Positions 1 through 29,189 of a DNA stretch of 29,189 nucleotides are shown in pieces. The DNA is from a virus. Within the stretch, counting starts at the first letter, position 1. Every line of letters begins with the position of its first letter. Both the position numbers and the translations under genes were made by a program. Under the pieces are notes generated by a model that saw only the letters and a program-made list of their open reading frames with translations, did not search any database and was not told where the DNA came from. The DNA is taken from positions 1 to 29,189 of IMG/VR virus record IMGVR_UViG_3300035698_013882; one strand, 5' to 3'.

Positions 1-155
1 CCTGCTACTATTGCTAACAAGTTCTTCTTACTGTAGTCATAATCTTCTATTTTATCAGATAGTCCCTTAACTTTAATTGTTACATAGTCAGAGTCTGATT
101 CTTGCAAGATAGTTTCACTACCTGCTAATACTGATTCATATAATTTGTTATTCAA
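1..155 (-). CDS. N-terminus of a protein with a capsid-targeting-like motif (partial)
   Basis: This gene runs leftward and leaves the window at position 1, so only about 51 codons are visible. It appears to start at a TTG (155-153), because a clean AAGGAG site lies six bases upstream and no ATG is suitably placed. The visible N-terminus begins MNNKLYESVLAGSETILQES. It matches the LYEQYLAG...LLE motif found in five other proteins here (starts near 12082, 16282, 26910, 27902 and 28748). The LQE at residues 17-19 fits the (L/I)xE consensus of T4-type prohead proteases. By analogy with T4 internal proteins, the inferred role is an internal head protein targeted into the prohead and trimmed there. 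The remainder and its function are not visible. Confidence 0.6.
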   Translation of the reverse strand, partial: MNNKLYESVLAGSETILQESDSDYVTIKVKGLSDKIEDYDYSKKNLLAIVA

Positions 156-233
156 GTTAAACTCCTTAATTATTTTTATCCTTTACCTTGGTATGGTGTT
201 TTTGTACCCCATACAGTTGCATGTTTATCTGAT

Positions 234-425
234 TTAATTATTACATATTTCTAATTGTCCTAATCCTGCAGGGTATTTAAACTCTACAATAAATGCTTCT
301 TTACTAGGACTGAACTTTGGAATTATTGTCTTGTTTTTCAAGCTCTCTATTATATCTCTAATATCTGCATCCCCTCCATCGGGTTTCTCAAGCAACTTTT
401 TAATATGCTCAATAAAAGCTAACAT
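234..425 (-). CDS. Small hypothetical protein
   Basis: A 63-aa protein with no family I recognise. It is charged, with an amphipathic N-terminal helix (MLAFIEHIKKLLEK) and a C-terminal part rich in F, I and V. The ATG at 425 has an AGGA-containing purine stretch a few bases upstream, which is a weak ribosome site. It follows the 96-aa gene at 445-735 with a 19-base gap, so the two are probably co-transcribed. A different frame continues open past its stop to 176 and reads as a plausible protein C-terminus, so a frameshift near its 3' end is possible. Confidence 0.5.
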   Translation of the reverse strand: MLAFIEHIKKLLEKPDGGDADIRDIIESLKNKTIIPKFSPSKEAFIVEFKYPAGLGQLEICNN

Positions 426-444
426 CTCTTCCTCATCTATTTTA

Positions 445-735
445 TTACCCCCACGCCGGAAAAACTTTATTAACTACTGCCATTCTATCATATCCGAAAC
501 AATGTATTTCTTCTTCGCCCTCTAAAAAGACAAATCCACTCTTTATCATTTTTTCAAACCTCTCTAAAGCTTCTTCGTCCGAATCGTCTTTAAAGCACTT
601 TAAAGAATACATAAGATTTTCACCCACAACTTCAAGCACTTGTTCCCTTAAATCCTCGTCTTCTAGTACTTCTAATGTTGTAGACTGATAACCCTTATCG
701 TTTCCCAAATGACCTTTATAAATTACTTCACTCAT
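445..735 (-). CDS. Acidic hypothetical protein
   Basis: A 96-aa acidic protein that I do not recognise. AAGGAGG lies just upstream of the ATG (735), which fixes the start. The middle is rich in D and E (LEVLEDEDLREQVLEVV), and the C-terminal third has a hydrophobic core (FVFLEGEEEIHCFGYD). It is one of a leftward run of small genes (1-2068), each with its own strong ribosome site, an arrangement typical of accessory genes in large phages. No signal peptide or membrane segment is visible. Confidence 0.7.
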   Translation of the reverse strand: MSEVIYKGHLGNDKGYQSTTLEVLEDEDLREQVLEVVGENLMYSLKCFKDDSDEEALERFEKMIKSGFVFLEGEEEIHCFGYDRMAVVNKVFPAWG

Positions 736-753
736 CTTAATCCTCCTTCTTTT

Positions 754-1065
754 TTATATTTCTACCTCTGCCCATTTTAATACATCTTTTTCTTCTACAC
801 TACCCGGAAGAATTAATAAATTAACTCCTTCTCCAAAAGAATACCATCCTGCATCTAATTTTTTATTTATAAACGAAGTCGAAAAAAACTCCCCCTTCCT
901 TTTCTTACTTACTTTATTTGCTTTTACTACTCTATTAACATACCTTTTAGTAAATTTCATAGCTTTCTTTAATGGACCATCTATCTGATCTGCTCTTAAA
1001 GACAGTATCTCATGTACTCCTCTACAAGATAATACTTCCCAAACTTTATATGTTTTTTCTTCCAT
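754..1065 (-). CDS. Basic hypothetical protein
   Basis: A 103-aa protein rich in lysine in its centre (residues about 35-60 contain KRYVNRVVKANKVSKKRK), which could bind nucleic acid, though no known fold is evident. The start is set by AAGGAGG ahead of the ATG at 1065. It lies 18 bases upstream of the 445-735 gene on the same strand. No family was recognised. Confidence 0.7.
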   Translation of the reverse strand: MEEKTYKVWEVLSCRGVHEILSLRADQIDGPLKKAMKFTKRYVNRVVKANKVSKKRKGEFFSTSFINKKLDAGWYSFGEGVNLLILPGSVEEKDVLKWAEVEI

Positions 1066-1178
1066 TTTACTTTCCTCCTTTTATTTATAAATCTCCTTTT
1101 TCAAAATAAAATAAATCTTTATTCAAAAAAATTTAATACTTATAACAATACTCTCTATTTAAAATACTTTTATAAATA

Positions 1179-1445
1179 TTAAACTAAACACTTTTCAAAT
1201 TCATTAATACTAAAATCACTACTACTAAATAATTTTCTTCTTATCTCATTTTGAGTTCCAAAATTAATTATTCTTTTCTTACCAATATCTAAACTATACA
1301 TTCCTCTTTCTTCTTCTATCGGAATTATACTTACTTCAAATAAAAACATATTTTCAAACTCATCAATCCAAGTCTTCTCTTTTATTACTTTCTTCTTTTT
1401 ATTTCTTCTCTCTAACTCTTTTAATAAATCATCTAACTCACTCAT
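1179..1445 (-). CDS. Small Lys/Glu-rich hypothetical protein
   Basis: An 88-aa protein. An ATG at 1460 is in frame, but the purine-rich ATGAGGAG stretch there is itself the ribosome-binding site, so translation should begin at 1445 (MSELDDLLKELERRNKKKK). The N-terminus is a charged helix and the C-terminal half looks like a small alpha/beta domain. It lies within a markedly AT-rich stretch and uses almost only A/T-ending codons. Function unknown. Confidence 0.65.
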   Translation of the reverse strand: MSELDDLLKELERRNKKKKVIKEKTWIDEFENMFLFEVSIIPIEEERGMYSLDIGKKRIINFGTQNEIRRKLFSSSDFSINEFEKCLV

Positions 1446-1594
1446 TTTATTTCTCCTCATTACTTACTTCAAATAAAATATATACTAACAATAAAAAAAT
1501 TTTTCTCACTATTTTATTATTTACTAACACTATAATAATAATAACAAATTGAACTTAATCAATTTATTATTATTATTATTTACAATTTTAAAAT

Positions 1595-2068
1595 TTATTT
1601 TACAAATAAACTTATTAAAATTTCTTCACTAACTTTTTTACTTTCTAAACTTTTATAATCATTCAAATAAATTTCAATATTATTTTCTAAACCTTTTACA
1701 ATAACTTCATTTTTATCTCTATTATTTACAAATAATATTTTACTATCTATTTTACTCATCCTAATATTACAATTTAATTTCTTACTCCACACTTTATAAT
1801 CATACTTACTTTTCTCAAAAACTATATTATTTTCTTTAAATAATTCTTCTAACTTACTACAACCTTTAAATTCATATTCATAAACAATTTTAATCAATTT
1901 TTCTTCAACTAAAATTTTACTAAATTCTTTTTTCTCATCATCACTCAAATTTAAACTTTTAATATTTTCAATAACTTCACTAAATCTCTCTTTTTTCTTC
2001 TCATTAACTAACTTCATTAACTCATCAAGATTTAATTCTTCTAAATTAATATTATCATTTTTACTCAT
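1595..2068 (-). CDS. Very AT-rich hypothetical protein
   Basis: A 157-aa protein made mostly of K, N, E, I, L and S, consistent with the extreme AT content of its gene. An in-frame GTG at 2080 is part of the ribosome-binding sequence (GTGAGGT), so the ATG at 2068 (MSKNDNINLEELNLDELMKL) is the better start. Residues 1-75 look helical and the rest looks like a mixed alpha/beta domain. I recognise no family. Its composition differs sharply from the replication and head genes, which suggests a recently acquired or weakly constrained gene. Confidence 0.65.
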   Translation of the reverse strand: MSKNDNINLEELNLDELMKLVNEKKKERFSEVIENIKSLNLSDDEKKEFSKILVEEKLIKIVYEYEFKGCSKLEELFKENNIVFEKSKYDYKVWSKKLNCNIRMSKIDSKILFVNNRDKNEVIVKGLENNIEIYLNDYKSLESKKVSEEILISLFVK

Positions 2069-2352
2069 AAAATACCTCACTTTTTTTATTTTTTATTTTT
2101 AAAACAAAATTTAATTTTATATAACTGAATATTATTTATTTATATTTTTTACATAAAACTCCTCTCTAAAAAATAATTTTTTATTTTTTATTTTTTTTAT
2201 ATTTTTATAAATAATAATAATATTTTTTTTATTTTAAATTTTAATATTTATTATTTATTTATATATATATTATAATATATTTTTAATATTTTTTTATATT
2301 ATTAGTTTTTTCTGGGGTTTTTTTAAATAAATAAAATAAATTAATATATAGT
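2069..2352. other. Extremely AT-rich non-coding spacer
   Basis: No open frame of interest is seen on either strand. The stretch is almost all A and T, with long T and A runs and alternating TATATATA/TTATAATATA around 2255-2290, broken only by a CTGGGG at about 2311-2316. It separates the kinase-like gene from the AT-rich 157-aa gene, both reading leftward. Such DNA melts easily and could hold a promoter or an origin-like element, but nothing specific can be assigned. Confidence 0.5.
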
Positions 2353-2967
2353 TTAATCTAATAGTATCTGGGAAGTAGAAAGTTTATTGGGAAGCTTTAT
2401 GTCTGTATATTCAGCAAGTAAATGTTCCGCTATTTCTTTCTTAGTTGAGCGAAAATTCTCAAAAGAATCTAATTCAATAATAAAAGGATTAATAAGCTGA
2501 GAATCTATCTCCTGTGATAGACCTGAAATTAATGCTTTGATATGAAGATTGAAAATAGGGTCAGTTGGTCTAACACCATCACTAGCAACATTTTCAACAT
2601 AAGGTAGAATAAAGATTATATCATACATATTAATCTCTTCTATGCATTTTGCCTTAAATGCCTTAAACCATTTCTTATGCGACGCTAATTTAGGATATAA
2701 AGCTAATGTAAAAGCTAATGTATCTAATCCACATCTATCAGTAATAATATCATCTCTACAAGATATATGTTGAACTCTATCATCTACTATCCTCTGTTGT
2801 AATTCCAATCTCTGCGGTAAAGTAACCTTCATCGGTTTATCTATACCTAATTGTGCTGCAGAGTATCTAGTTAAATTACACGCTGTATGAAAACCAAGTC
2901 TGTCCCTGAAATATTCACAGAAAGTTGTTTTACCTGTTCCTGAATGTCCACTAAATGCTATCTTCAT
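2353..2967 (-). CDS. P-loop NTPase, probable nucleoside/nucleotide kinase-like (AAA_28 type)
   Basis: A 204-aa protein whose first residues form a beta strand followed by a Walker A loop, GHSGTGKT (residues 7-14). A later segment, IITDRCGLDTLAF, resembles the DR-containing region of small kinases that act on nucleosides or cofactors. Length and layout fit the NadR/AAA_28-type kinase-like proteins common in large phages. The substrate cannot be told from the sequence. The start has a GAGGAG site nine bases upstream. It is the first leftward gene, divergent from the replication gene at 3466, and a TATAAT-like box lies just upstream (2984-2989, minus strand). Confidence 0.75.
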   Translation of the reverse strand: MKIAFSGHSGTGKTTFCEYFRDRLGFHTACNLTRYSAAQLGIDKPMKVTLPQRLELQQRIVDDRVQHISCRDDIITDRCGLDTLAFTLALYPKLASHKKWFKAFKAKCIEEINMYDIIFILPYVENVASDGVRPTDPIFNLHIKALISGLSQEIDSQLINPFIIELDSFENFRSTKKEIAEHLLAEYTDIKLPNKLSTSQILLD

Positions 2968-3242
2968 AAATATTGCTCCTCACATTATATATCAGTTTCT
3001 TCTACTTTTAAAGGATATTGCTGATATGACATTATAACGAGAAGTTATATATTTATATGTATACAAAATAAAAACTAAGTGTTGAAAGAATCCTCTGTAG
3101 ATGAGATTAAGTATAAGTAATGTCCTCCCAGTGAGATAAAGGTACCGAAGTTTTCACTATTGTATGTTCACTCCAATATATTTTAAAAATATATATAATA
3201 CATATTTGATTTAAAGAAAGTGTATAAGGTTAAGTAATAGAA

Positions 3243-3276
3243 GAGGATCTTTATCTCCCCTAAAGGAGAGATCCTC
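3243..3276. other. Imperfect hairpin
   Basis: GAGGATCT (3243-3250) pairs perfectly with AGATCCTC (3269-3276). Inside it, CTCC (3255-3258) pairs with GGAG (3265-3268), leaving a one-sided TTAT bulge. No T-run follows, so it is not a convincing intrinsic terminator. It may be part of a leader RNA or an origin structure. Confidence 0.55.
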
Positions 3277-3370
3277 ATCTATTCGTAAGTGATTAGTTGG
3301 TAGTTGATTTTTAGAATGAATGCCTTTATAATAAAAGTTCATTAGATCTATATTTTTTGAACTCATTGCA

Positions 3371-3388
3371 GGCGGCAGAAATGTCGCC
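3371..3388. other. Stem-loop with a GAAA (GNRA) tetraloop
   Basis: GGCGGCA (3371-3377) pairs with TGTCGCC (3382-3388) through seven pairs, one of them G-U, closing a GAAA loop on the plus strand. GNRA loops are typical of folded RNA and are not expected by chance in such AT-rich DNA. It lies about 80 bases before the replication operon, so an RNA leader element is plausible. Confidence 0.5.
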
Positions 3389-3465
3389 GAGTGTTTGTTA
3401 TAATCACTAACTATTAAAAATAGCAGTTTATTTTTAACAGAATTTAATATACAATTCAGGATGCA

Positions 3466-5571
3466 ATGATAAAAAATATAGACTACTCTACAGCCTTAAC
3501 ACAGGTGACTAAGAAACAACTCAAGCAACCGAGGAATAATTCCTTAGTATATTACCTAGATACTTCTTTCAGTACAATCTATAGAGAAGATTCAAAGTAC
3601 CTCCTTTCAGAAAGCTCTTTCCTAGTTTCATGGCTATTAGACGCATTAGTAAATAGAGATGTAAAATGGAGTAACCTAACCAAACAACTTACAGTATCGC
3701 ACACTGACATTCTTCAGCAAACTAACATTACATTAAGTACTCAACATAAAATATTAACGAAACTATCAGAGTTAGGCTTTATAACTATTGACAGAGAGGC
3801 GAAGAAAAATAATACTTACAGCTTAGACTTAGATGCATTTATTACCTACTTTCTATCAGCGAGGAAGAAGGAGCAATGGCGTCAAGTAAAGGAAAACACA
3901 GAGAATTTTAAAGATGGATTTACGAGACTGATAAGCAAGACTAAACTAACGCCTTCTCAGAAACAATCTTACTTAAATGACCCTGTGCAATTCTTATTCT
4001 TCCTTATAGAGAAGCGAAGAACGTTTGTACCGATGATGAAGCATTTATGCACAAATATGCCACTGAAGCAAAATATATACTTATCGTCCTTGACCTACCT
4101 ATCAGAAATTTTTAACACATATAATGTACAGGATAAATCTTACACATGGATTACATCCTCCAAGATACAAGAGAGATCAAACCTTTCCTCAGATATGCAG
4201 TATGTATTAAAGAAGGCTTTGAGAGATAAGAAGTATATTACATTTGCAAATAAGTCAACCCATTACGTTAATCACTACACTAAGAGAAGATCTTTACGAA
4301 CACACACATATATCAACCTAGAGACTTCTAAAATTCTGGAAGATATTGTTAATACTTTTACACAGGATTCCAATAAGGAGATAAACATGACTGATCAGTT
4401 AATGGGATTAGATGAGATAGAACAGAGATTATTTAAAGAGGATGAAATCACTTTCTCACTACCTAATCGCGAGAGTGCTTCATATAATAGAGATGCAAAT
4501 CTAGCCTGTGTTGCTAAGATAGATAGAAAGATATTAGAGATGCAGTATACAAGAGGATTACGTCCTGTATTATATTTATTAAGTACCTATAAGTATTTTG
4601 CACGGAAGAATTTCCATAAGACTATTGAATTAGTGAATCCTTATAAGATGGAAAAATCTAAGAATTATAGAACCTTCACTAAACTTCATGAGTTCTTAGT
4701 TGAGCGAAAATATTCCTTGTATGGATATATTGCTGCTCAGTTTCATTATTTAAAAGGAACTAAGTACTTACCAAACATTTTACACCTAAGGACGGATAAG
4801 GCAGTCTTAAACTACTTAAGGTTTCTAGAAGATTACAGAGCTGGTAAAGTAGGACCTATTGTTGCTAAGCATATTGAAGTTGAAGATGAAAACTTAGGAG
4901 CGAGGGAGTTAGAATACTTAAATCAATTAAGACAGTACCGGTCTCAGCAGGTAACATTTGAACCAGCTGCGTTATGTGGTATACATCCTAATTTAGTCAA
5001 TCAAGTCTTAACAGGAGTAAGTAGGCTTCCAGGTAAGGATATAGAAAAGTATATCCTTAATAATTGGAAAGATGTGACAGAATTAGTAATACATAATGGA
5101 TACGATAAAACAGTTGAGGTGATTAAAGCTAAGTTTCCTAATACCAAGTTTCACATACTAGATACAGATTGGGATAAGCAATTCGAGATTCACCTGACAA
5201 ATAGATTTCCAGGCTTCACTTACAGTCCTCCTGGATCTGATGCTTATAAGTTAGAGGTAGCTAAGAAGAATAACTTAGAAGGCAAGATGGTAGAAGCTAT
5301 GAAGAGTCAGAAAGAGTTTGTTAGAAAACGTATTGCCCTTGCAAACTTACAGACTAGGTATCATAAAGGTATGAAAGACTATTTCAACCAGTTTGGTATA
5401 GAGATGAATTATAAAGAGAAGTTATTATTAAGAGCTTCAATCGTTAAGGATTTAGGATTTGAAAAAGATCCATCACCAACATCAGAATCAGTTTTAAAAC
5501 GTATAGAGGAAGAAGGAAAGAAAACAATGAATAGAATACATCATTATTATAGAGAAAAGCTAAGTAACTAA
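3466..5571 (+). CDS. Putative replication protein with winged-helix domain
   Basis: A 701-aa protein at the head of the replication cassette, three bases before the helicase gene. Residues about 65-125 read as a winged-helix DNA-binding domain: a helix rich in small and polar residues, then TQHKILTKLSELGFITID, a typical recognition helix and wing. A second HTH-like stretch lies near residues 500-530 (LCGIHPNLVNQVLTGVSR). The rest is basic and helical, with no nuclease or polymerase motif that I can see. Its position before helicase and primase suggests replication initiation or helicase loading, but this is inference. The ATG at 3466 has only a weak AGGA site. It could instead be a regulator. 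Confidence 0.6.
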   Translation: MIKNIDYSTALTQVTKKQLKQPRNNSLVYYLDTSFSTIYREDSKYLLSESSFLVSWLLDALVNRDVKWSNLTKQLTVSHTDILQQTNITLSTQHKILTKLSELGFITIDREAKKNNTYSLDLDAFITYFLSARKKEQWRQVKENTENFKDGFTRLISKTKLTPSQKQSYLNDPVQFLFFLIEKRRTFVPMMKHLCTNMPLKQNIYLSSLTYLSEIFNTYNVQDKSYTWITSSKIQERSNLSSDMQYVLKKALRDKKYITFANKSTHYVNHYTKRRSLRTHTYINLETSKILEDIVNTFTQDSNKEINMTDQLMGLDEIEQRLFKEDEITFSLPNRESASYNRDANLACVAKIDRKILEMQYTRGLRPVLYLLSTYKYFARKNFHKTIELVNPYKMEKSKNYRTFTKLHEFLVERKYSLYGYIAAQFHYLKGTKYLPNILHLRTDKAVLNYLRFLEDYRAGKVGPIVAKHIEVEDENLGARELEYLNQLRQYRSQQVTFEPAALCGIHPNLVNQVLTGVSRLPGKDIEKYILNNWKDVTELVIHNGYDKTVEVIKAKFPNTKFHILDTDWDKQFEIHLTNRFPGFTYSPPGSDAYKLEVAKKNNLEGKMVEAMKSQKEFVRKRIALANLQTRYHKGMKDYFNQFGIEMNYKEKLLLRASIVKDLGFEKDPSPTSESVLKRIEEEGKKTMNRIHHYYREKLSN

Positions 5572-5574
5572 CTC

Positions 5575-6909
5575 ATGGCGGATTTAACCTCTACTATATT
5601 TAGCGTTGAGTACCAGAAGAATATTCTCGCAAGTCTTGTCCGTCTACCTGGTTTCTATGCTAAGGCAAGGCATTTAATCAAACCTAAGTATTTTACAGCA
5701 GACCCTGTTAGAGAAGTATATGAGGTAATAAGTACGTTCATGGATCAACACAATGATCTCCCTACAAAAGGCATTGTAGAGCAAACATTTTTAAATAATC
5801 CTTCTAAGCTATATAATCAGCAATCACAGCAATTTCAAACTATTTTTGATTTGCTTTACAGTGATGAGATAGGTACTGCTGCATTAGAGACTATTCAGGG
5901 AGATTTTATATCATATATAAGCAGTATTAGAATGTATGATAATTTTACTTTAAGTCTTACTAGTTTGAAAGATGGAGACTTTGATAAAGCTTTTGTTCTA
6001 GTCGATGAAGCAAGACAAGAAATTGCATTAGACGAAGATGATATTTCCATTTTCCATATTGAGAATGTAGATGAGAGAATGAAGGAGCAAGATGCTAAGC
6101 AGAAAGATGTTGCTAGTAAAGGTATACCGACAGGATATGCTAGCTTCGATAGTGTTAATAGATATAAAGGGTGTCCTAAAGGAACTTTGTGTGTTGCAGT
6201 TGCTGGCACAGGTGGAGGAAAATCTATTCTATTGTGTAATATAGGAGGAGCAGCTGTACTAGACGGGCATACAGTACTACACATTACTTTAGAAAACTCA
6301 CAAGAGCAAACACACGAGAGATATGATTCATTCTTCACAGGTGAGAACATAGATCACATGTTTAGAAAATCAAAGGAGGTAGCGGAGTTCTATACTAAAA
6401 ACCCTCTTCCCGGCATGTTATTAATAAAAGAATTCAACGCGGGAGAGGCATCTATACTAACAGTAGATTCATACCTAATGCAATTAGAACAAGATAAAGG
6501 AATTGTACCGGATGTTCTTATTATAGATTATGCAGACGAGATGGAAGTCAGTAGATCAGTTTTTACAGAAACAAGAGCTATCTGGCAGAATCATTTTACT
6601 AGAATGAAAGGGCTTGCTAAGAAATGGAACGTTGTCTTATGGACAGCTACTCAGGGTAATACACAATCAGAAGGCAAAGAAACTTTTGGTAAGAAGGATG
6701 TATCAGAAGGAGCATCTAAACTAAGACCAGCTGATCTGGCTGTGGGTATTTCAGAGAGTGATCAAGATGTTAGTTTAAAGGAATGCAAGCTGCACTGGAT
6801 GAAGAGTAGATTTAGTAAAGATAAGTTTATTACACAGTGTGTCAAAGACACAGAGCGTATGCTTATACAGGAAATTGCAGTAGGCCTTGCAAGAACGGAT
6901 CAGATGTAA
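5575..6909 (+). CDS. Replicative DNA helicase, DnaB-like
   Basis: A 444-aa protein with the two-part layout of DnaB/gp41-type hexameric helicases. An N-terminal helical domain (residues about 8-110) matches the DnaB N-domain pattern, and a RecA-like ATPase domain follows from about residue 185. Walker A is AGTGGGKS (residues 210-217). Walker B is VLIIDYAD, about 100 residues later, followed by a WTATQGN segment that fits motif H3. It should unwind duplex DNA 5'-3' at the phage fork and work with the primase next door. It starts three bases after the 701-aa gene and its stop overlaps the primase start (TAATG), which implies coupled translation. Confidence 0.88.
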   Translation: MADLTSTIFSVEYQKNILASLVRLPGFYAKARHLIKPKYFTADPVREVYEVISTFMDQHNDLPTKGIVEQTFLNNPSKLYNQQSQQFQTIFDLLYSDEIGTAALETIQGDFISYISSIRMYDNFTLSLTSLKDGDFDKAFVLVDEARQEIALDEDDISIFHIENVDERMKEQDAKQKDVASKGIPTGYASFDSVNRYKGCPKGTLCVAVAGTGGGKSILLCNIGGAAVLDGHTVLHITLENSQEQTHERYDSFFTGENIDHMFRKSKEVAEFYTKNPLPGMLLIKEFNAGEASILTVDSYLMQLEQDKGIVPDVLIIDYADEMEVSRSVFTETRAIWQNHFTRMKGLAKKWNVVLWTATQGNTQSEGKETFGKKDVSEGASKLRPADLAVGISESDQDVSLKECKLHWMKSRFSKDKFITQCVKDTERMLIQEIAVGLARTDQM

Positions 6910-7853
6910 TGGCTAGTAAACTACTTGAATATTTAAGTGAAATTGGAGATGTAGTTCCTACTTCAGGAAACCAGTATAGGACGGATTGCATCTTCTGTGA
7001 AGATAGTAGAAAGAGGCTATACTTTTCTCCAGATACAGATCAGTGCCATTGCTTCAATTGCGAATACAGCGGTAATTTTATTACAGTAGTGTCTGATTAT
7101 GAAGGCATTTCAAGGTCTAAGGTTGCTAAAGGTATAGTAGGTATGGAAAGAGTTCAAGCTATCCAAGAGAGAGCTATAGAGATCATTCAAGAAGATCCGT
7201 ACACAAAGTATGCTGCTCAGTTAACTACTATGTATAACTCCTTTAAAAAAATTGGTATTGCTTCAAAGACTATGGAGTACTTAGAGGGGCGGCAGGTATC
7301 TTACGAAGAGGCATACTACTATGGATTAAGAGAGGGTATTGAATACGAAAAGCAGTTCTTCCAAGATCGTGTTATAATTCCTTTCTTTGAAAAAGGTAGT
7401 GTAGTATATTTCCAGGGTAGAGATATTACAGGAGAAAGAAAACTTAAAGCTCTCAATCCTATTAAGCCGGAAGGAGTAGATGCAGGTAAGAGTCACTATG
7501 TTTTTAATCTACATAATATTCCAAGGTATAGTACTATCATTATAACTGAAGGGCCTTTTGATGCAATGCGTATAGGGAAGACAGCAGTAGCTATTAATGG
7601 CAAATCTATTTCACCTACACAAACAAGAAAGATACTAGAGACTTCTCCAACTGAAGTTATTGTTATGCTGGATGCTGACGCTATAAAGGAGGCAGCGTCT
7701 ACAGCAAATATCTTTAGTTCCTTTGCAAAGACTTCTATTATATGTTTAGAAGAGGGAGACCCGGGAGACTTAGAAAAAGATGCAGTACCAGAATTGATAG
7801 CGGGAAGACAGGAGTTCGATACCATGATGCAGTTACAGTATCGTAATATGTAA
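6909..7853 (+). CDS. DNA primase (zinc finger + TOPRIM)
   Basis: A 314-aa primase. An upstream in-frame ATG at 6837 exists, but the start at 6909 (MASKLLEYLSEIGDVV) overlaps the helicase stop as TAATG and puts the zinc finger at the usual N-terminal position. CxxC at residues 27 and 30 pairs with CHCFNC at 46-51. A TOPRIM domain follows, with the conserved Glu in IIITEGPFDAM and the metal-binding DxD in VMLDADA. It would make RNA primers for lagging-strand synthesis with the helicase. It is shorter than bacterial DnaG and lacks DnaG's C-terminal helicase-binding domain, as is common in phage primases. Confidence 0.87.
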   Translation: MASKLLEYLSEIGDVVPTSGNQYRTDCIFCEDSRKRLYFSPDTDQCHCFNCEYSGNFITVVSDYEGISRSKVAKGIVGMERVQAIQERAIEIIQEDPYTKYAAQLTTMYNSFKKIGIASKTMEYLEGRQVSYEEAYYYGLREGIEYEKQFFQDRVIIPFFEKGSVVYFQGRDITGERKLKALNPIKPEGVDAGKSHYVFNLHNIPRYSTIIITEGPFDAMRIGKTAVAINGKSISPTQTRKILETSPTEVIVMLDADAIKEAASTANIFSSFAKTSIICLEEGDPGDLEKDAVPELIAGRQEFDTMMQLQYRNM

Positions 7854-7869
7854 ATAAAAGGAGTTAGAG

Positions 7870-8298
7870 ATGAAGTTAAAAGTAAAGAAGTTATTACCAA
7901 GAGCAATTATGCCCACTAAAGCACATCAGGACGAAGATGTAGGCTGGGATATATACGCTAGCTGCGACGCAGAAATATCCGCAGGTTTTCAAGAGAGAGT
8001 GCCTGTTGATATTGCTGTAGAGGTTCCTGTAGGGTATTATATAGAAGTTCATACTAAGAGTAGTTTTGCTGTACGTTGTCTAAAAGCACACCTTGGTATT
8101 ATTGATAATGGCTATAGAGGAGATTTAGGTGTCCTTATGGTTAACTACGGATCAGAAGATCAGCAGATTAGAAGTGGCGATAAGATCGCACAGCTTGTAA
8201 TTAAGAAACAAGAAGACATCGGGTGGGGTATTGAAGAATGCGAAGAACTATCTGACTCTGTTAGAGGAGAAAAAGGTTTCGGTTCTTCCGGACGGTAA
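7870..8298 (+). CDS. dut: dUTP diphosphatase (trimeric dUTPase)
   Basis: A 142-aa enzyme that hydrolyses dUTP to dUMP and pyrophosphate, keeping uracil out of phage DNA and feeding dTMP synthesis. All five motifs of the homotrimeric family are present in order: DVGWDIYA (residues 23-30), KSSFA (63-67), GIIDNGYRGDLG (76-87) with the catalytic Asp, GDKIAQLVI (103-111), and a C-terminal RGEKGFGSSG (132-141) that closes over the substrate. Length is normal for the family. AAAAGGAG precedes the ATG at 7870. Confidence 0.95.
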   Translation: MKLKVKKLLPRAIMPTKAHQDEDVGWDIYASCDAEISAGFQERVPVDIAVEVPVGYYIEVHTKSSFAVRCLKAHLGIIDNGYRGDLGVLMVNYGSEDQQIRSGDKIAQLVIKKQEDIGWGIEECEELSDSVRGEKGFGSSGR

Positions 8299-8323
8299 TA
8301 GTTATATAAATAAAGGAGGCATT

Positions 8324-8596
8324 ATGCAAGTATTAGGCGATAGGATTTTAGTTAGTATTGATGAATCAACTGAAGAGATTACAACATCAGGAATAATTGT
8401 TCCTAAAAAAGAGAAGAATGAGTATGACCAGGGTATAGCAGATGGTGTAGTAGCGTACATAGGTAATAAGGTTGATGCTGATATATCTGTTGGTGATACC
8501 GCAGTATTTGTATTTGCCGCATCAGAGTTGTTTACACATGATGGTAAGTCATACCGGCTTATAAGAACAGTTGACGTTTTAGCTATTCAGGAATAG
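8324..8596 (+). CDS. GroES-like co-chaperonin
   Basis: A 90-aa protein matching the 10-kDa chaperonin family. It opens with VLGDRILVSIDE, has a mobile loop ending in SGIIVPKK (residues about 22-29) that docks on GroEL, and then GVVAYIGN and VGDTAVF beta segments. An open frame extends to 8231 within dut, but AAAGGAGG stands just before the ATG at 8324, which gives the family's usual N-terminus. T4 encodes gp31, a GroES substitute needed to fold its capsid protein. With a gp23-like capsid gene in this window, the same job is likely. A TATAAATA string lies at 8305-8312, but it is too close to the start codon to be a normal promoter. Confidence 0.92.
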   Translation: MQVLGDRILVSIDESTEEITTSGIIVPKKEKNEYDQGIADGVVAYIGNKVDADISVGDTAVFVFAASELFTHDGKSYRLIRTVDVLAIQE

Positions 8597-9010
8597 ATGA
8601 AAAAGATTATTAAAGATACATTTAATTGCTATGTGTACCTTAACATAAGGCATATTGAGCATGAGTCTGTATTGAAGGTACTTTCTAAGAATGCATTAGT
8701 GAATATTCAAAGGGCGTATTCTTCTAAGGTAACAATTAATGTAGAAGAGCCGAAAAAGAAGGAAATCCTTAATGAGACAAATGTCTATAAACTTTCCATA
8801 GAGGTGAGACAGTCTGTTTCTTTTTTTAGTTTTAAGAAAGGCTCCCGCTTTAAGAGGCTTATATTAGCATTAACAGAAAATTTTGACGAGAAGTTTATGT
8901 GTAGTTTACTGTGCGGGGTACTTCGCTTTAAACTTCCTGATTTAAAAAAGGAAAAGGTTGAAGGCTTACCTATTAGATTTCTAACTACAATTTGGAAAAG
9001 GGGTTCTTAG
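8597..9010 (+). CDS. Hypothetical protein
   Basis: A 137-aa basic protein that starts immediately after the co-chaperonin stop (TAG followed by ATG), so translation is probably coupled. The sequence alternates beta-like stretches (YVYLNIRHIEHESVLKVL, SKVTINVEE, VYKLSIEVRQSVSFF) and ends in a basic tail. I recognise no family and see no membrane segment or catalytic motif. Confidence 0.65.
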   Translation: MKKIIKDTFNCYVYLNIRHIEHESVLKVLSKNALVNIQRAYSSKVTINVEEPKKKEILNETNVYKLSIEVRQSVSFFSFKKGSRFKRLILALTENFDEKFMCSLLCGVLRFKLPDLKKEKVEGLPIRFLTTIWKRGS

Positions 9011-9262
9011 TTGTTCTTTAGACTAAGAAAAGAGAATCTCATTCTAAGAAGAGCTTTGGTAAAGGCTGCTCAGGCGTTAGCCTGCGGGAGGTCTAGAAAC
9101 GAGAAGGAATTAATAGAGTGGTGGATTAGAAGTATTCGCATCTCTGTTGAAGAACATTTTAAGAACAGGAGAAGAAAATGGCTAAAGGACAAAATAAGCA
9201 AGTTATTAGCGTTGGGTATACAAATACAACAAAGCTTTCAAATGCGGAGAAGAAGCAAGTAA
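9011..9262 (+). CDS. Small basic hypothetical protein, TTG start
   Basis: An 83-aa protein opening with a TTG directly after the previous stop, with AAAAGGGG eight bases upstream. It is very basic (LRKENLILRRALVKAAQAL, HFKNRRRKW) and helical. Its last 85 bases overlap the next gene in another frame, which is a long overlap for this genome. Either both genes are real and tightly packed or the ends are mis-set. Function unknown. Confidence 0.5.
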   Translation: MFFRLRKENLILRRALVKAAQALACGRSRNEKELIEWWIRSIRISVEEHFKNRRRKWLKDKISKLLALGIQIQQSFQMRRRSK

Positions 9263-9513
9263 GACATTCCAGAAGGTGTAGTAAGAAAGAACTTAATACA
9301 GAAAGACGTATTCAAACCGGAGGTGCTTCATTCAGAGAGCTAACTAGGTATGTAAAATCACATCCTGAGAGCGGTGTTGAGAATACAGGAAACTTCGCAT
9401 CCCGTAAGAGGATGCATATAGATAATATTATTACAAAGAAGCAGATGAAAGAAAGTGTGGCTGCTTTAGAAAGAGCACCTTTTCAAGATTTAAAGAATAT
9501 GAGCAAGCCTTAA
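9178..9513 (+). CDS. Basic hypothetical protein
   Basis: A 111-aa lysine- and arginine-rich protein (KKQVRHSRRCSKKELNTERR near residues 25-44), preceded by AGGAGAAG before the ATG at 9178. It closes the early/replication block, and a 97-base gap then leads to the portal gene. The composition suggests nucleic-acid or protein-surface binding. There is no recognisable domain. Confidence 0.6.
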   Translation: MAKGQNKQVISVGYTNTTKLSNAEKKQVRHSRRCSKKELNTERRIQTGGASFRELTRYVKSHPESGVENTGNFASRKRMHIDNIITKKQMKESVAALERAPFQDLKNMSKP

Positions 9514-9610
9514 GTGCCTCAAGCATCTTTAATCTTTAAGCTATTCTTACATATTACTACTATATTAATGAATGCCCCAATTTTGTGAGCTTTTTTAAAA
9601 GGAGACGCGT
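9514..9610 (+). promoter_or_regulatory. Spacer before the head module
   Basis: A 97-base AT-rich gap between the early genes and the portal gene, the natural place for a promoter driving the head genes. No convincing -35/-10 pair, late-promoter box or terminator stem was found. The only clear signal is the AAAAGGAG site at 9597-9604 serving the portal GTG. Confidence 0.3.
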
Positions 9611-11290
9611 GTGCAAAATATTTTCCCCTCCGTCCTGTTTCCAAAAGGTAGAAGAAAAGAGCTAGATTTGATCAACGCCGTAGCCGGCACGTTAGTTGAT
9701 CCAGATTTAGCTACTGCAACTACTGAGACAGGCGCAGCAATAACGTTAGATGAATATGAAAAATTAGCAGGATCCTTTTTATATCAGAATACAGAAAGGC
9801 TTGCTAACTATAAATTTTTTGATCACCTGGATGATAACTATCACATATGCTCCGCCGCATTAGACCTGTATGCGGATGATGCAATACAATTAGACTTTCA
9901 AGAACAGAAGCCTTTCTGGATAGATTCAGAAGATGACGAATTAATAAAGGTAGGAGAAGCATTATTATTTGATACATTAGGACTAGGAGAAATATCTAAG
10001 TCTTGGTCTATTGTCAGAGATTTATGTAAGTATGGCGATGTCTTTCAAGAAGTTGTCATGCAGCAGGTAGGAGGAGTACATTCTTTACTTACACTGCCAC
10101 CACAAACTATGCGTGCTGAAGTTGATATGCACTTAACCATTAACGGATACTCTCAAGATGTAACAGCAGGCTCTGGGATGGGTTCCAGTATTGGTGATTT
10201 AGGAGGGGCAACCTTCCTCCCCTGGCAAGTAAGCCATATGATGGTTCCAGGTGGTGCTAGTTATTCTGTGTACGGAAGATCTGTCTTATCTGATTCAGTT
10301 AGAAGTATGAAATTACTAGAAGCATCTGAGACTGCATTACTTTTTCAAAGATTAACAAAAGGGTCTGACCAATATGTATTTCAGGTACCTGTAGACGATC
10401 TATCAGAAGATAAAGCTAAGGCTAGAGTTAAGGATGTAGCATCTACCTTAAGAAGAAAAAGGCTGTTAAATGTTAAAGCAGGTGAGTTTAAATCTGTAAT
10501 AAATGCAATCGGCAATACGCAAGACTACTTTATACCAACAAAAGAAGGCGAAGGTATTAAGATAGAAGTACTTCCCCAAACAGATCCACAAAGACATATA
10601 GACGATGTAGAATACTTTAAAAATAAGGCGATTGAATCTTTAAAAGTTCCCGCTGGTTATTTATCTTACCTTGAAGGGGATACTTCAAAAAGCTTAGCTG
10701 GGACGGATATAAGGTGGGCTAGAAGGATAAGAAGAATACAAGGTATTTACAGAGACCACATAACAAGAATACTTGATACACATTTCAAGTTAGTTTATAA
10801 AAAGAAAGTAGCGGCATTTAAAGTAACCTTCACTTCAGTATCAGCATTAGAGGATCAAGCACGGTTAGAGGCTTTAGAGATCCGAGCATCTGTAGGAGCT
10901 GCTTTACAAGATTACTATTCACAGAAAACTATTTTAACTCAAGTATTTGGTGTATCAGCAGACGAGGCAGAAAACTACATAAATGAGTTAGATACACAGC
11001 AAGTTGATAAAGCAGCTGTTGCAACAATTGCTGAAGGTAATGCTGAGCAGATAAGGGAGAAGTATTTTACAAATCCTGAGCTGAATACAATTGAACCTGG
11101 CGCAGGTACAAATACAAATACAAATACAGATTCTAAAGTATCGGAAGAGCAGCTAACTAACTCACATATTATTAAATTGTTTAAAGATAACTTACGTAAT
11201 AATAAAAGGCTACGAGAAGCAACTACAAATTTACAGAATATCCTTACAGAGAAGAAGCGCTTAGACAGACGAAATTCTAAGAAGGTATAA
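9611..11290 (+). CDS. Portal protein, T4 gp20-like
   Basis: A 559-aa protein matching the T4-type portal family: an N-terminal region reading NYHICSAALDLYADDA, a wing/clip region with LTLPPQTMRAEVDMH, and the typical SLAGTDIRWARRIRRIQ helix in the second half. The portal forms the dodecameric ring at the head vertex through which DNA enters and to which the neck attaches. It starts at a GTG with AAAAGGAG six bases upstream. The C-terminal tail has an NT repeat (three ACAAAT copies in the DNA) and a coiled-coil end. It opens the head operon and overlaps the MuF-like gene as TAATG. T4 gp20 is a little shorter (about 524 aa). Confidence 0.88.
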   Translation: MQNIFPSVLFPKGRRKELDLINAVAGTLVDPDLATATTETGAAITLDEYEKLAGSFLYQNTERLANYKFFDHLDDNYHICSAALDLYADDAIQLDFQEQKPFWIDSEDDELIKVGEALLFDTLGLGEISKSWSIVRDLCKYGDVFQEVVMQQVGGVHSLLTLPPQTMRAEVDMHLTINGYSQDVTAGSGMGSSIGDLGGATFLPWQVSHMMVPGGASYSVYGRSVLSDSVRSMKLLEASETALLFQRLTKGSDQYVFQVPVDDLSEDKAKARVKDVASTLRRKRLLNVKAGEFKSVINAIGNTQDYFIPTKEGEGIKIEVLPQTDPQRHIDDVEYFKNKAIESLKVPAGYLSYLEGDTSKSLAGTDIRWARRIRRIQGIYRDHITRILDTHFKLVYKKKVAAFKVTFTSVSALEDQARLEALEIRASVGAALQDYYSQKTILTQVFGVSADEAENYINELDTQQVDKAAVATIAEGNAEQIREKYFTNPELNTIEPGAGTNTNTNTDSKVSEEQLTNSHIIKLFKDNLRNNKRLREATTNLQNILTEKKRLDRRNSKKV

Positions 11291-12072
11291 TGTTATTAAA
11301 CGAGTTGAAGAACATTCAGAATAGAAGAAAGAATGCTTTTCAAACACTTCACAATATTGATAACAATAATGCCATACAGGCATTAGGTAAGCATTTTACA
11401 GCCCAATTAGCTGCTAGTAACTCAAAGCAGCAAACTAGCTTTAGAGCCTATCTTTCAGAAGTACGTAAGAGTCTTTTAGAGACTATCTTAGCGTATAAGA
11501 CAGGTAAGCTTTCGCCTACAAATTTCAAGCATAAACTTACAGCAGATTTAAAAGCAGCCCATAAGCAAGCTTTTATATTTGGAATGAAAGCATCAGGCTT
11601 TAAAGAGGCGGAGTTATCTTCAAAGGAAAAAAGATGGTCTAGAGATTCAGCTAATTCAGAAGGAAGGTATTTATCTAATCTAATTGACGACGCCTTAGCT
11701 AGCAGAGGTCTCCAGCCGGGAGATAGAATAAAAAGATTTATTCCAGCGATTGAGGCCTCTTACGCTTCGGGCAGACACCAGGGGATGCCACAAGATAGTA
11801 CAATTATCTATTGGAGGCTAGAAGGAAGAAAGCCTGATGGTAAGAATTGCGGTACATGTTTACAGTTAGCAAAATGGAGCCCTTTTTTACCAAATACCTT
11901 ACCTATGCTACCTAGATCAGGAAACACATTGTGCTTGTTTAATTGTAGATGCGCAGTTATATATAAATTTGAACCAAATCAGGATAAGATTAAAAAGATA
12001 CAACAAACTCAAAAGAGCGCCCAGGCGCTCTTATATAAATTACGACAGTCTAAATTATTACCGAAGAAATAA
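11290..12072 (+). CDS. MuF-like head morphogenesis protein
   Basis: A 260-aa protein whose C-terminal 80 residues carry the MuF/SPP1 gp7 signature: a YWRLEG strand, CGTC, then W-S-P-F-L-P and a closing CLFNCRC, giving cysteine pairs that probably bind metal. The N-terminal two-thirds are helical. MuF proteins bind the portal and are packaged in small numbers in the head, where some are ejected with DNA. Position directly behind the portal fits. T4 itself has no MuF protein at this point, so the combination with a gp20-type portal is notable. Confidence 0.75.
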   Translation: MLLNELKNIQNRRKNAFQTLHNIDNNNAIQALGKHFTAQLAASNSKQQTSFRAYLSEVRKSLLETILAYKTGKLSPTNFKHKLTADLKAAHKQAFIFGMKASGFKEAELSSKEKRWSRDSANSEGRYLSNLIDDALASRGLQPGDRIKRFIPAIEASYASGRHQGMPQDSTIIYWRLEGRKPDGKNCGTCLQLAKWSPFLPNTLPMLPRSGNTLCLFNCRCAVIYKFEPNQDKIKKIQQTQKSAQALLYKLRQSKLLPKK

Positions 12073-12081
12073 GGAGCTGAA

Positions 12082-12702
12082 ATGGACCAACTATATGAAT
12101 CTTATCTTTCAGGAAGTATAACAGAACAGCAATTGCTTGAAGGAAGAATTTTTGACAAGATAAAAAAGAAGTTAAAAGGCGCTGTAGCTACAACAAAATC
12201 TACGCTTAAGAACTACAGTAGTGGTATAACTATATTGGTTGCTATAATTTTTATTGCTGTAGCAGCAGGTAAGAAGCCTTCCAGCGCATCTTCTGTTAAG
12301 TCTAATGCAGAGACCGATCCTAATGAATTAGATTTTAAGGCAATAGCACAGAATATACTAAAAAGACCGGCGGCCGGTATAGGGAATGTAACAAGGCTTG
12401 ATAAAGTTGAATTAACAGCAGCACTTAAAGGCATAAATATAGACAAGCATACAATACAAGATATAGTTAAGTCTGCCGATAAGTATGAAGATGCTTTTAA
12501 TATGACAGTAAACCTTGCGCATGATATAGAAAAGCGTCATCCTGATATACCAGAAACTCGTATGGATACAATTATAGGTATCTTACTTAATACCTTAACA
12601 GCGCAGGGAGAGTCTAAATTTATGGGATGGTCAGGCGAGAGAGACGCAGGCGATGTTGCAAGAGAATTTATGCTGGAGGCAATAAATGACACTTTTAAAT
12701 AG
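12082..12702 (+). CDS. Putative internal head protein with capsid-targeting motif and membrane-like helix
   Basis: A 206-aa protein with AAGGAG before the ATG. Its N-terminus, DQLYESYLSG followed by LLE (residues 18-20), is the recurring motif of this window. After LLEGRIF come a basic helix and a strongly hydrophobic stretch (residues 48-62, GITILVAIIFIAVAA), then a soluble domain. The same order (motif, LLEGKI, basic helix, hydrophobic helix) is found in the middle of the 471-aa protein at 16282, so the two are probably paralogous. The inferred role is a protein targeted to the prohead interior, cut after LLE and possibly ejected or membrane-active at infection. Confidence 0.65.
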   Translation: MDQLYESYLSGSITEQQLLEGRIFDKIKKKLKGAVATTKSTLKNYSSGITILVAIIFIAVAAGKKPSSASSVKSNAETDPNELDFKAIAQNILKRPAAGIGNVTRLDKVELTAALKGINIDKHTIQDIVKSADKYEDAFNMTVNLAHDIEKRHPDIPETRMDTIIGILLNTLTAQGESKFMGWSGERDAGDVAREFMLEAINDTFK

Positions 12703-12853
12703 TAACACAGATAACAATAAGGCTTTTGAGGACTTAACCGCCGATGAAGTCAAGATAATAGAGATTGATGTAGTAGCAAAGCAACCTACAGTAACCCAGT
12801 TAAAGGACCATTATAATAATAGTCTTGGCGAAACTTCGTTGCTATTAGATTAG
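12686..12853 (+). CDS. Small acidic protein
   Basis: A 55-aa open frame (MTLLNSNTDNNKAF...) overlapping the end of the previous gene by 17 bases. GGAGG at 12675-12679, six bases before its ATG, supports real translation. It is acidic, without cysteine or a membrane segment. T4 places the small acidic core proteins gp67 and gp68 between portal and protease, so a core role is possible by position only. Its stop codon lies inside a four-copy ATTAG repeat. Confidence 0.5.
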   Translation: MTLLNSNTDNNKAFEDLTADEVKIIEIDVVAKQPTVTQLKDHYNNSLGETSLLLD

Positions 12854-12863
12854 ATTAGATTAG
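12844..12863 (+). repeat. Four tandem copies of ATTAG
   Basis: A perfect 5-base repeat, four units long. It contains the stop codon of the 55-aa gene (TAG at 12851-12853) and runs up to the GGAAAGG ribosome site of the next gene. Slippage would change the C-terminus of the small protein or the spacing to the next start. Confidence 0.9.
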
Positions 12864-12876
12864 GAAAGGTGAATAC

Positions 12877-15408
12877 ATGAGCTCAAAGCGAAACGTAACT
12901 ACACGAGTTGATCTTAAAAAATCCAGGATAATGAGTCGCCCTAAGACCGTCTTGGCTCTTAGAAGAGCTGCGAGTAACCCTGCAAACAAGCTTAGAAGGT
13001 CAAACGGCTTAACTAAGTATTTGAGAAAGAGCGGTTCTAACACTAGACCGTCTGGTATATATAATGTTGTAAAAGGACCGAAGAAGGTACTACAAGAGAT
13101 TCAAGATTTTAGTGAAAGGTATAACATAGAGGACTTACAATTCATTGCTGATAACAAACTGATTAATCTCAACGGACTGCTCAGTCATTTTACTGATGTT
13201 AAGCTTGAAGGATCAGCTACGGAAAAAGTTACTTTTCTTTATAATTACTTACCTGAGAAGTTTCATTCCGTCTTAAAATCATATTTAATTAACGCAGGAA
13301 TAATGTTAGACCCTTTAAACCCAGCTGTTGACCCTGAATACTATACAGCATGTACAGAGGAAGTTACAACTGCTACAGGAAGCGCAACAACTTCGGACAC
13401 TATCGCTAGAACAGCGGATAGCTATCACGCAAAGAAAAATAAGAAGCGTAATTTAGCTGCTAAGTTGATTATCAAGGACCTTATGATTGAAGCAAGCTGC
13501 CTCCCTTATAGTGAAGATAATATTACACTACTTAGAGAAGCAAGAGCGCTTTATGATCAAAGAGCCTTAACTGAACACGACATTCAAGAAGTTACATCTT
13601 TTATGTACGCCTTAACGGAAGCGTATTCTGTTAATGATATTATATTATATGGTAAAAATAGCTTAGGTGTTATAACCGCTGTATCTAAAACTTTAGGCTA
13701 TATGGTATATAACCCAGAGCAAGATCAAACATTTACTGTAGACAGACGTAACATGCAACAAGTTGTTGGAAACATATTGAAAGAAGGTTATAGCGATGCC
13801 GGAGGTATAGCTCTAGGTGAAGATTTAATAAAGATGGTTCTAAACGGTACAATTCAGTCTAAGAGTGAAATGTCAACCTATATAAAGACAACACACCAAA
13901 CAACTCAAAGCATTCGTCTAAACATCCTTAAGTATTTTGCTTCCGCAGATCTATCGGCAGTATACGCCTCTAAGGTATTAGCATTACTTAACAAAGAGCA
14001 TTCAAATATGTTTGAGAGAGATCTAGATGTATTCGCAGGGAGCGTGATGCAGCAAAATCCTAGTCTTGCGGAAAACGATAAGCCTTTAGTATTATGGATA
14101 TCAAAGGCAGTATTTGCCCGAACAACAAAGACAGGTCCAACACTTAGGTCTTTATTTACACCAAAACTATTCTGGACGTTATTAGTAAGTCTATACCTAT
14201 TCACTAAAGAGTCCGGTCTTCTAAGTACTATTCTAAGCAATAAGCTCAAAGGATTTAAAGCCACTGAGGTGATGCCGAAGAATGTTAGAAGCAAAATAAA
14301 AATTCCAGCTCCTATTGTAGATAAGTTTGTTAGAACATCCTTAGGGTATGTAGTAGAACCTTCAAGATTAAAGAAAGCTATACAACATGTAAGGATTGTT
14401 TCTGAGAGTGAAGAGTATACTACCTTTGAGAATTGTATGGATGCTACACTAGAATATTTTCTAATAGAAGCTTCTATGGAAGATGCTTTAACAAGAAAAA
14501 TTAAGAGGGTATCCACAGATATTTTTAACCAGGAATCTAAGGGTAAAACAGGTACTACTTCTTACAAGGTTAACAAACTAGTACTTGTAAGGCTAAATGT
14601 ACAACAGAGAAAGTTTGAGCTAGTGGATATGAGAGCTAAGGCAAAAAAGGCTAATAAAACAGCTTTTGATCCTAAGATAAAAGATCTTGAAAAGAAAGAG
14701 GTAGCTCTCAACAAGAACATTGAGGCAGAGCTAAAAGCTTCTTCTAATAGACCAGGACCATCTACTAGATTTATTTCAAGAGAAGAACTTCTAACCTCAA
14801 CAGCTAGGCATCTAGGTAACAAAGTAGCTATTGCAAAAGATCTCGGAGTTAGTCCTCAGCATATTACAAACATGAAAGATAAATACGGTATATCACTTAG
14901 CCCTAGAGGCAGAAGGAAATCTATTCAGCAGATTAAGAAAGACACAGGATTCGCTAAATCTCTCGAGGACGCTGTAGGGTCTTCTTACAGACTGTTTAAG
15001 AGCTTTAAGATTGCTAAGGCAGCGGAAGCCTTTAAGACAGTAATAGAACTAATGGATGCAGAGAAGCGGAAGAATATAAGCGGTGTAGGCAAACTAAGTG
15101 CCACATTAACATTACTAGCAGCGTTTGAAATGATATTGCTAACATGGCAGAATTTAGTTACTGCACCGGATAAGGTTAAAAAGCCTATAGACCTTTGGAA
15201 GAAGGCTGTTAAGTACTCAACTGGAGAGGGTAAGTCTGCACATATTGACACAGAGTTACTGAAGAGAGCGGGACTAGAAGGAGCTCCTCAAAAAGATGTG
15301 GATGCTTTCTATAAAGAGTTTAATGCCACGCACTCAAAATCTACAGGACATGAAGCAGGTAAAAAAACACGATCAAGACCTGATAAAAAGAAAGGGAAGG
15401 GACAGTAG
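12877..15408 (+). CDS. Large head-module protein with HTH-like segment, function unknown
   Basis: An 843-aa protein between the portal group and the protease. GGAAAGGTG precedes the ATG. The first 55 residues are strongly basic. There are hydrophobic helices near residues 431-443 and 740-757, a coiled, lysine-rich stretch (585-625), an HTH-like segment (646-672, NKVAIAKDLGVSPQHITNMK) and a very basic C-terminus (825-843). Several sites resemble T4-type maturation cleavage sites followed by Ala: MIE205, LTE248 and LIE531. The inference is a large internal or core protein that is processed during maturation and may bind DNA. T4 has no obvious equivalent. It could instead be an ejection protein. 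Confidence 0.55.
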   Translation: MSSKRNVTTRVDLKKSRIMSRPKTVLALRRAASNPANKLRRSNGLTKYLRKSGSNTRPSGIYNVVKGPKKVLQEIQDFSERYNIEDLQFIADNKLINLNGLLSHFTDVKLEGSATEKVTFLYNYLPEKFHSVLKSYLINAGIMLDPLNPAVDPEYYTACTEEVTTATGSATTSDTIARTADSYHAKKNKKRNLAAKLIIKDLMIEASCLPYSEDNITLLREARALYDQRALTEHDIQEVTSFMYALTEAYSVNDIILYGKNSLGVITAVSKTLGYMVYNPEQDQTFTVDRRNMQQVVGNILKEGYSDAGGIALGEDLIKMVLNGTIQSKSEMSTYIKTTHQTTQSIRLNILKYFASADLSAVYASKVLALLNKEHSNMFERDLDVFAGSVMQQNPSLAENDKPLVLWISKAVFARTTKTGPTLRSLFTPKLFWTLLVSLYLFTKESGLLSTILSNKLKGFKATEVMPKNVRSKIKIPAPIVDKFVRTSLGYVVEPSRLKKAIQHVRIVSESEEYTTFENCMDATLEYFLIEASMEDALTRKIKRVSTDIFNQESKGKTGTTSYKVNKLVLVRLNVQQRKFELVDMRAKAKKANKTAFDPKIKDLEKKEVALNKNIEAELKASSNRPGPSTRFISREELLTSTARHLGNKVAIAKDLGVSPQHITNMKDKYGISLSPRGRRKSIQQIKKDTGFAKSLEDAVGSSYRLFKSFKIAKAAEAFKTVIELMDAEKRKNISGVGKLSATLTLLAAFEMILLTWQNLVTAPDKVKKPIDLWKKAVKYSTGEGKSAHIDTELLKRAGLEGAPQKDVDAFYKEFNATHSKSTGHEAGKKTRSRPDKKKGKGQ

Positions 15409-15410
15409 CT

Positions 15411-16280
15411 ATGAAAAAAGAGTATCCACTAATAGAAGTATTTTCAGACGAATTCACAAACTTAGTTGTTGAAAATGTAGTAACAAAAAAAGGATTTAAG
15501 ACAGTAAGGGCGAGAGGCAGGTTTCAAATGGTAGAAACTCCTAATGCTAACAAGCGAACCTATCCTAAACGTCTAATGGAAAGAGAGCTATCTAAGCTTC
15601 AACCCGCTATACAGAATAGATCTTTGTTCGGAGAGCTTGATCACCCAACAACTGTAGGCACTAACTTACAGAATGCTAGCCATGTTATCACAGAGTGTAG
15701 ACTTGTTGGTAACGAAGTTATTGGGGAATATGAAGTATTACCAACTGCTAAAGGTAAGGACTTACTTGCTATTTTAGAAGCAGGATGTAAGCCTGGAGTA
15801 TCAAGCAGAGGGGCAGGAGGCTTAATAAGAATTGATGAAGGCTTTAGAGTAGCAGAAGATTTCATATTAAAGAGTTTTGATGTAGTAGCAGATCCGTCCA
15901 CATTTGGTGCATTCCCTACAATGATAGCGGAGCAAATAGTAGGCTCAGAATTATCTGAAAGCATCAATCTAAATAAAGTAGAGGATTTGCTTGAAGTATT
16001 ACCAACTGATCTCAGAAAAAGAATGGTAAATGCTATGAGGGCATTAAATATGCAAACATCCGCAGTAGACGATCCAATTAGATTTAAAAGATTTATTATG
16101 CAAACCGATGAGTTTAGTAGAGTATTACGAGTTATGACTGAAGAGTCAGCTAAGCTACTAATTTACTACATTGCTAAGGCAGGAGTAAATATTGATACAG
16201 AGTATTTAAACACTGTAATTGTTAGCGAAGGTCTTAATAAATACTGGCAGTGCAGACTTGCCGGTAATGTAGAGTCTTAA
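15411..16280 (+). CDS. Prohead maturation protease, T4 gp21-like
   Basis: A 289-aa serine protease of the T4 prohead type. The sequence shows NANKRTYPKRLME, a GELDHP motif with candidate catalytic His78, a GVSSRG motif with candidate catalytic Ser131/132, and the following FDVVADPS segment. These proteases sit in the prohead core, cut the scaffold, capsid protein and internal proteins at (L/I)xE sites, and then destroy themselves. LSE183 just after the catalytic domain is a likely self-cleavage site. It is longer than T4 gp21 (about 212 aa) because of a helical C-terminal extension. It starts three bases after the 843-aa gene. The presence of this enzyme makes the many LLE/LTE sites in nearby proteins meaningful. 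Confidence 0.88.
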   Translation: MKKEYPLIEVFSDEFTNLVVENVVTKKGFKTVRARGRFQMVETPNANKRTYPKRLMERELSKLQPAIQNRSLFGELDHPTTVGTNLQNASHVITECRLVGNEVIGEYEVLPTAKGKDLLAILEAGCKPGVSSRGAGGLIRIDEGFRVAEDFILKSFDVVADPSTFGAFPTMIAEQIVGSELSESINLNKVEDLLEVLPTDLRKRMVNAMRALNMQTSAVDDPIRFKRFIMQTDEFSRVLRVMTEESAKLLIYYIAKAGVNIDTEYLNTVIVSEGLNKYWQCRLAGNVES

Positions 16281-16281
16281 T

Positions 16282-17697
16282 ATGCCTGCAGCCGTAGTAG
16301 TCGCCGCAGCGAAGAAAAAGAATATGAGTCTTAAAGCCGCAGAAGATTTATGGTTTCAAGCAAAGCATATAGGTGATAAGCAGATGGGTGATAAGAGAAA
16401 AAGTTCCCCTGGGCAATACTGGTCCTTTGTTAACTCCATATTTCAAAAGAGCTTGAACGAAGGCAGCGATCAGTTATACACAGATCTGAGTAAAGAAGAC
16501 AGGGCAGAACATGAGAAGTTTTATGAAGAGGTTAATCCAGACGAGTTCTCTCACGCAGATGATCCAGATAGTGATTTCGATCCCGAGCAGCTAGCAATGG
16601 GTACCGAAGTTGAAAAAGAGCACACAGACGATGTGAATATAGCTAAAGCAATCGCTAAAGCACATCTAGCAGAAATACCTGATTACTATACAAGACTAAA
16701 AAATATGGAGGATGGAGCAATGAAAGAAGGTCAAATATATGAACAATACTTAGCAGGAGATAGGGCATTACTAGAATCTACAGAAGTACTACTAGAAGGT
16801 AAAATTATAAATGTAGTAAAAGGTGCAATATCCAAAGTAGCATCCGCAGTAGGTAAGTCTCCTAAAGCTGTAAAAGTAGTTATAGGGTTAGCTTTATATA
16901 TGGTATATGTACAGAAGGGAACCGCTAACGCAGAGAAGCTTATGAAAGCAGGTATTAGATCAACAGGTGGAGACCCAGATAAATTAGGTTCTTATTATAT
17001 GGACGAGGTAGCAAAGAGTATGCTTATGAGTGATATGCAAAGATCAGGATCAGCACTATCTAAATTTCCTAAAGAGATAGGCGAGGCGCTGCAAAAGGTT
17101 GCGATAGGAGCAACCTCTCTTTCTCCTTTTTTTGGGGCTAATGTTGTCTTAAAGAATACTTTTGGTAATGCTCGTACAATACTTAATTCTTTTTCAAAAG
17201 AGATGACTAGTAGAATATTAAAATACTCTCGAGAGGGTGATTATGGAGCTCCAAGATTAAAAGCAGCTAATGAGGCTCAGGCGTATGATAGCTACCTAGC
17301 AGGGACTACATCTCTGAACGAATGTATTTTAAATGAAAGCAGCCTGAAAGATTTAGAAGATAAAATGAGAACTCATGTAAGTGATAAAGGTAAAAAAGCT
17401 GTAGGTAATACTCTTGATGCAAGTAAGTCAATTTTAACTTTATACAATAAGTATAAGGCAGCAGGTGGTAAGAAAGAAGTAAAGGATATATTGAAAGAAG
17501 AAAATCTAACAGAGGCATTAAGTATTGGGGATGCATTCCTTAAACTAGCGAAAAATAAAGGCAAGAAGATCATCATACATTATAAAAATAAGATGACTGA
17601 GTTTCAACCGCATCAAGAAAGTCACGCCAGAGATCTTTTAGATATGTTAGATAAAGACAGTGTTCCATTTCAAGTAGAGTTTGCGAAGAAATTTTAA
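16282..17697 (+). CDS. Modular head protein with two internal targeting motifs (possible polyprotein)
   Basis: A 471-aa protein of three blocks. Residues 1-146 contain an EDLWFQAKHIG...YWSFVNSIF segment and a PEQLAMGTEVEKEHTDD...YYTRL segment that resembles the DUF5661 family of phage proteins. Residue 152 begins IYEQYLAG with LLE at 163-165 and LLEG at 170-173, then a basic and a hydrophobic helix (about 196-210). Residue 335 begins AYDSYLAG, followed by a third block of about 120 residues. The motifs are the same as those at the N-termini of other internal-type proteins. This suggests that the protease cuts the protein into separate internal proteins, or that the downstream parts are also made from an internal start (see 16707-16722). 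Its position between protease and scaffold fits a core component. Confidence 0.65.
   Translation: MPAAVVVAAAKKKNMSLKAAEDLWFQAKHIGDKQMGDKRKSSPGQYWSFVNSIFQKSLNEGSDQLYTDLSKEDRAEHEKFYEEVNPDEFSHADDPDSDFDPEQLAMGTEVEKEHTDDVNIAKAIAKAHLAEIPDYYTRLKNMEDGAMKEGQIYEQYLAGDRALLESTEVLLEGKIINVVKGAISKVASAVGKSPKAVKVVIGLALYMVYVQKGTANAEKLMKAGIRSTGGDPDKLGSYYMDEVAKSMLMSDMQRSGSALSKFPKEIGEALQKVAIGATSLSPFFGANVVLKNTFGNARTILNSFSKEMTSRILKYSREGDYGAPRLKAANEAQAYDSYLAGTTSLNECILNESSLKDLEDKMRTHVSDKGKKAVGNTLDASKSILTLYNKYKAAGGKKEVKDILKEENLTEALSIGDAFLKLAKNKGKKIIIHYKNKMTEFQPHQESHARDLLDMLDKDSVPFQVEFAKKF
16707..16722 (+). promoter_or_regulatory. Likely internal ribosome site and start codon within the 471-aa gene
   Basis: GGAGG (16707-16711) stands eight bases before an in-frame ATG (16720, Met147). 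Starting here gives a 325-aa protein beginning MKEGQIYEQYLAG, so the motif would lie at the N-terminus exactly as in the free-standing members of the family. Dual translation is inferred. Confidence 0.5.
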
Positions 17698-17710
17698 AGG
17701 AGTTGAAGAT

Positions 17711-18910
17711 ATGACAAGAAGAAAAAAGAAAGCTATTAGAGAAGCAATGGCAGATAAGAAGATACTATACTCAGGTAAGTGGTTAGACCTCATACAGTTT
17801 AATGATTACGAAACTATAGACGAAGGGGATATAGTAATCATTCTCCCAGTAGTAAGAGGATCAGATAGTACAGAAACTAAAGTAGGTATAAGATTAGAGT
17901 ATTGTCCACCTTATATGTACAGCGATAAAATAGAACGATTATGGTATACAGTTATTAGTGGGGGTATTGAAGAAGGGGAGACTCCGAAGCAAGCACTACT
18001 AAGAGAGATCAAAGAGGAAGCAGGAGTTGCTGCAATAGAGGGAGAGCCAGAACTTATTGCAAGTAACATTCCAGTATGTAAAAGTACTACAATGAGAGCT
18101 CACATATACAAAGTATTCGTAAAAGCTGATAGCATAGACGCAACACTAGCTACAGGAGATGGCACAGAGAATGAACAGAAGAGTTCAACTATATGGGTAA
18201 CGAGAGAAGAACTTAAGAGTATCCTAAACCAAGAGCAGCATGATTTATTAGTACAGTCCTTAGCGCCACAATGCTTCGATGTTTCCGCTAATATAGACCC
18301 AGTAGTGCTGCAGAAGAGATTTGAAAGCATCGAAGAAACTATAAGACAGATACTGCCACAGGCTACGATTAATATTGAAGAGACCTTAAATTCCTGTTTA
18401 GAAAGTCAAAATTCAGAGAAGTTAAATCTTACGGAAAAATCACTAAAAGAAGCAAATTCTTCCATATCGGAAATGAAAGAGACTATTCAATTCCTAACAG
18501 AGCAGCTAAATGAATCCTCAGAGGTTGCTCAAGAATTGTCAAGTACATTAGATTCGATAGTAGAAGAGAAGAGTAACGAAGTTGATAAGTTGATTTCCGA
18601 GAACCACACACTTGAAGTTGAGAAGACAGTTCTAGAAGCTAAGGTTTACGCCAATAAGCTTTTAGATGAAACCTTCAGTCTACGCCCAATAGCTGAGAAG
18701 TTACTAGAGTGTAAGACAATTGAAGAAGTTGATATGACAGCAACAACGGTTAAAGAGAACGTTGAATTATTTGGGATTGACCAGATGCTTGCAGAAGCAA
18801 CAGGCAAACCGAAAGGCATCTCTTACATTAATCCCGAGGCGATAGTAATTAATGCTAATCTAACCGAGGATCAGATTGAGGCTAAGAGACTAGCCGGATT
18901 ATTAACTTAA
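17711..18910 (+). CDS. Nudix domain fused to a T4 gp22-like scaffold region
   Basis: A 399-aa protein. The start at 17711 is chosen because AAAGGAG lies just upstream; an in-frame ATG at 17681 inside the previous gene lacks a site. Residues 84-106 are a complete Nudix box (Gx5Ex7REUxEExGU) with REIKEEAGV at its end, so the N-terminal 190 residues should hydrolyse a nucleoside diphosphate linked to another group. From about residue 230 the protein becomes a long acidic coiled coil (SLKEANSSISEMKETIQFL), ending with a compact tail that includes MLAEATGKPKG, where LAE is a possible cleavage site. Its place between protease and capsid gene is that of the T4 core scaffold gp22. The fusion is unusual. 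The substrate is unknown. Confidence 0.75.
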   Translation: MTRRKKKAIREAMADKKILYSGKWLDLIQFNDYETIDEGDIVIILPVVRGSDSTETKVGIRLEYCPPYMYSDKIERLWYTVISGGIEEGETPKQALLREIKEEAGVAAIEGEPELIASNIPVCKSTTMRAHIYKVFVKADSIDATLATGDGTENEQKSSTIWVTREELKSILNQEQHDLLVQSLAPQCFDVSANIDPVVLQKRFESIEETIRQILPQATINIEETLNSCLESQNSEKLNLTEKSLKEANSSISEMKETIQFLTEQLNESSEVAQELSSTLDSIVEEKSNEVDKLISENHTLEVEKTVLEAKVYANKLLDETFSLRPIAEKLLECKTIEEVDMTATTVKENVELFGIDQMLAEATGKPKGISYINPEAIVINANLTEDQIEAKRLAGLLT

Positions 18911-18932
18911 ATAAAATTCAGGAGGAATTAAA

Positions 18933-19601
18933 ATGGTGGAAGTAAATTATAAAATAGACACGCCTTTAGATAGCAATGAAGATCTCAGTCTTGTTAATTT
19001 AAAGTATATGCTAGACATAACAAAAGCAGCCGTACAAAATATGGTTGAGGGTGACCAAGATGCAATCGGTGCAATTTGTACTGATTCAACTTCAGCAACC
19101 TTAACTTACGATGATGCAGCTCCATCTATTACAGCAGTAGTTCTAGTAGATGATGACACTCTAGAAATAGATGGAACTAATGGTGTACAGATTAAAGCAT
19201 TAGGTGTTGATACAGCAGAGTTAGCTTTACTAGCAGTTGACACAGCTCAGATAGCTTTACTAGCAGTTGACACAGCTCAGATAGCTGCAGATGCAATTGA
19301 CAATACGTTAATCGCCGATGCCGCAGTATCATTAGAAAACTTAGATGCAGGTGTTGCACCTGGTTTTATCACAGTAGGCGCAGCAGAAACAACTTGGTCA
19401 GGTGGCGGTGCTACATTAGCAGTAAGTGTTAGTGGAGTTTTGACTACAGACATAATTGTTGCTGGTTTTCATACAATTGGAACAGAAGGCGCTACATTAG
19501 CAGCTGTTGCAACAGAAAACACAATTACATTTACTCTTGATGCAGCTAACACAACTAACGATGCTGTTGTTGTTTATCAAATTCTAAGAGCAGCTGCGTA
19601 A
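18933..19601 (+). CDS. Repeat-containing surface or fibre-type head protein
   Basis: A 222-aa protein with CAGGAGG before the ATG. Its middle has four 10-residue repeats (VDTAELALLA, VDTAQIALLA, VDTAQIAADA, IDNTLIADAA), a pattern seen in phage fibres and head decorations that fold as trimeric beta structures. The C-terminal 80 residues form a beta-rich domain ending VVYQILRAAA, as in phage proteins exposed on the virion. Position directly before the capsid gene supports a decoration or head-fibre role. No catalytic motif is visible. Confidence 0.6.
   Translation: MVEVNYKIDTPLDSNEDLSLVNLKYMLDITKAAVQNMVEGDQDAIGAICTDSTSATLTYDDAAPSITAVVLVDDDTLEIDGTNGVQIKALGVDTAELALLAVDTAQIALLAVDTAQIAADAIDNTLIADAAVSLENLDAGVAPGFITVGAAETTWSGGGATLAVSVSGVLTTDIIVAGFHTIGTEGATLAAVATENTITFTLDAANTTNDAVVVYQILRAAA
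19206..19325 (+). repeat. Tandem 30-base repeats coding for 10-residue units
   Basis: Four units of 30 bases: 19206-19235, 19236-19265, 19266-19295 and a diverged fourth, 19296-19325. The stretches 19222-19251 and 19252-19281 are identical, which points to a recent duplication and a length-variable region. Confidence 0.85.
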
Positions 19602-19749
19602 CAGTAGCTTAGAGTTGACCTTACCGTATCTATCTTAATTAGCTTAGTTGGATAGTAGGAGTACCCTTAAGCTCTTATGTTTTTAAAGTATCGATTAACA
19701 TAGAGTATCGTCAGATACATATCAAATAAAAAATGAAAAGGAGATTAAC
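19602..19749 (+). promoter_or_regulatory. Leader region of the capsid gene
   Basis: A 148-base gap, long for this operon. It contains a short hairpin, GTATC (19705-19709) with GATAC (19714-19718) closing a GTCA loop, and an AAAAGGAG site before the ATG at 19750. A dedicated promoter for the most abundant virion protein is likely here, but no box could be identified with confidence. Confidence 0.4.
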
Positions 19750-21093
19750 ATGCAACCTTTAATGTTAATGGAGCAAAGAATCGCTCGAGATAAATCCCTT
19801 CTTGAAAAATGGGGATATCTTGTAGAAGGAATCAAAGGGTTTTCAATTGAAGACACGATGACTAAAAAAATGAACGTAGCTAGAATGTTGGAAAACCAAA
19901 CATTACAGTTATCAGTAATGGAAGCTACAGACAGTTCTAACGTAGCACAGTTTAAGAAGTACGCGTACCCATTAATCAGACGAGTATATCCTACTCTAGC
20001 GATTAATGATCTAGTATCAGTACAACCACTAGAAGGACCAGTTGGACAAATCTTTACATTCCAAGCGAAATATGGAACTACTAAAGGATCTACAACTGCA
20101 GGAACAACTGTATACAATAACGTTGACAAGAATTACACGTCTAACACTATTAGTACAGAGACAGTACAGGCATCAGGATCATCTACTACAGCATATGGTG
20201 GATCACTAGCTTTCAAACCTGTTGTTGTTAGTTCAGTAACAGTTACTATTGACACAATAGTAGGTACAGATGATGGCGCAGGCGCAATCACAGGTACAGG
20301 TATTGCTTCTGGTACTATCAATTACACTACTGGTGTAGTTGCTATTACACTTGATGCTGGTAACACAGCAGCGATGACAGCTGTTTACAAGTTTAACAGT
20401 GAAGGTAATACTCAACAGGCAGAAGTAAACTTTGAGATTACATCTGAAGCGGTTCAAGTTTCTGATAGAATCTTAAGAGCGAAATGGACGCCTCAAGCTC
20501 TACAAGACATGATGGCAGTTCACGGAGTTGAAGGTGATAAAGCTTTCACAGATGAAATGGCTAGACAGGTACAGCGAGAAATTTCACGTACTGTTATTGA
20601 TGAGCTATCTGCTAACGCAGCTGCTACACCAGTAAGCTTCACTAAAGCTCGTCCAACATATATCTCTTACGAAGACCATAAGAGAACATTAGTTGACAGC
20701 ATTACAGAAGTTAGTACTAACATCTATCAAGCATGTCTACGTGGTGCAGGAAACGTTATGGTAGTAGGAGCAAATGCTGCTAACATCATACAAACATTAC
20801 CTTCTTTCAGAGGAGATAGTGAGCAAGCGTTAATGCAGCCAAATGGTAGAATTGGTGTTCTTAATAACAGATGGATCGTTATTCAAGATATCAGTTATGA
20901 TGCAAACACAATTCTAGTCGGTTTTAAAGGCGACGGATTTGTTAACTCTGGAGCTGTATTTTCTCCATATGCGTTAACACTGACAGACGCTTTACTAAAT
21001 CCAGATGACATGAAGATCAGAAAAGGTATCTTAAGTCGAGACGCATTTACTCGAGTTAATAACTACCACTTTGGTTTAGTCAATATGGTATAG
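19750..21093 (+). CDS. Major capsid protein, T4 gp23-like
   Basis: A 447-aa protein that forms the head shell. Similarity to T4 gp23 is clear in the segment after the propeptide: YPLIRRVYPTLAINDLVSVQ, then GPVGQIFTFQAKYG, and in the spine-helix segment LRAKWTPQALQDMMAVHG (242-259). The first 58 residues form a charged, helical propeptide with LLE, LVE and MLE triplets. VME58 followed by AT is the best maturation site, comparable to LTE65 in gp23. An inserted beta domain (about residues 157-217, TIVGTDDGAG...TGTGIASGTINYTTG) has a close match in the 331-aa protein at 24295. Folding probably depends on the co-chaperonin at 8324. Transcription ends at the hairpin at 21121. Confidence 0.92.
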   Translation: MQPLMLMEQRIARDKSLLEKWGYLVEGIKGFSIEDTMTKKMNVARMLENQTLQLSVMEATDSSNVAQFKKYAYPLIRRVYPTLAINDLVSVQPLEGPVGQIFTFQAKYGTTKGSTTAGTTVYNNVDKNYTSNTISTETVQASGSSTTAYGGSLAFKPVVVSSVTVTIDTIVGTDDGAGAITGTGIASGTINYTTGVVAITLDAGNTAAMTAVYKFNSEGNTQQAEVNFEITSEAVQVSDRILRAKWTPQALQDMMAVHGVEGDKAFTDEMARQVQREISRTVIDELSANAAATPVSFTKARPTYISYEDHKRTLVDSITEVSTNIYQACLRGAGNVMVVGANAANIIQTLPSFRGDSEQALMQPNGRIGVLNNRWIVIQDISYDANTILVGFKGDGFVNSGAVFSPYALTLTDALLNPDDMKIRKGILSRDAFTRVNNYHFGLVNMV

Positions 21094-21111
21094 TAGTTCC
21101 GAAAAGAACTA
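21094..21111 (+). other. Small hairpin after the capsid gene
   Basis: TAGTTC (21094-21099) pairs with GAACTA (21106-21111) around a CGAAAA loop immediately after the capsid stop codon. It may protect the mRNA 3' end or assist the stronger terminator 10 bases on. Confidence 0.5.
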
Positions 21112-21120
21112 GAAGAATAC

Positions 21121-21156
21121 ACAACGGCAGGCTTGATTGTCTGCCGTTGTTTTATT
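21121..21156 (+). terminator. Intrinsic terminator of the capsid gene
   Basis: A perfect 10-base stem, ACAACGGCAG (21121-21130) with CTGCCGTTGT (21141-21150), a 10-base loop and a following TTTATTT. It separates the highly expressed capsid gene from the cysteine-motif array. Confidence 0.85.
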
Positions 21157-21193
21157 TGCAGTAGACAATGTTATATTAATCAAAGGATACAGT

Positions 21194-21232
21194 ATGACAT
21201 TACATACACAAAAGCAGACTTCAATACTATGA
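21194..21232 (+). CDS. Possible 12-residue leader peptide
   Basis: An AAAGGA site precedes an ATG at 21194, giving MTLHTQKQTSIL and a stop. The stop TGA overlaps the ATG of the first cysteine-motif gene as ATGA. That gene has no good ribosome site of its own, so this mini-frame may bring ribosomes to it. It could also be chance. Confidence 0.35.
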   Translation: MTLHTQKQTSIL

Positions 21233-21516
21233 AGCTATCGGATCCATCTGTAGGCCTAACAAGTAAGATAGTAATGCATGTGGATTATACTTCAAACAAC
21301 GACGGGTGGTATAGCCCAAAGATAGTATACAAAGCCTTATTTAATGATAGATGCTTAGAAGTTTATAATTGTCCTTACTATATGAGTTGCTTAATAGGAC
21401 ACCTAGACGGCACATGCCCTAAAGGTACAAAAGGAAGAGAAGGCTCAGAGGAAGTTATATTAAACATGGTAGAAGAACATGATTTAATTGAAGTAATGTC
21501 AAGGGATAAAAGCTAA
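21229..21516 (+). CDS. Four-cysteine-motif protein 1 of 8
   Basis: A 95-aa protein and the first of eight consecutive small genes sharing one motif. The cysteines are C42, C48, C54 and C63 in RCLEVYNCPYYMSC...TC, with the invariant Tyr three residues after the second Cys. The open frame extends upstream to 21133, but that would start inside the terminator stem. The ATG at 21229 overlaps the stop of a 12-residue leader. Its own ribosome site is poor. The N-terminal part has a beta-like stretch (TSKIVMHVDY) and the tail is acidic. The motif could bind zinc or form disulphides; function unknown. Confidence 0.65.
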   Translation: MKLSDPSVGLTSKIVMHVDYTSNNDGWYSPKIVYKALFNDRCLEVYNCPYYMSCLIGHLDGTCPKGTKGREGSEEVILNMVEEHDLIEVMSRDKS

Positions 21517-21887
21517 TGGTTAAAGTAAATCTTATAGCTGGCGCAGGTGGTTCAGGTGGTTCCGGAGCAATAGGAGCAACAGGAGGAGCTGGTCAAGTCT
21601 TAACGACAGATGCATTTAAAGATTTAATTGCAGCTGTTAAATGTATTGGTGATAAATGTGATCACTACTTGGAATGTTTATCTACCAGAGAGATGAAAGA
21701 TACTTGTAAGAACTTTGAAACGATGGATAGATATAATGATATGTTAAAACTAAGAGATATGGATATACCCTTAAGTGAAATAGGACAACAGCTAAGAACT
21801 TGGACATCTGCTAACGCAGGCGCCGGAGTTGGAAGCATAGTTGTTCCAATTAGGACAGCTGGGAGTGCTACTAATGTTATTGGCTAG
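21516..21887 (+). CDS. Four-cysteine-motif protein 2 of 8, Gly-rich N-terminus
   Basis: A 123-aa protein whose start overlaps the previous stop (TAATG). Residues 8-27 are a glycine-rich run (AGAGGSGGSGAIGATGGAGQ), unusual among its neighbours and reminiscent of flexible or collagen-like virion segments. The cysteine motif follows: C43, C48, C54, C64 with DHYLEC in the middle. The C-terminal 40 residues are rich in A, G and V. Function unknown; family membership rests on the motif and gene order. Confidence 0.7.
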   Translation: MVKVNLIAGAGGSGGSGAIGATGGAGQVLTTDAFKDLIAAVKCIGDKCDHYLECLSTREMKDTCKNFETMDRYNDMLKLRDMDIPLSEIGQQLRTWTSANAGAGVGSIVVPIRTAGSATNVIG

Positions 21888-22230
21888 TACTCCTGAAACT
21901 CCAAGAGAAAGTGCTTATAAAAGATTCGCAAAAGGAAAATATTTTGAAAATAAGAACATTGAAATTGCACACGGTAATACAGGCGAGTTTGGTAAGTATC
22001 TTTTTAGTAATTATTTACGCGCTCTTAATTGTAAAAAAGAGAAGTGTCCGGATTACTTAACCTGCTTAGCAACAAGACAGGTGACTAAGAGGTGTAAGAA
22101 ACATTCAGAGAATGTATTCGATATAGTAGATTATAAAGAGATGGATTCTATTCAGGAACTGCAAGCAGCTACTCAGACAATAGATGAACATATAAGAAAA
22201 GAAATGTTTAAGAATGTTGGATTAGCATGA
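21874..22230 (+). CDS. Four-cysteine-motif protein 3 of 8
   Basis: A 118-aa protein. The frame is open from a TTG at 21841, but the ATG at 21874 has GGGAG about nine bases upstream and overlaps the previous gene by only 14 bases, so it is preferred. The motif is C53, C58, C64, C74 in NCKKEKCPDYLTCLAT...RC. Residues 10-50 are basic and aromatic, and a helical C-terminus follows. The KKEKC segment is shared with protein 4 and nearly with protein 5 (KKEEC), which suggests these three are the most recent duplicates. Confidence 0.7.
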   Translation: MLLASTPETPRESAYKRFAKGKYFENKNIEIAHGNTGEFGKYLFSNYLRALNCKKEKCPDYLTCLATRQVTKRCKKHSENVFDIVDYKEMDSIQELQAATQTIDEHIRKEMFKNVGLA

Positions 22231-22421
22231 CCGTATTAGAAAGTATATTTGTTTGTAAGAAAGAAAAATGTGCTGCTTACTTAATATGCTTAACTAAAGG
22301 AGAACTATCCTACTATTGCAGAAGACAGATGAAGACAAGAGAACTAGGTGATCCTACTCCAACTACATCAGGACCACTTAAGAGATCAGCTGCAAGAACA
22401 GCTTTTACATTGGATGAATGA
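22227..22421 (+). CDS. Four-cysteine-motif protein 4 of 8
   Basis: A 64-aa protein beginning with an ATGA overlap. Its motif lies almost at the N-terminus: C10, C15, C21, C31 in VCKKEKCAAYLICL...YYC. The remaining 33 residues are basic and rich in T, P and S. So little flanks the motif that the motif itself is probably the functional unit. Confidence 0.7.
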   Translation: MTVLESIFVCKKEKCAAYLICLTKGELSYYCRRQMKTRELGDPTPTTSGPLKRSAARTAFTLDE

Positions 22422-22579
22422 TGGTAGAAACTCACGTTTGTAAGAAAGAAGAGTGTGCTAATTATCTTAGTTGCATGGCTACTAAACCATTAACACATTT
22501 TTGTAGAAAGTTCTTAAGAGCAAAATGGACACCTCACGCATTAGCAGATCTTAAAGCTATTCATGGAAAGGGTTCTTAG
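22418..22579 (+). CDS. Four-cysteine-motif protein 5 of 8, fused to a capsid-protein-like segment
   Basis: A 53-aa gene starting at overlapping ATGs (22418 or 22421) within the previous stop. The cysteine motif is C8, C13, C19, C29 (VCKKEECANYLSCM...FC). Directly after it, residues 33-50 read LRAKWTPHALADLKAIHG. This matches residues 242-259 of the major capsid protein (LRAKWTPQALQDMMAVHG) at 13 of 18 positions by eye, with 19 of the first 21 bases identical. It is either a relic of a duplicated capsid gene or a functional capsid mimic. The protein ends three residues later. Confidence 0.7.
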   Translation: MMVETHVCKKEECANYLSCMATKPLTHFCRKFLRAKWTPHALADLKAIHGKGS

Positions 22580-22995
22580 TGGCACCGTTTACAGTACAGG
22601 AGAAATGCATTGAAAAAGATTGTAGTTGTTATTTAGAATGTATAGCAAGCCCAGGTCAAGATAGAGATAGCCAAGGCAGATTAAAGCGATGCATTCTAAG
22701 GAGTGGAACTAGATTGGGACCAATAACACATAGTTATGGACAGATAGATTTATATACTAGAAATATTGTAATAGGATGCTCCGATGTGTACGGAGTAACT
22801 ATGCCACCGCCAGAGAATATAGAAGATGGTGACATGATAGTACTTAGGACTACTCAGCGGTGCAACATAGGATCCTGCAGTGGCTTAAGTTTAATAAGAC
22901 CTGCAACTTTAGAGTACGATGATTCACTAATACTTATATACGATGAAGGCAGGCAGGTGCTACAAGAGCTAACAAGAACAGTAAAGCTACTATGA
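22579..22995 (+). CDS. Four-cysteine-motif protein 6 of 8
   Basis: A 138-aa protein starting at a GTG that shares its G with the previous TAG stop; AAAGGG lies upstream. The motif is C10, C15, C21, C38 (KCIEKDCSCYLEC), with an insertion before the last Cys. Two further cysteine pairs (GCSDVYG near residue 73, RCNIGSC near 95) lie in a beta-rich C-terminal domain that includes GDMIVLRTTQ, which may be a small barrel. It is the largest member. Function unknown. Confidence 0.65.
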   Translation: MAPFTVQEKCIEKDCSCYLECIASPGQDRDSQGRLKRCILRSGTRLGPITHSYGQIDLYTRNIVIGCSDVYGVTMPPPENIEDGDMIVLRTTQRCNIGSCSGLSLIRPATLEYDDSLILIYDEGRQVLQELTRTVKLL

Positions 22996-23246
22996 GCATA
23001 AAGCGTAAAGTTAGAACAACAATAATAGGTAAAGAATTAAGAGTCTCATCTGGAAGATCCATCAGCAATTATACTACATATTTTATGCAGAAGACAGACA
23101 GCTGTGCTGATACTTTTAACTGTCCTGATTATCTTAGATGTATGTTAAATGCAGAGGATATAAAATGTTTGAAGGCACAGCGAGCAGCAGGAAGCTATCA
23201 TTGCATCGGCAAATACTTAAAAACAGGTGATGCAAAGAGATGGTAG
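22992..23246 (+). CDS. Four-cysteine-motif protein 7 of 8
   Basis: An 84-aa protein with an ATGA start overlap. A basic N-terminus (MSIKRKVRTTIIGKELRV) precedes the motif C38, C44, C50, C59 (SCADTFNCPDYLRCM...KC). The spacing C-x5-C-x5-C-x8-C is the same as in proteins 1 and 8, whereas proteins 2-5 have x4-x5-x9, so two subfamilies exist. Confidence 0.7.
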   Translation: MSIKRKVRTTIIGKELRVSSGRSISNYTTYFMQKTDSCADTFNCPDYLRCMLNAEDIKCLKAQRAAGSYHCIGKYLKTGDAKRW

Positions 23247-23443
23247 GAGAACTAAAAGAGTTTTATAAGTATTGTACAATAGGATGCTCAGACGTCTTAC
23301 AGTGCAGCAACTACATGGCATGTCTGTCCGGTAAAGCAGTAGATCATTGTCCCAAATCAGGATTTGCCAGTGTATCTACAATTAAGTACGAGTCTAGTGC
23401 TGATATACTAAATGACTACATTTCAAAATTACTAACATTATAG
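23240..23443 (+). CDS. Four-cysteine-motif protein 8 of 8
   Basis: A 67-aa protein that closes the array, overlapping the previous gene by seven bases. The motif is C16, C22, C28, C37 (GCSDVLQCSNYMACL...HC) with an extra C12. Its GCSDV segment also occurs in the C-terminal part of protein 6 (IGCSDVYG), a further sign of exchange among the paralogues. Function unknown. Confidence 0.7.
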   Translation: MVGELKEFYKYCTIGCSDVLQCSNYMACLSGKAVDHCPKSGFASVSTIKYESSADILNDYISKLLTL

Positions 23444-23475
23444 ATTCAAAAAAAAATATAAAGGAGTTGTTGAAA

Positions 23476-24291
23476 ATGGTTACGAAGAAAGACTTAGTAG
23501 CAGAATTAAAAATATTAGGAGGAGATATATCCAAGTTTAAGGACCTTACTAATTCTAAAATACAAGAAGAGATAGATAGATTAAGAGACCTGATTCCTAA
23601 AGTAGGAGACGACGATGCAATACTTACTACAGATAATGATGAAAACACGCAGGACACTGAAGAAACCATTGAATCAGATACAGATAGCACTGAAGGGCAA
23701 GACAGCTCTACAGCGGGAGAAGATGCTACTGCTGACGAATCAGCAGATAGCGAAGCTGCAGTTGAAGGTAGCGAGGAAGATTCGACGGAGGAAGATTCGG
23801 ATCTTGCGCCAGCAGCAGCGGCTGTGGAGACAGACACAGAAGTAGAAGGCGACGGTACACCATCTGAAGCTACTATTTTAGAAGATGCAGATATTGAGAA
23901 TTTATCTGAAGAAGAATTAAAAGCTCTTCTTGCCTCAAGCACATCTGTTGATACTATTCTAGACGCTGCGCTTGAAGATGATATTATAGCTGCAAGTATA
24001 CCTAAAACATTAGGTGATCGTAATGAAGAGTTGAATGCTAAAGAGGAAGAAGCTGTAGAAGCTATTGCGGAGGATAAAACGACTGAAGGACTATCTAGTG
24101 TTCCAAAAGGATCTCATATTTTAGAATTTGAGATAGAAGATAAGGGCGCTGTACTAAAAAACTACATTTTTATTAATAACAGCCAAGCTCAGCCTGTTGC
24201 TGACGGTGCTGGTAACATTCATCTTATTGGCACAGGTGCATATATTGGATATCCTTATAATCCAAACCCAACTCATTTCGCAAGAGTATAG
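23476..24291 (+). CDS. Acidic low-complexity structural protein
   Basis: A 271-aa protein. A TTG at 23467 is in frame but abuts the AAGGAG, so the ATG at 23476 (nine bases after it) is used. Residues 1-40 form a charged helical domain (VTKKDLVAELKILGGDISKF), and about 45-140 are a long D/E/S/T/A-rich disordered stretch. The C-terminal 60 residues form a beta-type domain (SHILEFEIEDKGAVLKNYIF...YIGYPYNPNPTHFARV) that looks like a virion module. LSEEEL and IAEDK offer possible cleavage points. It may be a vertex, decoration or core protein; no firm family was identified. Confidence 0.6.
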   Translation: MVTKKDLVAELKILGGDISKFKDLTNSKIQEEIDRLRDLIPKVGDDDAILTTDNDENTQDTEETIESDTDSTEGQDSSTAGEDATADESADSEAAVEGSEEDSTEEDSDLAPAAAAVETDTEVEGDGTPSEATILEDADIENLSEEELKALLASSTSVDTILDAALEDDIIAASIPKTLGDRNEELNAKEEEAVEAIAEDKTTEGLSSVPKGSHILEFEIEDKGAVLKNYIFINNSQAQPVADGAGNIHLIGTGAYIGYPYNPNPTHFARV

Positions 24292-24294
24292 TAA

Positions 24295-25290
24295 ATGAGA
24301 TATACAGTAGATCGACTTAAGCAAAAAATTAAACTAAGCCTAGGAGATGGTGTGCTTGCATTAGAGACTACAAGTGATCAATTAGATAATGCTCTTGAAG
24401 ACGCATTAGATATCTATAATGATTATGTTACTAATGTGAGATACTCCACCATTGAAATTGGTAAAGATGTATCAGTATATACATTATCCCCCATACCAGC
24501 AATACTATCAGACGACACATCTGAGACTATTGGCACAGTTCCTGACACATCAACTAGTGCAAGCATTACTAAAGTATTATCTTCTCTACCTATAAATCCA
24601 TCTTCTTTCAGTGTTGTAATAGGCACTATCACAGGTGAAGACGACGGAACAGGTTCTATAACAGGAACAGGTATTGAATCAGGGCTTATTAATTATGAAA
24701 CAGGTGAAGTTAAGATTGTTCTTGATGCCGCTGTTTCAGGTATTAAGAATGTTATTGCGACTTACAAACAAATTATAAGAGAAGAATTAGAGATTGAAAG
24801 CGTCTTAGATGTAGAGCAGACAGACCCTCATGTAGCAACTTCTATATTGAGTAGAGGTGGCATATATGATATTATAGGTATACAGTTTACAGACTTACAG
24901 GAAACATCTGCTAACTACTACAAAGCAATACAAGACATTACAGATATGAACAGACTCATGGGAGCAGAACTAGACTGGAAGTTCATCAAGGAAACAAGTA
25001 TCTTATATATTAAGGCACCTTCCAATGGATCAGTCAACGTAACTATTGCAGTTGCTCCAAGAATTGAAGATATCGCTGATGATAGAACTGGCGATTTCAT
25101 TAAGCTTGCTACAGCTTGTACTAAAAAGATCTTAGGAAGAATTAGATCTAAGTATAAAGGTGTCGCAGTACCAGGAAGCACATTAGAGCTTGATGGTGAA
25201 ACATTGCTTAGTGAAGCTAATGAAGAAGAGTTGAGTGTACGGGAGTCTTTGAAGAAGAAGAACAACCCCCCGTTTATACACATTGCATAA
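24295..25290 (+). CDS. Putative head-tail connector (neck) protein with inserted beta domain
   Basis: A 331-aa protein. The N-terminus (YTVDRLKQKIKLSLGDGV then LDNALEDALDIYNDYV) and C-terminus (LATACTKKILGRIRSKYKG, then LDGETLLSEANEEE) have the helical pattern of phage adaptor/neck proteins that sit under the portal. The middle (about residues 102-160) is a beta domain, VVIGTITGEDDGTGSITGTG...INYETGEVKIVLDA, closely similar to the insertion in the major capsid protein. The start follows the previous stop by three bases. A role in head completion is likely, but the exact T4 counterpart (gp13 or other) cannot be set by eye. Confidence 0.6.
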   Translation: MRYTVDRLKQKIKLSLGDGVLALETTSDQLDNALEDALDIYNDYVTNVRYSTIEIGKDVSVYTLSPIPAILSDDTSETIGTVPDTSTSASITKVLSSLPINPSSFSVVIGTITGEDDGTGSITGTGIESGLINYETGEVKIVLDAAVSGIKNVIATYKQIIREELEIESVLDVEQTDPHVATSILSRGGIYDIIGIQFTDLQETSANYYKAIQDITDMNRLMGAELDWKFIKETSILYIKAPSNGSVNVTIAVAPRIEDIADDRTGDFIKLATACTKKILGRIRSKYKGVAVPGSTLELDGETLLSEANEEELSVRESLKKKNNPPFIHIA

Positions 25291-25364
25291 AAAATGAAGG
25301 AAGGTGATTCTATAGCATAACACTAGCGTAGTATACTTGGTTAATCAATAAGAGGAGGAATAAA

Positions 25365-26816
25365 ATGAGTAAATTATTTAAAGAAGTTAAACAAAAATTA
25401 GGCGAAATGAATTATAACCTAAAGGTAAATAGTAGAGCAGAAGCAACTTTTCTTGTAGAGAAGTATGAGCAAGGTGTTAAAGCTATGCTACCTAGAACTC
25501 AATTCAACGGTATTGTTGAACAGTTACTATCGGAAGCAGGAGCACCAATTGAAGAAAGACAATCACAATTAGTATCTGAGCATCAAATTCAGCAAATACT
25601 AGCTGGAGTCATTGACATTACAGAAGCTACTGTAGAGTACAAAGAGAAGATTACTGAATCAGAAGATTTAGAAGACGCTCTTTTACTAGACGAAGCTGAA
25701 GAAGAGGCTAAACCTGCTGAGAAGAAGGAAGAGCCGGTTGAAGCTAAAGTTGGCGGTAAAGCTACCTTAGGCGGTAAGGAAGTAATTATCACTAATGTAC
25801 TAGACGACGAAGGTACTAAAGTAACAGTAGTTGATGGAGAAGGTAATTCATCTGAGGCTGCAGTTACAGCTTTAAAAGCTCAAGGTGCTATTCAAGAGTC
25901 TGACGATGAAGATTATAGCCCGGATGGAACTGGACCTTATGGAAAAGGTAACGGCCCTGGAAAAGGCAAAGCAGATGGATCCGGCAAAGACAAGAAAGAA
26001 GATGTACCTACAGGCAGTGATGCTCCCGAAGATGCTGAAGTAGTAGGTACTGAGAAGCCTAAGAAGGTTGAAGAAGGATCTGCAGCTAATTCTAATGTAG
26101 ATATTACAGCTTTAAAATCTGGACAAGACGTCAGCTATCAAGGCGATAATTGCAAGGTATCTTCTGTTAATGGAGACAAGGTTCTTATTACTTCTGAGAA
26201 GTATCCTAAAGCTATTGAGGTTAGCGGAGCAGAAATTAATGATCCCATCAAAGTAACTGAGTCAGCAGGGTCTAGATTAAGTGTTATAGAGAGAGGTATC
26301 ACCAATCTCCTTGAGGCTATGGAAGTATTGGCTAAGGCTAATGCACTAACTATGCCTGCAACACATGTTGACACTCCATTTGATGCACCTAAAGATCCAT
26401 CAGACGCTGGTGATAAGCAAACAGACGGAACAGTTCTTACTCCTACAAAAGATGATGTAGAAGGTCCAGACACTACTCCAGCTAATAAAGCTGACACAGG
26501 CGAACCAGAAGGATCCGGGGATGCATTAACTCCAGATAAAGAGAAGAAAGGTACCTCTGACGGAGCCGCAGCTGGTATCCCAGTAACTCCAACACAACAA
26601 GCAGGAGCTGGTCTATCGGAAACACAAGTAGCTTTCAAGACATTGTATAGCGTTTTTAATATGCTAGCAGAAGAAACACTTAAAGAATATCTAGGAACTA
26701 GTCTAGGTGCTGAGAATGTTGATGAAGCTATCAAATTAGGACTTAAAGAAGAGTTTATTACTCTCAGTGAAGATGTCTACCTAAAGGGTGCTAAGCTTAC
26801 ATCCATAGACGGTTAG
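25365..26816 (+). CDS. Modular acidic structural protein with GTGPYGKG motif
   Basis: A 483-aa protein with GAGGAGG before its ATG. Residues 1-100 are a helical domain with LSE56-A and ITE87-A, which fit prohead protease sites. Two small beta repeats follow (about 129-174 and 245-291), both with a G-x-V-hydrophobic, DGxxV pattern like small SH3/KOW folds. Between them lies a glycine-lysine stretch (188-207, GTGPYGKGNGPGKGKADGSG), a motif seen in other phage proteins of unknown role. The 340-430 region is Pro/Asp/Thr-rich and probably disordered, and a helical domain ends the protein. It is probably a processed head protein. Its operon ends at a strong terminator. Confidence 0.55.
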   Translation: MSKLFKEVKQKLGEMNYNLKVNSRAEATFLVEKYEQGVKAMLPRTQFNGIVEQLLSEAGAPIEERQSQLVSEHQIQQILAGVIDITEATVEYKEKITESEDLEDALLLDEAEEEAKPAEKKEEPVEAKVGGKATLGGKEVIITNVLDDEGTKVTVVDGEGNSSEAAVTALKAQGAIQESDDEDYSPDGTGPYGKGNGPGKGKADGSGKDKKEDVPTGSDAPEDAEVVGTEKPKKVEEGSAANSNVDITALKSGQDVSYQGDNCKVSSVNGDKVLITSEKYPKAIEVSGAEINDPIKVTESAGSRLSVIERGITNLLEAMEVLAKANALTMPATHVDTPFDAPKDPSDAGDKQTDGTVLTPTKDDVEGPDTTPANKADTGEPEGSGDALTPDKEKKGTSDGAAAGIPVTPTQQAGAGLSETQVAFKTLYSVFNMLAEETLKEYLGTSLGAENVDEAIKLGLKEEFITLSEDVYLKGAKLTSIDG

Positions 26817-26835
26817 ATTTAACTGTAACTTCAAG

Positions 26836-26875
26836 TCAAACAGGGGAATCCTTAGCGCTCCCCTGTTTGATTTAC
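26836..26875 (+). terminator. Intrinsic terminator
   Basis: A perfect 12-base stem, TCAAACAGGGGA (26836-26847) with TCCCCTGTTTGA (26859-26870), an 11-base loop and a short T-rich tail (TTTACTTTG). It stands 20 bases after the 483-aa gene and 35 bases before the next internal-type gene. Confidence 0.85.
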
Positions 26876-26909
26876 TTTGCCATACAACTACTTACACGAG
26901 AGGTAAACC

Positions 26910-27902
26910 ATGACACTACAAAATAAACTATACGAACAATACCTAGCAGGAGATAAACCATTATTAGAGTGCATTAGCACAGAGGACAGCTTAACAGAAG
27001 GCGAGAGAACATTATCTACCTGGCAAGATGCGGAAGAGCTAGATCAACAAAATAGCAAAGCTAAAGGCCAGGCAGGTGTTAAATGGAGAGCGTTTGTAAA
27101 AGAGCTGTTTAAACTTGAGCGTGTTAAGAACTGGAAAGACCTGTTTAATGCAACAGGGGATGCTATAACAGGACACCTTATTAATAAAGCAGACGGTCTA
27201 GGATTATGGGAAAACGAACAGCCTATAAAAGAAGATACCTTAGATGAAGCACAGACTAAGCTACACGACGGTGAAGCAGGAGCTACAAAGATGAAACTAG
27301 GCTTCTTAATGCAACGCTATGGTAAGAATATTACTATGAAGGACTTGCACAAAAAGATGAGAGAAGATGGCTTACTAAAGGAAGATCAAACCCTAGAATT
27401 CTCACTAGTAGACATAAATGAGGGATTAAGAGCAAAAACCGAAGATGAAATGAAGAATAACTCCGGTAAGCATGCAAATAAGCATGCAAAAGCTGTAGAG
27501 GTACTAAAAAAGTATCAAAGTAGAATGAAGGACTCAAATAAAATAGGCTTTAACTTTGCTATAAAGCTACTTCAAGAGTCTGAAATTAGTATTACAGAGC
27601 AGACTAAGAGTTATGCTGCTTGGAAGGTCTACACAGGAGCAGGCGAGAATGAGGTAGAGAAGATACTTCAAACCTATGTACTCAGTACTTTAAAAGCTGT
27701 AGCAAACAAAGCTGTCTCCTTCGCTAAGTCTCGAGGTATAGCACCAGATCTTGCAGGTGATAAAGACCTCTTTCCTGCACTAGATGCAGCTACTGTAACT
27801 TTTGGAGATGAGTATTCTCTTGTAGTCGTCCCAACCGACTTAGCATCTAAAAGCGCTGTTCAGAAATGGATTGATAAAAATGCTGCCAAATTAGGTATCT
27901 AA
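26910..27902 (+). CDS. Putative internal head protein with N-terminal targeting motif
   Basis: A 330-aa protein. Residues 6-20 read KLYEQYLAGDKPLLE, the clearest copy of the window's recurring motif, and LTE30-G follows. Both triplets are potential protease sites. The mature part is helical and charged (WQDAEELDQQNSKAKGQ, MKLGFLMQRYGKNITMKDLH), ending in a small alpha/beta domain (VTFGDEYSLVVVPTDLASK). No enzyme motif is recognised. By analogy with T4 internal proteins IPI-IPIII, it may be packaged and injected with the DNA, for example to counter host defences; this is inference. GAGAGGT precedes the ATG and the stop overlaps the next start as TAATG. Confidence 0.65.
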   Translation: MTLQNKLYEQYLAGDKPLLECISTEDSLTEGERTLSTWQDAEELDQQNSKAKGQAGVKWRAFVKELFKLERVKNWKDLFNATGDAITGHLINKADGLGLWENEQPIKEDTLDEAQTKLHDGEAGATKMKLGFLMQRYGKNITMKDLHKKMREDGLLKEDQTLEFSLVDINEGLRAKTEDEMKNNSGKHANKHAKAVEVLKKYQSRMKDSNKIGFNFAIKLLQESEISITEQTKSYAAWKVYTGAGENEVEKILQTYVLSTLKAVANKAVSFAKSRGIAPDLAGDKDLFPALDAATVTFGDEYSLVVVPTDLASKSAVQKWIDKNAAKLGI

Positions 27903-28225
27903 TGACAGCAGAAGGTAAACTATATGAGCAATACTTATCCGGAATTACTCCGTTAACAGAACTTGTGCAAATTCATGAGCAGCCTCCAGAGAAGGATATT
28001 TACAAGCTGTGGCAGGTTTTAAGAGACTATGGTATAAATATGGGCTCTAAAGCATTAGCTGTAGCACACTACAGTTTGGATAATAGGTTTCAAGTAAAAT
28101 TTAAAGAGCTTCCATCAAGATTGAAAGACGCTATGGGATTCTCTACAGACCCAAAAGATAACCACCCCAATGATATTGTTTCTTTTCAAACTAAGCATAT
28201 AAAACATATACAGGATAAGGAGTAG
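27902..28225 (+). CDS. Small putative internal head protein with targeting motif
   Basis: A 107-aa protein whose start overlaps the previous stop. The N-terminus is EGKLYEQYLSGITPLTE, with LTE at residues 18-20 as the likely cut site, leaving a mature domain of about 87 residues (YKLWQVLRDYGINMGSKAL...FQVKFKELPSRLK). The size resembles small T4 internal proteins. Function unknown. Confidence 0.65.
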   Translation: MTAEGKLYEQYLSGITPLTELVQIHEQPPEKDIYKLWQVLRDYGINMGSKALAVAHYSLDNRFQVKFKELPSRLKDAMGFSTDPKDNHPNDIVSFQTKHIKHIQDKE

Positions 28226-28229
28226 CTAC

Positions 28230-28748
28230 ATGACAACTGATGAAGATTTTAATGCCGCAGATGATGCAGCACCTACCCTAAGACCAGGGCTAGACTTTGC
28301 TAAAGATCTCTGTGTTATCAATAACTTTGCGTTAGAGGTAGCTACTTTATTCTTCCCTAGATTTGATTATTATGGATTAAACTTTGATGAAACTACAACA
28401 GATGATCTGTATAATGAGACAGACACTAAAGCTTGGTTTACTAAAAAGAACATAGCAGCAACAGTAGAATGGATACCACCAGAAAAGAGAATGAATAAGT
28501 ATGGTGTGCAGAACAACAGAGAGTTAGAAATTAAAGTAGCGTCTTCAGTATTAGAGAGTATTAATTTAAACCCTAAGATTGGAGATGTTGTTGTATTTGA
28601 AAACGCAGGGTATGAAATAACAGAATTACAGAAAGAAGATTATTTTGCAGCTTCTCTGAAGAACGTTAGTTATCTCATCTATGCTAAGAAGACTAGTACC
28701 AGAGATCTACCGGCAGCGGTAAGAGAATTAGCGAATCTAGCTGTATAA
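28230..28748 (+). CDS. Putative head completion / connector protein
   Basis: A 172-aa protein with AAGGAG 10 bases before the ATG. The central part, VEWIPPEKRMNKYG, then NRELEIKVASSVLE, then LNPKIGDVVVFENAGYEITE followed by YFAASLKNVSYLIYAKK, has the order typical of small beta-barrel head-tail joining proteins of myoviruses, in which a structural strand pair is followed by a GD-V-x-hydrophobic barrel strand. Residues 1-60 are acidic. It overlaps the next gene by one base (TAATG). Assignment rests on pattern and location before a likely tail module; the specific gp number is not claimed. Confidence 0.55.
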   Translation: MTTDEDFNAADDAAPTLRPGLDFAKDLCVINNFALEVATLFFPRFDYYGLNFDETTTDDLYNETDTKAWFTKKNIAATVEWIPPEKRMNKYGVQNNRELEIKVASSVLESINLNPKIGDVVVFENAGYEITELQKEDYFAASLKNVSYLIYAKKTSTRDLPAAVRELANLAV

Positions 28749-29173
28749 TGTCTTTTAAGCTTAGAGCGTGGTTAAACACGAGGACTGGAAAGCTTATTGA
28801 TATAGGTAACAGCTCTCATGCTAAAGTTCTTTTTGACAAGCACAAGGATTTTGGTATTTCAGACTCTATTCATAAGAAAGCGAAAGACGTCTCGGGAGCT
28901 ACAGACGAGTGGAATTATAAAGGCGTGGACGTGACAGAGTATATGTATGCGGTAAAGGAATTTTCCCATAATGTACATAATTGGGCACGTATATGGATAG
29001 AGAATTCTCAGATGCAACACGAGCTGACTTCCCGAAAAGCAAAGAAAAAAGTTTATAGCGCATTAATGAAGATTGTACCATTACCTATACTAGATAAAGT
29101 ATTTCCAGGATTATGGGAACAAACTTATGCCCAGTACTTAATAGGAGATATATTAGTTGAGGAGTTGTTATAA
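28748..29173 (+). CDS. Virion protein with C-terminal copy of the targeting motif
   Basis: A 141-aa protein. Its opening (FKLRAWLNTRTGKLIDIGNSSHAKVLF) resembles the first strand-turn-strand of small phage virion proteins. The end is unusual: TYAQYLIGDILVEELL (residues 126-141) is the recurring LYEQYLAG motif placed at the C-terminus, not the N-terminus. The LVE at 137-139 would remove only the last two residues if cut. It may be a fusion remnant or a docking tail. It overlaps both neighbours by one base. Confidence 0.6.
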   Translation: MSFKLRAWLNTRTGKLIDIGNSSHAKVLFDKHKDFGISDSIHKKAKDVSGATDEWNYKGVDVTEYMYAVKEFSHNVHNWARIWIENSQMQHELTSRKAKKKVYSALMKIVPLPILDKVFPGLWEQTYAQYLIGDILVEELL

Positions 29174-29189
29174 TGGCATTCGAATTAAG
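29173..29189 (+). CDS. Start of next gene (partial)
   Basis: An ATG overlaps the previous stop (TAATG) and opens a frame reading MAFEL before the window ends. Gene order suggests a tail or neck gene, but five codons are too few to tell. Confidence 0.45.

Follow-up and report, generated by a model that had tools for sequence, protein, structure and literature searches.

A tandem array of eight small four-cysteine genes between the capsid and neck genes of a distant T4-type phage

What role might be played by a run of eight small, overlapping genes, each encoding four cysteines in a similar arrangement, that lies directly behind a phage capsid gene? We address this question in the IMG/VR record IMGVR_UViG_3300035698_013882, which was analyzed from positions 1 to 29,189 (29,189 bases; hereafter, the window). 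The window encodes a portal, a prohead protease, a gp23-type capsid protein, a neck protein and a head closure protein and carries the head genes of a distant T4-type phage. Its capsid protein is 62% and 58% identical to those of two IMG/VR fragments, L004 and L005, respectively; in the phage collection, no capsid relative reaches 60% identity, and the best is at ~35%.

Layout of the array and its neighbors

The array consists of eight consecutive small ORFs (21229-23443) directly behind the capsid gene (Table 1). In the first-pass annotation, it was taken to begin at 21194, which is the start of a 12-codon leader ORF; the first gene with the motif begins at 21229. The same annotation described all junctions as overlapping or nearly so and the genes as one coupled unit right after the capsid terminator. 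We find that all seven internal junctions overlap (by 1, 14, 4, 4, 1, 4 and 7 nt), which, together with the position of the terminator, supports this description. Overlap is commoner inside the array than at the other junctions of the window, which were counted by hand (about p = 4e-4). A strong AAAGGAG site follows the array, at the start of the gene at 23476. Within each of the eight genes, frame 0 scores above the other five frames, as expected of coding sequence, and the coding/codon-usage scores lie a little below those of most head genes. Searches for non-coding explanations with Rfam and for tRNA gave no match.

Table 1. Features of the array and its surroundings in the window.
Feature	Position	Strand	Remarks
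gp23-type major capsid protein, upstream neighbor of array	19750..21093	+	phrog_138, E 2e-58
Intrinsic terminator of major capsid gene, upstream border of array	21121..21150	+	12-bp stem, 7 GC pairs, T-run
Leader ORF, 12 codons (MTLHTQKQTSIL)	21194..21232	+	AAAGGA Shine-Dalgarno; TGA overlaps ATG of gene 1 (21229)
Gene 1, 95 aa, class B motif CLEVYNCPYYMSCLIGHLDGTC	21229..21516	+	
Gene 2, 123 aa, Gly-rich N-terminus, class A motif CIGDKCDHYLECLSTREMKDTC	21516..21887	+	Similar to gene 3 over 90 aa
Gene 3, 118 aa, class A motif CKKEKCPDYLTCLATRQVTKRC	21874..22230	+	
Gene 4, 64 aa, class A motif CKKEKCAAYLICLTKGELSYYC	22227..22421	+	
Gene 5, 53 aa, class A motif CKKEECANYLSCMATKPLTHFC followed by capsid-like tail	22418..22579	+	
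Capsid-derived segment in gene 5 (LRAKWTPHALADLKAIHG)	22512..22567	+	DNA 73% identical to capsid gene 20471-20526
Gene 6, 138 aa, GTG start, motif CIEKDCSCYLECIAS...KRC, long C3-C4 loop	22579..22995	+	
Gene 7, 84 aa, class B motif CADTFNCPDYLRCMLNAEDIKC	22992..23246	+	
Gene 8, 67 aa, class B motif CSDVLQCSNYMACLSGKAVDHC	23240..23443	+	
Acidic protein, downstream neighbor of array	23476..24291	+	Weakly similar gene directly behind L004 capsid gene
Neck (head-tail adaptor) protein	24295..25290	+	phrog_211; syntenic anchor conserved in L004 and L005 (43% and 34% identity)

Apart from the array, we observe that the capsid protein (19750-21093, residues 129-212) and the neck protein (24514-24756) have in common an inset of ~80 residues, VGTDDGxGxITGTGI... 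(47%, E 7e-14), which can be seen in L004 and L005 as well. A scaffold-like coiled-coil protein encoded upstream of the capsid gene (17711-18910) bears a Nudix domain (PF00293, E 3.5e-10) at its N-terminus; L004 has a Nudix-box-like sequence, recognized by eye, at the matching place (4922-5980), and the L005 scaffold is without Nudix.

A common motif and its paralogous copies

The motif reads C-x4/5-C-x2-Y-[LM]-x-C-[LMI]-x7-15-C and forms a module of 22-29 residues joined to differing tails. Its presence in eight genes, as first annotated, is confirmed: the six-frame translation of the window contains exactly eight matches, all on the + strand and inside the array, and 100 Markov shuffles of the window contain none (mean 0.0). 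A profile built from the array finds the same eight places in the window and no ninth copy. When each member is left out in turn, the resulting profiles recover seven of the eight among 459 ORFs (E = 5e-4 to 6e-11), the exception being gene 6 (22579, E 0.59). This failure is probably due to its C3-C4 loop of 16 residues, and the membership of gene 6 is therefore a matter of pattern. The two spacing classes noted earlier hold as stated, with x4-x5-x9 (class A) in the genes at 21516, 21874, 22227 and 22418, x5-x5-x8 (class B) in those at 21229, 22992 and 23240, and x4-x5-x16 (A') in gene 6, such that the order along the array is B A A A A A' B B.

The first-pass annotation held that the flanking sequences differ almost completely. 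Although the tails do differ, this is too strong, as genes 2 and 3 (21516 and 21874) can be aligned over ~90 residues (30%, E 3e-8) and genes 4 and 5 (22227 and 22418) over 30 residues (43%). These neighbors are among the most alike pairs, as tandem duplication would give, which supports the earlier proposal of repeated duplication. With mutual profile similarity above chance, and with gene 6 included by pattern only, the eight genes form one paralogous family of tandem duplicates.

Cysteine makes up 5.1% of the array proteins versus 0.62% of the proteins elsewhere in the window and is thus eight times commoner, and genes 1-5 encode no cysteines besides the four of the motif. Over the module, pS ranges from 0.69 to 1.05 and pN from 0.26 to 0.48 in nine same-class pairs, with pN below pS in all nine. 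The difference is significant in each of the seven pairs tested (p 0.02 to 8e-7), although these pairs lack independence and their synonymous sites are close to saturation. At the conserved Cys and Tyr positions, both codons are in use (TGT/TGC and TAT/TAC mixed). As pN is well below pS among the paralogues, we conclude that the module is kept as protein.

The capsid-like segment mentioned in the first-pass annotation proves to be the tail of gene 5 (22418), which is derived from the capsid protein (65% over 20 aa, E 9e-6; DNA 73% over 56 nt). A comparison of this tail with the capsid gene gives pS 0.68 and pN 0.17 (p 0.002), and p = 0.19 when synonymous change is split half to each side, which is a rough split. 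Much of the synonymous change may stem from the constrained capsid side, and thus, selection on the gene 5 tail is not demonstrated. We also weighed whether the tail is left over from a gp24-like vertex gene; among the phage records, its top match is the Rhodothermus RM378 head protein at E 1, which is too weak to name a donor.

Relatives and resemblance to known modules

Profile and pattern searches of Pfam, PHROGs, NCBIfam, PADLOC and the PDB yielded chance-level matches only, in agreement with the earlier remark that no named family has this layout. We queried 50,697 phage records by tblastn with seven full-length array proteins and with the tail of gene 5, and nothing below E 0.5 was returned; the candidate for gene 1 at that value (H33) is a 33-residue open stretch without the motif. 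Motif DNA patterns matched 92 stretches in IMG/VR, of which the open ones are short or low-complexity and have no second motif copy of note. The candidate L014 was rejected because it runs antisense to a longer frame. In the codon-limited scans, which covered IMG/VR and GTDB genomes, no relative was found, though relatives could be missed, as the DNA patterns fixed some codons or residues. Motif alignment in the viral and genome collections confirmed none, and capsid queries in genomes had no match. The family is new to every library searched, while duplicated small accessory proteins in the head region of phages are a known kind.

The AlphaFold2 model of gene 3 is helical around the motif with a pLDDT of 54, which is too weak for cysteine geometry, and that of gene 6 has a pLDDT of 33, including its tail of ~100 aa, which looks beta-rich by eye. 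A Foldseek comparison of the array models with viral models gave a best E of 2.5, which is meaningless. The CxxC knuckle of classical zinc-ribbon and zinc-finger proteins is absent from all eight members, whose spacings are x4/5, x5 and x8/9/16. A small helical module held by metal or disulphides would agree with four cysteines that include no CxxC pair. The C-x5-C-x5-C of class B presumably recalls the iron-sulphur motif of Rrf2-type winged-helix regulators (IscR/NsrR), which have the same spacing of the first three cysteines; the class A spacing differs, and NCBIfam gave no Rrf2 match for the array. In class A, C3-x9-C4 is also found in CHCH/CX9C proteins, such as the complex I subunit NDUFB7, but these have a twin CX9C, whereas the array has one C-x9-C, in class A only. 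Weak PDB matches to CHCH/CX9C proteins (E 0.29-2) are not significant and cover C1-C3 rather than the twin CX9C.

The first-pass annotation raised the question of arrays at the same place in other gp23-type phages, and we find none in L004, L005, the records of ten relatives (several of which are fragments) or further loci searched with the array profile. Behind the L004 capsid gene come a terminator, one gene and then the neck gene; the gene between terminator and neck gene is weakly similar to the one at 23476 in the window (E 0.001, over the C-terminal 41 residues). The place behind the capsid gene in L005 is taken by a fibre-like gene that is 45% identical to the one at 18933 in the window, followed by a short gene and the neck gene. 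Several other accessory ORFs lie between the capsid and neck genes of the Streptococcus phage vB_SagM-GXN1. The same interval thus holds extra genes in L005 and GXN1 as it does in the window, but they belong to other protein families without the four-cysteine motif. Because L004 and L005 lack the array and the contents of their intervals differ, the array would be a lineage-specific insertion in a variable capsid-neck interval, and as far as can be seen in collections that may lack the closest records, it looks specific to the lineage of the window. As the relatives are few, it may instead have been lost in L004 and L005. Within the GXN1 interval (L020 10963-13084), we observe three small ORFs, unannotated in the record, with a common start (MRLVRLTED, MRLVKLTES and MRLIRLNED).

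Possible roles of the array

The first-pass annotation suggested a zinc- or disulphide-based module in a multi-component virion or anti-host system; the site of the array would favor head-linked proteins made late. We tentatively favor the explanation that the array encodes late head-associated accessory proteins with the four-cysteine module as their common anchor. Tandem duplication and tail exchange would have produced the eight paralogues as a young, lineage-specific array inserted between the capsid terminator and the next head-neck gene. The genes would probably be transcribed late, along with those of the head, and their translation would be coupled from one to the next. The module is probably helical and held by its four cysteines, which more likely bind metal (Zn or Fe-S) than form disulphides, as the cytoplasm is reducing. 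The module would serve as the anchor, and work or display would fall to the variable tails. The proteins most likely end up in the head, as decoration or packaged accessory proteins, because the site is among head genes, the interval carries accessory genes in relatives, and one tail is a piece of capsid protein. Points against this explanation are that the searches gave no homologue of known function, that the CxxC knuckle usual in zinc modules is absent, and that the structure models are weak. In T4, internal proteins have an N-terminal capsid targeting sequence, which the prohead protease cleaves, and are packaged in the head and injected. The candidate packaging signal YEQYLAG, whose role is itself putative, is found in five other proteins of the window and in none of the eight array proteins, which counts against packaging by that route and not against decoration. 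A bolder form of this explanation, in which a new metal-binding anchor in eight copies, encoded by one coupled operon, attaches different tails, including the capsid piece, to the head as a modular virion kit, strikes us as unlikely; if true, the phage would display or package a changing set of accessory proteins.

Other roles can be weighed on the same evidence. As the main alternative, the array might be directed at the host, with small late or injected proteins whose common metal module binds host targets, such as nucleases, RNA polymerase or defence proteins, and whose tails follow an arms race. We regard this as possible though somewhat doubtful. It would suit the fact that the paralogues are orphans that diverge fast, keeping their core while their tails vary, as well as the basic residue that lies at most two positions past the fourth cysteine in seven of the eight members. 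It would also suit the resemblance to the T4 internal proteins (IPI and its relatives), which are described as defence proteins of diverse kinds with nothing but a capsid targeting sequence in common (PMC3012670): both are small, fast-evolving sets with one short conserved element and otherwise unrelated parts. The common element of the array, however, is a four-cysteine module of varying position rather than a targeting sequence, and no sequence similarity to the T4 proteins was found. The array also lacks PADLOC, Pfam and PHROG matches, sits between head genes, and has no copy of the candidate targeting motif.

The array might also mark a site prone to recombination, at which fragments have gathered that are in part selfish or decaying and have no single function in common. 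This would account for the capsid fragment in gene 5, the variation of the interval between relatives and the lower codon-usage scores of the array genes. Eight intact frames that overlap throughout, strict Cys/Tyr conservation, and pN below pS in every same-class pair make it improbable. We give equally little credence to late regulators of transcription or translation, in which case the products would be small zinc or iron-sulphur proteins that act much as phage sigma/anti-sigma factors do and have no structural role. Small size, the net positive charge of four members and the presumed likeness of class B to the Rrf2-type motif speak for regulators; the lack of any Rrf2 or zinc-finger match in Pfam even at E 10 speaks against them, and eight regulator copies in one operon would be odd.

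If the module is indeed an anchor, as in the head-associated explanation that we favor, the array would represent a set of head-linked or injected proteins built by domain duplication and tail swapping, and the module would be a new small cysteine module for structure solving. Accessory proteins might then be sought in the capsid-neck interval of such phages. If the array proteins are cytoplasmic, they would represent a new orphan family under duplication.

Elsewhere in these genomes, LYEQYLAGDxxLLE-like motifs occur in the window (12094, 16738, 17284, 26931, 27923 and 29126), in L004 (349) and in L005 (8638), often near N-termini, and the YEQYLAG-type motif is a candidate capsid-targeting or prohead-protease signal. 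Two copies lie in a DUF5661 domain protein (E 1.8e-13) at 16282-17697 of the window.
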